A DNA stretch of 64,000 bases from Allocoprobacillus halotolerans (GTDB taxonomy: Bacteria; Bacillota_I; Bacilli_A; Erysipelotrichales; Coprobacillaceae), in the NCBI RefSeq assembly GCF_024399475.1, contig NZ_CP101620.1, positions 1,407,608-1,471,607 on the forward strand. The letters are read 5' to 3'. Positions within the stretch are counted from its first letter, which is position 1; every line of letters begins with the position of its first letter. A model generated the notes under the pieces. It did not search any database, was not told the DNA's origin, and saw nothing but the letters and a program-made list of their open reading frames with translations. Shown here piece after piece: positions 1 to 64,000 of this stretch. A program made the position numbers and the translations under genes.

Positions 1-2194
1 AAGATATTCATTACTATCATGACCATGCTTTTGATCCACTAGGTTTAAAGACAGATACTTCATTAAAGAGTTTAGGTTTCCATAAGTTCCGTCGCGGGCC
101 ACAAAGTGAAGAACATATGTATAGTCCTGAAACCATTGTGTTATTACAACAGGCAACACAAACAGGAAACTATGATTTGTTTAAACAATATTCAAAACAA
201 TTAGACAATGAACCTTTTGCCCTTCGTCATTTATTAGAATTTGATTTTAGTCAAAGACAACCAATAGATATTGATGAAGTAGAAAGTGTAGAATCCATTG
301 TAAAACGTTTTAAAACAGGTGCGATGTCTTATGGTTCTATTTCTAAAGAAGCCCATGAATGTTTAGCCATTGCGATGAATAGATTAGGTGGAAAATCTAA
401 TTCAGGTGAAGGTGGAGAAAATCCTGAACGTTTATATACAGAGAAAAATAGTGCAATTAAACAAGTGGCAAGTGGACGCTTTGGAGTTACAAGTGAATAT
501 TTAGTCAGTGCCAAAGAAATTCAAATCAAGATGGCACAGGGAGCAAAACCAGGTGAAGGTGGACATTTACCAGGACAAAAGGTTTATCCATGGATTGCCA
601 AAACACGTTATTCAACTCCGGGAGTCACTTTGATTTCACCACCACCACATCATGATATTTATTCGATTGAAGATTTGGCACAACTCATTTATGATTTAAA
701 AAATGCCAATCGTCAAGCACGTATTTCTGTCAAACTTGTTTCAGAATCAGGAGTAGGAACGATTGCGTCAGGCGTTGCGAAAGCTGGCGCGAGGTTATTT
801 TGATTTCAGGTTATGATGGTGGAACTGGTGCGGCACCACAAAGTTCTATTCATTATGCAGGTTTGCCTTGGGAATTAGGTTTAGCTGAGGCTCATCAAAG
901 TTTAATTGAAAATGATTTAAGAACGCATGTTGTTTTAGAAACAGATGGAAAATTAATGACTGGACGAGATGTTGCTGTGGCGGCATTATTAGGGGCTGAA
1001 GAATTTGGTTTTGCGACGGCACCATTAGTCACAATGGGTTGTATGATGATGCGTGTTTGTCATTTGGATACATGCCCTGTCGGGATTGCGACACAAAATG
1101 AAAAATTACGTCAACGTTTTAGAGGAAAACCTGAATATGTGATGAATTTCATGTTGTTTATTGCTCAAGAATTACGTGAAATCATGGCACAGTTAGGATT
1201 TGCCAGTATTGATGAAATGGTTGGACATATGGAACTTCTTAAAGCAAAAGAAGGTTATGAAAATGTGACATCTTTCTTTAGTCAACAAAATTATCATGCT
1301 TATTATCATCATGAAGATGTTTACGATTTCCAACTTGAAAAGACACAAGATATGCAAAATCTTTTACCACGTTTCTTACCTGCATTTCAGGCGGAAAAGC
1401 CTCATCGTGAAAAAATTAAGATTTCCAGCCTTGATCGTAGCTTAGGAACATTGCTTGGTAGTGAAGTGACACAACGTTTTCATGGTCAGCTTAATGATGA
1501 TACTTATGTCATTGAATGTAATGGTGGGGCAGGTCAATCATTAGGAGCCTTCTTACCTAAAGGCATGACAATTGATATTCAAGGTGATGCCAATGACTAT
1601 TTTGGTAAAGGTTTATCAGGTGGTAAATTGATAATCAAACCATCAGCACAGGCTAGTTTTATAGCACAAGACAATGTGATTATTGGAAATGTCGCTTTAT
1701 ATGGCGCAACATCAGGAGAAGCCTATATATGTGGACGTGCCGGTGAACGTTTTGCAGTCCGTAATTCAGGAGCTATTGCCGTTGTTGAAGGTTGTGGCGA
1801 TCATGGGTTAGAATATATGACTGGTGGAAAAGTCGTTGTCTTAGGAAAAACAGGAAAGAACTTTGCAGCTGGTATGAGTGGTGGTATTGCCTATGTTTTA
1901 GATCAGGATCATGATTTATATTTACGTTTGAATAAAGAACTTGTGACAATGCAGGAAGTCACAGAACATATTGATATTGAAGATTTAAAATCTTTGCTTA
2001 ATAAACATTATCAGGCGACACATTCATCACTTGCTTATGACATTTTGGAATATCTTGAAACTTGGTTACCTCATTTTAAGAAAATTGTTCCTGTACACTA
2101 TGCTAAAATGACAAAAAGTATTCACAGTTATGAAAAACAAGGTTATACATATGATGAAGCAGCACTTATGGCATTTCAAGAAGTTCATCAATAG
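1..2194 (+). pseudogene. gltB: Glutamate synthase large subunit, 3' part, with one frameshift
   Basis: Large (alpha) subunit of NADPH glutamate synthase, which makes glutamate from glutamine and 2-oxoglutarate. The window opens inside the gene; the reading frame is open from base 3. The first piece (to 803) holds the FMN/2-oxoglutarate-binding synthase barrel, including GEGGENPER and [10 protein letters not shown]. The second (800-2194) has the 3Fe-4S cysteines in CMMMRVCHLDTCPVG (C-x5-C-x4-C) and the GXGXG beta-helix tail. Around base 790 the frame changes: GVAKAGA should run straight into [13 protein letters not shown], so one G is missing in GCGCGAGG. The rest of the protein looks intact, so this is either a sequencing slip or a very recent inactivation. 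It is followed 11 bases later by gltD, clearly one operon. Identity is certain; whether the gene is functional is not. Confidence 0.93.
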
Positions 2195-2205
2195 GAGGAT
2201 GTATT

Positions 2206-3660
2206 ATGGGAAAATCAACAGGATTTTTAGAATATGAAAGACAAGAGAATCTGTCTCAAAAACCTCAAGAAAGAATTAAAGATTACTTAGAATTTCATCA
2301 GCCATTAAGTGAAGAAAAACGTCGTCAGCAAGCCGCTCGTTGTATGAACTGTGGTGTTCCATTTTGCCAATCAGCGATTGAAATGAATCATATGGTTACG
2401 GGTTGTCCTTTACATAATTTAATACCTGAATGGAATGATGAAATCTATCATCATAATGACGCTTTAGCTTTATCACGTTTGTTGAAAACAAATCCTTTCC
2501 CAGAATTTACAGGACGTGTATGTCCTGCCCTTTGTGAAAAAGCTTGTGTCTGTGGTGTTCATGATGATTCAGTAACAATTAAAGATAATGAATTATTTAT
2601 TATTGAAAAAGCTTTTGATAATGAATTGATGACACCATCAGTGTCTTCTGTTTGTTCCTTTAAAAAAGTGGCAGTGGTAGGCAGTGGTCCAGCTGGACTA
2701 ACAGTGGCTTATCAACTCAATCAACGAGGCCATCAGGTTGTTGTTTATGAAAGAGAAGATCGTTTGGGTGGATTACTGATGTATGGTATTCCTCAAATGA
2801 AATTAGAAAAATCTGTGATTGATCGTCGTATTGAGTTGATGAAAAAAGAAGGTATTACATTTTACACAAATGTTGAAGTGGGTAAAGACATTTCTAAAGA
2901 AGAATTATTAAAAGAATATGACGCTGTGGTTTTATGTTGTGGGGCTAAAAAAGCAAGAGAGTTAAATGTCAAGGGAAAAAATGCGAAAGGTATCTATAAA
3001 GCTGTAGACTTTTTGAAGATGAGTACACAAGATTTACTTGCCAATCAATCACCTCGTATCAATGCGAAAAATTTAAACGTTGTGGTTGTTGGTGGGGGCG
3101 ATACAGGAAATGATTGTGTAGGCACTTGTATTCGTCAAGGCTGTGCATCTGTCTTGCAATTGGAGATGATGCCGGCACCTCCACTAGAAAATACGCGTTC
3201 ATGGCCAATGTGGCCAGATCAGCTTAAGGTCGATTATGGTCAAGAAGAAAGTATGGCTATTTTTCATCGTGATCCTCGTCTTTATGAAACAACAGTCAAA
3301 GAATGTCTTGAAGAAGATGGTCAATTAGTTGCAGTGAAAACTGTACAAGGTTCATTTGTCGATGGACAATGGGTAGAAAAGCCTGATAGTGAACAAATCA
3401 TCAAAGCAGATTTATTATTGATTGCGGCAGGTTTTGTTGGGGTTGAAGATGAAACAGTGCAATCTTTAGATTTAAAACTGACATCAAGACAGGTTGTTTT
3501 GACAATGCCAAAAAGTTATCAGACACAAGATGAAAAAATCTTTGTAGCTGGTGATATGCATCGTGGACAATCATTGGTTGTTTGGGCGATTGCAGAAGGA
3601 AAGGCATGTGCTAAAGAAGTTGATCAATATTTGATGGGTTATAGTTATATGAATGAATAA
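2206..3660 (+). CDS. gltD: Glutamate synthase small subunit
   Basis: NADPH-dependent small (beta) subunit of glutamate synthase; it oxidises NADPH on FAD and passes electrons through Fe-S clusters to GltB. 484 residues, normal for the family. The N-terminal part has cysteine sets for two 4Fe-4S clusters (CMNCGVPFC, GCP, VCPALCEKACVCG). The FAD motif VGSGPAGL is near residue 158 and the NADPH motif VVGGGDTGNDC near residue 298. An AGGAGG site lies 8 bases before the ATG, and the gene starts 11 bases after the gltB stop, so the two are co-transcribed. A terminator hairpin follows at once. Nearby amt and carAB make this a nitrogen-assimilation neighbourhood. Confidence 0.96.
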   Translation: MGKSTGFLEYERQENLSQKPQERIKDYLEFHQPLSEEKRRQQAARCMNCGVPFCQSAIEMNHMVTGCPLHNLIPEWNDEIYHHNDALALSRLLKTNPFPEFTGRVCPALCEKACVCGVHDDSVTIKDNELFIIEKAFDNELMTPSVSSVCSFKKVAVVGSGPAGLTVAYQLNQRGHQVVVYEREDRLGGLLMYGIPQMKLEKSVIDRRIELMKKEGITFYTNVEVGKDISKEELLKEYDAVVLCCGAKKARELNVKGKNAKGIYKAVDFLKMSTQDLLANQSPRINAKNLNVVVVGGGDTGNDCVGTCIRQGCASVLQLEMMPAPPLENTRSWPMWPDQLKVDYGQEESMAIFHRDPRLYETTVKECLEEDGQLVAVKTVQGSFVDGQWVEKPDSEQIIKADLLLIAAGFVGVEDETVQSLDLKLTSRQVVLTMPKSYQTQDEKIFVAGDMHRGQSLVVWAIAEGKACAKEVDQYLMGYSYMNE

Positions 3661-3669
3661 AATAATTGA

Positions 3670-3708
3670 AAAGCAGAGAAACCAAATGATATGGTATCTG
3701 CTTTTTTT
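3670..3708 (+). terminator. Rho-independent terminator of gltBD
   Basis: GCAGA...ACCA pairs with TGGT...TCTGC around a short loop, followed by seven T residues. It sits about 10 bases after the gltD stop. Confidence 0.8.
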
Positions 3709-3805
3709 ATGTCAAATAACTCTTAAAAATAAAAAAGTGAAATTTTTTGTAAAAAGTTGGAAATAAAAAAAGAAAAATAGAAAAAATTGCATATATAAAT
3801 AATAG

Positions 3806-3875
3806 GAGGGTTGACGATATTATACAACAGTATTTACTATAAGCAAATATTGTTGTATAATATCATTGAGCCCTC
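3806..3875. promoter_or_regulatory. Long imperfect palindrome with possible promoter, upstream of the first Rpn gene
   Basis: A perfect 14-base inverted repeat, GATATTATACAACA at 3816-3829 and its complement at 3851-3864, is extended outward with wobble pairs to GAGGG (3806-3810) and CCCTC (3871-3875). The left arm contains TTGACG (3811-3816) and, 18 bases on, TACTAT, a possible promoter. The Rpn start codon is 30 bases downstream with its own AGGAGG. This may be an operator for autoregulation or a transcript hairpin; it does not end in a T-run, so it is not a simple terminator. Confidence 0.6.
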
Positions 3876-3904
3876 TTTGAATATATGGAAAGGAGGAAAC
3901 TATT

Positions 3905-4786
3905 ATGGGTCTACAAAAAGATCATATTTTTAAGGATTTCTTTAAAGATGCCAAACGTTTTGCTGATATGATGAACGCTATTTTATATGGCGGTCAGAAT
4001 GTCATTCAACCTGAAGAACTTCAATTAATGGATTCCAATGAAATCTTTGTAGGCAAGTATATTTCCAAAGAACGCAGACGTGATGTCATCATGTTGTGGA
4101 AAGGAAAAGACTTTCAGGCTATTCTTGCATTGGAGGCACAGAGTCAGGTTGACTTTACAATGGTATCAAGAACACTTCTCTATGATGCATTAACCTACAA
4201 TATGCAGGATAAGAATTTAAAGGACCATATGTTCCCGTATGTAATAAGCATAGTCTTGTTTCATGGCAAAGGGAGATGGACTTCCAAGACATCACTGTTA
4301 GAAAGAGTCAATGTACCTAAAGGCATCAAGCATGAAAGAAACGATTGGAAAATGAATGTGGTAGACATTAAGGATTTGGATTATCACCTACTTAGAAACG
4401 AAGATAATCGCAATGTTGTCAAGACAATAGGAACGATATGGAGAAAAGAGAAGGAAGATTTCAAAGGTATGGAAGTATCAAAAGCAGCTGCAAGGGTGAT
4501 AGCGATACTTACTGAAAGATTCGGCATTTTAGATCTAGTGGAAGGAGATGAAGGAACTGTGGCAATGTGGTCATTTTGGCAGGACATTGAAGATTCAGGT
4601 ATGAAAAAAGGTGTACAACAAGGTAAAATGGAAACATTAAAAATGATACTAACCAGTCTTTTTGGAAAACTTACACCTGAATTGACATTGAAAATTGAAT
4701 TAAGTAATGAAGAAAGATTAAATAAACTTGCATTACATATTTCAGACATTCATAGTGAAACAGATGTCTATAAGATACTAGAATAA
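3905..4786 (+). CDS. Rpn-family PD-(D/E)XK nuclease / putative transposase
   Basis: 293 residues, recognised as the Rpn (recombination-promoting nuclease, formerly transposase_31-like) family of PD-(D/E)XK enzymes. It opens with KDHIFKDFF; the nuclease core is RRRDVI...LALEAQ around residues 58-80, matching the D...ExQ metal-binding arrangement. The C-terminal 75 residues (GKLTPELTLKIELSNEE...) are charged and helical, and closely resemble the tails of the unrelated-looking Rpn genes at 32-33.5 kb. AGGAGG is 8 bases before the ATG. The gene sits alone between gltD and amt, apparently an insertion into a nitrogen-metabolism block, and a truncated tail copy follows it. Family members act as DNA endonucleases; a defence or toxin role here is inference. 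Confidence 0.85.
   Translation: MGLQKDHIFKDFFKDAKRFADMMNAILYGGQNVIQPEELQLMDSNEIFVGKYISKERRRDVIMLWKGKDFQAILALEAQSQVDFTMVSRTLLYDALTYNMQDKNLKDHMFPYVISIVLFHGKGRWTSKTSLLERVNVPKGIKHERNDWKMNVVDIKDLDYHLLRNEDNRNVVKTIGTIWRKEKEDFKGMEVSKAAARVIAILTERFGILDLVEGDEGTVAMWSFWQDIEDSGMKKGVQQGKMETLKMILTSLFGKLTPELTLKIELSNEERLNKLALHISDIHSETDVYKILE
4565..4786 (+). other. Candidate internal start inside the Rpn gene (RpnS-like tail protein, 73 aa)
   Basis: An in-frame ATG at 4565 (MWSFWQD...) is preceded by AAGGA ending 9 bases upstream, and would give the helical C-terminal tail alone. The same ATG with AAGGGA is retained in the tail copy downstream (5001). Weak by itself; the case is stronger at the second Rpn locus. 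Confidence 0.35.
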
Positions 4787-4792
4787 TACAAT

Positions 4793-4827
4793 AAAGGAAT
4801 TTCGTTAATGATGGCGAAGTTCCTTTT
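4793..4827 (+). terminator. Terminator of the first Rpn gene
   Basis: GGAATTTCG (4796-4804) pairs with CGAAGTTCC (4815-4823), followed by TTTT. The whole block, with the adjoining stop codon, is repeated almost exactly at 5207-5253. Confidence 0.7.
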
Positions 4828-5210
4828 ACTGAAAAGTGAAGACAATCGTAATGTTGTCAAAGCAGTAGAGAATATGTAAAAAAGAACTTAATAATCTCAA
4901 AGGAATCTTTGTCACAAAAGCTGTGGCAAGAGTTATTGCTATCTTAACAGGAAAAGAGGAAATCTTAGACCAAGTGGAAGGAGATGAAGGGACAGTGGAA
5001 ATGTGGTCATTTTGGAAAAATGCAGAAAATTCAGGGATTCAAAAAGGTATGCTGCGAATAGTTATTTCACAACTCAAAAATGTATTAGGAAAACTCACAC
5101 CTGAATTGACATTAAAAATTGAATTAAGTAATGAAGAAAAATTAAATAATCTTGCATTACATATTTCAGACATTCATAGTGAAGCTGATGTCTATAAGAT
5201 ACTTGAATAA
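4828..5210 (+). pseudogene. Duplicated 3' tail of the Rpn gene (C-terminal module)
   Basis: A second, diverged copy of the last ~125 codons of the upstream Rpn gene. It begins in one frame with EDNRNVVKAVENM, shifts frame near 4876 (about two bases lost at the expected tryptophan), then stays open to 5210. From GTG 4923 it could encode 95 residues, or from ATG 5001 69 residues with AAGGGA 8 bases upstream. It ends with the same stop-terminator block as the full gene, so the duplicated unit is 'tail plus terminator'. It lacks the nuclease core. It could be a simple decayed duplicate, or a stand-alone tail protein that modulates the nuclease. Confidence 0.75.
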
Positions 5211-5216
5211 TACAAT

Positions 5217-5253
5217 AAAGGAATTTCGTTAATGATGGCGAAGTTCCTTTTTT
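5217..5253 (+). terminator. Terminator of the Rpn tail copy
   Basis: Same hairpin as at 4793-4827 (GGAATTTCG/CGAAGTTCC), here with a longer T-run of six. Confidence 0.75.
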
Positions 5254-5370
5254 GATTTTCTAAAACTTTTTTGTTGATTTTATCATGCTATTTTTGAAAC
5301 TTTGAGTAAAAGTTTATTTGTTGCTTTTGGATTTAAAGTTTTAATATTGAGAAAATGTGATTTTATAAGT

Positions 5371-5430
5371 AATAATATTTTATTAATATAATAAAATATT
5401 ATTGACAAATGAAATACACCTCATCATAAT
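5371..5430 (+). promoter_or_regulatory. Promoter of the ammonium transporter gene with an overlapping AT palindrome
   Basis: A perfect 15-base inverted repeat made only of A and T (5371-5385 and 5389-5403, 3-base spacer) ends on the -35 box. The promoter reads TTGACA (5402-5407), a 17-base spacer, then CATAAT (5425-5430). The start codon is at 5469. The palindrome position suggests an operator or an activator site; no classical GlnR/TnrA box (TGTNA-N7-TNACA) is evident. Confidence 0.55.
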
Positions 5431-5468
5431 GCATATATACTCAAAAGGGTATAAAAGGGGGAATCAAA

Positions 5469-7064
5469 ATGGAAGAAGTTTTACAAGAAGTATTTGGTAT
5501 TTGGTTTTTGATAGGAGCATCGTTTGTCTTTTTTATGCAGGCAGGCTTTGCGATGGTAGAAGCAGGTTTCACACGAGCGAAAAATGCTGGTAACATCATT
5601 ATGAAAAACCTTATGGATTTTTGTTTAGGGGCTGTTGCCTTTTTAATTTTAGGTTATAGTTTCTTATGTGAAAGTGATCTAGCAGGGGGATTTATTGGAT
5701 GGCTAGGATTTGGTAATGGTCCACTTACAAACTTTGGCCAAACTGACTGGTCAAGTTTTGTATTTAATCTTGTTTTCTGTGCTACTGCTGCAACGATTGT
5801 TTCAGGAGCAATAGCAGAAAGAACAAAATTTTTATCTTATTGTGTTTATAGTTTTGTGATTAGTTTAGTTGTTTATCCAATTGAAGTACATTGGGTATGG
5901 GGTCCTGATGGTTGGTTAGCTGCAATGGGATTTCATGATTTTGCTGGTTCAGCAGTCATTCATTTCTGTGGTGGTTTAACAGCTTTAATTGGAGCCAAAC
6001 TTGTTGGTCCACGTATTGGAAAATTCAACAAAGATGGCAGTCTAAATGGGATTCCAGGTCACAGTTTAACAATTGGTGCTTTAGGATGTTTCATCCTTTG
6101 GTTTGGATGGTATGGTTTCAATGGTGCTGCTACAAATGGTTTGTAGTTAGCGACAATCTTTGCCACAACAACAGTGGCTCCAGCATTAGCAACTTGTACA
6201 GTTATGATTTTTACTTGGCTTAAATACGGTAAACCTGATGTTGCTATGTCATTAAATGGTTCACTTGCTGGTTTGGTTGCGATTACCGTCGGTTGTGATG
6301 CAGTCAATGTTTTAGGTACATCAATCATTGGTATTTTAGCAGGATTTACAGTTTTATTCTTTGTTTGGCTTTTAGATTATAAATTAAAAATAGATGATCC
6401 AGTTGGTGCTGTTGCTGTTCACTTAGGAAATGGAATATTAGGAACAATTTGTGTTGGTTTATTTGCTTGTGGAACAGATACAATGCCACAAGCACAAGGA
6501 TTATTCTATGGTGGTGGTTTTGATTTATTAATCACTCAAATCACAGGTTTATTAGCTATTGGTATTTGGACAGCTGTTTTAATGACTATTACATTTGTTG
6601 TGATCAAAGCAACAATTGGTTTACGTGTCAGTGAGGAAGAAGAGCTTGTTGGTTTGGATAAATTAGAACATGGACTTCAAAGTGCTTATGCTGGATTTAT
6701 GTTTGAAAATGAAGTATATTCAGGTGCTACTGCTAGCTCATCTATGGATATACCAGCCATGATTGTAGAAAATCAAGAAACATCAGTTACACCAAAACAT
6801 CCTTCAGGTATCTATAAAGTTGTTGTTATTGCGAAAACTGAGCGTTTCGATACATTAAAATCAAAAATGGATAAAATTGGAATTACGGGTATGACAGTCA
6901 CAAAAGTGTCAGGATGTGGTGTTCAAACTGTTGTTGATGCTGCCAGAAAAGCATTGTACACAGGACATATGGGCGATGGTAAGATTTTCATTTATGAAGT
7001 TGAAAATGTTGTCAGAATTTCTTCAGGAGCACAAAGAGAAAAAGCATTAATTTATGAGAGGTAA
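5469..7064 (+). pseudogene. amt: Ammonium transporter with fused C-terminal PII domain, interrupted by in-frame TAG
   Basis: Amt/Rh-family ammonium channel fused to a GlnK-like PII domain. The channel part starts EEVLQEVFGIWFLIG and carries family landmarks such as AGFAMVEAGFTRAKNAGN and HFCGG. At 6144-6146 a TAG lies in the middle of the channel (NGL*LATIF), same frame on both sides; relatives would have a glutamine-like codon, so CAG to TAG is the simplest change. After residue ~445 a PII domain begins (GIYKVVVIAKTERFDTLKS), but it jumps from VSGCGVQ straight to TVVDAARKAL, so the T-loop and neighbouring strands, roughly 30-35 residues, are absent. The ATP-binding end (GDGKIFIYEVENVVRI) is kept. 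Start at 5469 follows AAAGGGGG. Inactive, suppressed or a base error: cannot be settled here. Confidence 0.88.
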
Positions 7065-7105
7065 TAAAAAATATTATCACAATAATAAAAAATTATAAAA
7101 ATATC

Positions 7106-7134
7106 TTGATAATTCGTAGAAAATTGACTATACT
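7106..7134 (+). promoter_or_regulatory. Promoter of carAB
   Basis: TTGATA (7106-7111), 17-base spacer, TATACT (7129-7134), giving a ~130-base leader before the carA start. Confidence 0.7.
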
Positions 7135-7156
7135 TATACCAGAATAAAGGAAGGGG

Positions 7157-7255
7157 ATGAGGATAATGATGAAACTAGGCATGAAAACAACTCAATGCTT
7201 ATCATCTTTATTCTCATTTTTTATTAAAAACATATCACGATTGATATGTTTTTTT
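7157..7255 (+). promoter_or_regulatory. carAB leader with two hairpins, the second an intrinsic terminator
   Basis: Hairpin 1 pairs 7157-7172 with 7202-7217 (14 Watson-Crick pairs, one wobble, one mismatch, 29-base loop). Hairpin 2 at 7226-7255 is a terminator: ACATATCA/TGATATGT with a CGAT loop and seven T residues, ending only 15 bases before the carA start codon. A short open frame (ATG 7157 or 7166, in frame with carA) crosses it. A terminator between promoter and first gene implies attenuation. No PyrR-type binding loop and no run of arginine codons is seen, so the signal is unknown. Confidence 0.6.
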
Positions 7256-7270
7256 ATAAAAGGAGGACTT

Positions 7271-8350
7271 ATGAAAGCATATTTGATATTAGAAGATGGG
7301 CATGTTTTTGAAGGTGAACATTTTGGAGGACATAAAGAAGTCATCAGTGAGTTTGTTTTTAATACATCAATGACTGGTTATTTAGAAGTTTTAACCGATC
7401 CTTCTTATGCTGGACAAAGTGTTGTCATGACATATCCATTAATTGGAAATTATGGTGTTTGTTTAGAAGATCAAGAATCAAACCAACCTTTTGTAGAAGG
7501 TTTTGTGGTGAGTGAACTGGCACGATTAGGAAGTCATTTTAGAAAAAATATGGATTTAGAAACTTATTTAAAACAACATGATATTATAGGAATTCAAGGT
7601 GTTGATACACGTTTTCTTACAAAATTAATAAGAAGTAAGGGATGTATGAATGGTTTAATCACAACCCATCATTATGATGATATCAGTGATGTACTAAAAC
7701 GTATTCAAAATTATCAGGTAAAAGGTGTTGTCAATCAAACAACATGTCAACAACCTTATGTTTTAGGTCAAGGACAATATAAAGTTGCTTTATATGATTT
7801 TGGAGCGAAACAAAATATTGCTAGAGAATTAGTGAAAAGAAATTGTGAAGTCACAGTTTATCCAGCACGTACACCAGCTCAAACAATTCTTGAAGGACAT
7901 TTTGATGGTATTATGCTTTCTAATGGTCCAGGTGATCCAAGTGAATGTCAGGATATTATTGAAAACATTAAGATATTAAGCCAAAGTGGTATCCCGATTT
8001 TTGCAATTTGTTTAGGACATCAGTTGATGTCTTTAGCACATGGTTTTCAAACTGAAAAAATGGTTTATGGACATCATGGAGCCAATCATCCAGTCAAAGA
8101 TTTAAATACGAATCGTGTTTATATTTCAACACAAAATCATAACTATGTTGTTAGAAAGGAATCAATTGATGAGAGTCTTGCAAAAATGTGGTTTCAAAAC
8201 GTTAATGATGGGACATTGGAAGGAATTGAATATTTACAAGAACCCATTAAAACAGTTCAGTTTCATCCTGAAGCGTGTGCTGGACCACTAGATACAGCCA
8301 ATTTATTTGATCAATTTATAGAAATGATGGGAGGAAAACAAAATGCCTAG
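7271..8350 (+). CDS. carA: Carbamoyl phosphate synthase small (glutaminase) subunit
   Basis: Glutamine-hydrolysing subunit of carbamoyl phosphate synthetase; it feeds ammonia to CarB for pyrimidine and arginine synthesis. 359 residues from ATG 7271, which has AGGAGG 4-5 bases upstream. An open frame reaches back to 7157 but that part is the leader. The N-terminal domain begins [17 protein letters not shown]. The class I amidotransferase domain follows: oxyanion loop LSNGPGDP, nucleophile in FAICLGHQL, and catalytic HPE in VQFHPEA near the end. It overlaps carB by 8 bases, implying coupled translation. Confidence 0.96.
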
Positions 8351-11300
8351 AAATCATGAAATTAAAAAAGTATTAGTTATTGGCTCTGGTCCCATTATTA
8401 TTGGACAGGCAGCTGAATTTGATTATGCTGGAACACAGGCTTGTCGTGCTTTAAAAGAAGAAGGTGTGGAAGTTGTTTTAATCAATTCCAATCCAGCGAC
8501 AATTATGACTGATCAGGATATTGCAGATAAAGTATACATAGAACCATTAACTGTCCCGGTTGTCAAACATTTAATTGAAGTAGAAAAGCCAGATAGTTTA
8601 TTACCAACATTGGGTGGACAAAATGCTTTAAATATCGCAATGGCATTAGCTGATGAAGGCTTTTGGAAAAACATCATGTGCGTACAATTGGTACATCAAC
8701 AGATACTATTAAATTAGCGGAAGATCGTTTGGAATTTAAAACTTTAATGGAAAAAATCAATGAACCATGTGCGGCTTCTACGGTCGTTAATCATGTTGAT
8801 GAAGCATTAGATTTTGCAAAAAAGATTGGTTATCCAGTTGTTGTCAGACCGGCTTATACATTAGGTGGTACTGGTGGAGGTATTGCAAATAACGAAGAAG
8901 AATTACATCATATTTGTTCTAATGGCTTACGTTTATCTCGTGTTAGCCAATGTTTGATTGAAAGATGTATTGCAGGATGGAAAGAGATTGAATATGAAGT
9001 CATGCGTGATAGTCATGGTAATTGTATTACCGTATGTAATATGGAAAATCTTGACCCTGTTGGTGTGCATACGGGTGATAGTATTGTCGTAGCACCAAGT
9101 CAGACCTTATCTGATAAAGAATATCAAATGTTAAGAAGTTCAGCTTTAAATATTATTACAGCCTTAAATATTCAAGGTGGATGTAATGTACAATATGCTT
9201 TAAATCCTAATAGTTTTGAATATTGTGTGATTGAAGTTAATCCACGTGTTTCTCGTTCTTCAGCTTTGGCTTCTAAAGCAACTGGTGATCCTATTGCTAA
9301 GTTGGCAGCTAAAATTGCCTTGGGTTATACATTGGATGAAATTATTAATGCAGTTACAGGAAAAACATATGCATCTTATGAACCAACATTGGATTATATT
9401 GTATGTAAGATTCCAAAATGGCCTTTTGATAAATTTGTTGGTGCATCAAGAAAACTTGGAACACAGATGAAAGCAACGGGAGAAGTCATGAGTATTTGTC
9501 ATAATTTTGAAGGTGCTTTTATGAAAGCTTTACGTTCTCTTGAACAAAATATTTATGATTTACATATTCCTGAAGTTGATGGATTATCATTGGATGAATT
9601 AAAAGTGAAGTTAAAAGATGTCGATGATCATCGTATCTTTGTAGTAGCAGAGGCTTTAAGACAGGGTATGAGTGAACAGAATATTCATGATATTACACGT
9701 ATAGATTGCTGGTTTATTGATAAGATCAAACATCTCGTGGAAGTGGAAGAACAGTTAAAAACACAACCATTAACAGTTGATTTATTAAAACTAGCCAAAA
9801 GATTAGAATTTCCAGATCGAATCATTGCCAAATATACCAATCAAACAACACAAGCGATTCATCAAATGCGTTTAGAGAATGATATTGAAGCTGTTTATAA
9901 AACAGTGGATACATGTGCAGCTGAATTTGATGCCACAACACCTTATTATTATTCAGTCTATGGTGGTTATAATGAAGTCAAGCCACAAAATCAAAAGAAA
10001 AAATTATGGTTTTAGGTTCAGGTCCTATTCGTATTGGACAAGGTATTGAATTTGATTACTGTTCAGTCCATTGTGTATGGGCATTAAAACAAGCAGGATA
10101 TGATACAATTATTGTCAACAACAATCCTGAAACAGTATCAACTGACTTTGATATTGCTGATCGTTTGTATTTTGAACCATTAACACCTGAAGATGTTGAA
10201 AGTATTGTACGTATTGAAAAACCTGATGGAGCAATTGTCCAATTTGGTGGACAAACAGCCATTAAATTAACCAAAGCTTTAATGGAAATGGGTGTACCTA
10301 TTTTAGGAACATCAGCTGATAATGTAGATGCAGCAGAAGATCGTGAAAGATTTGATGAAATCTTACAACGTTGTGAAATTGATAGACCAAAAGGATCAAC
10401 TGTTTTTACAACACAAGAAGCTTTAGAAGTGGCACATCGTTTAGGGTATCCTGTTTTAGTGAGACCATCTTATGTCTTAGGTGGTGCTGGCATGGAAATC
10501 GCATTAAATGATGGTGATATTAAAAAGTTCATGGATATTATCAATCGACAATATCAGGAACATCCAATCTTGATAGATAAATATTTATCTGGAAAAGAAG
10601 TGGAAGTGGATGCGATTTGTGATGAGTATGGTGTCTTAATACCAGGTATTATGGAACACGTAGAACGTGCAGGTGTCCATAGTGGTGATAGTATTTCCGT
10701 TTATCCACCACAAAAAATCAAACCAGAAATTAAAGATGTGATTGTTGATTATACACAAAGACTCGCCAAAGCTTTACATGTCATTGGACTTATCAATATT
10801 CAGTTTATTGTTTATGAGGATCAAGTTTATGTCATTGAAGTGAATCCACGTTCTTCTCGTACGATTCCATATATTTCTAAAGTCACAGATATTCATGTTG
10901 TTGATGTTGCTACTCATGTGATTATGGGACAATCAATTCAAGAACAAGGATATACTTATGGTTTAGCCAAAGAAAAAGACACAGTTGCCATTAAAATGCC
11001 AGTCTTCTCATTTGAAAAAATTACTGGAGCTGAAATTAGTTTAGGCCCTGAAATGAAATCAACAGGAGAAGTTTTAGGTGTATCACATGATTTTGATGAA
11101 GCAATTTATAAAGCTTTTATAGCGACAGGTATTGATTTACCAAAGAAAAAGAATATTATCTGTACAATTAAAGATAGTGCTAAAGAAGAATTCTTACCTA
11201 TCGCCAAAAAGTATTATCAATTTGGTTATGATATTTATGCGACAATTGGAACTTTTACTTATTTAATTGAACACGGTGTACCTGCACATCTTGTCAATCG

Positions 11301-11535
11301 TATTGCTGATAAGAAAAATACAATCTTTGATTTGATGTTGACAGATACTGTTGATCTCATTATTGATATTCCAACAAGAAATAATAATTTAAAAGATGGT
11401 TTTATGATTCGTCGTTTTGCAGTTGAAGCAGGTATTCCTATTTATACTTCTTTAGATACTGCTCAAGCATTAATTAATTGTCTTGAAAAAAGACATCAAG
11501 GCGATACATCATTAATTGATATTACAAAAATATAG
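8343..11535 (+). pseudogene. carB: Carbamoyl phosphate synthase large subunit, with two single-base frameshifts
   Basis: Synthetase subunit that builds carbamoyl phosphate from bicarbonate, ammonia and two ATP. The full span codes for ~1063 residues, the normal length, and both ATP-grasp halves are complete: N-half motifs [19 protein letters not shown] and GGQNALN, C-half motifs [18 protein letters not shown] and GGQTAIKL, then an MGS-like regulatory domain. The frame breaks twice. Near 8660 DEGF must be followed by [12 protein letters not shown], so a T run is one base short. Near 10000 QKKK must be followed by IMVLGSGP, so an A run is one base short. Everything else is conserved, so a sequencing slip is at least as likely as true inactivation. 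Operon partner of carA. Confidence 0.93.
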
Positions 11536-11542
11536 TTTGTTT

Positions 11543-11593
11543 CAATCGACAATAATGCTGATGATATATTGCATTGTTGTCGATTGTTTTTTG
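11543..11593 (+). terminator. Terminator of carAB
   Basis: A 16-base stem (CAATCGACAATAATGC with its complement, one wobble) around a 12-base loop, then six T residues; it starts 7 bases after the carB stop. Confidence 0.85.
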
Positions 11594-11704
11594 ATTAACA
11601 AAACATTGTCGAAAATTACTTGTCAACGCTAATGAAAGAATATTGACAATATGTTATAATGGTAAAAGATAAAGAAAAAGAGGAGTTGAATGAATTATTA
11701 ATTA

Positions 11705-12856
11705 ATGAATAAAAATAAAGTTGTCTTAGAATTTTCGTATGATAAAGATACACATACAGTGACAAAAATTATTCGTATTATACATCCTGAATATGCTCCT
11801 CTAGGAATTGTAGAATATAAAACAGGAATTACAAGAAAAGCATTAAATAATTGGTGGAAAGACCGTTCTATTCCTGCTTCAAGAAGTCAATTTAAAGAAG
11901 TTATGACTCAAATGGATATTCAGTCATCTGTGGAATTACTTGAAAGATGTTTTGGATTAAGTTTAAGTGATTAATATTGGATAAAAGAAGTTGATTCTGA
12001 TATCCATTGGGAAGATATTAACTTTTTTAATAATGATTTTAGTGCAGACATGGGAAAACTGTTAATGGGGCAAATCAATTATTCTTGTGATTTGGATATT
12101 TTTAGTCCTGATAATTCAAGTGATGGCAATTTAAAAAAGAAATGGAAAATTATTAATGGTGTACGTTATCTTGTAAAAGGTGGGAACAGTTTCAATAATC
12201 AAGAACCTTTTAATGAAATCATAGCGACAAAACTCTATGAAAGAATACTTGATCAAAACGACTATGTCCCTTATCAGTTGCTTGAAGAAAATAGTACATT
12301 TTATAGTGCCTGACCAACAATGGTTCATACAGATGAAGAACTTGTATTAGCTTATTATATTGATCGTACAATCATGCAAAGAGGAAATGATTCTTTATAT
12401 CATCATTTTTTAAAAGCCTGTCAAACACTCGGTATTCCCAATGCAAAGTTAAGTATTGATAAAATGATTGTTTGTGACTATATTATTGCCAATTATGATC
12501 GTCATTATCGTAATTTTGGAGCTTTGAGAAATACTGTAACATTAGAATGGGAAGGCATTGCACCTCTTTATGATAGCAGAAGCTCGTTATGGGCAACATT
12601 ACCAACCTCAATGATTGGAAGTTCTTATAAAAGTAAGCCATTTAACTCTTTACCTGAAGAACAATTAGAACTTGTAGAAGATTTATCTTGGTTAGACGTC
12701 ACTAAACTTAAAGAATTTGATAAAGAGGTAGAGGATATTCTTAACAGAAACCCATTGATGGATGAAAGTAGAGTTCAAGCAATTGTTCAACAAGTTCATT
12801 TGAGAATTGAAAAGATATCAATGTTAAAAAAGAGAATATATGATATAAAAAAATAG
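11705..12856 (+). pseudogene. HipA-like kinase gene with two in-frame stop codons
   Basis: One continuous frame of ~383 codons broken by TAA at 11972-11974 (SLSD*YWIKE, simplest as CAA to TAA) and TGA at 12311-12313 (FYSA*PTMV). The C-terminal half resembles HipA-type Ser/Thr kinases: VKGGNSFNNQEPFNE near the nucleotide site, the catalytic-loop-like IANYDRHYRNFG, and PLYDSRSS where the metal-binding motif would be DSGSS, so a key glycine is arginine. The N-terminal ~90 residues look like a small HTH-type segment. A possible earlier start with GAGGAG (ATG at 11690) also runs into TAA. Several independent lesions make this a true pseudogene. A shared terminator hairpin ends it. Confidence 0.72.
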
Positions 12857-12871
12857 CCATTGGCTATTTTT
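12850..12871. terminator. Bidirectional terminator
   Basis: AAAATAGCC/GGCTATTTT with a three-base loop between convergent genes; A and T runs on both sides let it serve both strands. Confidence 0.75.
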
Positions 12872-14099
12872 AAATTTTTTGAGCTTTCACAAAGAAGAAA
12901 AGTCCAAGTATAAACATAATGGCTAGTGAACCAACACCAATATTCATCATTCCTGTGATTTGAGAAATCAATGAAACAAGAGTTGTTCCCATAAAAGAAG
13001 CCCCTTTACCACAAATATCATATAAACCAAAATATTCACCTGAACGATTAGCAGGGATAATTTTTGCATAATAAGAACGTGATAGAGATTGAATAGCGCC
13101 TTGAAAGATACCAACCCCAATAGCTAAGATCCAAAATTGATATTGTTGTTGGAGAGTGATTCCATATAAGGCAATTAAGAAATAAGCAAAAATACATATT
13201 TTAATCAGTTTTGTATTTTCAACACTACTGCTTAATTTTCCAAAAATTAAGGCAGCTGGAAAAGCCACGATTTGTGTTAATAATAATGCTAATAATAATC
13301 CAGTTGTATTTAATCCTAATGCTGTACCATAGGCAGTTGCCATATCAATGATTGTATAAACACCATCAATATAAAAGAAAAAGGCAATTAAGAAGAATAG
13401 AACTTTTGGATTATTTTTTAATTCACCAAAGATATTTTTTAAACGTGTAAAACTTGCTGATACAAAATGTTTTTCTTTTTCTAAATAATAAGTTTGATAA
13501 TACCCTTGAAGTAATGGCACAGATAATAATAACCACCATAAAGCAATCAATACAAAACAAATGCTCATAGCGATTTCCATTGTTAAATTGAGTTTATCAT
13601 AAAATAAGACAAGTGCTAAACTTCCTATAAAAGGAATACAGCTTCCAATATAACCCCAAGCATAACCTTTAGCGGAAACATTATCCATACGCTCAGGTGT
13701 TGTAATATCTGTCAACATAGAATCGTAAAATACTAAACTTAATGAATATGCAGATTTCACAATCACAAATAAACATAAAAACCATAACCATGAAGATGTA
13801 AAACCAAGTAAAATACATCCTAAAGCACCAATTAATAAGGCTATCATAAAAAGTTTTTTCTTCCAACCTTTAAAATCAGATGCCGTTCCTAGTATCGGTC
13901 CTAAAATTGCAGTGATAATTGTCGCAATAGATGTTGCATAACCCCAGAATGCTAGATAGTTTGTTTCAGATACATTGGCTGAAGTGGCTAAAAAATTAAA
14001 ATAAATAGGCATGATTGTAGAAACAAGTAAAGTAAAAGCCGAATTTCCTACATCATATAAAATCCATTTCTTTTCTAAAGCAGTTGTTTTAGATAGCAT
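12870..14099 (-). CDS. MFS exporter, UMF1 (Atg22-like) family
   Basis: Membrane transporter with ~12 hydrophobic segments, recognised as UMF1/Atg22-like MFS by its opening (EKKWILYDVGNSAFTLLVSTI) and the loop GTASDFKGWKK between helices 2 and 3. Substrate unknown. I choose ATG 14099 (MLSKTTALEKKW) because AAAGGAGA ends 6 bases upstream; an earlier ATG seven codons up would translate that Shine-Dalgarno. The start overlaps the end of the upstream phospholipase-like gene by 11 bases, so the two are one transcript. Confidence 0.88.
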   Translation of the reverse strand: MLSKTTALEKKWILYDVGNSAFTLLVSTIMPIYFNFLATSANVSETNYLAFWGYATSIATIITAILGPILGTASDFKGWKKKLFMIALLIGALGCILLGFTSSWLWFLCLFVIVKSAYSLSLVFYDSMLTDITTPERMDNVSAKGYAWGYIGSCIPFIGSLALVLFYDKLNLTMEIAMSICFVLIALWWLLLSVPLLQGYYQTYYLEKEKHFVSASFTRLKNIFGELKNNPKVLFFLIAFFFYIDGVYTIIDMATAYGTALGLNTTGLLLALLLTQIVAFPAALIFGKLSSSVENTKLIKICIFAYFLIALYGITLQQQYQFWILAIGVGIFQGAIQSLSRSYYAKIIPANRSGEYFGLYDICGKGASFMGTTLVSLISQITGMMNIGVGSLAIMFILGLFFFVKAQKI

Positions 14100-14942
14100 A
14101 GTCTTTCTCCTTTTCATAACTTAAAACAGGAATATCCTGCCATCCTTCATGAGCACTAAAATGATTTAAAAAATCGTGACTCAAGGCTTCGTTCTTTGTT
14201 AAGTAAGCATAATAGTTTTCACTTAGCATCAAACAATGAGGAATGGATTTTTTCATAAGTTTTTCTAAACGTAGGTTACTATCATCACATTCGTGATGTG
14301 GTTTTACATCCATTAATAAACCACGATAACCTTTGTATTTACCAGAAATCAATAAGAACGTCTTGACTAATGTTCTGATGATTGGTTGATGACTGGCAAG
14401 AATACGATTATATGTTTTCATTGATTTGAGTGTTGATAATATTTGTTGATTTGTAAATTGTGGAAAGAATGTCTGAATGACTTTGGCATTATCCATTGTT
14501 GGATTTAAATGCTTTGTTAAATCAGTATAAAGAGGTTTATGCTGACGCTGCAATAAAAGATATTTATCCATTTCACATTCAATCAGTGAATGTGAAACAT
14601 GCGAAACTTCAATCTTCTTTTCAATATAACTATGACATTCATAATCTAAAGCAAAATGAGCAATAAAACCTAACATATAAGCAATCTTGGCTTCACGATG
14701 ACTTTTTTCTAAAATGACATGACGTGAACTTTCAAAGAAATCATAGGCTTTTTGTTTATGCATAGCACTTCCCCAACGATTTAAATCGTTATAATGATAA
14801 ATTTGATAATAGAAAAAAATATCAGGTCCATGTAATCCTATTTCATAAAGATCTTGATGTTCTTGAATGATTTTTTGAATATGGGCTGGATAGACTTTTT
14901 CATTTCTTCCCCAAAACAATAATGCGTATATATGGCTGGCAT
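14089..14942 (-). pseudogene. Zinc-dependent phospholipase C family protein, one frameshift near the start
   Basis: Resembles the bacterial zinc-dependent phospholipase C-like family of alpha-helical proteins rich in histidine and aspartate. ATG 14942 has AGGAGGGG 7 bases upstream and begins with the family signature MPAIYTHYCFG. About ten codons in (around 14910-14918) the frame shifts; the remaining 275 residues continue in another frame as GRNEKVYPAHI...LYEIGLHGPDIFFYY. A single base missing from the TTTTGGGG run explains it. Later residues AHFALDYECHSYIE carry likely metal ligands. Co-transcribed with the MFS gene downstream. Otherwise intact. Confidence 0.78.
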
Positions 14943-15022
14943 ATATGAACCCCTCCTAACGTGTATATCTTACCACAAAAATATCAAAATAATGTAAAAA
15001 ATATATAAAATATTTGTAATGA

Positions 15023-15053
15023 ATACCATCATAGGGACATCCTATGATGGTAT
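15023..15053 (-). terminator. Hairpin after the flavodoxin gene
   Basis: ATACCATCATAGG and its exact complement around a four- to five-base loop, adjoining the stop codon of the minus-strand flavodoxin gene. The T-run is poor, so it may be a weak terminator or 3'-end stabiliser. Confidence 0.55.
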
Positions 15054-15532
15054 TATAGAGCTTTTTCAAGCTGCTGGATGAGTAATTGTTGGTCTTGCAC
15101 GTTTGGATGGGATAAAGCCTGATCAAAGTTTTCTATCATAGGTAAGAATTTTTCAGGTTGTGTTTGAGTCATTTGTTCGTAACGTTTTCTAACAGAAAGA
15201 GGCATTTTTCCCTGACACATAAATTCTGCAATATTTTCATTATCCTTGGCAATATAATCTTTAACACGTTGCATAATACGATTAAAATATTCCTGACTTC
15301 CACCAAAACCAGCAGTTCCAAATAAGAGTATTTTTTGATGATGGAGTTGTTTTAAATATGTTTGAATAGCTTCATCACAAGTTCCTTTATCAGTCCAAAA
15401 ACCAATAAACAGATAATCAGCTTGTAAAGGAGCTTGCTGAGCTTTACCGTAATAACAGCACTCTTCTTTGAAGTGATTATGAATTGTTTTGGCATTACCA
15501 GTTGGACTTGAAAAAATAACAGCATATGACAT
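15053..15532 (-). CDS. Flavodoxin family protein
   Basis: 159 residues with the FMN phosphate-binding loop SSPTGNAKTI near the N-terminus, the aromatic FMN contact GFWTDKG around residue 54, and LFGTAGFGGS near residue 80. The C-terminal part (CQGKMPLSVRKRYEQM) is typical of a gut-bacterial flavodoxin subfamily; relatives close to the BilS flavodoxin have similar features, but I cannot confirm that assignment and see no bilR neighbour. Presumed cytosolic electron carrier. It is transcribed divergently from the VanY-like gene. Confidence 0.82.
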   Translation of the reverse strand: MSYAVIFSSPTGNAKTIHNHFKEECCYYGKAQQAPLQADYLFIGFWTDKGTCDEAIQTYLKQLHHQKILLFGTAGFGGSQEYFNRIMQRVKDYIAKDNENIAEFMCQGKMPLSVRKRYEQMTQTQPEKFLPMIENFDQALSHPNVQDQQLLIQQLEKAL

Positions 15533-15630
15533 AAATAAACCTTAAATTATAGACATTATAGGAATTTATGGAAATGTTGTCAAATTAAATAAATTTATAA
15601 AAAATTAAGGAATTTTTTGTATGTTTGGTT

Positions 15631-15636
15631 TATAAT
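15631..15636 (+). promoter_or_regulatory. Likely -10 box for the VanY-dut-CapA unit
   Basis: TATAAT at 15631-15636, 52 bases before the ATG at 15688; no convincing -35 box is seen. Confidence 0.4.
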
Positions 15637-15687
15637 GTAAGCCAAATAAGGGTATAGTTTTATTAAATGAAACGGAAGGAGGAAATC

Positions 15688-16581
15688 ATGAAAAAGATTA
15701 TTGGATTCATGCTTGCTTTTTTAGTGATAACAGGATGCCAAGCAAAAGATGATGAAGCACCCGTTTTATCTTTGTCTAAATCAAGAGTACAGATAGCGTT
15801 AAATGAATCTATTGATTATCTTCAATATGTTGAAAAAGCATACGATAAGAAAGATGGAGATTTAATTAAGCAAGTGAATTATACTACGATTGATACATCT
15901 ACAGTTGGAAAAAAGACGATTCATTATGATGTGAAAGATCAAGCAGGTAATCAAAGTCAAACAGATTTAATTGTGGATGTTGTAGAATATTTTGGAGATT
16001 TGATTAATCCAGTGACAGCACAGGCAGATATTGTTGAAAACCCTGATGATGTGACTGTTCTTGTCAATAAATTACATGAAATTCCTGAAGGATGGAAACC
16101 TGATGATTTAGAAAAAGTCATCGATTGTAGTCAAAAATTACGTCATGAAGCTAACGAGGCTTATACAAGGTTTTATCAGGCAGCGAAAGTGAAGGGAATT
16201 GATATTTATACAATTTCTGGTTATCGTGAACCTGAAACACAAGAGTTATATTGGAATAATGTCGTGAAAGTGTCTGGTGAAGAACATGCTATTCAATATA
16301 ATGCGTATCCTCGTCGTAGTGAACATGAACTTGGTTTATGTGTGGATGTTTCCTATACAACAGAAGGTGATCGTTTGAGTGAAAAGGTTGCTGATAGTGC
16401 ATTAGGAAAGTTTATTGAAAGCGATGCTTATCAATATGGCTTTATTTTACGTTATCCTAAAGATAAAGTACGTATCACAGGTTATAATTATGAGCCATGG
16501 CATATCCGTTATGTTGGGGTTGAACTGGCAACTCAATTACATAATGAAAACAAAACATTAGAAGAATATTATGAAGGTTAA
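15688..16581 (+). CDS. VanY-type D-alanyl-D-alanine carboxypeptidase, lipoprotein
   Basis: 297 residues. ATG 15688 follows AGGAGG; an earlier in-frame ATG (15667) would translate that site. Signal peptide MKKIIGFMLAFLVITGC ends in a lipobox with Cys17, so the protein is membrane-tethered outside the cell. Residues ~30-105 form an Ig-like/bacterial-adhesion-type fold (KYVEKAYDKKDGDL region). The C-terminal half is a peptidase M15 domain: zinc motif SEHELGLCVDV near residue 210 and EPWHIRYVG near 270, with SGYRE earlier. It trims the terminal D-Ala of peptidoglycan stem peptides. First gene of a tight three-gene unit with dut and the CapA lipoprotein. Confidence 0.9.
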   Translation: MKKIIGFMLAFLVITGCQAKDDEAPVLSLSKSRVQIALNESIDYLQYVEKAYDKKDGDLIKQVNYTTIDTSTVGKKTIHYDVKDQAGNQSQTDLIVDVVEYFGDLINPVTAQADIVENPDDVTVLVNKLHEIPEGWKPDDLEKVIDCSQKLRHEANEAYTRFYQAAKVKGIDIYTISGYREPETQELYWNNVVKVSGEEHAIQYNAYPRRSEHELGLCVDVSYTTEGDRLSEKVADSALGKFIESDAYQYGFILRYPKDKVRITGYNYEPWHIRYVGVELATQLHNENKTLEEYYEG

Positions 16582-16592
16582 GGAGAACAAGT

Positions 16593-17102
16593 ATGACAAC
16601 AGCAAAATTTTATAAAGTATCTTATCAACAATTTGAAGAAGCGTATTTAGATTATGATTCCAAAGCAACATCTAAACAAATTCAAGAAGTCTATGATGCG
16701 ATTCAACTTCCAAAACGTGCAACAAAAGGATCAGCAGGATATGATTTTTATACACCAATAGATATTTGTTTAAAACCACAGGAAACGATTAAGATTCCAA
16801 CAGGGATTCGTTGTGAAATGAATGAAAGATGGGTTTTGATGATATATCCAAGAAGTGGTTTAGGGTTTAAGTATCGTTTACAGTTAAATAATACAGTTGG
16901 TGTGATTGACAGTGATTATTTTTATTCTGATAATGAAGGACATATTTTTATCAAGATGACAAATGACACAAATGAAAATAAGACTGTTGAAGTTTTGGCA
17001 GGTCAAGGCGTTGCACAAGGTATATTTATGCAATATGGTATTGTTGAAGATGATGATGCAAGTGAAACACGTAATGGTGGATTTGGGAGTACGACAAAAT
17101 AA
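16593..17102 (+). CDS. dut: dUTP diphosphatase
   Basis: Trimeric dUTPase, 169 residues, hydrolysing dUTP to dUMP. All five family motifs are visible: AGYDFYTP (1), PRSGLGFK (2), GVIDSDY (3), GQGVAQGIF (4) and RNGGFGST (5). A family-typical N-terminal extension of ~45 residues precedes motif 1. AAGGAG is 8 bases upstream of the ATG. The stop codon touches the start of the next gene with no gap. Confidence 0.95.
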   Translation: MTTAKFYKVSYQQFEEAYLDYDSKATSKQIQEVYDAIQLPKRATKGSAGYDFYTPIDICLKPQETIKIPTGIRCEMNERWVLMIYPRSGLGFKYRLQLNNTVGVIDSDYFYSDNEGHIFIKMTNDTNENKTVEVLAGQGVAQGIFMQYGIVEDDDASETRNGGFGSTTK

Positions 17103-18227
17103 ATGAAGAAAATTCTTTTATGGGTAGTGGTAGCACTATTGATTGGTGGTTGTCAAAAAACAACACCTAAACAAGAAGCATCTAAACAAGTTGAAGATGA
17201 CATTGTTTCATTTGTTGCTGTAGGGGATAATTTAATGCATCAAAAATTATTAGATGGAGCAAAAACAGAAGATGGTTATGACTTTTCTCCGTATTATACA
17301 AATATCAAACCTTATATTGAACAGGCTGATTTAGCATTTGTTAATCAAGAAACAATTTTAGGTGGTGGTAAACCTTCAGGATATCCATATTTTAATACAC
17401 CTGATGAAATGGCAAAGAATTTACATGATGTTGGTTTTGATATTGTTAATGGCTCAACCAATCATGCATTAGATCAAGGATACAAAGGTGTTCAACATTC
17501 TTTAGAAGTTTTTAAACAATATCCTGATATGACTTATATTGGTTTATATGAATCAAAAGATGATCGTATACAAGTTGTTGAGAAAAATGGTTTACGTATT
17601 GCCTTTTTAACATATAATCAAACGCTAAATACAACTCAGGACTATCCATCTTATTGTATTCATGATTTTAATCAAGAACAGATCAAACAAGATGTTGAAA
17701 ATGCACAGGAAATCAGTGATATTATTATTGCCTCTTGTCATTGGGGTGTAGAAAACGATACTGAACCACAACCGTTTCAAAAGAAAAATGCAAAATTGTT
17801 AGCTGATTTAGGTGTCGATATTATTTTAGGAACACATACCCATACATTAGAACCCATTGAATGGATTGAAGGAAAAGATGGACATAAAACACTGTGTGCT
17901 TATAGTTTAGGTAATTTTATTAGTGGGATGTTAGAAGAAGAAACACAGTTAGGTGGTATGGTGTCATGTGATTTTCATAAAGTGGGTAGTGAATGGACAA
18001 TTGAAAATGTTTGTTTAACACCACTAATGAATCATTATGAGGCATCTGATTTAAAAGATGTCTATGATACAAGAGAGATGTTTACTGTATATAGATTAAA
18101 AGATTATACGGATGAACTTGCAAAAACTCATGCTTTGCAAGGTTATGAAGGAATTCAAATTTCTATTGCTCGTATGCAAGAAAAAGTGAAAGAAAGAGTA
18201 AGTAGTGATATTCAAATAGATATGTAA
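17103..18227 (+). CDS. CapA-family metallophosphatase-like lipoprotein
   Basis: 374 residues. Signal peptide ends in LLIGGC (lipobox, Cys17). The CapA/PgsA fold follows: AVGDNLMHQ near residue 40, NQETIL near 80, NGSTNHALDQG near 117, CHWGVEND near 205 and GTHTHTLEPIEW near 244, the metal-binding set of this calcineurin-like family. CapA proteins are tied to poly-gamma-glutamate capsule in Bacillus, but no capBC genes are here, so the substrate is unknown. The ATG directly follows the dut stop codon (TAAATG), so translation is coupled. Confidence 0.88.
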   Translation: MKKILLWVVVALLIGGCQKTTPKQEASKQVEDDIVSFVAVGDNLMHQKLLDGAKTEDGYDFSPYYTNIKPYIEQADLAFVNQETILGGGKPSGYPYFNTPDEMAKNLHDVGFDIVNGSTNHALDQGYKGVQHSLEVFKQYPDMTYIGLYESKDDRIQVVEKNGLRIAFLTYNQTLNTTQDYPSYCIHDFNQEQIKQDVENAQEISDIIIASCHWGVENDTEPQPFQKKNAKLLADLGVDIILGTHTHTLEPIEWIEGKDGHKTLCAYSLGNFISGMLEEETQLGGMVSCDFHKVGSEWTIENVCLTPLMNHYEASDLKDVYDTREMFTVYRLKDYTDELAKTHALQGYEGIQISIARMQEKVKERVSSDIQIDM

Positions 18228-18228
18228 G

Positions 18229-18250
18229 GAACATATGTTCCTTCCTTTTG
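18229..18250 (+). terminator. Short palindrome, possible terminator of the VanY-dut-CapA unit
   Basis: GGAACATATGTTCC immediately after the stop codon, followed by TTCCTTTTG. Short stem and broken T-run; weak. Confidence 0.4.
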
Positions 18251-18314
18251 TTAATGGAATGATGACGAAATTTTGACTATTATAGAAAAGCTCTATAAAA
18301 AAATGTAGAAGTAT

Positions 18315-18322
18315 GCTATAAT
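18315..18322 (+). promoter_or_regulatory. Extended -10 promoter of pssA
   Basis: TGCTATAAT, an extended -10 element, 36 bases before the pssA start; no clear -35 box. Confidence 0.5.
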
Positions 18323-18357
18323 ACAACCGTTAAAATAAAAAATGTGGGAGAAAGAGT

Positions 18358-18993
18358 ATGATTGGTTTTTATAATTATACTGTCATATTAACTTATTTAA
18401 GTTTAATAAGTGCTTTATTTGGTACCCATTTAGCTTTTAAAGGGAACTTTGGTGGTGCGCTTATTTGCTTATTATTAAGTGGTGCTTTTGATTCTTTTGA
18501 TGGAATGGTAGCACGTACAAAGAAAGACAGAACAGAAGAAGAAAGAAAATTTGGAATACAGATTGATTCATTAGCGGATATGTTTAGTTTTGGTATTTTT
18601 CCAGCTATTATTGGTTATACCATGATTAATTCTTTGCCGTTCAATGTAGTCTCTTGGGTATGGTTTGGTATTTTTGCTTTATATGCTTTATGTGCAATTA
18701 GTCGTTTGGGATATTTTAATGTTGTAGAAGAAATGCGTCAAAAAGAAACAACAGAAAAACGTAAGTATTATCAAGGCTTACCTGTAACAAGTGCAGCATT
18801 AATTTTTCCATCTGTGTATCTGTTAAGACATATTTTGACACCAGAAATGACGTATGCTATATATGCATGGGTAATGTTCTTTACAGCATGGGCATTTATT
18901 GTTAATTTTAAAGTGAGAAAACCAGGATTACCAGGTATTATAGGTATGCTTGTGATTGGTATTATCATTTGTGTAGGATTGTTGATGTTATGA
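18358..18993 (+). CDS. pssA: CDP-diacylglycerol-serine O-phosphatidyltransferase
   Basis: Membrane enzyme that makes phosphatidylserine from CDP-diacylglycerol and serine. 211 residues, about six hydrophobic segments. The CDP-alcohol phosphotransferase motif is clear around residues 44-74: DGMVAR, then G and two aspartates in FGIQIDSLAD. There is a GGGAG-type site before the ATG. The stop overlaps the start of psd (ATGA), so both enzymes of phosphatidylethanolamine synthesis are translationally coupled. Confidence 0.92.
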   Translation: MIGFYNYTVILTYLSLISALFGTHLAFKGNFGGALICLLLSGAFDSFDGMVARTKKDRTEEERKFGIQIDSLADMFSFGIFPAIIGYTMINSLPFNVVSWVWFGIFALYALCAISRLGYFNVVEEMRQKETTEKRKYYQGLPVTSAALIFPSVYLLRHILTPEMTYAIYAWVMFFTAWAFIVNFKVRKPGLPGIIGMLVIGIIICVGLLML

Positions 18994-19850
18994 AAATATT
19001 TGATCGTCAGGGACAAGAATTAAAAGTCAATCAAAGTCAAAATCAATTATTAAGATTGTTATATAGTCATTTTTTAGGAAGATGTGCACTGAAAGTGTTA
19101 ACCCTTCCTTTTATTACCTATATTGGTGGTTGGTATATGAACAGTCGTTTTTCAAAACGTAAGATTCAACCATTTATTACCCAAAATCAAATAAATATGA
19201 GTCAATATGAAAAGCAAGATTATTGTTGTTATAATGACTTTTTTACTAGAAAAATCAAAAAAGACAAAAGACCTATCCATATGCAAGATGATGTTTTGAT
19301 TGCACCAGCAGATTCAAAATTATCATATTATCGTATTACACAAGATACGCATTTAAAAATCAAAGATTCTATCTATGCTTTATCAGATCTTTTACAAAAT
19401 GAAACATTGGCTCAAACATATGATGGGGGAGTCTGTCTGATTTTTAGATTAACTGTTGATGATTATCATCGTTATTGTTTTATTGATGATGGAACAAAAG
19501 AAAAAGATGTTTATATTCAAGGTGTATTTCATACTGTCAATCCCATTGCAAATGATTATTATCCTATCTATAAACAAAATTCACGTTCTTATTCTTTATT
19601 ACATACAAAACATTTTGATGATGTGATTTATATGGAAGTTGGAGCGATGATGGTAGGAAAGATTGTCAATCATTCCTTAATGTCTTTTCATCGTGGTGAT
19701 GAAAAAGGATATTTTGAGTTTGGAGGTTCAACAATTGTTGTCTTATTGAAAAAAGATATTGTTGAAATAGATGAAGATATTATACAAAATTCATTAAATC
19801 ATGATGAAACACGTGTACTTATGGGAGAAAGAATTGGAATAAGAAAATAA
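18990..19850 (+). CDS. psd: Phosphatidylserine decarboxylase proenzyme
   Basis: 286 residues, converting phosphatidylserine to phosphatidylethanolamine. The self-cleavage site that generates the pyruvoyl cofactor is visible as FGGSTIV near the C-terminus (G-S-T), and VDDYHRYCF plus VNPIANDYYPIY are family-typical. ATG 18990 is chosen because it overlaps the pssA stop; an open frame starting 21 bases earlier has no ribosome site. Membrane-associated. Identity is certain from motif and context. Confidence 0.93.
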   Translation: MKIFDRQGQELKVNQSQNQLLRLLYSHFLGRCALKVLTLPFITYIGGWYMNSRFSKRKIQPFITQNQINMSQYEKQDYCCYNDFFTRKIKKDKRPIHMQDDVLIAPADSKLSYYRITQDTHLKIKDSIYALSDLLQNETLAQTYDGGVCLIFRLTVDDYHRYCFIDDGTKEKDVYIQGVFHTVNPIANDYYPIYKQNSRSYSLLHTKHFDDVIYMEVGAMMVGKIVNHSLMSFHRGDEKGYFEFGGSTIVVLLKKDIVEIDEDIIQNSLNHDETRVLMGERIGIRK

Positions 19851-19862
19851 GGAGGAAAGAAA

Positions 19863-20636
19863 ATGTCAAAGGTTATAGCTGTTACAAATCAAAAAGGTGG
19901 AGTTGGTAAAACAACAACAAGTGTTAATCTGAGTGCAGCTCTTGCTTATATGGGAAAAAAGGTTTTATTGATTGATATTGATCCTCAGGCGAATGCAACG
20001 CAGGGATTAGGTATTGATCGTTTATCTTTAGAATATACAATTTATGACGCTATTACACAACAAATGCCAATCAGGGAAATTCGCATTCCTTCAGGAGTAG
20101 ATAACCTTGACATTGTTCCTGCGAATATTGATTTGGCTGGTGTGGAAATAGAACTTTCACAAGTGAAATCAGGACGTGAACAAAGATTGAAAGGGGCATT
20201 AGGAGATTTAAGAAATCAATATGATTATGTGATTATTGATTGTCCTCCAGCTTTAGGTTTGTTAAATACCAATGCTTTAACAGCTGCTGATTCAGTTTTG
20301 ATTCCTGTTCAATGTGAATATTATGCTTTGGAGGGATTAACACAATTATTAAATACAATCTTATTGACACAAAAAGTCTTTAATGAAAATCTAACCATTG
20401 AAGGTGTATTATTAACAATGTTAGATGCACGTACAAATTTAGGCGTCGAAGTTTCACAGGAAGTGCGTAAATATTTTAGAGAAAAAGTTTATGATGTGGT
20501 GATTCCAAGAAATATTAAATTATCAGAAGCTCCATCTGAAGGATTAAATATTTTTGATTATGATGCTCATTCTGAAGGAGCAAAATCATATGCAAAACTA
20601 GCGAAGGAAGTGGTGAAACGTAATGGCCGCAAGTAA
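19863..20636 (+). CDS. parA: Chromosome-partitioning ATPase ParA/Soj
   Basis: 257 residues. Deviant Walker A KGGVGKTT is at residues 11-18, the Walker A' aspartate in LLIDIDPQANAT, and Walker B in YVIIDCPPALG. ATP-dependent DNA-binding partner of ParB in segregation and control of replication initiation. AAGGAGG is 6-7 bases upstream. The gene follows psd by 12 bases and overlaps parB by 14. This chromosomal pair usually lies near the replication origin; no intact parS site was seen in the window. Confidence 0.95.
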   Translation: MSKVIAVTNQKGGVGKTTTSVNLSAALAYMGKKVLLIDIDPQANATQGLGIDRLSLEYTIYDAITQQMPIREIRIPSGVDNLDIVPANIDLAGVEIELSQVKSGREQRLKGALGDLRNQYDYVIIDCPPALGLLNTNALTAADSVLIPVQCEYYALEGLTQLLNTILLTQKVFNENLTIEGVLLTMLDARTNLGVEVSQEVRKYFREKVYDVVIPRNIKLSEAPSEGLNIFDYDAHSEGAKSYAKLAKEVVKRNGRK

Positions 20637-21507
20637 AAAGAAAAAGAGTGGTTTGGGAAAAGGTTTAAATGAATTATTTCAAGGTGAAGATATTCAAACA
20701 ATGATTGATGCGATTGAGAAGAAACCTTCTCAATTTTCACAGATTCAAGTGCCAATTGAACAGATTCGTCCTAATCCTTATCAGCCAAGAAAACATTTTG
20801 ATGAAGAAAAATTGAATGAATTGGCACAATCTATTAAGGAACATGGGATTTTTCAACCAATTATTTTAAAAGAAGCTATTCAAGGTTATGAAATTGTTGC
20901 GGGAGAAAGACGTTATCGTGCAGCATCGCTTGTAGGATTGAAAGAAATACCAGCGATTATTGTTGATTTTACAGATCAACAGATGATGGAAATAGCATTG
21001 TTAGAAAATATTCAAAGAGAAGATTTGAATGCGATTGAAGAAGCACAGGCTTATCAAACTATGATGACAAAGCTTAAATTAACGCAAGAAGAACTTGCCA
21101 AACGTATAGGTAAGTCAAGAGCTCATGTGGCTAATACAGTCAGACTTTTAAAGATGCCTCAAAAATTACAAGATTATGTTTTAGAAGGAACGCTGACAAT
21201 GGGGCATATTAAACCATTGATTACAATTGATGAAAAGAAAGCGTTAGAAGTCGCAAAAAAAGCAATTGATCAACAGTTATCGGTTAGAGAAGTTGAAGAT
21301 ATTGTCAAAGGAATTAAACTTCAAGAAGCAAGAAAATCGAAACCAAAAGAAGTGAAACCTAAAGAATATGTTTACGTTGAAGGTTTGTTACGTAAAAAAT
21401 ATCGTACAAAGATTAAAGTCGATGAACATACGATTACTTTAAAATATACGGATACTAAAGATTTAAATCGTATCCTAGAATTAATGGGTGTTATTGAAGA
21501 AGAATAA
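20623..21507 (+). CDS. parB: Chromosome-partitioning protein ParB/Spo0J
   Basis: 294 residues. Opens with the conserved GLGKGLNELF; the CTPase/ParB-N box GERRYRAASLVG is near residue 90; the HTH that reads parS is EELAKRIGKSRAHVANTVRLL around 155; the C-terminal dimerisation region is basic. Binds parS and spreads as a CTP-dependent clamp. Overlaps parA; ends with a terminator hairpin. Confidence 0.95.
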   Translation: MAASKKKKSGLGKGLNELFQGEDIQTMIDAIEKKPSQFSQIQVPIEQIRPNPYQPRKHFDEEKLNELAQSIKEHGIFQPIILKEAIQGYEIVAGERRYRAASLVGLKEIPAIIVDFTDQQMMEIALLENIQREDLNAIEEAQAYQTMMTKLKLTQEELAKRIGKSRAHVANTVRLLKMPQKLQDYVLEGTLTMGHIKPLITIDEKKALEVAKKAIDQQLSVREVEDIVKGIKLQEARKSKPKEVKPKEYVYVEGLLRKKYRTKIKVDEHTITLKYTDTKDLNRILELMGVIEEE

Positions 21508-21514
21508 AAAGATA

Positions 21515-21546
21515 AAAGAATTTCTGTAAAAGGAAATTCTTTTTTG
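21515..21546 (+). terminator. Terminator of parAB
   Basis: AAGAATTTC/GAAATTCTT with an 8-base loop and six T residues. Confidence 0.8.
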
Positions 21547-21967
21547 ACTAAATAATTCAAATATTTTTAATATAAGTCAAATTTTTAATGAATCAAGTGA
21601 AATAATTATGAAATAACTTAAATATTTATTGAATTAAATCAAATTATTTATTAAAACAGAAATATTCTCTTAACTCTATTGTATTTGATTATAGAGCTTA
21701 TATACTAAAAGTGTAATGGTATTGACCTATTAAATAAATGTTAAGAAAAGAGGTATTAATTTTGAAGAGAAAGATTTATTTACAAAGATTTGTTTTTTAT
21801 TTGTTGTATTATCTGTTTCCATATATCTAAAAGTGAATAATTTTTTATACACCGCTCCATTAGGAGCGTTTGATTAAACACTAACTATTAATCAATTTAA
21901 CGAATTTTCAAAAATCCTTATAGTAAGCAGTTTATTATTACTTACTATATTCTTTCTATATTATAAA
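21547..21967. other. AT-rich gap with a decayed gene start
   Basis: Very AT-rich, no complete gene. A TTG at 21762 with AAGAGG upstream opens a 22-codon hydrophobic frame (LKRKIYLQRF...) that stops at once, and a small GCTCC/GGAGC hairpin lies at 21854-21868. Probably the broken beginning of the membrane protein whose remainder may be at 21968-22213. Confidence 0.4.
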
Positions 21968-22213
21968 ATGACAACACTTTTATCTCATATTACATTATTA
22001 GATATACTCATTTTATTGTACTATTTTTCATATTTTATGATTGTTTTGGCTACTCGCTTTGCACAAGCTGAATTCGATGGGGAATTAGCACAATTAACAT
22101 TTATGTTATCATCTATCACATTTTTACAATCTTATTTTTTAAACATTGTACCTGTTGGAATATTCCTTTATATTCCAATAATATATTTGTTTTTCCAGCG
22201 AAAAAATCATTAA
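21968..22213 (+). CDS. Small hydrophobic protein, unrecognised
   Basis: 81 residues with two or three membrane-spanning stretches (LLDILILLYYFSYFMIVLA; FLNIVPVGIFLYIPIIYLF). No good Shine-Dalgarno precedes the ATG, and the upstream gap holds another hydrophobic fragment, so this is probably part of a decayed membrane gene rather than an active one. Confidence 0.35.
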   Translation: MTTLLSHITLLDILILLYYFSYFMIVLATRFAQAEFDGELAQLTFMLSSITFLQSYFLNIVPVGIFLYIPIIYLFFQRKNH

Positions 22214-22294
22214 ACAAATATGAGGTATGTCTTTTAACATATCTTTATTTGTGTTATACTTTTATAATCATTGTAATAAGTAGAGGTTTTAAGT

Positions 22295-23683
22295 ATGGAA
22301 AAGAAAATGAATTTGTTGGAAGGTCCTATTTTTCAAACGCTGATGAGATTAGCGTTGCCTATTATGGGGACGTCTTTTATCCAAATGGCTTACAATTTGA
22401 TTGATATGCTTTGGATTGGTAGATTAGGTGCTGGAGCTGTAGCGGCTGTTGGAAGTGCTGGGATGTATATGTGGTTATCCAATGGTGTTAGTACTATTGT
22501 CAAAATGGGTGGACAGGTCTGTGTTGGGCAAGCAATGGGTTCTTCACAAAAACAAAAGGCTGTTGAATATAGTGAAGCGACGTTTCAGCTAGGTATCGTT
22601 TTTGGATTGATATTTGGAATTATAACAATTCTTTTTTATCAGCCAATGATTGGTTTCTTTGATTTAAATTCCAAAGAAGTGATTCAACAAGCACAAATCT
22701 ATTTAATCATAACTTGTGGATTGGTTGTGATTAATTTTATCAATCAAATTTTTACAAGTTTGATGACAGCCATAGGCAATAGTCATCATCCTTTTATTGC
22801 TACAACAATAGGATTGATTGTGAATATCATTTTGGATCCTTTATGTATTTTTACATTACACATGGGTGTGATGGGAGCAGCAGTTGCTACAGTCATTGCA
22901 CAAATGATTGTTAGTTTATTGATGATTTATTATGCTAGAAAAGATACTCTTTTGTTTGATACATTTAAACTTATGACAAAGGTGCCTTATCAAAGATTTC
23001 GACATATTATAAAAATTGGTTTACCAACAGGAATTCAAAGTATTTGTTTTACATTTATTTCTATGGTTATTGCGAGATTTATCGCTGGATATGGGGATGA
23101 GGCTATAGCTGTACAAAAAGTTGGTTCACAAATTGAATCTATTTCATGGTTAAGTGCCGAAGGCTTTGGAAGTGCTCTGAATGCTTTTGTGGCACAAAAT
23201 TATGGAAATCAAAATTTAGAACGTGTTCAAAAAGGAACGATTTCAGCATTAAAGACATGTATGATTTGGGGGCTTTTGACAACAATTATTTTACTTGTTT
23301 TCCCACAATATATTTTTCAGCTCTTTATTAATGAAAAAGATGTTATTCCTTTAGGAGTTGATTATTTACAGATTCTGGCTTTTTCCCAATTATTTATGTG
23401 TATTGAAAGCACCTTGGCTGGAACATTAAATGGAATAGGAAAAACCTTTATTCCATCATGCATATCATCAACTTTAACAGCGACTAGAATTCCAATGGTT
23501 ATGGTTTTATCAACGACTTTTTTAGGGTTAAATGGAATCTGGTGGTCTATTTCTATTTCAAGTATTTGTAAAGGTTTGGTTATGATGGTTTGTTTTATTT
23601 ATGTTATGAAAAAATATCACCGCAAAAGTGATATTTTTTCGTATACTTACTTATATTTGATTAAATCTTTATGTGTTCTTTGA
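22295..23683 (+). CDS. MATE-family multidrug/cation antiporter
   Basis: 462 residues, ~12 membrane segments, recognised as a MATE efflux protein by its opening (LEGPIFQTLMRLALPIMGTSFIQ), the NLIDMLWIGRLG loop, and the mirrored second half (GLPTGIQSICFT). Exports drugs or organic cations against Na+ or H+. The last ~25 codons run through a bidirectional terminator hairpin and 37 bases into the convergent ABC gene, so the natural stop may have been lost or the tail is simply long. Confidence 0.9.
   Translation: MEKKMNLLEGPIFQTLMRLALPIMGTSFIQMAYNLIDMLWIGRLGAGAVAAVGSAGMYMWLSNGVSTIVKMGGQVCVGQAMGSSQKQKAVEYSEATFQLGIVFGLIFGIITILFYQPMIGFFDLNSKEVIQQAQIYLIITCGLVVINFINQIFTSLMTAIGNSHHPFIATTIGLIVNIILDPLCIFTLHMGVMGAAVATVIAQMIVSLLMIYYARKDTLLFDTFKLMTKVPYQRFRHIIKIGLPTGIQSICFTFISMVIARFIAGYGDEAIAVQKVGSQIESISWLSAEGFGSALNAFVAQNYGNQNLERVQKGTISALKTCMIWGLLTTIILLVFPQYIFQLFINEKDVIPLGVDYLQILAFSQLFMCIESTLAGTLNGIGKTFIPSCISSTLTATRIPMVMVLSTTFLGLNGIWWSISISSICKGLVMMVCFIYVMKKYHRKSDIFSYTYLYLIKSLCVL
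23609..23639. terminator. Bidirectional terminator between the MATE and ABC genes, inside the MATE reading frame
   Basis: AAAAAATATCAC/GTGATATTTTTT with a 7-base loop, A-run and T-run on both sides. It lies 44 bases before the MATE stop codon. Confidence 0.75.
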
Positions 23684-24933
23684 TAATATTTTTGACGACT
23701 GTAATCATCGGGATATTGTTGATATGTTTCTTCAATGTGTCGAGGATCATCAACAGGAATATGGAGTTGATGGAAATAATGAATAAAGTGAATGAAATCA
23801 TCTCTATTTTTAAGTTTTAATTTATAAATACCTTTTTCACTGACACAATCTAACTGAATATTAAAAATATACTGACTAAAGATACCAAAACTTTGAAAAT
23901 GAGCCGTTAAATTCATACGTATTTCTTGAATGTCCTGTAAATCAAATTCAATATCATCATTTCTCACATTCGTATATTTCACATGTGTCCCTTCAATATA
24001 TAAAGAGGTGCTGTTTTTAAGAATATTCTCATCGCTTTCAATACCATCCATAACCATATAAACAGTTTGTCTTGATACAAAAGCAATATCTTGATTTTGA
24101 ATATTCATTTGTTGAGGTTTTGTATCTTGTGAAGAACTTGTTGGTTGAATCGTTTTATCAAATTCAAAAAGCAATGTATCTTGATGAATGATGTCATTGA
24201 TTTGATCTAAAAATTCTCTTTGATTGGCTTGATTTCTTTGAATCACTGTTTTAATACCACTATCATAGAGATACATCATTGTTTTTGCATAACTGGCGAT
24301 CATAGGATCATGGGTTACCAAAACAATCGTTGTATCATTTTGATTAAGCTTGGATAAGATTGTGAGTAACTTATGAGAATTTTTAGAATCCAGATTACCG
24401 GTTGGTTCATCGCAGAAAATAATTTCTGGATGATTAATCAATGCTCTGGCAATAGCTGTTCTTTGACATTCCCCACCAGAACATTCATGAGGAAACTTGT
24501 CTAAGATTTTTTCAATTTCCAATGTTTTTGCCATTTCTAAAACTTTTGCTTCAATCTCTTTTTTGCTTTGATGTCCTAAAATAATAGGTGCAGCAATATT
24601 ATCATAAATAGATAAATAAGGAATCAGATTATGATTTTGAAAAACAAAACCTAATTTTTGGTAGCGAAATTCACATAATTCATCTTTACGCATTCGTGAT
24701 AAATGTTTACCAAAGATTTGAATATCACCACGACTTGGATTATCCAATGTAGATAAACAATTCAATAATGTACTTTTCCCTGAACCAGAAGGACCCATAA
24801 TACTAATGAAATCTCCTTTTTGAAGTTCAAAATTCACATTGTTTAAAGCGTAGATATTCTTTCCACGTTTTAATAAAATATCAGGGTCATAAATTTTAGA
24901 AATGTTATTCGCTTCGATTAAGATATTTGACAT
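23647..24933 (-). CDS. ABC transporter ATP-binding protein with C-terminal extension (BceA/MacB type)
   Basis: 428 residues. The first ~225 are a LolD/BceA-type ATPase: Walker A GPSGSGKST near residue 48, signature SGGECQRTAIARAL near 153, Walker [15 protein letters not shown] near 173, switch VTHD near 205. About 200 further residues, unusual for this family, contain a beta-rich segment (SLYIEGTHVKYTNV, IEFDLQDIQEIRMN, IYKLKLKNRDDFIHF) that looks like a YcxB/PH-type fold. AAAGGAGG is 9 bases upstream. The gene overlaps the 3' end of its permease by 29 bases. Probably peptide export or envelope-stress resistance; substrate unknown. Confidence 0.86.
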   Translation of the reverse strand: MSNILIEANNISKIYDPDILLKRGKNIYALNNVNFELQKGDFISIMGPSGSGKSTLLNCLSTLDNPSRGDIQIFGKHLSRMRKDELCEFRYQKLGFVFQNHNLIPYLSIYDNIAAPIILGHQSKKEIEAKVLEMAKTLEIEKILDKFPHECSGGECQRTAIARALINHPEIIFCDEPTGNLDSKNSHKLLTILSKLNQNDTTIVLVTHDPMIASYAKTMMYLYDSGIKTVIQRNQANQREFLDQINDIIHQDTLLFEFDKTIQPTSSSQDTKPQQMNIQNQDIAFVSRQTVYMVMDGIESDENILKNSTSLYIEGTHVKYTNVRNDDIEFDLQDIQEIRMNLTAHFQSFGIFSQYIFNIQLDCVSEKGIYKLKLKNRDDFIHFIHYFHQLHIPVDDPRHIEETYQQYPDDYSRQKYYQRTHKDLIKYK

Positions 24934-26227
24934 GAGAAGTAACCTCCTTTATAAATTGCTTTTCTTTGCAGATCATATACATCATAAAAATCAAATATAA
25001 GACAACATAAAGTATTTCTAAACTATACATCACTTGACTCTTTAAGATATGACTCATAATAATATATTGCCCCAAATAATGAATATAGAGATAAGGAATA
25101 AAGACAATGGATAATAAGAAAATAAGATTTTTTAAAAGTGAAATTTTAAAGAGTTGCTGGGGATGGTATCCTAAAGCGCCTTGAGTGGCATAAGTTCTTT
25201 GTAAAGATTGAAGATATAAAGTATATTTAATGATAAAACTCAACAATAACATCATAAGTATCATGACAAAGCAAGGAATAATGAATGGGCTTAAGAAGTT
25301 CGTTTGATCACACATAATCAATAACATAAAGATAAGTGGTAGAATAATGGAATGAATATTGGTAATTGATGACAACTGATGAGTCATATACATATAACTT
25401 GTCATAGCATGAAAGAGAAATGGATGGTGGACAATCTGTTGATGGCATAAATCAAATAATAAAGGAATAAAACGATTAGATAGATAAATAATGGCTGAAA
25501 AACAAAGCAAGAAATAAACCAATTTATTTTCTAATAACGAAATAGTTATTAATGCATATATTGAATAGAAAAGAATAATAAATTCAATGATGGCAATAAG
25601 AATAGAACCAATGGGAATTTGACGTTTATAGAAATGACGACTCATCGATATCTTATAGGGAGCAATTCCTCGTGTTGTTTTTTGTGTCAAGGTTTCCATG
25701 ATATGACAATCAATATAAGTAAACTGACTGGCACTGATAGCAAGAATTAAAATGAAAGTGGCCAAAATGAAGAACATGTATATAAAAAGTGTATAAGGAA
25801 TATTGTATTGGAAAAGGAAGTTTAATTGAATAAACTGGAAGAAAGTATTCATTCCTAACATCCATAGAATACCTAAACAAAAACCTAATAAAAATGCAAT
25901 GATAAGCATGATACCATATTGAATCATTAAATAAGTAAAAAGGTCTTTGGGTTTTCTTCCAAACAACAATAACATAGAAAATTCATGTTGCTTATTTTGG
26001 ATAAAATATTTTGTGATAAAGATGCTTAAAACAATAGCGATAATCAAGGCTATAAAAGGAATAAAACTTATAAACATAAATGTGATGGTATCTAATCCAA
26101 GATGACTTAAATGTTCATACATGGCAAGAAAACAAAATTCAAAAGATGCCAATAATGTTAAAATGATCAACAACAGACAATAGTCTTTCTTTTGATGGCT
26201 TACTATTTTTTGAACAAACGCAAACAT
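24905..26227 (-). CDS. ABC permease, FtsX-like
   Basis: 440 residues, about ten hydrophobic segments. The N-terminal half has the FtsX/BceB features: four helices and a coupling segment (KQHEFSMLLLFGRKPKDLF). There is no large extracellular domain, so it is about half of a BceB. I choose ATG 26227 (MFAFVQKIVSHQ) with AAGAAGGGA upstream; a longer frame to 26284 has no ribosome site. First gene of a two-gene unit with the ATPase. Confidence 0.82.
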   Translation of the reverse strand: MFAFVQKIVSHQKKDYCLLLIILTLLASFEFCFLAMYEHLSHLGLDTITFMFISFIPFIALIIAIVLSIFITKYFIQNKQHEFSMLLLFGRKPKDLFTYLMIQYGIMLIIAFLLGFCLGILWMLGMNTFFQFIQLNFLFQYNIPYTLFIYMFFILATFILILAISASQFTYIDCHIMETLTQKTTRGIAPYKISMSRHFYKRQIPIGSILIAIIEFIILFYSIYALITISLLENKLVYFLLCFSAIIYLSNRFIPLLFDLCHQQIVHHPFLFHAMTSYMYMTHQLSSITNIHSIILPLIFMLLIMCDQTNFLSPFIIPCFVMILMMLLLSFIIKYTLYLQSLQRTYATQGALGYHPQQLFKISLLKNLIFLLSIVFIPYLYIHYLGQYIIMSHILKSQVMYSLEILYVVLYLIFMMYMICKEKQFIKEVTSHVKYLNRSE

Positions 26228-26381
26228 ATATTTTCCCTTCTTTCTGTGTTTGTAAAGAATGTTCTTCCTACTTATATAATACACCTATAATAAAATAATT
26301 TAAATAATTTTTAATAATATTTTATAAAAAATAAATTGATTTATTTCTCTATTAAATATGGTTTTAAAAACTACATTTATA

Positions 26382-26410
26382 TTGACATTCAAATATATAT
26401 TTGTTAATTT
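26382..26410 (+). promoter_or_regulatory. Possible promoter of degV
   Basis: TTGACA at 26382-26387, 17-base spacer, TAATTT at 26405-26410; the ATG is 35 bases further. Confidence 0.5.
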
Positions 26411-26444
26411 ATAATTAAAGAATATACATATAAGGAGAATGGTT

Positions 26445-27278
26445 ATGAAAATTATTACAGATACAGGAGCTTTATTATCACCTAAAGAGGGAGAAAAATT
26501 AGGTGTAGGTGTTCTTCCATTAAATGTTATTGTGGATAAAAAAAGTTATAAAGAATTTGTAGAAATTGATAGTCAAGAGTTTTTGGATATGGTTAAAGAG
26601 GGTCATATTCCTAGTTCATCACAACCATCTATTGGGGAAACAATTGAAATGTTTGAACAATATCCTGATGAAGAACTTTTAGTTATAAATATGGCTGATG
26701 GTTTATCAGGAACATATCAAAGTACTATGAGTGCAAAAGAAAGTGTTGATCATAGTGACAATATTCATGTGATCAATTCAATGACTTTATGTGGACCACA
26801 AAAATATTTAGTAGAAAAAGCATTGGCTTTAAAAGAAAAAGGGTTGGATATTCATCATATTATGAAAGAATTGCATAAAAGTATTGCTTGTGAAAAATCA
26901 TTTTTGATTCCACAGGATTTTGGATTCTTAAAACGTGGAGGACGTTTGACACCATTAGCGGCTACACTTGGGGGTATGTTAAAAATTACACCAATTATGA
27001 CAACAACCAAAGATGCCAAAAGATTAGAAAAATATGCTATGAAAAAGACATTAAAAAGTGCAGTGAAAGAAATTATTAAGGCTTTTCAGGAACTAGGGGT
27101 TAATGAAGAATTCAAAATTTATGTGACACATGCAGGAGTATTAAAACAGGCACAAGATGTTGTCAAACAATTACAGGCTACTTTTGAAAATACAATTATT
27201 GAAATGTATGATCTTTCTCCTGTTTTTATTGCCCAAGGTGGACCTGGCTGCATTGCAATTCAAACAATTAGAAAATAG
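26445..27278 (+). CDS. DegV-family fatty acid-binding protein
   Basis: 277 residues. Family marks: IITDTGALL at the N-terminus (DegV domain 1, normally TDSxxDL), SSQPSIGE near residue 58, the serine-containing loop MADGLSGTYQS near 85, and the GGRLTP motif in LKRGGRLTPLAATLGG near 165. DegV proteins (FakB) bind fatty acids for phosphorylation by FakA. ATG 26445 is preferred over 26439 because AAGGAG ends 7 bases before it. Single-gene unit ending in a terminator. Confidence 0.92.
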   Translation: MKIITDTGALLSPKEGEKLGVGVLPLNVIVDKKSYKEFVEIDSQEFLDMVKEGHIPSSSQPSIGETIEMFEQYPDEELLVINMADGLSGTYQSTMSAKESVDHSDNIHVINSMTLCGPQKYLVEKALALKEKGLDIHHIMKELHKSIACEKSFLIPQDFGFLKRGGRLTPLAATLGGMLKITPIMTTTKDAKRLEKYAMKKTLKSAVKEIIKAFQELGVNEEFKIYVTHAGVLKQAQDVVKQLQATFENTIIEMYDLSPVFIAQGGPGCIAIQTIRK

Positions 27279-27288
27279 GTAGAATAGG

Positions 27289-27319
27289 GACTATTAATGA
27301 TGTCATTAATGGTCTTTTA
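27289..27319 (+). terminator. Terminator of degV
   Basis: GACTATTAATGA/TCATTAATGGTC with a two-base gap, followed by TTTTAT. Confidence 0.7.
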
Positions 27320-27350
27320 TTATATAATGATAAAAAGGATGGTGGTTATA

Positions 27351-30007
27351 GTGAATTGTCAAGATATATTAGAATTTAAGGGGAGCTGGAGAAATTATCA
27401 ACAAAAAGTATTGGATCAGTTAGATATTATGAGTCATGATCGAAAGGTTCATATTGTATCAGCGCCAGGCTCAGGAAAAACAACTTTAGGGATTGAAATT
27501 ATCAGACGTTTAAATCAACCAGTATTGATACTTGTTCCAACAATTACTATTCGTCAACAGTGGGTAGCAAGAATCAATGAAGCTTTTTAAAAACGGGATA
27601 TAAAAGTGAGGATTATATTTCACAAGATTTAAAACATCTTTGTTTAATTAATGTAGCGACTTATCAATCGATTCATAGTGCAATGAAAAAAGTAAATGCC
27701 CAAGAAGATGAGGAAAATATGGATTATCATGATTTTTCTTTAATTGATGCTATGAAAAAGGCGGGGATTAAAACATTATGTTTAGATGAATGTCATCATT
27801 TAAGAACAGAATGGTGGAAAGCATTGGAAGATTTAAAAAAGCAGTTAGATTCGCTCTTTACAATTTCATTAACCGCAACACCACCATATGATTCATCCAT
27901 TGCTATGTGGATGAGATATTTAGATATGTGTGGTGAAATTGATATAGAGATTACCGTTCCAGAACTGGTCAAAGAAGGAAGTTTATGTCCCCATCAAGAT
28001 TATGTTTATTTTAACTATCCAACATCTAAAGAAGAAAAACAGATGAAAGCTTTTCAAGAAGATGTACAAAATGTTATAAGCTATATAATGCAACATCAAA
28101 AGTTTCAACAGGCTATTTTATCCCATCCCTATGCAACATCTACCTTAGATTTAGATAAGGCTTTAGAGAATCCAGCCTATTTATCTTCGATACTTATTTA
28201 TTTAGAAAGCCAACATTTATCTTATCCTAAAGAGTATTTAAAAATACTAGGAGTTAAGAAATTGGAGAAAATGTCAGAAAAATGGATGACCATTTTACTG
28301 CAAGGTTTTTTCTTTGATGATAAAGAGGCCTATAGAATAAGTGAAAGTGATTATCATGAACTCTATCAATATGTAAAATCACATGGAATGATTGATCAAA
28401 AGAAAGTTGTAATGCAGGTAGATATTGCTTTTGAAAAGATGCTTATCTCTTCACTTGGCAAATGTGAAAGTATTCAGGATATTGTTCATCATGAATATCA
28501 GTGTATGCAAAAGGATTTAAAATTATTAATTTTAACAGACTACATTAAAGGTGAGTATGAAAAGGCTATTGGTGATGAAACGATGAGTGTTCATGCATTA
28601 GGAGTCTTGCCATTCTTTGAAATGTTAAGAAGACATAGTGTTCAACAGACACAATCATTACACTTGGCTGTTTTATGTGGCTCAATGGTTATTATTCCTG
28701 CTTCTTTGAAAACACAATTAGAACATCTCGTACCTCAAGATACAAATCTCACATTTCAATCATTTCCATTGATTAATGACTATGTGAAAGTATCTATGAA
28801 AGGCAATCACCATGAAATCATTGAAGCTGTCAGTACTTTGTTTGAACAAGAGGATATTCAGGTGTTGATTGGAACAAAGTCTTTACTTGGGGAAGGTTGG
28901 GATTGTCCCTGTGTGAATACTTTAATTCTAGCAAGTTTTGTTGGTTCTTTTATGTTAAGCAATCAAATGCGAGGGAGGGCTATTCGTACATATCATCAAA
29001 ATCCAAATAAAGTTAGTCATATTTGGCATCTTGTTTGTGTTCCTCCTGATAAAGGAATTATTAATCGTAACCAAGAGATTCAACAAACAGAAAGTGATTT
29101 TGAAAATTTGAAAAGAAGGATGGAACATTTTTTAGGACTTCATTATGAACAAGATTTTATTGAAAATGGAATTGAAAGATTAACAGCCATTCAATATCCC
29201 CTTAATCGTATACATATTAAACAAACCAATCAACGTATGTTACAACTCTCTTCAAAAAGAAATCAATTAAAAGAAAGATGGGATCGTTCATTAGCTATTT
29301 ATGATAAGATTGAAGTTGTTGATGAACTGGAAACAGAAGATAAAAATATGACAGCTGTTTTATTATATGATGCTTTAAGACAAATGATTTTAACTTTTTT
29401 AAGTTTGATTTTTGCTTTCGTTTTTGTGTTGATTATCAGTGCTATTTTTCATATCCAAAGTCGTTATATGATTTATGTGATGTTTTGTTATGGCTTTGTA
29501 GCGATCATGAGTCTTTTATGGAAACTTAAAAAGGTGCTTACATGGAGAAATCCTTTAAGTCGTTTACAGGCTTTTGGTGATGGTATTTATCAAGCTATGT
29601 TACGTATGCATTTATTTGAGCTATTAAATTGTCGTGTACAAACAGAATCGCAGGCAGTGTTCTATTCAATATATTTAAGTGGTGGTACAGCTCATGATAA
29701 AGCATTGTTTGCAAAATGTGTAAGTGATTTTTTTGATGAAATAGATAATCAACGTTATATTCTGTATCATAAGCATAAAAGAAATAAAATGGATAGATAT
29801 TTTGTTGTTCCTGATATTTTTTCTAAACGTAAAGAGGATGCAATGATTTTTGCTCAGTGCATGCAACCTTATATTGGTAGATATCAATTGATTTATACAA
29901 GAAATGAAGCAGGAAGAAAGATTTTATTACAAGGTAGAAAAGATGCTTTGGCGAATAGACAAAATCGAGTCATGACAAGAAAGAAAGTTAAGGGAGCTTT
30001 GGAATAG
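27351..30007 (+). pseudogene. Membrane-anchored SF2 (DEAD/DEAH-type) helicase, one frameshift
   Basis: About 885 codons once a frame break near 27588 is bridged: NEAF must continue as LKTGYKSEDYISQ, so a T run is one base short. Helicase motifs are all present: SAPGSGKTT (I, residues 37-45), LDECHH (II), SLTATPP (III), KSLLGEGWDCP (V) and QMRGRAIRT (VI). Unusually, two strong membrane helices follow (around 29380-29530: ILTFLSLIFAFVFVLIISAIF and a second one), and then ~150 residues of unknown fold. GTG 27351 is the likely start; an ATG 12 bases upstream is possible. No partner gene identifies its role; DNA repair or phage defence are guesses. Confidence 0.78.
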
Positions 30008-30069
30008 ATGAAAAGTTTTTGATGAAATGATAAATAAAACATTGCTTAATGAAAGAGAGGATGATAAAT

Positions 30070-30396
30070 ATGCATATTATATTAGGATCGTATTATTCTT
30101 TATTTTCTATGATTGGATGGTGGGGTGTTTTTAAAAAAGCTGGGTATTCAGGCTGGTATGCACTCATTCCTTTTGTGAATTTGTATTTTATTTGTAAAGT
30201 TATTACAGGAAATGGATTAAACTTTTTATGGTTTTTGCTTCCAATTATTAATGTTTTTTATGCCTTTTATTTGATATTTCGTTTGTCCTATGTTTTTGGA
30301 CATGGATTTATGTTTGGTTTAGGTTTGTTGTTCATTTATGGTTTGTTTATTGTGATATTAGGGTTTGGAAGTTCTAGGTATCGTGGATATAGATAA
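30070..30396 (+). CDS. Small membrane protein, DUF5684-like
   Basis: 108 residues with four hydrophobic stretches and the recognisable WWGVFKKAGYSGWYALIPFVN, a motif shared by DUF5684 and by membrane tails attached to some signal peptidases. ATG 30070 has GAGAGG 9 bases upstream; an in-frame ATG at 30049 would translate it. Function unknown. Confidence 0.7.
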   Translation: MHIILGSYYSLFSMIGWWGVFKKAGYSGWYALIPFVNLYFICKVITGNGLNFLWFLLPIINVFYAFYLIFRLSYVFGHGFMFGLGLLFIYGLFIVILGFGSSRYRGYR

Positions 30397-30421
30397 AATT
30401 TCTTTCAATGTTTGAAAATAA

Positions 30422-31933
<1,512 letters not shown>

Positions 31934-31950
31934 AATTGGATTATTAGAAA

Positions 31951-31981
31951 AAGAATTTCGCTAAATCTTAACGAAATTCTT
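31951..31981 (-). terminator. Terminator of the truncated Rpn copy
   Basis: AAGAATTTCG/CGAAATTCTT; on the minus strand followed by TTTTTCT. Identical hairpin at 32547-32577. Confidence 0.7.
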
Positions 31982-31988
31982 ATGTGCA

Positions 31989-32282
31989 TTATTGAAGTAT
32001 TTGATAAACATCATTTTCACTATGTATATCAAAAATACGTAATACAATGTTGTTCAATTCTTCTTCATTGCTTTCTTCGATTTTCAATGTCAATTCAGGT
32101 GTGAGTTTTCCTAGTGCATTTTTAAGTAGTGAAATGACTATTTGTAATAAGGTTTCCATCTTTCCTATTTGTTTTCCTTCTTCTCTATTTCGCTCCATTT
32201 TACAGGCTATGATATTTTTCTCTCGCTCTATGTCATAGCTTTTCAATAAGCCATCTTCATTTATCATATATTGTTGATGCAT
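31989..32282 (-). CDS. Candidate free-standing Rpn tail protein (RpnS-like, 97 aa)
   Basis: Begins MHQQYMINEDGLLKSYDIE. AAAGGAGG lies 8 bases upstream. Composition: a charged helical stretch (MERNREEGKQIGKMETLL) followed by the LLKNALGKLTPELTLKIEES tail. In E. coli rpn genes, small proteins from internal starts have been reported to inhibit the full nuclease; by analogy this copy could be an antitoxin without its toxin part. That is inference; only the ribosome site, start and open frame are seen. Confidence 0.5.
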   Translation of the reverse strand: MHQQYMINEDGLLKSYDIEREKNIIACKMERNREEGKQIGKMETLLQIVISLLKNALGKLTPELTLKIEESNEEELNNIVLRIFDIHSENDVYQILQ

Positions 32283-32510
32283 ATTCATGACCTCCTTTAC
32301 TAAATCACTTTCTTCACTGTTTCCATGTGGTTGATCATATGTAAATAAATATAATAATTGTTCCATTTCAGGCAAAGGATTTTCCATATCAAATTCCTCC
32401 TTCAATAGTTGTAATTGTAATAAAACTGTTTTCACTTTCTCCCCTCTGTATCTGATTCTTTTGTCAATATTACCTTTTTGTACCACAAGATAATAGCGAG
32501 GAAGATTGAA
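31989..32510 (-). pseudogene. 5'-truncated second copy of the Rpn gene
   Basis: Reads in frame from about PIFNLPRYYLVVQKG (matching PIQNLSHYYHVIQKG of the full gene) to the same C-terminus (NDVYQILQ). The nuclease core is absent. From its first in-frame start it could give up to 165 residues, but the only well-placed ribosome site is internal: AAAGGAGG (32291-32298 on the complement) 8 bases before ATG 32282, giving 97 residues (see next feature). The differences from the full copy are substitutions without stops, so the frame has been kept open since duplication. Confidence 0.75.
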
Positions 32511-32546
32511 AATAGGACAGTTTATTTTTCAATGAATAAACGGGAA

Positions 32547-32577
32547 AAGAATTTCGCTAAATCTTAACGAAATTCTT
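32547..32577 (-). terminator. Terminator of the full second Rpn gene
   Basis: AAGAATTTCG/CGAAATTCTT; on the minus strand the T-run is TTTTCCCG. Duplicate of 31951-31981. Confidence 0.65.
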
Positions 32578-32584
32578 ATGTGCA

Positions 32585-32878
32585 TTATTGAAGTATTTGA
32601 TAAACATCATTTTCACTATGTATATCAAAAATACGTAATACAATGTTGTTCAATTCTTCTTCATTGCTTTCTTCGATTTTCAATGTCAATTCAGGTGTGA
32701 GTTTTCCTAGTGCATTTTTAAGTAGTGAAATGACTGTTTGTAATAAGGTTTCCATCTTTCCTATTTGTTTTCCTTCTTCTCTATTTCGCTCCATTTTACA
32801 GGCTATGATATTTCTCTCTCGCTCTATGTCATAACTTTTCAATAAGCCATCTTCATTTATCATATATTGTTGATGCAT
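32585..32878 (-). other. Internal in-frame start with strong Shine-Dalgarno inside the Rpn gene (97 aa product)
   Basis: AAAGGAGG (complement of 32887-32894) stands 8 bases before an in-frame ATG at 32878 (MHQQYMINEDG); another ATG at 32884 is 2 bases from it. This is a stronger ribosome site than most genes in the window have, in the middle of a coding region, and would give the tail protein alone. Confidence 0.55.
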
Positions 32879-33490
32879 ATTCATGACCTCCTTTACTAAA
32901 TCACTTTCTTCACTGTTTGGATGTGGTTGATCATATGTAAATAAATATCCTAATTGTTCCATTTCTGGCAATGGCTTTTCCATATCAAATGCCTCCTTCA
33001 ATAGTTGTAATTGTAATAAAACTGTTTTCACTTTCTCTCCGCTGTATCTGATTCTTTTGTCAATATCACCTTTTTGTATCACATGATAATAATGAGATAG
33101 ATTTTGAATCGGCTTTCCAGTATATATAATAAGCTGATAGACATTCTTTAAATGTATGTACTCTACACCAACTTTTTCATGATAATCAATAAGACGTTCA
33201 CTGTATCTTAAAAAACGAATCTGATCTTCCAATTGAATATCATAGTTATTCATTTCAAAATCATATAAACGTCCATGATCATCTTCCACTACGACATCAA
33301 GAATCAATTTTTTATTGAGATAAGAACCTTTGAATGTTTCACTGTTTTTCACATAAGTGTTCTGGATAGAATCATCTCCTGAAATATACTGACATAAAAA
33401 GCGTCTCATCTCATGGCTGTAAGTGAGAAGATAATGAAAGAAATAATCATACTTGAACTGACTAACAATCTCACGAATTTGTTCGTACAT
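32585..33490 (-). CDS. Rpn-family PD-(D/E)XK nuclease (second locus)
   Basis: 301 residues, AGGAGG 11 bases before the ATG. The nuclease core LILDVVVEDDHGRLYDFEMNNYD (around residues 62-84) gives the D...ExN pattern of PD-(D/E)XK enzymes; relatives are annotated as Rpn family or PD-(D/E)XK transposase. The first ~200 residues differ strongly from the protein at 3905, yet the C-terminal tail (LGKLTPELTLKIE.SNEE) is shared, suggesting tail exchange. An internal ribosome site and start are present at 32878. A truncated copy lies directly downstream. Likely DNA nuclease; defence or toxin role inferred. Confidence 0.85.
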   Translation of the reverse strand: MYEQIREIVSQFKYDYFFHYLLTYSHEMRRFLCQYISGDDSIQNTYVKNSETFKGSYLNKKLILDVVVEDDHGRLYDFEMNNYDIQLEDQIRFLRYSERLIDYHEKVGVEYIHLKNVYQLIIYTGKPIQNLSHYYHVIQKGDIDKRIRYSGEKVKTVLLQLQLLKEAFDMEKPLPEMEQLGYLFTYDQPHPNSEESDLVKEVMNMHQQYMINEDGLLKSYDIERERNIIACKMERNREEGKQIGKMETLLQTVISLLKNALGKLTPELTLKIEESNEEELNNIVLRIFDIHSENDVYQILQ

Positions 33491-33746
33491 AAATAGTTTC
33501 CTCCTAATCAGTAGCTCCCTACTATTTATATACGCAAAAAATGAGTTGTTTTTCTTTTTTATTTTTCAAATTTCTACAATAATTATAACATTTCTTCAGA
33601 TATTTACAATAAGCAAATATAACTTTAGCTGGCATATAAGAAGTCTATAATTATTTTCAATCAAACTGACTTGAAGGTTGATAGATTTGTCCATATGTTT
33701 GTGCTATACTTTTTTTAACATAGATGATTTATAGGAGGAAAAACAA

Positions 33747-34238
33747 ATGGGAATGCTTGCGAATTATCAATCCATAAGTAATGATGAATTAGAAGAAGTA
33801 ATGTGTCTAGATGATGTAGAAGAATTACAAGAAAATGTAGATGTAGAGATTTGTGATATAGATAAAATGTGGGATGCACTTCATTTTTTGTTAACTGGAA
33901 AATCTGCCAGTGAGCCCATTAAGGGTAATTTGGTAAGTGAAGCTATCGTTGGTCAAATTTCTATTTCAAAAGAAGATAGTGATGAATTTATATCTGGAAT
34001 AAAAAAAGAAAGGGTTAAAGACATAGCAAGAGTATTACAAGAAATAGATTTTGAAAAATATATGGATCAATTTGATATGAGTCATTTTGCAAAACATAAT
34101 ATTTATCCTAATATTTGGAATTATCATGATGAAATCGATGAAATTAAAGATGATTTGAGAACTTCTTTTGAAAGTTTAAAAGCATTTTATATCAAAATGT
34201 CACAAAGAGGATGTGCTGCTTTGATTTCGATATATTGA
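33747..34238 (+). CDS. DUF1877 (YfbM-like) protein
   Basis: 163 residues, recognised as DUF1877/YfbM by MGMLANYQSISNDEL, DIDKMWDALHFLLTG near residue 40, EAIVGQ near 68 and the NIYPNIWNYHDE segment near 120. Cytosolic, function unknown. AGGAGG is 8 bases upstream. It has a TATACT -10 box at ~33705 in an extended context. Confidence 0.82.
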   Translation: MGMLANYQSISNDELEEVMCLDDVEELQENVDVEICDIDKMWDALHFLLTGKSASEPIKGNLVSEAIVGQISISKEDSDEFISGIKKERVKDIARVLQEIDFEKYMDQFDMSHFAKHNIYPNIWNYHDEIDEIKDDLRTSFESLKAFYIKMSQRGCAALISIY

Positions 34239-34406
34239 TAAAAATATTATAAACGAAAGGCTTAAGCATGAGTGTAAATTTGAATTAATAGAAAAATATC
34301 AAAACAATATTATTATGCTTTTTGTCAATAGAATTTAATAGGTTATTAAAAAACGAAATAAGCATTTTCTTCTTTATCTTTAAGAATATGATATACTTAT
34401 GTTGAG

Positions 34407-35234
34407 GTGAAAAATATATCAACATATTACCATGAAAATGTTCAACATAAAAATAATATTCCAGCATTTATTGCTTTGTTAGATGGTGAAGATATTCAAC
34501 GTTATTTTCCAACAGAGATTTTTGTACTTGCACACTGGCATCGCAGTTTGGAAATTTCCTTGATAGAAGGTGCGACAGTTATTTTACAGATTGGAAACAA
34601 AGAAAGTATCATTGAAAATGGTTTTACTTGTATCAATAGTGGAGTTGTTCATTCATTGTATGCCTCAGCGTTAGGAAATCATCCTCAAGCAATGATTGTT
34701 TTGATTTCTTACGATTTTATCAAACAGCACTATCCTGATATAGATCACATTATTTTTTATTTATCTTTACAAAAAGATCATCAGGAGTCACGTGTATTAT
34801 ACAATCGCTTAAAAGAACTTTACCTTCATCAAGATCACTATTCTTATGGATGTTTATTAGATATTTTAAGTTTATTATTAAGAAAATACCAAAGTCCAGC
34901 ACCTAATCATAATCAACAACAAATCAAAGATATTTTAACCTATATCCATGTTCATTATCAGGAAGATTTATCGTCAAGCCATAAGGCTAAACAATTTCAT
35001 ATGAGTAAAGAATATTTTTCAAGACAATTTCATCATGAAATAGGGAAAACTTTTCGTGATTATTTAATGTTTTATCGTTTATATAAGGCATATGGTGTTG
35101 TTAATACGAATTCTACAATAGAAAATATTGCTAGAAAACATGGCTTTTCTAATACCCGTTCTTTTATTAAAGTGTTTCATGAAACATATCATGATACACC
35201 TTTGCAATATTGTAAGAAAATGTCAAGATATTGA
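34407..35234 (+). CDS. AraC-family transcriptional regulator
   Basis: 275 residues. The N-terminal half is a cupin-like sensing domain (LAHWHRSLEISLIEGATVILQIG, with FTCINSGVVHSLYA). The C-terminal ~95 residues form the AraC double HTH: SSSHKAKQFHMSKEYFSRQFHHEIGKTF and IENIARKHGFSNTRSFIKVFHETY. The start is uncertain: GTG 34407 lacks a good ribosome site, while GAGGTG sits 7 bases before an ATA codon at 34416. It may control the hydrolase/ROK genes that follow on the same strand. Confidence 0.84.
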   Translation: MKNISTYYHENVQHKNNIPAFIALLDGEDIQRYFPTEIFVLAHWHRSLEISLIEGATVILQIGNKESIIENGFTCINSGVVHSLYASALGNHPQAMIVLISYDFIKQHYPDIDHIIFYLSLQKDHQESRVLYNRLKELYLHQDHYSYGCLLDILSLLLRKYQSPAPNHNQQQIKDILTYIHVHYQEDLSSSHKAKQFHMSKEYFSRQFHHEIGKTFRDYLMFYRLYKAYGVVNTNSTIENIARKHGFSNTRSFIKVFHETYHDTPLQYCKKMSRY

Positions 35235-35304
35235 CATTTTTTTGTCAATAAAAAGCAACTATTATAAACGCTTACATGTATAATATGGGTAGGAAGATAA
35301 AATC

Positions 35305-36362
35305 ATGGAAAGAAAATATAATCAAGATTTATTAGACAAAATCAAAGAAAGACAAACAGTGACAAAGATTCATGGAGTTGATGTGATTGTCAAGAATTTA
35401 CCAGATTGTGATGAAAATGGAGCAATAGATCCACGTCTATATGAAGATAGTAAAAAGATGTTGAAAATGTTGAAGTTTATGCCTCAATCTATGTTGAAAA
35501 TGGATACTTCAGCTAAAGGTATTGCAAAATTAAGAGAAATGTTTAATGGAATTAAATCCATTCCATGTGTTCAGGATGATATCCATATTGAAAGTTTAAC
35601 GGTGAATAGTGATGATGGTTATGCTATTCCAGTTCGTGTTTATTGTTCACAAAACCCTATCATCAATGGACCGGTTTTATACTATGTTCATGGTGGTGGA
35701 TTCTTTGGAGGAAGTATGGATGTTGTAGAAGAATCTATCAAGATGTTTGTTGCTCATTCAAACATTCCAGTTGTCTCATTAAATTATCGTTTAGCACCGG
35801 AAAATCCTTATCCAATTGGACATAGGGATTGTTATAGTGTGTTAGAATGGATTGCTGAAAATGCTGAAAAGTTAAATATTGATCGACATAAAATCTTTGT
35901 AGCAGGTGATAGTGCTGGGGAAATTTGGCACAATACTGTTCTAAACGCACTGATGAAAATGGTACAAATAGAGTCAAAGGACAACTTCTTTTATATCCAA
36001 CATTAAATATGGCAGGTATTAAAGATGAATTTTTTGATCCAGAACATGAAGTTTTTGAAATGATTCCTTCACAGAAAAAAGGTTTATCAAAGATGTTAAA
36101 GATGTTTGCAGGAATGACAGGTGGTTTACAAAGTGTACTGGGAACAAGTGATGTACATAATGACTACTTAAATCCTTATACCAAAGATGCCACACATAAT
36201 CCAGCGACTTTTTTAAGTGTAGGGGAACATGATTTTTTAAAAACTGAAACTTTGGGATATGCTGCCAAATTACACCAGGCAGGAGTTGATACAAGAGTCG
36301 TTTTATATAAAGACATGGGCTATGCAATCAAGTGCTACAGTTTTGATTATGAATGTTGCTAG
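35305..36362 (+). pseudogene. Alpha/beta hydrolase (HSL/GDXG type), frameshifted and 3'-truncated
   Basis: Esterase/lipase-like hydrolase with the oxyanion motif HGGGFFGG near residue 130 and the nucleophile in VAGDSAG near residue 205. Directly after GDSAG the frame breaks: GGNLAQYCSKRTDENG continues in another frame, so the GGGG run near 35920 is one base short. The catalytic Asp region (FLSVGEHDFL) is present. At about 36320 homology ends at KDMGYA, where a histidine is expected, and the DNA continues as the 3' part of an ROK kinase gene. So the gene has a frameshift and also a deletion that removed its end. Confidence 0.8.
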
Positions 36363-36708
36363 ATGAAAACAAATGGATTATCATGAATTAGATGGATTAA
36401 AAATCTTTGAGATGATTGAACAAGGTGATCAAGATGCTTGTGAGGCTTTGGATGAATTAGCAACCGCAAGAGGATTATATAATTTGCAATGTGTTTTAGA
36501 TTATGAGAAAATTTTAATTGGTGGCGGTATTAGTCAACAACCATTATTGATTCAAAAAATACAAGCTGAATTAGATAAGATTTATCAGGCATTACCATTT
36601 GCTATTCCTCATGTTCAAGTGGAAACATGTCGTTATTATAATGATTCTAATTTAATAGGGGCTTTGTATAACTTTTTGATAATAAATAAAGAAATGGAGG
36701 ATGAATGA
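36325..36708 (+). pseudogene. ROK-family sugar kinase, 3' remnant
   Basis: Only the last ~125 codons of an ROK kinase remain, starting SSATVLIMNVAR in a frame joined to the hydrolase remnant. A TGA at about 36364 follows AR; downstream the frame is open: ELDGLKIFEMIEQGDQDACEAL, then the glycine-rich LIGGGISQQPLLI, then YYNDSNLIGALYNF. The ATP/sugar-binding N-terminal half is gone. It cannot be a working kinase. Confidence 0.75.
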
Positions 36709-37571
36709 TGAATTGTCAAGTGTTTAAAAAGAAATATTGTTTATTCATAGCGTGTCTTTTATTCATCTGTATGGGAATTGGTTCTTTTTATGATTATCAA
36801 ATATCATCAAAACTTTATGATAGTCAAAATCTTTTTGGTATTTTCTTTGCCAGTTATGGACAATTACCCGCAATGTTATGTTTATCAGTTAGTGGAACTT
36901 TATTGTTAAGAATGAAGGATAATACAACATCATTTAAAAAGGTTTTATGTTATATCTTTGCGGTGTTATTAAATGCTTTATCAATAATGGCAGTTGCGAT
37001 AGATCCTTTGTTATATATCAAAAATATGTCACCATTAGTTAGTGTTATGATTGCGATAATTATTGTAGGTGGTATTGATGTCTGGGTTTATCGAGTAACT
37101 CAACAGACACCTTTACATCAGATTAAGAAATTTATTATTTTATTACTAGGGGTCATGTTTGTAGAATTGATTGTCATCAATGTGATAAAGATTTCATGGG
37201 GGAGACCACGTATGCGATTCATCAGTGAGTATTCAGTGGATCTTTTTCAACCGTGGTGGGTGATTGGCAGTCAAGCAAAAGAACATTTTATGGCATTAGG
37301 AATAGCATCAGAAGAATTTAAATCATTTCCATCAGGACATACTGCTAATGCAGCATGTGCAATGTTATTAGGGTGTTTACCACTCATGATTACAAAACTT
37401 AAAGGAAAAGAAGATATTCTCTTTTGGTTAGGTGCTTTATTCACTTTTATTGTTGCTTTTTCAAGGATTGTTGCTGGAGCACATTTTTTAACAGATGTAA
37501 CAATAGGAATGGCTGTAACATTCATTATAGAAATCATCATTATTCGCTATTTGTGGAAAAAGGAACTTTAA
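36708..37571 (+). CDS. PAP2-family membrane phosphatase
   Basis: 287 residues, about six to seven membrane helices. The three phosphatase motifs are complete: KISWGRPR near residue 163, FPSGHT near 207 and SRIVAGAHFLTD near 248. Lipid phosphatase of the PAP2/undecaprenyl-pyrophosphate phosphatase class; exact lipid unknown. ATG 36708 has GGAGG 7 bases upstream and overlaps the stop of the ROK remnant; ATG 36705 is an alternative. Confidence 0.9.
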   Translation: MNCQVFKKKYCLFIACLLFICMGIGSFYDYQISSKLYDSQNLFGIFFASYGQLPAMLCLSVSGTLLLRMKDNTTSFKKVLCYIFAVLLNALSIMAVAIDPLLYIKNMSPLVSVMIAIIIVGGIDVWVYRVTQQTPLHQIKKFIILLLGVMFVELIVINVIKISWGRPRMRFISEYSVDLFQPWWVIGSQAKEHFMALGIASEEFKSFPSGHTANAACAMLLGCLPLMITKLKGKEDILFWLGALFTFIVAFSRIVAGAHFLTDVTIGMAVTFIIEIIIIRYLWKKEL

Positions 37572-37638
37572 ACTTTACTCTTTTTGATTGGAGATTCTTT
37601 TTCAATATGCTAGAATAATATTTGAAAGTAGGGATAGT

Positions 37639-38058
37639 ATGATTGAAAAAGCAAAATTAGAAGATTTAGAAGAAATCTATACACTGATGTGTATATTAGA
37701 AAATAAAGAATTAAATAAACAACATTTTACTGATGTTTTTCAACAAGGTTTACAAGATAAAGATGTAATTTATCTGGTTTTTAGACAAGAAAGAATATTA
37801 GGTTTTTTAAGTTTTACAATTCATCATTTCTTACATCATCATCAGGATACAGGAGAAATTGTGGAACTTGTTGTCCTACCAGAAAGTCGTGGACAAAAGA
37901 TTGGAAAGCAATTACTTGAGGCTATTGAAAAACAGGCGAGACAATTACATTTAGAACAAATTGAATTATCAACATCTACTTATCGTAAACAGGCTCATCA
38001 TTTTTATGAACAAAATGGATATGAGATGTTACATTACAATTATACAAAGAATTTATAA
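37639..38058 (+). CDS. GNAT-family N-acetyltransferase
   Basis: 139 residues. Acetyl-CoA-binding motif A is VELVVLPESRGQKIGKQLLEAI around residue 72-93 (RGQKIG); the C-terminal HFYEQNGYEML is typical. Start at 37639 (MIEKAKLEDLEEIY); a frame opening upstream has no ribosome site, and AGGGA precedes this ATG. Substrate unknown. A terminator follows. Confidence 0.85.
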   Translation: MIEKAKLEDLEEIYTLMCILENKELNKQHFTDVFQQGLQDKDVIYLVFRQERILGFLSFTIHHFLHHHQDTGEIVELVVLPESRGQKIGKQLLEAIEKQARQLHLEQIELSTSTYRKQAHHFYEQNGYEMLHYNYTKNL

Positions 38059-38069
38059 AGAAAATGGAT

Positions 38070-38116
38070 AAAGGCTAAACGAGATAACTAAAAAGGTATT
38101 TCATTTAGCTTTTATT
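38070..38116 (+). terminator. Terminator after the GNAT gene
   Basis: 20-base stem with wobble pairs (AAAGGCTAAACGAGATAACT with 38094-38113) ending in CTTTTATT. Confidence 0.6.
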
Positions 38117-38217
38117 ATGGATAAGAAATAAAAAATGAGAGTTTTTTATTAGTGATATGGTGATTGAAGATGGATAATATACGTGTCAAAGTAATAAGGG
38201 AGATGAATCTCATGGTA

Positions 38218-39302
38218 AAAATATTGAAAAAAGAATGAATAATTTTCTGTTGGTGAGTTTTTGCTTTTTGATTGTTTTATGTCTTTGTGTTTTTTACTGA
38301 ATGACTTCAACAATGGTTAGTGAAAATACACATGCTATTTAATACACTTGTTAATTTGCGTTATCAACAAATCAATAATATTTTAGATGCTTTTCCACCT
38401 GAAGGAGTAGAAACATTAGATCAGGCAGCTTACGATCAATTAGAAAAATTAGGTAAAAATAGAGAATTTCTTTATATGTCTTTATACAATAAAGAAGGAG
38501 ACGAATTTTTGATTTATGGAGATTCAGCAACGATTGTAAATAAATAAATTTTTATGGAATCTATGAACAATGGCGATTTGATGATAGGAACGGGGCAAAC
38601 AGCAAATGATGAACTTTTATTAATGTATGGTATTTCGGTTGATTATCCTCATGAAAAAGGATAACCACTTCCAGATGGTAGTACATGTATAGCGTTGGTG
38701 GTAGGTTTACCGATTGAAAAATTAAATGATGCATTGTCTTTAAATGAAAATGATAGTATTGTTTTTTTACATATTGTGCGTAAAGATGGAAGTTTTGTAA
38801 TTCAAAATGCTGAAACAAAAGAAGATAATTATTTTAATTGGTTAATGGAAAAAGGAGAATTTTCAAATCAAAATGGAGCACAAGCCATTGAAAATTTAAA
38901 GGATGCGATTATTAATCGTAAAACTTATTCAATGGAAGTGACAATTAGTGAAGAAAATCGTCATTAATTACAGTGATGACTTATGGTGATTTGAATAACG
39001 CTATTTCAACTTTAGCAAGTAGAATATTCTCAACAACTATTATTGGATGTACAATCATTCTTATAGCGACAATTATTATCTTTGCGATTTACTATGTGTT
39101 ATCTCACAAGCAGATTAAAGAAATGGAAAAAGCACATAGTTATTATCAGATTATTTTAATGGATTTACGCATGCCAATCATGGATGACTATCAGGCAACT
39201 GAAACTATTCGACATTTAGATGATCGTCCTGATGGAAAAGACATTCCTATTCTAGCTATGACTGAGATGATTAAAAAAATTAAAAAGTATATTAATAAAT
39301 AA
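38218..39302 (+). pseudogene. Hybrid sensor histidine kinase remnant
   Basis: A chain of fragments of one gene. A membrane helix starts at ATG 38235 (MNNFLLVSFCFLIVLCLCVFY) and hits TGA; an extracellular sensor domain (NTLVNLRYQQINNILDAFP...) then runs in another frame from ~38330 with TAA at 38545, 38662 and 38965. A second helix follows (IIGCTIILIATIIIFAIYYVL) with linker HKQIKEMEKA, then jumps straight into a receiver-domain fragment (IILMDLRMPIMDDYQATETI). The kinase core and most of the receiver are deleted. At least four stops, two frame changes and one large deletion: a genuine, old pseudogene. Confidence 0.8.
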
Positions 39303-39342
39303 GAAAGTATCAATGACTCTTTTGTTATTGATATTTTTATAT

Positions 39343-39389
39343 AACAGTATATAACAGTTGACAACAGTTCTATACTGTTATATACTGTT
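39343..39389 (+). promoter_or_regulatory. Promoter and palindromic operator of the GntR-ABC operon
   Basis: A perfect 16-base inverted repeat, AACAGTATATAACAGT (39343-39358) and its complement (39374-39389), 15-base spacer. TTGACA (39358-39363) lies between the arms and TATACT (39381-39386), 17 bases later, inside the right arm, so a regulator bound here would cover both promoter boxes. The first gene downstream is a GntR/YtrA regulator, so autorepression is likely. Confidence 0.8.
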
Positions 39390-39409
39390 TATGAACAGGA
39401 GGAAGAAAA

Positions 39410-39781
39410 ATGAAAATAATAATTAATCATTCTTTAATGGTTCCTATTTATGAACAAGTGATGGACCAAATCAAAACAATGATAAGAAAAGAAGAACTTA
39501 AAGAAAATGATCAGTTGCCATCTGTTCGTACTCTATCGAAAGAGTTAAAAATTAGTGCTCTGACTGTCAAGAAAGCGTACGATAACTTGGAAGCAGAGGG
39601 ATTTGTTATGACAGTTCATGGAAAAGGTACATATGTCTGTGCAAGTAATGGCGAACTGTTGTTGGAAGAACAAAGAAAGGAAATTGAAGCTGATTTAGAA
39701 ATGGCCATTCTAAAAGGCAGAAGATGTGGAATAAGTGATGAAGAATTAAAAAGCTTATTTGAAATGATTCTGGAGGGTTAG
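39410..39781 (+). CDS. GntR-family regulator, YtrA type
   Basis: 123 residues: winged HTH of the GntR family (PIYEQVMDQIKTMIRKEELK, then LPSVRTLSKELKISALTVKKAYDNLEAEGFV) with the short C-terminal tail of the YtrA subfamily, which pairs with ABC transporter genes. AGGAGG is upstream of the ATG, 20 bases after a palindromic operator. Two bases separate it from the ABC gene. Probably represses its own operon until an envelope-active or metabolite signal appears. Confidence 0.9.
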   Translation: MKIIINHSLMVPIYEQVMDQIKTMIRKEELKENDQLPSVRTLSKELKISALTVKKAYDNLEAEGFVMTVHGKGTYVCASNGELLLEEQRKEIEADLEMAILKGRRCGISDEELKSLFEMILEG

Positions 39782-39783
39782 TT

Positions 39784-40629
39784 ATGTTAAAGGTTAATGG
39801 TTTACAAAAACAATATGGTACATTTTTATTGGATTGTTCTTTAGAAGTCAAACCAGGTTATGTAACTGGTTTTATAGGGCAAAATGGAGCTGGAAAGAGT
39901 ACAACATTTAAAGCTATTTTAGGTTTGATTTTTAAAGATGGTGGAGATATTGAAGTTTTTGGTAAAAAGATTGAAGATTTGAATACATTGGATAAACAAA
40001 AGATTGGTGTTGTTTTATCTGATTCAGGTTTTAGTGAGTATTTAACCATTCAAAGTATTATACCTATATTAGATAATTTATATGAACAATTTGATAAAGG
40101 TTTATTTTTAGAATATATAGAAAGATTTCATTTACCTAAGAATAAGAAAATCAAAGAATTTTCAACCGGTATGAAAGCCAAATTAAAAGTTATAGTCGCC
40201 ATCTCACATCATGCTAAATTATTGATTCTTGATGAACCAACAGCTGGATTAGATGTCATCGCTAGAGATGAACTTTTAGATATGTTAAGAGAGTTTATGG
40301 AAGAAGATGAGGAACATGCAATTTTGATGAGTTCACATATTTCTAGTGATTTAGAATCGTTATGTGATGATTTTTATATGATTGATGATGGACGTATTGT
40401 TTTACATGAAGATACAGATGTTTTATTGAGTGATTATGCGATATTAAAAGTAGATGAAAACAGTTTTTCTAATTTGGATCAACAATATATTTTAAAGTAT
40501 AAGAAAGAATCTTTTGGATATAGCTGTTTAACTCATCAAAAACAATACTATATTGAAAATTATCCAAACATAAGTATTGAAAATGGTCGTATTGATGAAT
40601 TGATGATGATTATGAATGGAGGAAAATAA
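39784..40629 (+). CDS. ABC transporter ATP-binding protein
   Basis: 281 residues. Walker A GQNGAGKST near residue 38; an atypical signature FSTGMKAKLKVIVAISHH near 135, lacking the canonical LSGGQ, as common in YtrB/EcsA-like ATPases; Walker B LLILDEPTAGLD near 155; switch MSSH near 185. Works with the permease directly downstream. Export substrate unknown. Confidence 0.9.
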   Translation: MLKVNGLQKQYGTFLLDCSLEVKPGYVTGFIGQNGAGKSTTFKAILGLIFKDGGDIEVFGKKIEDLNTLDKQKIGVVLSDSGFSEYLTIQSIIPILDNLYEQFDKGLFLEYIERFHLPKNKKIKEFSTGMKAKLKVIVAISHHAKLLILDEPTAGLDVIARDELLDMLREFMEEDEEHAILMSSHISSDLESLCDDFYMIDDGRIVLHEDTDVLLSDYAILKVDENSFSNLDQQYILKYKKESFGYSCLTHQKQYYIENYPNISIENGRIDELMMIMNGGK

Positions 40630-40631
40630 TC

Positions 40632-41288
40632 ATGAAAGGATTATTAGTGAAAGATTTTGAGTTAGTGAAAGTACAGAAAAATTTCTTTATCATTATTATT
40701 ATAGTGGCATTAGGTATTTTAATATTAGGAGATAATGTGACAATGCCAATTGGTTTTTTAACCTTTATTATGTCTTTATTTACTTTAAGTACAATCAGTT
40801 ATGATGAATTTGATAATGGCAATGCCTTCTTATTTACATTACCAATCACAAGACAAAGCTATGTCTTAGAAAAGTATGGCTTTGGATTGATTTTAGGAGT
40901 GGGAGCTTGGTTTTGTATAACAGCTGTTTCAATGATTGTCATTTTAATAAAACAAAGTATGTTACCAATGGATTTATTAATGATGTCTTGTATGTTTTTA
41001 CCATTTACCTTATTTTTACAAGCTTTCATGATACCTTTTCAAATCGAGTTTGGGAGTGAAAAAGGAAGAATTGCAATCTTAGGAATGTTTGGACTGATAT
41101 TTATAGTAGGAATACTTATAAAACAAGTCGCTGAATCTATTTTTCACATTGATTTGCTTTATCTTTTAGATCATTTACCTCAATTAGATATGAGCATCAT
41201 TATTGTTTCTATGATATTCATAGCAATGATTCTATTATGGATATCATCAAGGATAAGTATTGCGGTGATGAATAAAAAAGAATTTTAG
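40632..41288 (+). CDS. ABC-2 type permease
   Basis: 218 residues with about six hydrophobic helices; opens GLLVKDFELVKVQKNFF, followed by ISYDEFDNGNAFLFTLPITRQSYVLEKY, a stretch typical of ABC-2 permeases of the GntR/YtrA operons. Starts two bases after the ATPase stop. Confidence 0.85.
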   Translation: MKGLLVKDFELVKVQKNFFIIIIIVALGILILGDNVTMPIGFLTFIMSLFTLSTISYDEFDNGNAFLFTLPITRQSYVLEKYGFGLILGVGAWFCITAVSMIVILIKQSMLPMDLLMMSCMFLPFTLFLQAFMIPFQIEFGSEKGRIAILGMFGLIFIVGILIKQVAESIFHIDLLYLLDHLPQLDMSIIIVSMIFIAMILLWISSRISIAVMNKKEF

Positions 41289-41299
41289 GATGTGATCAT

Positions 41300-41371
41300 A
41301 TGGAAAGTCTATTATGTGTTGTTGGTTTGATTGTCTTTGCTTACTGGTATTTTATAAAACAACATCGTTGA
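41300..41371 (+). CDS. Very small membrane protein (23 aa)
   Basis: MESLLCVVGLIVFAYWYFIKQHR: a single membrane helix with a basic end. TAGGA lies 8 bases upstream. It follows the permease by 11 bases in the same operon. No family recognised. Confidence 0.5.
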   Translation: MESLLCVVGLIVFAYWYFIKQHR

Positions 41372-41386
41372 AATGGAGTGATAGAT

Positions 41387-41482
41387 ATGGATTTAACGAT
41401 TATTATTGTGGGATTGATATTGGGAGTAGGCATTCCTGTGAGAAATCAAGTGATTAAAAAATGGCGTAAAAGAAAAAAATAA
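41387..41482 (+). CDS. Small membrane protein (31 aa)
   Basis: Starts MDLTIIIVGLILGVGIPV and ends in a very basic tail (KKWRKRKK): one helix with a positive cytosolic end. TGGAGTG lies upstream. Last gene of the GntR-ABC operon; possibly an accessory subunit of the transporter. Function unknown. Confidence 0.55.
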   Translation: MDLTIIIVGLILGVGIPVRNQVIKKWRKRKK

Positions 41483-41499
41483 CTCATAAATTAATTAGA

Positions 41500-41982
41500 T
41501 TTTAAAAGATAAAGAAGAGAGTATTCAAGAAGTTATTCATAGAAATAAAAGTTTATGAAGAAAGTGTTGATATTAGTGAATTTCAACCTATTATTGGAAA
41601 GTGGAATGATGATGAAAATTATAAAATAATTGCTCTCGAATGAAGAGAAGTGCTTGATATTGCAAGAAAGTATCGTGATGTATTAGATGCTTGTCATGTG
41701 ATGAAATGGTTTATGAGTCGAGGTATAACAGATGATTTATGTCTTGATTCTCTTGTTTTATAAATGGAGATTTTTGCTTAGAAGATAAAATAAAAAATAT
41801 CTTATCATAGTCAAAATAATATTATTTGGCATAATGGATCAACTACCAATTTTAATAGTTATATTGGATACAACTAAGATAAACAAGCAGGCGTTGTTGT
41901 TTTATCAAACTTATCAGCTCGTCATGGTGTTCATATGACTTTTATTGGAAATAAACTTTTACATGAATTATTGCCAAAATAA
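41500..41982 (+). pseudogene. Remnants of two genes, the second a serine hydrolase (class C beta-lactamase-like) tail
   Basis: 41560-41765 holds a decayed frame (VDISEFQPIIGKWNDDEN..., with a TGA after IALE) that I do not recognise. 41810-41982 reads NIIWHNGSTTNFNSYIGYN, a TAA, then DKQAGVVVLSNLSARHGV...LLHELLPK, which matches the C-terminal end of beta-lactamase/penicillin-binding serine hydrolases (W-H-x-G-x-T...F-N-S). Both are short 3' ends left by deletion. Confidence 0.55.
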
Positions 41983-42004
41983 ATATGATTGGAAAGGGGT
42001 ATTT

Positions 42005-42382
42005 ATGGGATTTTGGATTTTTATGATTATTATGAACTTGCTTATTCCATTGACAATGATTGTTTTTGGTAGATATTTTATGAAAAAAGCACCCAAGGAA
42101 ATTAATGGTGTATTTGGGTATCGTACATCTATGTCGATGAAGAATATGGATACTTGGCAATTTGCTCATAAGTATTGTGGTAAGATATGGTATGTTTGTG
42201 GATTCATTACATTGATATTAACTGTTGTTTCCATGCTTTTGATTCTTGATAAGAATAAGGATATTATAGGAATTGTTGGAGGGGTTATAGTATGGGTGCA
42301 ACTTATGTTTTTAGTAGGTTCAATTGTTCCAACAGAAATAGCATTAAGGAAGAATTTTGATAAAAATGGCAATAGACGATAA
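42005..42382 (+). CDS. SdpI-family membrane protein
   Basis: 125 residues, three to four membrane helices, with the SdpI signature INGVFGYRTSMSMKNMDTWQFAHKYCGK near residue 35-60. SdpI gives immunity to a secreted killing factor in Bacillus, but many relatives have unknown roles and no toxin gene is present. ATG 42005 has AAAGGGG upstream; an open frame to 41945 overlaps the pseudogene. Confidence 0.82.
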   Translation: MGFWIFMIIMNLLIPLTMIVFGRYFMKKAPKEINGVFGYRTSMSMKNMDTWQFAHKYCGKIWYVCGFITLILTVVSMLLILDKNKDIIGIVGGVIVWVQLMFLVGSIVPTEIALRKNFDKNGNRR

Positions 42383-42412
42383 TAAATAGAAGATATAACA
42401 CAACATAAAAGG

Positions 42413-42444
42413 AAAAAGGATTATCCATTAAGACAATCCTTTTT
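42413..42444. terminator. Bidirectional terminator
   Basis: AAAAAGGATT/AATCCTTTTT; it contains the stop codon of the minus-strand HAD gene in its loop. Confidence 0.75.
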
Positions 42445-43084
42445 CAATATAATCAATAACTTGATGTAAAGAATCAAGTATACATGTTGTTTTGTTTGCA
42501 TATTGTTCTTCTGGTATTTTCATATCAGGAATACAAATCACTGATATTTTGGCATTATGAGCGGCTTGAATACCAGCCTCACTATCTTCTAAGACTAAGG
42601 CTTCTGCAGGCTCTACACCTAGTTTTTGACAAGCATTTAAGAAAACATCAGGTGCTGGTTTACCATGTTTCACTTCATCACCACAAATGACATCATCAAA
42701 ATAATCTAAAATACCATTCTCTTTAAGTAAAGCATTGACTCTTTCACGACGACTAGAAGTCGCAATCATTGTTTTATAATGATGTTCCTTTAAATAAGTT
42801 AATAATTCAATCAAACCATCTTTTAATGGTACACCCTCTCTAGCAAACTGTTCATCCATCATTTGATGAACTTGATCAGCTGTTTCATGAATAGGAAAAT
42901 CTTGTCCATATTCATCATACATGGCTTGTTCAGTGGCTTGCATTGTACGTCCTAATAAAGTTGTATAAAACGCTTTTGTCATATCTAAATTCATTGCTTG
43001 TAATACTTTTCTATAACATTGGTAAGTGACATTTTCAGTGTCAATCATTAATCCATCCATATCAAAAATAACCGCTTTTAACAT
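42428..43084 (-). CDS. HAD-family hydrolase, beta-phosphoglucomutase-like
   Basis: 218 residues. Motif I FDMDGLMIDTE at residues 8-18 (nucleophile Asp), motif II TSSRR near 112, motif III lysine in KHGKPAPDVF near 145, motif IV LEDSEAGIQAA near 170. Cytosolic phosphatase or phosphoglucomutase; substrate not predictable. Single gene on the minus strand, divergent from prfA. Confidence 0.9.
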   Translation of the reverse strand: MLKAVIFDMDGLMIDTENVTYQCYRKVLQAMNLDMTKAFYTTLLGRTMQATEQAMYDEYGQDFPIHETADQVHQMMDEQFAREGVPLKDGLIELLTYLKEHHYKTMIATSSRRERVNALLKENGILDYFDDVICGDEVKHGKPAPDVFLNACQKLGVEPAEALVLEDSEAGIQAAHNAKISVICIPDMKIPEEQYANKTTCILDSLHQVIDYIEKGLS

Positions 43085-43167
43085 ATTTCATTCCTCCACT
43101 TTATAATGAGTATAAAAAAATGATCATCTTGTGTCAATGAAAAAACAAAGATTATGACAAGATTATT

Positions 43168-43196
43168 TTGCTTATTTTAGATGTTTATATTATAAT
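43168..43196 (+). promoter_or_regulatory. Promoter of prfA-prmC
   Basis: TTGCTT (43168-43173), 17-base spacer, TATAAT (43191-43196); the start codon is 24 bases on. Confidence 0.6.
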
Positions 43197-43219
43197 GGTA
43201 ACGGTTTGGAGGTTAGAGT

Positions 43220-44296
43220 ATGAATAATATGATGGAAAGATTGGAAACAATCGCAAGAAGATATGAAGAATTAAATGAAATTTTAATGGATCCAAGTATT
43301 GCTAGTGATGTTCAAAAGATGACTGAAGCATCAAAGGAACAGGCGAGTTTAGAAAATGCTTATCAATTATATCAAGAGTATAAAAAGGTTTTAGATGGTA
43401 TTGAAGAAGCTAAAGAATTATTAAAGGAAAATGATCCTGAAATTAAGGAAATAGCGGAATTAGAATTAAGTGAATTAGAAGAAAAGAAACCTCAATTAGA
43501 AGAAAAATTACATTTAGAATTAATTCCAAAAGATCCAAATGATAATAAAAATGTTATTGTGGAAATTCGTGGAGCTGCTGGTGGAGATGAAGGAAATATC
43601 TTTGCAGGTGATTTATATAGAATGTATATTAAATATGCGGAATCTCAAGGATGGAAGATTGAAATATTAGAAGCGCAAGATAGTGAGGCTGGAGGATATT
43701 CATTGATTTCTTTTATGATTAAAGGAGAAGGTGTTTATTCTAAGTTGAAGTTTGAATCAGGATCACATCGTGTACAACGTGTGCCTAAGACAGAAACACA
43801 GGGACGTGTGCATACTTCCACAGCAACGGTTCTTGTGATGCCAGAAGCTGAAGAAGTGGATTTTGAATTAAATCCAAATGATTTACGTATTGATACTTAT
43901 CGTGCATCAGGAGCTGGAGGACAGCATATTAATAAAACAGATTCAGCTGTACGAATTACCCATATTCCTACAGGTGTTGTCACAACATCACAGGATGGAC
44001 GTAGTCAACATGATAACAGAGATAAAGCGATGCGTACAATGCGTACAAAATTATATGAAATGAAATTACGTGAACAAGAAGAAGCAATTGGTAGTGAAAG
44101 ACGTAGTAAGATTGGTAGTGGAGATCGTAGTGAAAAGATTAGAACTTATAACTACCCACAAAATCGTGTCACAGACCATCGTATTGGTTTAACAATTCAA
44201 CAATTGGATCGTATCATGGAAGGAAAATTAGAAGATATTATTGAGGCTTTAGTTAATGAAGATCAAAGATTAAAATTATTAGGAGAACAACAATGA
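43220..44296 (+). CDS. prfA: Peptide chain release factor 1
   Basis: 358 residues, full length. Decodes UAA and UAG; the GGQ peptidyl-hydrolysis motif is GAGGQHINKTDSAVR near residue 232, and the anticodon-like PxT-type region is in VPKTETQGRVHTS near 195. GGAGG is 7 bases before ATG 43220. Overlaps prmC, whose product methylates the GGQ glutamine. Its presence means TAG in amt is read as stop here unless a suppressor tRNA exists. Confidence 0.97.
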   Translation: MNNMMERLETIARRYEELNEILMDPSIASDVQKMTEASKEQASLENAYQLYQEYKKVLDGIEEAKELLKENDPEIKEIAELELSELEEKKPQLEEKLHLELIPKDPNDNKNVIVEIRGAAGGDEGNIFAGDLYRMYIKYAESQGWKIEILEAQDSEAGGYSLISFMIKGEGVYSKLKFESGSHRVQRVPKTETQGRVHTSTATVLVMPEAEEVDFELNPNDLRIDTYRASGAGGQHINKTDSAVRITHIPTGVVTTSQDGRSQHDNRDKAMRTMRTKLYEMKLREQEEAIGSERRSKIGSGDRSEKIRTYNYPQNRVTDHRIGLTIQQLDRIMEGKLEDIIEALVNEDQRLKLLGEQQ

Positions 44297-45147
44297 TTTT
44301 AAGAGATTTGATTCGTCAAAGTGAAGCTATGCTAGATGAAAAAGATAAAGATTGTAATGTCGCAAAAGTTTTATTTTATCATTTAGCCAATAAAGAACCT
44401 CATCAATTATATTTAATGATGGATGAAGAAGTGGATGAAACTTTATTTCAACAATTTCAGGCAGGTATGGAAAGATATATGAATGGTGAACCAATTCAAT
44501 ATATCAATGGTAAAGAAAACTTTTTCTCAAGAGATTTTATTGTTAATGAAAATGTTTTGATTCCACGCTACGAAACAGAAGAATTAGTAGAAAATATTTT
44601 ATATAAAATTGATGATTATTTTGAAGATTATGAATCTATTGATTTATGTGATGTTGGAACAGGTTCAGGAGCGATTGCGATTACATTAGCTTTAGAAGAA
44701 CCAAAATTAAAAGTGATAGCGACTGATATTAGTCAAGAAGCATTGGAAGTGGCAAAAGAAAATGCAAAAGCATTAGGAGCTCATGTAACTTTCTATCAAG
44801 GAGATATGTTGCAACCATTAATTGAACGACAACAAAAGTTTGATATATTTGTATCTAATCCACCTTATATTCCTCAAAATCAGGATATTGAAAGTGTGGT
44901 TAAAGATAATGAACCACATGTGGCTTTATTTGGTGGTAATGATGGTTTATATTTCTATCGTAAGATTTTTCAAAATGTTCAAAAAGTCTTAAAAAATCGT
45001 GCTTTACTTGCTTTTGAAATGGGCTTTGATCAAAGAGAAATTATGTGTGAGGCTGTTGAGCATTATTTTCCAGATATCCCTTATGAAATTATCAAGGATA
45101 TCAATGGAAAAGATCGTATGTTGTTTATTTATTATCATTTGAGTTAA
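44293..45147 (+). CDS. prmC: Release factor glutamine methyltransferase
   Basis: 284 residues. SAM-binding motif DVGTGSGAIAITLA near residue 120 and catalytic NPPY in VSNPPYIPQN near 190. Methylates RF1/RF2 on the GGQ glutamine. Start overlaps the prfA stop (ATGA), the usual operon arrangement. Confidence 0.95.
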   Translation: MILRDLIRQSEAMLDEKDKDCNVAKVLFYHLANKEPHQLYLMMDEEVDETLFQQFQAGMERYMNGEPIQYINGKENFFSRDFIVNENVLIPRYETEELVENILYKIDDYFEDYESIDLCDVGTGSGAIAITLALEEPKLKVIATDISQEALEVAKENAKALGAHVTFYQGDMLQPLIERQQKFDIFVSNPPYIPQNQDIESVVKDNEPHVALFGGNDGLYFYRKIFQNVQKVLKNRALLAFEMGFDQREIMCEAVEHYFPDIPYEIIKDINGKDRMLFIYYHLS

Positions 45148-45151
45148 GTTT

Positions 45152-45651
45152 ATGGAAAAGATATTAGAAACATCAAGATTATATTTAAGACGTTTACAAA
45201 AAGATGATGCTTTACGTATGAGTGAGTATCGTCAAAAAAAGAAGTGGCTTATTATCAGTCATGGAAAAAATATTCTTTAAAAGATGCATCAAGACGTATT
45301 GAACAATGCTTAAAAATGACATCTTTAAATCTTCCTAAAACAAATTATCATTTGGCTGTTATTTTAAAAGAAGAAGATATGATGATTGGTGATTTATTTG
45401 TGGATGTAGCGAATGAAAAAGTCTTTGTTTTAGGATATACATTAGATAGTGATTATTGGTCAAAAGGTTATGGCAGTGAAATTGTTGATGCTTTTTGTCA
45501 GTATATGAAAAAAACATTTCAGTTTCAAAAAGTAATGTGTTATGTGTATAAGGATAATCAACGTTCTATTCATTTATTAAAGAAATTACAATTTCATAAA
45601 TTTGATGAATCTTATTTCTATCATGATGAAGGTTATATCAAACATCTATAG
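45152..45651 (+). pseudogene. GNAT-family acetyltransferase (RimJ/RimL-like), one frameshift
   Basis: Starts MEKILETSRLYLRRLQKDDALRMSEYRQKK and then should continue EVAYYQSWKKYSL, which is in another frame: the AAAAAAA run at 45235 is one base short. The rest is normal: acetyl-CoA region TLDSDYWSKGYGSEIVDAF and C-terminal VYKDNQRSIHLLKKLQFHKF, characteristic of the RimJ/RimL type. ATG 45152 directly follows prmC. Otherwise complete. Confidence 0.78.
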
Positions 45652-45677
45652 GCAATGCTTAGACATTGCCTTTACTA
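45652..45677 (+). terminator. Terminator of the prfA-prmC-GNAT unit
   Basis: GGCAATG/CATTGCC with a 6-base loop, then TTTACTATTTTTT. Confidence 0.7.
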
Positions 45678-45748
45678 TTTTTTCACATAATATTTTGATT
45701 TTTGGTATGGATTTTTTCATAAACTTGTCTTGTAAAGGAGGAAAAAAT

Positions 45749-47866
45749 ATGCTCAAAACAGCATTATTAAGTATTAGAAAAAATATTGGGAGAAGTTTAT
45801 TGTTGTTTTTATTGATGTTTTTAATTACAAACTTGATTATTGCAGGTTTATCGATTCAATCAGCTTCAAAGGAATCTATGGATCAAGTGCGTACATCTTT
45901 AGGGAGTGATGTAACGTTTTCATATTCTATGCAAAATATGATGAAGGATCGAGAAAAGGGAGAGGCTTTAGATCAAAGTATTCAAGATATAACAACTGAT
46001 ATGGCTAATCAGTTAAAAGATTTAGATTATGTGGAAAGCTATAACTATACTTTAAGTGTAGGTGTTAGCAGTGATGATATTGATCCTGTAGAAATGAGTT
46101 CTGATACAACAGAGTCATCTCAAAGTCAACAAAATGCACCTGGAATGGGAAACGATATGCCTAAAATGTTGGATGAAAATGATTTTACGATTGTTGGGAA
46201 TACCACAATGGCTCATTTATCATCATTTGAAAATGAAAACTATGTTTTATCATCAGGAAGATTATTAACTGAAGAAGATGCCAAGACAACAAACTGTGTG
46301 ATTGAAAGTACCCTTGCCAGTGATAATGATTTAGAGGTTGGTGATACCATTACTTTTTCAAGCAGTGATGAAGAAGTAGATGTTACATTAACAATCATTG
46401 GTATTTATACTGTGGAAACAACTGAACAGATGGGTAATATGATGAGTAATCGTCAAAACCCAATGAATCAGATTTATACAGATTTATCAGTAGCACAAAC
46501 ATTGAATCAGGATGAAACAAAGATTTCCAGTGCAACTTATTATTTAGATGATCCTGATCATATTGATGCTTTTATTGAATTAGCTCAGTCATCAACAGAT
46601 ATTGATTTTGATACGTATACATTGGACGCTAATGATCAAATTTATCAAAGAAGTATTTCTTCACTTGAAAGTATGGGACAATTTGCAACTTTATTTTTAA
46701 TTGTTGTGATTGTTGCTGGAAGTGCCATTTTATGTTTAATCTTAGTTTTAACAATGCGTAGTCGTTTCTATGAATATGGAGTCTTTTTATCACTTGGACA
46801 ATCTAAATTAAAAATTGTCTGTCAACAATTCTTAGAAATCTTTATGATTGCGATGGTGGCTTGGACTCTGTCTTTAGGAACTGGAAAAATGGTATCAAAT
46901 GTGATTGGTCATATGTTGGAATCAACACAAAACAATCAATCTCAAATGATGATGGAAATGCCTGAAGGAGAAACTTCACAAGATAAAAATCAAGGTCAAA
47001 AGAAAATGAATTTATGGGATCAGACAATGCAAAGTCCAGAAAATCAGGAACTTGATGTTTCATTAACATCAACAACAATTATTTATCTTGCCGGCATTAC
47101 AACGGGGATTTGTGTGATTTCTACCATTTTACCTTCGCTTTATATTTTAAGATTATCACCTCGAGAAATTTTAGGAAGAAGGAGTCATAATATGGATACA
47201 GTATTAACTTTTGAAAAAGTCAGTTATCATTATCAAGATGGATCAAAGATAGTCAATATTTTAAAAGATGCTAATTTTATATTTGAAAAAGGCAAGACAT
47301 ATGCGATTGTTGGTGCCAGTGGTAGTGGTAAAACTACAGCCTTAAGTTTAGCCAGTGGTTTGGACAAACCTAAAGAAGGACGTGTCTTATATAATGGTCA
47401 AGATATTGTCAAAAGAGGTTTAACAAACTATCGTCGTCATGATATTGCGATTGTCTTTCAAGCTTATAATTTAATTATGTATATGAATGCTATTCAAAAT
47501 GTGGTCTGTGCAATGGATATTGCTCATATGAAGATGAAGAATAAACAAAAATATGCCCTGTCTATTTTAAAAGAACTTGGATTAAGTGAAGAAGAATGTC
47601 AGCGTGATATTCGTAAACTTTCAGGAGGACAACAACAAAGAGTAGCGATTGCTAGAGCAATTGCTAAAGATGTTGATTTTATCCTCTGTGATGAACCGAC
47701 TGGAAATCTTGATGAGAAAACAACACGTGGGATTATTCAAATCTTTGTAGATTTAGCACATCAACAAAATAAATGTGTGATTGTTGTGACACACTCTAAA
47801 GAGTTGGCTGCTTGTATGGATGTACAATTAAAAATTGACAATCAACAATTAAAAATCATTGAATGA
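45749..47866 (+). CDS. FtsX-type permease fused in frame to an ABC ATPase (MacB-like)
   Basis: 705 residues from ATG 45749 (AAAGGAGG upstream). Residues 1-481 are a MacB/FtsX permease: first helix, a large extracytoplasmic domain rich in Asp/Ser/Gln/Met, then three helices. Residues 482-705 are a LolD-like ATPase: Walker [10 protein letters not shown], signature [15 protein letters not shown], Walker [13 protein letters not shown]. The junction [10 protein letters not shown] contains an AAGGAG ribosome site 7 bases before the ATPase ATG at 47192. This suggests two genes originally; one extra G at GAAGG would end the permease at ...RRES. The two-component system downstream probably regulates it. 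Confidence 0.82.
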
Positions 47867-47889
47867 GGATTGAAAAATCCTCGTTTTTA
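47865..47889 (+). terminator. Terminator of the FtsX/ABC gene
   Basis: GAGGATT/AATCCTC with a GAAA-type loop, then GTTTTTAT. Confidence 0.75.
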
Positions 47890-47949
47890 TCATTTTTCAT
47901 TTTTTTCCATAAATTTATATTATAATGGAAGAAATGGAGGGACATGCTG

Positions 47950-48618
47950 ATGAAGATTTTATTAATAGAGGATGAAAAATTAATCCGACAATTTATCGTT
48001 GAATATTTCCAAAAACAAGGAGAAGAAGTTATCGAAGCCAGTGATGGCTATGAAGGTTTATCGTTATTAGATGAAAGTTTTGATTTGGTTTTATTAGATA
48101 TTATGATGCCAGGTATTGATGGTTATGAAGTTTGTAAACAAATTCGTCAAAAGAATGATATACCTATCTTATTTATTAGTGCATTAAGTGATGATGATAA
48201 TAAATTAAAAGGATATGATGTAGGAGCTGATGATTTTATTTCTAAACCTTTTACACCTTCTTTATTGTATGCGAAATGTAATGCTTTATTAAAACGTTTT
48301 AAAAAAGATGAAGAACAGGCAACAACGATTGATGAAGGAATGATTCATATCAATGATGATACTCATGAAGTTTTTATTGATGGTGAAAAGACAGCTTTAT
48401 CACATAAAGAATATCAAATGCTTATTTATTTTATAGATAATAAACGTAAGATTTTATCACGTGATCAATTGTTGGATCATATTTGGGGTTATGATTATTA
48501 TGGTGATCAAAGAATTGTGGATACTTATGTAAAGAAATTAAGAAAAAAGTTAAAAGAGGCCGCACCATATATTCAAACGGTTGTTAAAATTGGGTATATG
48601 TTTGATGTGAAGGGGTAA
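47950..48618 (+). CDS. OmpR-family response regulator
   Basis: 222 residues. Receiver domain: acidic pair IEDE, phosphorylated Asp in LLDIMMPGIDGYE near residue 50, Lys in SKPFTPS near 100. Winged-helix DNA-binding domain at the C-terminus (LSHKEYQMLIYFIDN, RIVDTYVKKLRKKL). ATG 47950 is preferred over 47944 because GGAGG is 9 bases away. Three bases before the kinase gene. Likely target: the upstream FtsX/ABC gene. Confidence 0.93.
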   Translation: MKILLIEDEKLIRQFIVEYFQKQGEEVIEASDGYEGLSLLDESFDLVLLDIMMPGIDGYEVCKQIRQKNDIPILFISALSDDDNKLKGYDVGADDFISKPFTPSLLYAKCNALLKRFKKDEEQATTIDEGMIHINDDTHEVFIDGEKTALSHKEYQMLIYFIDNKRKILSRDQLLDHIWGYDYYGDQRIVDTYVKKLRKKLKEAAPYIQTVVKIGYMFDVKG

Positions 48619-48621
48619 CAT

Positions 48622-50526
48622 ATGAAAAAATTAAACTTTAGTTTAATTATTAAAATTGCATGTATTATTTTATTGGCTTTCCTTGCGGTACTGGGCAATG
48701 AGATTCGTTTAGGAATAGAACGATATATTAAAAATACAGTTGAAACAGATGCTGAGATGACGATTCGTAACTTAGATAAATTTGCGAAAAATTATCTTGA
48801 GAAAATAGCTGTCAATCCAGTTGATTTATCCTCTCAACAGTTTTTAAGACTTTACCATCAAGCACTTTCAGGCGATTCAACAAAAGTCAAATGTCTGGTT
48901 GATAAAGATGGAAAGATTTTAGAAATGTCTAGAGATGGTATTATGAGTCCAACACTTTCTTTGATTGTCAGTGAGAATGAGACGAATTATGCAAAAAGTA
49001 TTGATTTTTCATTATTGAATCAAAGTGAATTAGAGAGAGTAGAAAAAATGATTTTACAAAATCAAAATTCACAAATAGATGTATCACTTGATGTACATAT
49101 TGGACATTATAATAAATTTAATGATGAGATACGTGATTTAACATTTCAAACAATAAAGATTAATGATCAAGTTGTTGTAGAAAATAAAATAAGTGGAGAA
49201 ATCACACATATCGAAGGTGTTGCAAGTTCTTATATGAGTGCCAAAATGGAATTGATTTTTCCATATTCAATAGAAAAGTTATCAATGTCTTCATATTTAA
49301 GTCAAGAAGCTTTAGTGACGGATTATCATGATGCCTTTAAAGGACTACAACAACAAATTCAAAGACATTTTCAAACTTTCAAAGATTCAGGAAGAGAGTT
49401 TAATTCATCTATTTATGATTATACACAATATTATTTGATTAATCTCTATGAATATAATGGTAAATATTATTCGACTATCATGATGCGTTTAGAGGACTGG
49501 AATCAGTCTATAGAATTCGCACAAGGTGATGAAGAATTGACAATAGAAGATGCAACCATTGGCTATATTTTTGTAACACAGGAATATGATAATTTACCAA
49601 TGGACTCTTTAAAAGATTTTATGTATGATAATTCTTCAACATATATTTTAGCCATTGGTTTAATTATTGTTATGTGTTTTGTGGTAGCTTATATGATTGT
49701 ACGTCCTATTAAACAATTGGAATTAGCAGCATGGCGTATTTCTCGTAAACAATTTGATTATCCTATCGACACATCTCGTCACGATGAATTAGGAGATTTA
49801 GCAAGAGGTGTCGATAAAATGAGTAAAGAACTAGAAAAAACAATTAATGATCTTCATCAGGAAATTGAAAGAGTTCAACAATTAGAAATCGTAAGAAAAG
49901 AATTTGTATCTAATTTTACACATGAAATTAAAACACCGTTAGGAATTATTAATGGTTTTAGTGAGATGGTGGAATTAGAAAAAGATGAGAAAAAACGTAA
50001 TGAATATATAGATATTATTCAACATGAAACTAAACGTATTAATGAACTTGTTTTAGCTATGTTGGACTTATCAAAATTAGAAACACAAAATATGTCTTTA
50101 GATCTTGAAGAATTAGATTTATTAGATATTGTTGATGAAATATTGCAATCAATGGCTTGTTTATTTGAAAGCCATCAAGTTCAAATCAAAACAGATTTAG
50201 ACTCTAGTATTATTGAAGCAGATGCTTTTAAAATAGGAATGGTTGTGAGCAATTTTATTAGTAATGCTTTACATCATACAGAGGCAGGAGAAGAAGTGAT
50301 TATTCACTTAGATGAGCATTGTTTTTCTGTTGAAAATACAGGTGCGCATATTCCAGAAGAAGATATTCATAAAATATGGTTATCTTTCCATAAGGTTGAT
50401 AAAGCAAGAAATGAAGGTGGCACTGGATTAGGTCTTGCGATATGTAAAGCTATTTTGGAGTTACATCATTTTGAATATGGTGTTCAAAATACTGAACGTG
50501 GCGTTTTGTTTTATTTTCGATTTTAA
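48622..50526 (+). CDS. Sensor histidine kinase
   Basis: 634 residues. N-terminal helix, a ~320-residue extracytoplasmic sensor, a second helix (TYILAIGLIIVMCFVVAYMIV), HAMP (RPIKQLELAAWRISRKQF), then kinase core: H-box FTHEIKTPLG near residue 437, N-box NFISNALHHT near 542, G-box GGTGLGLAICKAI near 600. Autophosphorylates and passes phosphate to the regulator upstream. The large sensor suits an envelope or peptide signal. Confidence 0.94.
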   Translation: MKKLNFSLIIKIACIILLAFLAVLGNEIRLGIERYIKNTVETDAEMTIRNLDKFAKNYLEKIAVNPVDLSSQQFLRLYHQALSGDSTKVKCLVDKDGKILEMSRDGIMSPTLSLIVSENETNYAKSIDFSLLNQSELERVEKMILQNQNSQIDVSLDVHIGHYNKFNDEIRDLTFQTIKINDQVVVENKISGEITHIEGVASSYMSAKMELIFPYSIEKLSMSSYLSQEALVTDYHDAFKGLQQQIQRHFQTFKDSGREFNSSIYDYTQYYLINLYEYNGKYYSTIMMRLEDWNQSIEFAQGDEELTIEDATIGYIFVTQEYDNLPMDSLKDFMYDNSSTYILAIGLIIVMCFVVAYMIVRPIKQLELAAWRISRKQFDYPIDTSRHDELGDLARGVDKMSKELEKTINDLHQEIERVQQLEIVRKEFVSNFTHEIKTPLGIINGFSEMVELEKDEKKRNEYIDIIQHETKRINELVLAMLDLSKLETQNMSLDLEELDLLDIVDEILQSMACLFESHQVQIKTDLDSSIIEADAFKIGMVVSNFISNALHHTEAGEEVIIHLDEHCFSVENTGAHIPEEDIHKIWLSFHKVDKARNEGGTGLGLAICKAILELHHFEYGVQNTERGVLFYFRF

Positions 50527-50529
50527 AGA

Positions 50530-50557
50530 AAACCAGTAGTTAAGCTATTGGTTTTTT
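50530..50557 (+). terminator. Terminator of the two-component system
   Basis: AAACCAGTAG/CTATTGGTTT, one wobble pair, followed by T residues. Confidence 0.75.
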
Positions 50558-50625
50558 ATATAAAGCATGAAAGTTTGTGGATAATGTATTTAAATAATAG
50601 AAGAGATAAAGAAAGATTGAAAAAA

Positions 50626-51314
50626 ATGTTAGAAACAATAAAAAATCATTTAGTTGTGTCTTGTCAGGCATTAGAAAATGAACCATTACATTCATCATTT
50701 ATTATGTCACGTATGGCATTGCCGGCGAAAGTTGGTGGGACTAAAGGAATTTGTGCTAATTCTGTTGAAGATATTCATGAAATCAAAAAAACAGTAGATT
50801 TACCTATTATTGGAATCATTAAAAAAGAATATGGAGATTGTCCTGTATTTATTACACCGACTTTAAAAGAAGTAGAAGCTTTGGTTCAAGAAGGTGTCGA
50901 TATTATTGCGATGGATGCCATCCTAAGACCAAGACCTGAACATCAAAACTTGGATAGTTTCTTTTATGAGCTGAAACAAAGATTTCCTAATCAAAAATTT
51001 ATGGCTGATTGTTCGACGGTTGAAGAAGCCTTGCATAAGGATGAACTAGGATTTGACTTTATTGGAACAACATTAGTTGGATATACAAAAGAAAGTGAAA
51101 TCCTAAAGATTGAAGAAAATGATTTTGAAATTATTCGAACAATCTTAAAGAAAGTCAAACATCCAGTGATTGCAGAGGGGAACATTGATACACCTCAAAA
51201 AGCAAAAAAGTCATAGAAATGGGATGTTATAGTGTGGTGGTAGGATCTATTATGACACGACCACAAGTGATTACAAAAAGATTTACTGATATGATGAACG
51301 AAGATGAAAAGTAA
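50626..51314 (+). pseudogene. nanE: N-acetylmannosamine-6-phosphate 2-epimerase, frameshift near the 3' end
   Basis: NanE-type TIM barrel that interconverts ManNAc-6-P and GlcNAc-6-P. Motifs: [16 protein letters not shown] at the start, [45 protein letters not shown] and [14 protein letters not shown]. At ~51205 the frame breaks after QKAKK; the expected end [25 protein letters not shown] is in another frame, so an A run is one base short. Start at ATG 50626, with TTG 50617 possible. No other sialic-acid gene is nearby. Confidence 0.88.
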
Positions 51315-51328
51315 TCTTCGTTTTTTTT
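51297..51328 (+). terminator. Terminator of nanE
   Basis: AACGAAGAT/ATCTTCGTT, followed by T residues; the stem overlaps the true nanE stop codon. Confidence 0.85.
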
Positions 51329-51426
51329 CTTTTTGATATATAAATTCTAAAGAACTTGATATGACTTTGAAAATATGACAAATAATTTATAAAGAACCGT
51401 CTATAATGGGTCTAGAGGTGGAAAAA

Positions 51427-53611
51427 ATGGAACTGATTATCAATCCAAATCGTATAAAAAAATTAAATATCAATTCGTCATTTATATAACATTCATATCA
51501 TTTTTAATATCCATTGTAAATATCTATTCATCATCCTTGTTATTTGCATTACCTTTTTTTATGTGTGTTTTATGTGTGGCTATCCAGCCCTGATTAGTTA
51601 TCTGATAGGGATTAGCATGGGTATGATCTTTTTGCAAGTGCCTTATGATATTCTTTTGGTAAGTGTTATTGCATTTTTAATATTAGAATTCTGTTTATTG
51701 TTTCAATCTATGAAATCAAGGTATGTCCCTTATCTTCTAACATTAATAGGTGGTATTTATTATGCTTATATCCAAATAGATTTACTTTCAACGCTATTAT
51801 TAACAATCTTAACTTATATCAATACAATGATTTTTACATCATTAACACCTTTATTTATTCATGGGGAATCTGATTTATTAACACATGAACGCATGAAATC
51901 TTTAACTGTGATTATTTTGATTTGTATGATGGGCTTAATACCTTATTCATTCATTTCAACAATGATTCTGATTCGTATATTTATTTTAATTATGATTTAT
52001 CATGAATGTTTAGATGATTTATTACCAGGATTATTTTATGGTTCAATGTTGATGTTATTGATGAATTTAAATTATAAAGATGATATTTTATCTTTTTTAT
52101 TACCGCTTTTCTTTTTCTATATGATTCAGTGTCATAAAAAGGCAACTATTGTTTCCTTGTATTTTGTATCACATTTGATTTTACCATTCTTTTTAGATTT
52201 TCAATATACATATCATGGTTTTATTGTTGTTGTGAGTGGGCTTATCTTTTTGATCTTACCTATTCGTAGCTATCAACCTGTGCTATCTTCAAGTTATCAA
52301 GAAATGACGTTTAAACAGCAATTATCTAAACAGGTTGATTCATTCTGTCGCCTATTTGAACAGATGACAGCCCTGTTTACAAAAGCTCCTGCTCCTAATC
52401 GTTCATTAGAATATGTTGGTTATATTTATGAAGATATGTGTCAAAACTGTTCAAGTCAAACAACATGCTTTCATAAAAAATATGGACCACATCGTTTAGT
52501 AAAACTCATGAACAAAGGTTTAAAAGATCATTATAGTGAGGCTGATGAAGATTTTATTCATCAATATTGTTTGAATCCTGAAAAATATCTGACTTTAGTT
52601 GAACAATATCGTAAAGATTATCGCAAAATTAGACGTGTTCAAGAAGAATATAAAGTGATGAAAAACGATTTATATCATCAATTTTCTTTATTAAATCATG
52701 TTTTTCATCAATTCTCACATCAATTAGAAATTGGACATATTGAAGAAAAGCATATCTTAGAACATATGGAGGGTTATCATTTTCAAGTAACACATCTTAA
52801 AAAATATTATGAATCGCAGTCTGTATATTATTTAGAGATTGGACTTTATGATACAACAAAAGAAGAAATTGAAAATGAATTTATTCCAATTTTAGAAGCA
52901 TATTTAAATGAAACTTTGGACATAGAAGTCATGAAAACACCAATGCATCAACTTGGTTATGCATATCTTGTTTTAAAACATCATACACGTTATTTTGTAC
53001 AATATGGCGTTTGTCAATGTGCTAAAGAAAGTATTGCTTGTGGCGATAGTTATATCATGTTTTCGATGAATGAAAATGATTATTTTGCTTTAAGTGATGG
53101 TATGGGACAAGGACAAAAAGCTAGTGATGATTCTAAATTGACATTGGATGTGATGAAACAGCTTATTATGAATGGCATTTCTTTAAATGATACAATCCAA
53201 TCAGTGAATGCTTTGTTGAAGATTAAAAATCGTAATGATATGTTTACGACAATGGATATGATGGAAATTAATCTTGTTAGTGGTGTCACAACATTTATGA
53301 AATATGGGGCATGTCCTACTTTTATTTTAAGGGATCATGAAATTATTGAAGTGGAATCAAAGACATTACCAATGGGTATTGTTTCTCCATTAGAAACAAT
53401 GATTCAAAAACAGACTTTAAGAGAAAATGATATGATTTTTATGGTTAGTGATGGTTTTTCAACTCATTTTTATGATTTTTTAAAGGAAAATGAATATTTA
53501 ATTGGTGATGATCATCCTAAAGATATAGCTCATTTATTTATGTCTTTAGCGAATGATGAACAAAGAAATGATGATATGACAATTATGGTTTTAAAATTAT
53601 GTAAGCAATAA
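51427..53611 (+). pseudogene. spoIIE: Stage II sporulation protein E phosphatase, two frameshifts
   Basis: Membrane PP2C phosphatase that activates sigma-F in the forespore. The C-terminal domain has the diagnostic GDSYIMFSMNENDYFALSDGMGQGQ and VSDGF motifs; the N-terminal third is a run of membrane helices. The start is ATG 51427 (GAGGTGG upstream), MELIINPNRIKK; then an A run near 51455 is one base short, the frame continues ISFLISIVNIYSSSLLFALPFF, and a C run at 51583 is one base short before ALISYLIGISMG. From there the frame is open for 680 residues. Restored length ~728. Gene order spoIIE-tilS-hpt-ftsH-hslO is as in Bacillus, supporting a spore-forming ancestry. Confidence 0.88.
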
Positions 53612-53637
53612 TCCCAAAGTATTGGGATTTTTGTTAT
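53610..53637 (+). terminator. Terminator of spoIIE
   Basis: AATCCCAA/TTGGGATT with an AGTA loop, then TTTGTTATTT. Confidence 0.7.
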
Positions 53638-53670
53638 TTCTTTGATATAATGTCCTCATGGAGTGATAAT

Positions 53671-54906
53671 ATGAATTTAGAATTATTAGATTGTTCAAAG
53701 TATTATGTCATTGGTGTATCAGGTGGTTGTGATTCAATGTATCTTTTAGATACATTAAGAAAACAGGAATATCATTTATTGGTTGCCCATGTGAATTACA
53801 ATTATCGTCATGATAGTTATATAGACTATGAACTTGTCAGTGATTATTGTGCCACTTATGGCATACCTTTTTACTATAAAGAATACCATACTAAAGATTA
53901 TCATCAAGGTAATTTCCAAAATCAGGCGAGAACTTTAAGATATAATTTTTATAAAGAAATTTATGATTTGTATCAGGTGGATGGTGTGATTTTAGGACAT
54001 CATTTAGATGATCATATCGAAACGATTTATATGCAATTATCACATCATAATACGGTTCATTATTTAGGAATTAAACAGGAATCATATGTACAAAATATGC
54101 GTATTATTAGACCTTTGATGGATTTATATAAAGAAGATATTTTAAAAAGATGTCAACAATTAGGGATTCCTTATCATGATGATTATACAAATTTTGAAAT
54201 TGATTTTGAAAGAGATAAAGTCCGTAATACAATCTTAAATCAATATACTTTATTACAAAAAGAAGAACTCATACAAAAAGCTAAAATTCATAATCAAAGA
54301 ATCAAAGAATTAGAGTTTAAAGTCGAACCTTACTACCAACAATATAAAACAGATGGGATGATTTATTATTACTATATTCCTAAACAATTAAGAGAAATTT
54401 TCCTTTACTTGATTCTTCGAGATGTCATGCCAACACAGTTAATTTCATATGCTTTGATTCAAGAAATCAGACATCAAATTGATAGTGTCAAACCGAATAT
54501 TCAAATGAATCTACCAGTTAATTATCTGTTCATAAAAGAATACGATAATATCTACATCATTGATAAAGATAAAACAAAAGGATATAGTTTTGAATTTCAA
54601 CAATATATGCCTTTTGGTTGTGAATATTTCCATTTATTAGAGAGTGGACATATCAATGAAGGGGTTTTTCTTGCCCCAGAAGATTATCCCATTACTATCC
54701 GTACAATGAAAGAAGGCGATAGCATTATGACTTCTTCTGGCACAAAGAAGCTTTCACGTCTTTTTATCAATGCGAAAATTCCTGCTTTAAAAAGAAAAAC
54801 ATGGCCGATTGTCGTTAATCGTGAAGGAACCATAGTTTTAGTTCCACATATTGCAAAAAACATTGATTATTTGACTACAAAACCAAATGTATTTGTGATA
54901 AAATAG
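53671..54906 (+). CDS. tilS: tRNA(Ile)-lysidine synthetase
   Basis: 411 residues. PP-loop ATP motif VSGGCDSMYLL near residue 20; HVNYNYRHDS and GHHLDDHIETI further on; small C-terminal TilS domain with TIRTMKEGDSI and KLSRLFINAKIP. Converts the wobble cytidine of tRNA-Ile(CAU) to lysidine. ATG 53671 has GGAG 7 bases upstream and a TATAAT box at 53645; the open frame extends back to 53650 without a ribosome site. Precedes hpt and ftsH as in other Firmicutes. Confidence 0.93.
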   Translation: MNLELLDCSKYYVIGVSGGCDSMYLLDTLRKQEYHLLVAHVNYNYRHDSYIDYELVSDYCATYGIPFYYKEYHTKDYHQGNFQNQARTLRYNFYKEIYDLYQVDGVILGHHLDDHIETIYMQLSHHNTVHYLGIKQESYVQNMRIIRPLMDLYKEDILKRCQQLGIPYHDDYTNFEIDFERDKVRNTILNQYTLLQKEELIQKAKIHNQRIKELEFKVEPYYQQYKTDGMIYYYYIPKQLREIFLYLILRDVMPTQLISYALIQEIRHQIDSVKPNIQMNLPVNYLFIKEYDNIYIIDKDKTKGYSFEFQQYMPFGCEYFHLLESGHINEGVFLAPEDYPITIRTMKEGDSIMTSSGTKKLSRLFINAKIPALKRKTWPIVVNREGTIVLVPHIAKNIDYLTTKPNVFVIK

Positions 54907-54934
54907 AGAGGCTTATTATAAGGAGTGGAGAAGT

Positions 54935-55465
54935 ATGCATAAAGATGTTAAAGAAGTTTTATATACACAAGAAGAAATTATTGAAAAATGTAAGGAATTA
55001 GGACAATTAATCAGTGATGATTATGCTGGTAAAGAAGTGATTCTGGTTGGATTATTAAAAGGATCAGTTCCTTTTTTAGCAGAGTTATCTAAATATATAG
55101 AGTTAGATGTCACTTTTGATTATATGGATGTCAGCAGTTATGAAGGTGTTGAATCTCGTACGATTACCATAAAAAAAGACTTGGATCAGGATGTGAAAGG
55201 TAAAGATATTTTATTAGTAGAAGATATTTTAGATACTGGTAAAACTTTAACAACGGTCAAAGCGATGTTGGTTGAACGTGGGGCATCATCGGTGGAAATT
55301 GTGACAATGCTGGATAAAAAAGAAGGACGTACTTATCCAATTGAAGCTAAATATGTAGGATTTGAAATTCCTAATGCTTTTGTGATTGGATATGGATTGG
55401 ATTTTAATGAGAAATATCGTCAATTACCTTATGTAGGTATTTTAAAAGAAGAATGTTATATGTAG
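54935..55465 (+). CDS. hpt: Hypoxanthine phosphoribosyltransferase
   Basis: 176 residues. PRPP-binding motif LLVEDILDTGKTL near residue 93; catalytic loop YMDVSSYEGV; purine-binding KYVGFEIPNAFVIGYGLDFNEKYR. Salvages hypoxanthine and guanine. GGAG upstream of the ATG. Placed between tilS and ftsH as usual in Firmicutes. Confidence 0.95.
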   Translation: MHKDVKEVLYTQEEIIEKCKELGQLISDDYAGKEVILVGLLKGSVPFLAELSKYIELDVTFDYMDVSSYEGVESRTITIKKDLDQDVKGKDILLVEDILDTGKTLTTVKAMLVERGASSVEIVTMLDKKEGRTYPIEAKYVGFEIPNAFVIGYGLDFNEKYRQLPYVGILKEECYM

Positions 55466-55480
55466 TGAAAAGGAGATTAT

Positions 55481-57439
55481 ATGAATAATAAGAATAAGAG
55501 TTTAATCAAAGCGATATTACCTTGGATTATTGTCATTGTATTATTGAGTTCATTAGTTCCTTTATTGAATATGGGAAAAACCAATGAAGTTAACTATACA
55601 GAATTCACGGAAATTCTTAAAGAAGAAAAAGTAACTGAAATGTCAGTGATGCCGGGCGTTTATGTGACAAGTGTTGAAGGTCAATATACAAAAACAGAAG
55701 ATGGTAAAGAAATTGAGTACACATTTAAAACAAATGTACCTCAAACCGATCAGGAATTAGATTCTTTAATCCAATTAATGGAAGATAAAGGTATTGCTGT
55801 TCAAATCAGAGATGCGAAAAGTGAAAATATGCTTGTTGATACTTTATTAGCTTTACTTCCATACATTTTATTGATTGGTGTGATGTTCTTTGTGATGAGA
55901 AGTATTGGTGGTGGCGGTGGAGCCAACGCGAAGGCTTTTGATTTTGGAAACTCACGTGCTAAATTAGAAAAAGACAGCAAGACAAGATTTAGTGATGTTG
56001 CGGGTGCTGATGAAGAAAAAGAAGAGTTAGAAGAATTAGTCGCTTTTTTAAAAAATCCAAAGAAATTTGCGAATATGGGTGCTAAAATTCCTCGTGGTGT
56101 CCTGCTTGTAGGGCCACCAGGAACAGGGAAAACATTACTAGCAAGAGCTGTAGCTGGTGAAGCCAATGTGCCTTTCTATTCGATTTCAGGTTCTGAATTC
56201 GTTGAAATGTTCGTTGGGGTTGGTGCTGGACGTGTGCGCGATATGTTTAAAAAAGCAAAACAAAATGCACCATGTATTATCTTTATAGATGAAATTGATG
56301 CTGTTGGACGTCAAAGAGGAACTGGTGTTGGTGGTGGACACGATGAACGTGAACAGACATTGAACCAGTTGTTAGTTGAAATGGATGGATTTAGTGGTAA
56401 TGAAGGTATTATCATTTTAGCAGCGACAAACCGTGCTGATGTCTTAGACCCAGCTTTACTTCGTCCAGGACGTTTTGATAGACAAATTCAAGTGGCTAAT
56501 CCTGATAAAAAAGCAAGAGCTGAAATTTTAAGAGTTCATGCACGTAATAAACAATTTACTGATGATGTGAATTTTGAAAATATTGCACAACGTACACCAG
56601 GATTCTCTGGGGCAGAACTTGCGAATGTGTTAAATGAAGCAGCATTGTTAGCTGTACGTTTAGGACATAAACGTATTACTTTGGATGATGTTGATGAAGC
56701 TATTGATCGTGTGATTGGTGGACCAGCTAAAAAATCACGTAAGTACACTGAAAAAGAAAGAAAATTAGTGGCTTATCATGAAGCTGGACATGCGATTATT
56801 GGATTGACTTTAGAGGATGCTAATAAAGTGCAAAAAGTCACAATCATTCCTAGAGGTCAAGCTGGTGGTTATAACTTAATGACACCAAAAGAAGAAACTT
56901 ACTTCCAGACAAAATCACAGTTAATGGCAAGTATTACTGGATTTATGGGAGGACGTGTTGCTGAAGAAATTTTCTTTGGTGATGTATCTTCAGGTGCTCA
57001 TAATGATATTGAACAGGCAACACGTATTGCGAGAATGATGGTTACTGAATTGGGTATGTCTGATCTTGGACCTATTAAATATGATTCAGGACATGATGCT
57101 GTATTCTTAGGTAGAGATTATTCTTCAACAAGCAATACGCATTCAGGGCAGATTGCTTATGAAATTGATCAACAGGTTCGTAAAATTATTGATGCTTGTT
57201 ATAATCAATGTCGTCAAATCATCAATGAACAAAAAGATAAATTAATTACAATTGCTGATGCTTTATTAGAACATGAAACATTAAATAACGAACAAATCGA
57301 ATCTTTATATAACACTGGACATATGCTTGAAATGGATAATGGTGTAGATGATCAAGATCATCATGATCAAATGCCACCCATTCAAGAAAAGAAAGAAACA
57401 GTGAATTTAGATGATGATCTATTAGATGAAATGAAATAA
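55481..57439 (+). CDS. ftsH: ATP-dependent zinc metalloprotease FtsH
   Basis: 652 residues. Two membrane helices flank a small extracytoplasmic domain; AAA+ module: Walker [12 protein letters not shown] near residue 210, Walker [15 protein letters not shown] region; protease zinc site HEAGH near residue 430. Degrades membrane and short-lived cytosolic proteins. AGGAG before the ATG; a terminator follows. Expected length and motifs are complete. Confidence 0.97.
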
Positions 57440-57459
57440 GCACTTATGTGCTTATTTTT
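57434..57459 (+). terminator. Terminator of ftsH
   Basis: AAATAAGCAC/GTGCTTATTT with a 4-base loop and further T residues; it includes the stop codon. Confidence 0.75.
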
Positions 57460-57475
57460 GTAAGGGGAGAAAAAT

Positions 57476-57568
57476 ATGAAGAGAAGTACAATGAGTAAAA
57501 TATTAGTAGTGATTTTAATTGCTTGTATGGTTATTCCATTAATTGGTTACTTCGCATTTGGAGGTTAA
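57476..57568 (+). CDS. Small membrane protein (30 aa) between ftsH and hslO
   Basis: Starts MKRSTMSKILVVILIACM and continues VIPLIGYFAFGG: basic N-terminus and one membrane helix. GGGGAG is 6-7 bases before the ATG, better than many known genes here. Its last codons contain the GGAGG that serves hslO two bases downstream, so the two are coupled. No family recognised; position next to FtsH invites a substrate or modulator role, which is only inference. Confidence 0.6.
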   Translation: MKRSTMSKILVVILIACMVIPLIGYFAFGG

Positions 57569-57569
57569 G

Positions 57570-58442
57570 ATGAAAGATTATTTAGTAAGAGGACTTGTCG
57601 AATCAAAGAATTGTCGTGTTTTTGCTTGTACAACAAAACAGTTATTAGAAATAGCAAGACAAAAACATGATTTATGGCCAACAGCCTCAGCCACTTTAGG
57701 ACGTTTTATGTCAGCTACCTTGATGTTAGGGGCAATGAATAAAAATCATGAGAAAATGACTGTCACAATGAATGGTGGAGGAACGATTGGAACAATCATG
57801 GCTTGTACAAATAGCGATGGAAAAATTAAAGCTTTTGTAGCCAATCCCCATGTGCATTATACATATGAAGATACTGGAAAATTAGGTGTTGGTATGGCAG
57901 TAGGTAATCAAGGAACACTACAAGTTATCAAAGACATGGGATTGAAAGAACCTTTTGTTGGAACAGTTCCTATTCAAACTGGTGAAATTGGTGAGGATTT
58001 TTCTTATTATTTTATGGTTTCTGAACAGATTCCATCGGTTGTATCATTAGGTGTTCTTGTTGATTCAACAAATGAAATTTTATCAAGCGGTGGATTTATT
58101 ATTCAGTTATTACCTGAAGCAACAGATGTAGATATTTCTTATATTGAAGAAAAAATGAGAAATTTCCCAGCAATATCTTCGTTACTTCATGAAGGACATT
58201 CACCAGAAGAAATTTTAAAAATGATTTTTGATGATGTTGAAATCTTAGAAACGCAGGATTTATCTTTTGAATGTGATTGCTCAAAAGAAAAGATGAAAAA
58301 TGCTTTGATGACAGTAGGAAAAGAGGAAATTCAAGCAATGATTGATGAAGATCATGGTTGTGAAATGACATGTCAGTTCTGTAATTCAAAATATACATTT
58401 AGTGAAGAAGAATTGAAAGAGTTATTAGAGAGTATCCAATAG
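57570..58442 (+). CDS. hslO: Redox-regulated chaperone Hsp33
   Basis: 290 residues. Family features: KDYLVRGLVESKNCRVFA at the start, GGGTIGTIMA near residue 70, and the C-terminal zinc switch FECDCSKEK...CEMTCQFC (C-x-C and C-x2-C). On oxidation zinc is lost and the protein holds unfolded clients. ATG 57570 with GGAGG 5 bases upstream; the longer frame to 57543 overlaps the small gene. Follows ftsH, as in Bacillus. Confidence 0.95.
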   Translation: MKDYLVRGLVESKNCRVFACTTKQLLEIARQKHDLWPTASATLGRFMSATLMLGAMNKNHEKMTVTMNGGGTIGTIMACTNSDGKIKAFVANPHVHYTYEDTGKLGVGMAVGNQGTLQVIKDMGLKEPFVGTVPIQTGEIGEDFSYYFMVSEQIPSVVSLGVLVDSTNEILSSGGFIIQLLPEATDVDISYIEEKMRNFPAISSLLHEGHSPEEILKMIFDDVEILETQDLSFECDCSKEKMKNALMTVGKEEIQAMIDEDHGCEMTCQFCNSKYTFSEEELKELLESIQ

Positions 58443-58456
58443 GATATTCTTTTTTT
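58430..58456 (+). terminator. Terminator of hslO
   Basis: GAGTATCC/GGATATTC with an AATA loop and seven T residues; the stop codon is in the loop. Confidence 0.85.
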
Positions 58457-58495
58457 ATATATAAACAAGAAATTTCTCAAAATATAAAATATATA

Positions 58496-58524
58496 TTGAC
58501 ACTATTTCTCAATATGGTTATAAT
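58496..58524 (+). promoter_or_regulatory. Consensus sigma-A promoter of the PTS operon
   Basis: TTGACA (58496-58501), exactly 17 bases, TATAAT (58519-58524): a perfect match. Confidence 0.88.
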
Positions 58525-58528
58525 AGCA

Positions 58529-58543
58529 TTGTAATCGATTTCA
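58529..58543 (+). promoter_or_regulatory. cre site (CcpA operator)
   Basis: TTGTAATCGATTTCA matches every fixed position of the cre consensus WTGNAANCGNWNNCW. It covers the expected transcription start, so CcpA would block the strong promoter when preferred sugars are present. Confidence 0.82.
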
Positions 58544-58561
58544 AGAAGGGAGTATGAATTT

Positions 58562-59884
58562 ATGGAAAGTATTAAATCGTTTTTTGAAAAATTTCAGATG
58601 ACTATGGAGGAAAAAGTCGTACCTGTAGCTTCTCGTATTTCATCACAGAGACATTTGGCTGCATTAAGAGATGGACTAACAATTTTAATTCCTTTCACAG
58701 TCATTGGTGGTATTGCTTTAATGATAGCCAATCCACCGGTTGATTTAGAAACAATTCAACCTACTAATTTTTTCTTTCAATTTTTAATTGCATGGAAAAA
58801 TTGGGCTACTGACTGGAGTGCATTATTATCTATACCTAATAATTTAACGATTGGAATTATTTCAATTTATGTTGTTTTAGGTGTTTCTTATCGTTTGTCA
58901 AAGACATATCATATGGAAGCATTTGCCAATTGTTTGACAGCATTATTTGTCTTTTTATGTGTTGCAGGTGTACCACAAAGTTTAAATGATGGAAACTATA
59001 TCAATATTTCTGGCTTAGGTTCTACATCAATGTTTGCAGCAATTGTTGTAGGATTGGTTGTTATAGAGATTAATCATTTTCTGATTGTTAAAAATATTAA
59101 GATTTCAATGCCACAAAGTGTACCTCCAATGGTAGCTGGGCCATTTGAAGTTTTATTACCATTAGCAATTAATATGGTATTGTTTATTGGTTTGGATCAG
59201 TTTATTATATATTTAACAGGTAGTGGTTTTGTTAATTTAGTCTTTACGATTTTCTCACCACTTATTTCTGCAACATCATCATTACCATCTATGTTATTTA
59301 TTGTATCATTAACAGTAATATTTTGGTTCTTTGGTATTCATGGTGATAATATGGTTAGTGCGATTACTACACCTATTTTTACAGGAAATTTAGTTATGAA
59401 TCTTGAAGCATATAATGCCGGAAAAGATATTCCAAACATTATTGCAGGAAACTTTACATTTATTTTTGGGTTAGCTATTTGTTATTTGGCAATATTATTC
59501 CATATGAATTTTGTTTGCAAAAATAAAAGATTACGTTCGCTTGGACGTTTAGCTATTCCATCATCGTTGTTTAATATAAATGAACCATTGGTATTTGGAG
59601 TGCCAACAGTATTAAATATTTTAACATTTATTCCAAGTTTAGTATGTACAATATTTAATGTTGCTATAGCTTATGGAGCAACATATTATGGGTTAATGGG
59701 AAGAACATGTATGAGTGTTCCTTGGACATTACCAGCACCACTTTATGCATTTCTTTCTACAATGGATTGGAAAGCTATTATTGTATGGTTATTCTTGTTT
59801 GTTGTTAATGTTTTAATCTTCTTACCATTTATGCTAAGTTATGATAAGCAATTAGATTTAGAAGATTCATCAAATAAAGAGTAG
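58562..59884 (+). CDS. celB: PTS sugar transporter subunit IIC, lactose/cellobiose family
   Basis: 440 residues, about ten membrane helices. Starts SFFEKFQMTMEEKVVPVASRISSQRHLAALRDG, typical of the Lac/Cel IIC family; substrate-channel region SLFNINEPLVFGVPTVLN near residue 340 is the conserved NEP motif. Imports beta-glucosides with phosphorylation. The IIA and IIB genes are not in the window, so the IIC stands alone with the NIF3-like gene. AGGGAG upstream; controlled by the promoter and cre site just before it. Confidence 0.9.
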   Translation: MESIKSFFEKFQMTMEEKVVPVASRISSQRHLAALRDGLTILIPFTVIGGIALMIANPPVDLETIQPTNFFFQFLIAWKNWATDWSALLSIPNNLTIGIISIYVVLGVSYRLSKTYHMEAFANCLTALFVFLCVAGVPQSLNDGNYINISGLGSTSMFAAIVVGLVVIEINHFLIVKNIKISMPQSVPPMVAGPFEVLLPLAINMVLFIGLDQFIIYLTGSGFVNLVFTIFSPLISATSSLPSMLFIVSLTVIFWFFGIHGDNMVSAITTPIFTGNLVMNLEAYNAGKDIPNIIAGNFTFIFGLAICYLAILFHMNFVCKNKRLRSLGRLAIPSSLFNINEPLVFGVPTVLNILTFIPSLVCTIFNVAIAYGATYYGLMGRTCMSVPWTLPAPLYAFLSTMDWKAIIVWLFLFVVNVLIFLPFMLSYDKQLDLEDSSNKE

Positions 59885-59907
59885 TATTTTTTGATAGGGG
59901 GAATATT

Positions 59908-60711
59908 GTGAAAATTCAAGAAATTATAGATTGCCTAGAATCGCAAGGTGAGTGGGTTAATCGTCAATATACACGTGACCATGTTTTAGTTGGTAATGGG
60001 GATATGGAAATTGAGAAAGTTATAGTATGTTGGGTGGCAACTAATGAAGTAATTAGACAAGCTATTCAAGAACAATGTCATTTTATTATTACACATGAAA
60101 ATCCATTTTATATGAGTGGAACATCTATACCAACGGAGATTTTATACTCACAAAGAGAAAAAATGGAATTGTTAAATAAACATCAGATAACTATTTATCG
60201 CTGTCATGATTTATGGGATTTATATCCACAAATAGGGGTAAGAGATCAATGGGCTCAGCTTCTAGATTTACCATTTAAAAATGCATCTTCAATGCATAGT
60301 TATATAAGAGTTTCACAACCATTTGATATGTCGGTACAAGAGTTAGCTCAACATATTATACGAAATATAGAAATGTATGATGAATTTGGAGTTGAAGTAA
60401 TAGGAAACCTTCAACAAACAGTTCATTGTTTAGGTATAGGTACTGGAGCTTGTACAGATATTATTGAAATGTATCATGCCGGAGCAGATGTTTGTTTAGT
60501 AAGCGATGATGGTATCAATAACTGGGTACATACACAATGGGCAATGGATCATCAAATACCGTTGATTGTTGTTAATCATTTAACGAGTGAAGCAGCAGGG
60601 ATTAGACGATTAAGTCAATATCTTTCATGTCAATTTCCAAATATTGAATTTCAGTTTATAAAGAATGATTATGGTATTCACCATATAGAAAAAGGGGCTG
60701 TAACGAAATAA
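59908..60711 (+). CDS. NIF3-like dinuclear metal-centre protein, C-terminus altered by an IS
   Basis: 267 residues. NIF3/DUF34-type: ITHENPFYMSG (metal-binding His where the family has HHP), YRCHDLWD, and the C-terminal GTGACTDIIEMYHAGADVCLVSDDG with VVNHLTSEAAG. Starts at GTG with AGGGGG upstream. Function of the family is debated; here it shares the sugar PTS operon. The last residues GAVTK and the stop codon lie in the terminal inverted repeat of the adjoining insertion sequence, so the natural end has been replaced. Confidence 0.8.
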   Translation: MKIQEIIDCLESQGEWVNRQYTRDHVLVGNGDMEIEKVIVCWVATNEVIRQAIQEQCHFIITHENPFYMSGTSIPTEILYSQREKMELLNKHQITIYRCHDLWDLYPQIGVRDQWAQLLDLPFKNASSMHSYIRVSQPFDMSVQELAQHIIRNIEMYDEFGVEVIGNLQQTVHCLGIGTGACTDIIEMYHAGADVCLVSDDGINNWVHTQWAMDHQIPLIVVNHLTSEAAGIRRLSQYLSCQFPNIEFQFIKNDYGIHHIEKGAVTK

Positions 60712-60884
60712 CTTTTTTAAAAGTTGATTCGTTCAGCTTTTTTCTTTTCTCAAAAATTTGACAATAAAAAAACATCTTCTTCTTTTTTTGATGCTCATCC
60801 TAGTATTTTTATGTCTTTTTTTCTGTTTTTGAGCGCAATATCCCTATCTGCACTTAAATCCGTTTTTGACATGTGCATAACTTT

Positions 60885-62179
60885 CTAATTGAAAAGCGAT
60901 TTTTTCCTGTCCTCTTTCTCTTTTCTTAGGCGATAGTTGTGATATTTCCTCAAATTGTATCCCAAACATACAATGAGAAATTCCATTTTTGCATTTTTCA
61001 GTCCTCTTCTCGTAAATCTTACGAATCCCATGTCCTGCTTTATCACTCCAAATGCTCCCTCTACCTGTATGCTTCTTTGCCTCTTTAGCTCCTTCCCAAA
61101 TTCTGTGGACAGGTTTTCATCAACCACTGCATAGAACTCGTCCAGCACCACATCTCTTGTTACTATCTTCCTGTGTTTCCTGCTCCTGCAGCACTCTTCC
61201 ATATATGGACATCCTTCACAGCTTTCCTGACTTGTCATCCTTTGCTTTATTTTCAGGTATTCTCCTCGCTCATCGTATATATCTTCAATATTCTGATCAA
61301 AAACGAGTCCATTGGGACAGACCTTATATCCTTCTTCATTCTTCTTCCAATTATATGGATTGTATTTCTTTTTTCTGAATTTCGGTTCATTCTTCTTTGC
61401 ATACATTGCATACTTCATGTACAGCTCCATCCCATGAGTCAGGCAGTACATATAATTATCTTCATTTCCATAGCCTGCATCCGCCATTGGATATGTTGGG
61501 TATTCTCCTGTGTACTGTTTATATCTTTCCATGAATGGTATGAATGTCTTTGCATCCGCTGGTCGCTGAAACAAATCTGCATTGACTATCAATCCATCAC
61601 TGACTGCTATCTGTACATTGTAGCACGGTCTGCTTAATCCGGTTTTGCAGTAATAATCTATCTTTGCTGCACACATCGTGGCATCTAGATCAGTCTTTGA
61701 GCAGCTGTTTCTGTCTTTCCCTATGACAGAAAGCCAGTATTCATATTCATCAAGTTTCATGTAATATTCCAGAAATAGGTCATACCATCTCTGGATTTTG
61801 GTTTTCCTTTTTCCTCTTCCATAGACGGGCTCAATGCCATTGCTGACCATCACTTCCATAAAATACTGTGCAATGTAGCCAATTTCCTGTGCACAGTAAA
61901 AATAATGATATGAAAAGTCAAATCCTCTTTCCATGTTCATTTCAGTGATTGAATGTGTTATTTTAGAAAACAGCTTCATTCTTGCATTGAGTATCCTTGT
62001 CTTGTATACAAAAGAATATTTATTGGCGTTGGCTTCAATCTTGGTTCCATCAATATACTGAATGGACTTGTCCACATCCATGAGATGACAGATATTTTCA
62101 GTCACTTCAAAATAAATCTCATCAATGTCACAGATGAGATAATCATTCAATAGTCTTTCAAATGACATGAAGCTAGGCG
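60885..62179 (-). pseudogene. IS1182-family transposase, C-terminal part
   Basis: About 430 residues: SFMSFERLLNDYLICDIDEIYFEV, then the DDE domain with GTKIEANANKYSFV, DLDATM, MADAGYG and the glutamate in EGAFGVIKQDMGFVRFTRRG, plus the cysteine cluster CEGCPYMEECC typical of IS1182. The N-terminal part is at 63523-63816, separated by the IS3 insertion, so no full protein is made. An ATG at 62168 gives the open part. Confidence 0.86.
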
Positions 62180-62206
62180 TGGTACTATGTCAAGATTTCG
62201 GACAAC

Positions 62207-63061
62207 TTAAATTGCAGAATTTGTAATAAAAGTTGTTTGATTTTTGTTAGTCACTGCTAACATATAGTTTTTCTCGTATTCGTTGGGTGACTGATACCCA
62301 CAATGTGAATGAATCCTTATTGTATTGTAGAATCCCTCTATGTATTCAAATACAAGTTGATATGCTTCTTCATAATTCATTATCTTATAAAAATTCAACC
62401 ACTCCCTTTTGATTAATGCATGAAATGATTCTATACAGGCATTATCCCATGGTGTTCCTTTTCTTGAGTAACTTGTTACAAATCCTTCTGTCATCTCCTG
62501 ATATTTAGTTGATGTGAACTGCACGCCCCTGTCACTTTGCACCACTAATGGTTTTTCTACCTTCCTTCTTTCCTTTGCCTTTTCAATACTTTTTAGAACT
62601 TCATCTGTTTCCATCGTTTTTGTCAGCACCCATGATATGATTTTTCTTGAGTATAGGTCCATGACGCTTGTCAAATAGACAAAGCCTTCATCAACTGTTC
62701 TTATATAAGTTATATCTGTACACCAGGCACAATCAGGTCTTGATGGATTAAAATGTCTATTGAGCAGATTTTTAAGCCTTGAAGAGAAATCCTCACTTAT
62801 TGTTGTTTGAACGTATGGCTTTACATATCTAGCCTTCCAGCTGTTTTCTCTCATGATGGAATAAATGTATCTTTGACTGACTTTTTCACCATTTTGATTG
62901 AGCATCTCTGTTATTTTTGGTGAGCCATATATTTCATGAGAATTTCTATAAATTTCCTCAACTTTCTTTGTAATTTTTTCTCTTCTTTGTTTTGTATAGC
63001 TTGGCTTTCTATTAATGTAATCATAATAACCTGATTTGCTGACATCTAACTGTTTTAGCAC
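62207..63061 (-). CDS. IS3-family transposase OrfB (DDE integrase)
   Basis: 284 residues in its own frame, from a GTG. HTH_21 region first, then integrase core with the DDE triad: Asp in CAWCTDITYI, Asp in VVQSDRGVQFTS, Glu in DNACIESFHALIKREW. The real enzyme is expected as an OrfAB fusion made by -1 frameshifting from orfA: in that frame reading continues without stop from the slippery site into LKQLDVSKSGYYDY. Confidence 0.9.
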   Translation of the reverse strand: MLKQLDVSKSGYYDYINRKPSYTKQRREKITKKVEEIYRNSHEIYGSPKITEMLNQNGEKVSQRYIYSIMRENSWKARYVKPYVQTTISEDFSSRLKNLLNRHFNPSRPDCAWCTDITYIRTVDEGFVYLTSVMDLYSRKIISWVLTKTMETDEVLKSIEKAKERRKVEKPLVVQSDRGVQFTSTKYQEMTEGFVTSYSRKGTPWDNACIESFHALIKREWLNFYKIMNYEEAYQLVFEYIEGFYNTIRIHSHCGYQSPNEYEKNYMLAVTNKNQTTFITNSAI

Positions 63062-63129
63062 ACTGGAAATCGAAATTGTTGAATCTTTCTTTTTTGATTC
63101 TTTAACACTTTCGTAGATGTCCTTTTGGT

Positions 63130-63420
63130 TTATTTTCCCAGTATGCCAATAGCCTTTTTTAGGATTTCTAATGCATCCTTTGTATCTTTAAGTTCTTTTC
63201 TTAATTTGGCTATTTCCTTAGCTTCATCACTTGAATAATTTCCACTTCCTCTTATAATCACTTCATCATTATTTTTCTTGTAACTTTTCATCCATCCACC
63301 AATCGTCGTATCATGAATTCCAAATCTTTTTGATACACTTACATATGATTCATCTGGATGATCTAAACAGTACTGAATCACTCCTTCTCTAAAATCTTTA
63401 TCATAAGTATGTTTTGCCAT
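63130..63420 (-). CDS. IS3-family transposase OrfA
   Basis: 96 residues: HTH domain YDKDFREGVIQYCLDHPDES...SVSKRFGIHDTTIGGWMKSY followed by a leucine-rich coiled coil (IAKLRKELKDTKDALEILKKAI). Near its end the codons CTA AAA AAG contain the slippery heptamer A AAA AAG (complement of 63154-63160), from which a -1 shift leads directly into orfB. Confidence 0.9.
   Translation of the reverse strand: MAKHTYDKDFREGVIQYCLDHPDESYVSVSKRFGIHDTTIGGWMKSYKKNNDEVIIRGSGNYSSDEAKEIAKLRKELKDTKDALEILKKAIGILGK
63154..63160 (-). promoter_or_regulatory. Programmed -1 frameshift site of the IS3 element
   Basis: A AAA AAG in the orfA frame; after a -1 slip the frame stays open through KKGYWHTGKINQKDIYE into OrfB. 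This matches the classical IS3/IS150 mechanism. Confidence 0.75.
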
Positions 63421-63522
63421 ATGTTTCTTCCTCTCATTCTGTTTGTTTTATAATTCATATGACATTGTACCATCAATGATTTTCTCTGTCATTTACCTTG
63501 TACAGTTTTTATTCTACCATCA

Positions 63523-63816
63523 ATACATGAATCTGATGTCATGCCTGCATAGGGATTCCAAATCTCTAAGATGGCATTTTCCAATCATTCTTGCAAGTAA
63601 AACAGCCTTTAGAAGCAAGATGTTATCATATCCCTTTCTCCCTCGACACTCTTTTCTTTTCAGGTATTTATAAAGATTCACTCCTTCCAGTGCCTTTAAG
63701 AAAGAAACAACCTCATCATCAGGATCAATTTTTAATCCCAAATCTAGTGGCAAAGATAACTGAAATGCGTTATAATTGTTATTGTGATTAGATTGTGTAA
63801 ATGTGGTGATTTCCAT
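63523..63816 (-). pseudogene. IS1182-family transposase, N-terminal part
   Basis: 98 residues: MEITTFTQSNHNNNYNAFQL, LDLGLKIDPDDEVVSFLKALE and RGRKGYDNILLLKAVLLARM, ending ESLCRHDIRFMY at the IS3 insertion; IS1182 proteins continue there toward the SFMSFERL seen at 62168. A TATAAT box is only 8 bases before the ATG, so translation would begin almost at the 5' end of the transcript. Confidence 0.84.
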
Positions 63817-63830
63817 AATCTAATTATACC

Positions 63831-63875
63831 AAAAAGGACAATGTAAATCATTAACTGATTTCATTGCCCTTTTTG
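63831..63875. terminator. Terminator hairpin just inside the IS1182 end
   Basis: AAAAAGG.CAATG.AAATCA pairs with TGATTT.ATTG.CCTTTTT, with A and T runs on both sides. It lies upstream of the IS1182 transposase start, where it would stop read-in transcription from the neighbouring minus-strand gene. Confidence 0.7.
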
Positions 63876-63896
63876 TTTTGACTGCATTTTTAATAT

Positions 63897-64000
63897 TTAT
63901 TTCGTTACAGCCCCTTTTTCTTCTAAGTATAAACCGTAGTAATAAGAAATAATTTCAGCAAAGAAATAAAGTGTTGTACGATTGTCTAATTGCTTTAAAA
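63897..64000 (-). CDS. 3' end of an unrecognised gene, its last codons from the IS repeat
   Basis: 33 codons run in from the window edge: LKQLDNRTTLYFFAEIISYY, then YGLYLEEKGAVTK and a stop. Aromatic and helical, perhaps the C-terminus of a regulator or enzyme linked to the PTS region; too little remains to name it. GAVTK and stop are encoded by the IS1182 inverted repeat, exactly as for the NIF3-like gene on the other side. Confidence 0.45.
   Translation of the reverse strand, partial: LKQLDNRTTLYFFAEIISYYYGLYLEEKGAVTK

Follow-up and report, generated by a model that had tools for sequence, protein, structure and literature searches.

An XPB/ResIII-type helicase bearing a probable membrane hairpin and a C-terminal domain of no recognised family in Allocoprobacillus halotolerans and its relatives

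The window analysed here is a stretch of 64,000 nucleotides from Allocoprobacillus halotolerans (assembly GCF_024399475.1, contig NZ_CP101620.1, positions 1,407,608 to 1,471,607), and all features are on its forward strand unless stated otherwise. A helicase gene lies at 27351–30007, downstream of a DegV-family gene (26439–27278) and upstream of a gene for a small DUF5684 membrane protein (30049–30396). The original prediction had described the helicase as one reading frame, which proved wrong: the GTG at 27351, aligned with the start codon position of relatives, opens a frame that is closed by a stop at 27588–27590, while the remainder is open in another frame (27584–30004). The switch sits in a homopolymer run (27584–27593), at which the intact copies of the same genus are open in one frame, and it divides the motifs between two pieces. 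Piece A (27351–27587) holds the GTG start, motif I (Walker A, GSGKT) and the ITIRQQW region, and piece B (27584–30004, 807 codons without a stop) runs from the switch through the DECH box to the C terminus.

Three genomes of the same genus (L003, L004, and L005) carry a single uninterrupted frame across the switch site, with proteins of 885–886 aa and open frames of 889, 891, and 934 codons (the gene in L004 is cut by the contig end, which the 934-codon frame reaches), and a fourth holds the second half of the gene only, on a short contig. Nineteen other places in the window matched genes of the Massilimicrobiota loci L018–L020 at > 60% identity, all in a single frame, the helicase alone being matched in two. 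The dN/dS of the window copy, which covers piece B, was 0.11–0.15 against relatives, compared with 0.12–0.16 among intact relatives (at dS ~1, i.e., with synonymous sites near saturation), and piece B thus shows no sign of relaxed selection. Taken together, the single-frame relatives, the 19 unsplit matches, and the dN/dS of piece B indicate that the frame break is recent or artefactual (a sequencing error). Apart from this overlooked switch the observation behind the original prediction was sound, and a scan of genome contigs that returned 323 relatives bears out that the protein is not a chance open reading frame.

Both pieces scored above the gathering score of ResIII (Pfam PF04851; 46.6 bits for piece A against a cutoff of 22.5), which also matched 51/51 relatives. 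As predicted, the sequence contains the SF2 motifs (I, II, III, V, and VI, in order), with their key residues invariant or almost so in these 51 relatives. Motif II (DECHH, 27785–27799; D, E, H, and H invariant) is followed by motif III (TAT, 27872–27880), motif V (GTKSLLGEGWD, 28871–28903), and motif VI (QMRGRAIR, 28964–28987), and between the two RecA-like domains the predicted model places a mostly helical insert (27932–28516, residues 196–390 of the L018 protein). Five solved sequences were found by the family profile at 0.001, all of them RAD25/XPBII. A full-length model built from the 51 sequences (mean pLDDT 83) found its best alignment in complexes that contain TFIIH, with a chain that we take to be the XPB subunit (Z 19.3 over 376 residues, rmsd 3.7), and also with the archaeal XPB 6p4f_C (Z 17.8 over 365 residues).

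The likeness to XPB/RAD25 thus lies in the core fold and the order of the motifs, and several features set the family apart. It falls far under the NCBIfam cutoff for XPB (equivalog NF045503: 30.9 bits for piece A versus 610, and no XPB match for piece B up to 0.1), its start aligns at residue 303–305 of the TFIIH chains, so that their N-terminal part is missing, and it adds a hydrophobic hairpin and a C-terminal domain of its own. XPB carries a RED motif after motif III; at the place expected from that layout, eight relatives in an alignment that leaves out L007 (runs of N) and L010 (partial) read TATPPYD. ResIII-type helicases share the core as well, but no restriction or modification partner recurs among the matches listed for 142 neighbours. 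From N to C terminus, members of the family consist of an SF2 helicase of the XPB/ResIII type, a hydrophobic hairpin, a ~130-residue domain, and a tail of basic character.

RIG-I and DEAD-box RNA helicases also align with the model (Z 15.6–16.4), and for this reason the XPB-like fold is no proof of a DNA substrate. These nearly equal alignments, together with the basic character of the C-terminal domain and tail, would suit an RNA helicase that is associated with the membrane and takes part in translation or RNA turnover, a reading that we consider improbable, as the solved sequence relatives found at 0.001 are all RAD25/XPBII.

The adjacent pair of strongly hydrophobic helices that had been predicted after the core was confirmed at 29357–29548 (L018 residues 671–700 and 706–734) and probably forms a membrane hairpin. 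Using the Kyte-Doolittle scale and requiring both 17-residue windows to reach ≥ 1.5, a hydrophobic pair was found at this site in 44/51 relatives, compared with 0/51 for a control in the helicase part, and window hydropathy rose to 2.5–3.3 in many rows. The hairpin showed a mean pairwise identity of 16% among the 51 relatives, lower than the C-terminal domain (42%) and the RecA-like domains (57%); hydrophobicity retained while the sequence drifts fits a selected membrane anchor. Lysine and arginine are in excess in the flanks (119 before the helices, 60 between them, and 145 after), and a putative two-helix topology with both ends in the cytoplasm would be consistent with these counts. The claim of membrane tethering therefore gains support from helices that are kept in position and hydrophobicity rather than in sequence, and tethering appears likely.

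Not every member of the family has the two helices. In a second set, which shares some of its rows with the first, 22 of 25 rows besides Tritonibacter L102 passed the threshold (L121, L122, and L125 failed), and the helicase of L102 keeps the C-terminal motifs and has no helices, so homologues without them, which the original prediction named as an argument against itself, do exist to this extent. The helix-less protein of L102 and the seven of 51 relatives below the hydropathy threshold could also mean that the helices form a buried structural hairpin instead of an anchor, but hydrophobicity maintained without sequence identity, and at values as high as those above, makes this rather unlikely. 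To our knowledge, membrane-fixed helicases have rarely been described in bacteria. Judged by title and the opening of the abstract, none of the papers on membrane helicases found outside subscription journals dealt with a bacterial protein of this kind.

The ~150 residues of unassigned fold predicted after the helices were confirmed as a region without a Pfam match above cutoff, and they comprise a basic alpha-beta domain of no recognised family (29552–29950) and a basic tail ending in KKVKGALE that was modelled with low confidence (29951–30004). The core is acidic, with a median net charge of −15, against +7 in the domain and +4 in the tail. Seven residues of the domain (R70, Y71, P89, F102, Y117, T118, and R119) do not vary among the 51 relatives; the letters YTR are absent from L112 and L113. 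One acidic residue, E97, stands among the nearly invariant columns, which would favour binding over a metal-dependent nuclease activity. In Massilimicrobiota the domain had the lowest dN/dS of the three parts measured (0.05–0.12), i.e., purifying selection acts on it within the genus; over the whole set of 51 its conservation is below that of the RecA-like domains. Modelled alone, it gave a confident fold (mean pLDDT 88), as the original prediction had proposed to obtain, with no convincing match: sequence searches gave none, including none to a Pfam model, Foldseek on PDB and viral models returned nothing at 0.001, and the best alignment from VIA-align (Z 5.0 over 62 residues) was unconvincing. 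The domain is thus unrecognised by these searches, and a listed or unlisted family may still fit it. The tail often ends in KVKxALE (26/51 relatives end in ALE) and could be a terminal binding motif.

The best 80 of the 323 relatives belong mostly to Lachnospiraceae, then to Streptococcus, Massilimicrobiota, Carnobacterium, and others, and the 51 sequences used throughout were selected from 80 full-length proteins (thinned at 78% identity to 54, minus L098, L101, and L102). The gene is infrequent, being present in 13/392 genomes of a phylum draw and in 34/147 genomes of Streptococcus (the genus of L084), where one copy is split in two pieces (G495) and another is only a C-terminal remnant (G508). 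A further draw gave 2/348 positive genomes, one being the centre of the draw, and a set of 60 genomes gave 15 matches, four of them (G020, G027, G041, and G048) to the helicase core only. The profile of the C-terminal domain was found in 10/295 genomes and always inside the helicase gene, apart from a fragment at a contig end in G003; G022, G373, and G395, positive in the phylum draw, are absent from these 10 and may not belong to the 295. A gene tree obtained with a quick method showed seven changes of family label, the minimum possible being six (10/80 rows unlabelled).

The position of the gene in the chromosome is retained within several clades, and its neighbours differ between clades. 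Clustering of 823 neighbours from 84 loci (all 12 neighbours present in 45/84, L100 left out) gave no family common to most clades. One Lachnospiraceae-like clade has SpoIVA upstream of the helicase at five loci, a carB-like gene (recognised by eye from its sequence) lies downstream in eight Lachnospiraceae loci, and in streptococci a nucleoside phosphorylase and potassium-transport genes are found near the helicase. Among 142 neighbours searched with Pfam, SpoIVA, DegV, nucleoside phosphorylase, and response regulators reached five each (best 25 of 169 families), and the matches listed were mainly housekeeping families (raw counts, no control set). A housekeeping context, which would speak against the original prediction, was accordingly found for most identified neighbours, but it was not a consistent one, as it differs by clade.

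The statement that there is no recognisable partner nearby held insofar as no general partner emerged, but TrkH/KtrB-type (Trk/Ktr) potassium transport genes recur within ≤ 6 genes of the helicase in 19/84 loci (L030, L034, L036, L038, L046, L058, L065, L066, L071, and ten Streptococcus), and at least three different arrangements occur. In four loci of Agathobacter and six of Streptococcus, TrkH occupies the second upstream position and lies on the opposite strand; where BLAST reported matches between these two groups, identity was 22–24%. As this association was picked out after viewing many families, it is a lead and not a claim. DegV-family genes occur within ≤ 2 genes of the helicase at six loci (L018, L019, L020, L023, L037, and L047), which represent at least two lineages, and in variable orientation. 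DUF5684 was considered as a general partner and rejected, as outside the window it adjoins the helicase in L018 (downstream) and L020 (upstream) and in none of the other loci searched.

Other gene arrangements were noted in passing. In Tritonibacter L102 (456–4977) the helix-less helicase is adjoined by two DUF4178 genes and by DUF350 and spermine-synthase genes, and a 145-aa ORF shares 4 bases with the start of the helicase; an ORF with this same overlap is annotated in Rhodovulum L099. The DUF4178/DUF350/spermine-synthase genes, noted in this one species, resemble an operon reported in PMC11237479, the main text of which does not contain the word “helicase.” In the window itself, two adjacent ORFs of the Rpn/PDDEXK_2-DUF4351 kind lie on the reverse strand (31989–33490) with very similar C-terminal halves, and the shorter of them (31989–32486) lacks the N-terminal half.

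The original prediction had proposed a surveillance role in DNA uptake or phage entry and a search for defence-island enrichment. At 1e−10, the PADLOC scan of the 142 neighbours (raw counts, no control set; best 25 of 53 models) gave two matches for the top model and one each for the 24 others, so no model exceeded 2/142. No link to phage defence emerged, and the surveillance role is possible but unsupported. Among the single matches, those to HamA and to a type II restriction enzyme were strong. In the core, the PADLOC model of PbeA (PDLC02704) showed similarity in 41/51 relatives. Pbe is a defence system in which PbeA has partner genes clustered beside it. The resemblance to PbeA concerns the helicase core, but the match to L018 spans residues 15–245 only, outside the C-terminal domain, and no partner cluster recurs at the loci examined.

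A viral scan with two core peptide patterns gave 16 loci, with every match within residues 2–260. Relatives are also held by two “Bacteriophage sp.” records from human faeces (MT838455.1 and MT836806.1; L100 and L101). The former equals Eubacterium ramulus L045 in protein length, hydropathy segments, and score, and on the basis of this identity it was taken for bacterial DNA. Phage origin was rejected, given core-only matches at the 16 loci and this bacterial-looking record.

A lone anti-phage or anti-plasmid gene, i.e., a membrane-stationed motor that would engage incoming DNA, is another reading. The patchy presence of the gene in the phylum and Streptococcus draws and its broken or remnant copies (in the window, L040, L070, G495, and G508) would suit it, as would the core similarity to PbeA helicase models and the HamA and restriction-enzyme neighbours. 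Nevertheless, the low PADLOC counts, the chromosomal place kept within several clades, and PADLOC and viral-scan matches confined to the core leave it doubtful. A motor for DNA uptake in competence, analogous to ComFA, would agree with the probable membrane position, the SF2 core, and the occurrence in streptococci; however, no competence family appeared among the neighbours (best 25 of 169 Pfam families), the gene is present in many Lachnospiraceae, and only 34 of the 147 Streptococcus genomes had a match, which makes such a role very unlikely. The matches listed for the window pieces included no ComFA model.

The explanation that we prefer, tentatively and at a little under an even chance, is a membrane-tethered, XPB-like dsDNA translocase in an accessory chromosomal role, most likely working alone. 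The two-helix hairpin would hold an XPB-like SF2 ATPase at the cytoplasmic side of the membrane, and both the core and the C-terminal domain would face the cytoplasm. Double-stranded DNA would most likely be the track along which the core translocates; the C-terminal domain and the tail, both basic, would most likely grip nucleic acid or a partner at the membrane side, and the motor would thereby be confined to DNA near the membrane. Such a gene would be an accessory of the chromosome that stands alone and serves the handling of DNA at the membrane, not a member of a multi-gene defence island. This explanation draws on the ResIII matches in 51/51 relatives, the RAD25/XPBII profile matches, the structural alignments at Z 17.8–19.3, the hydrophobic pair and its low identity, the lysine/arginine counts and net charges, the low C-terminal dN/dS, the C-terminal profile matches in the helicase gene, and the tree with seven changes versus six.

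Against it stand the seven of 51 relatives and three of 25 rows below the hydropathy threshold, the helix-less L102, and the lower conservation of the C-terminal domain; patchy distribution (13/392 and 2/348) also suits a defence gene, and the lone-gene reading leaves the recurring Trk/Ktr neighbours unexplained. At an admittedly low probability, the gene may constitute a hitherto undescribed type of single-gene system, in which a membrane-stationed dsDNA translocase with an unrecognised nucleic-acid-binding C-terminal domain would act on DNA that enters or touches the membrane. Relatives occur in many Lachnospiraceae and streptococci, purifying selection was measured in Massilimicrobiota, and the searched libraries assign no function to the gene. 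As its C-terminal domain matches no Pfam model and no solved structure in a convincing way, a single structure or deletion phenotype would open a family.
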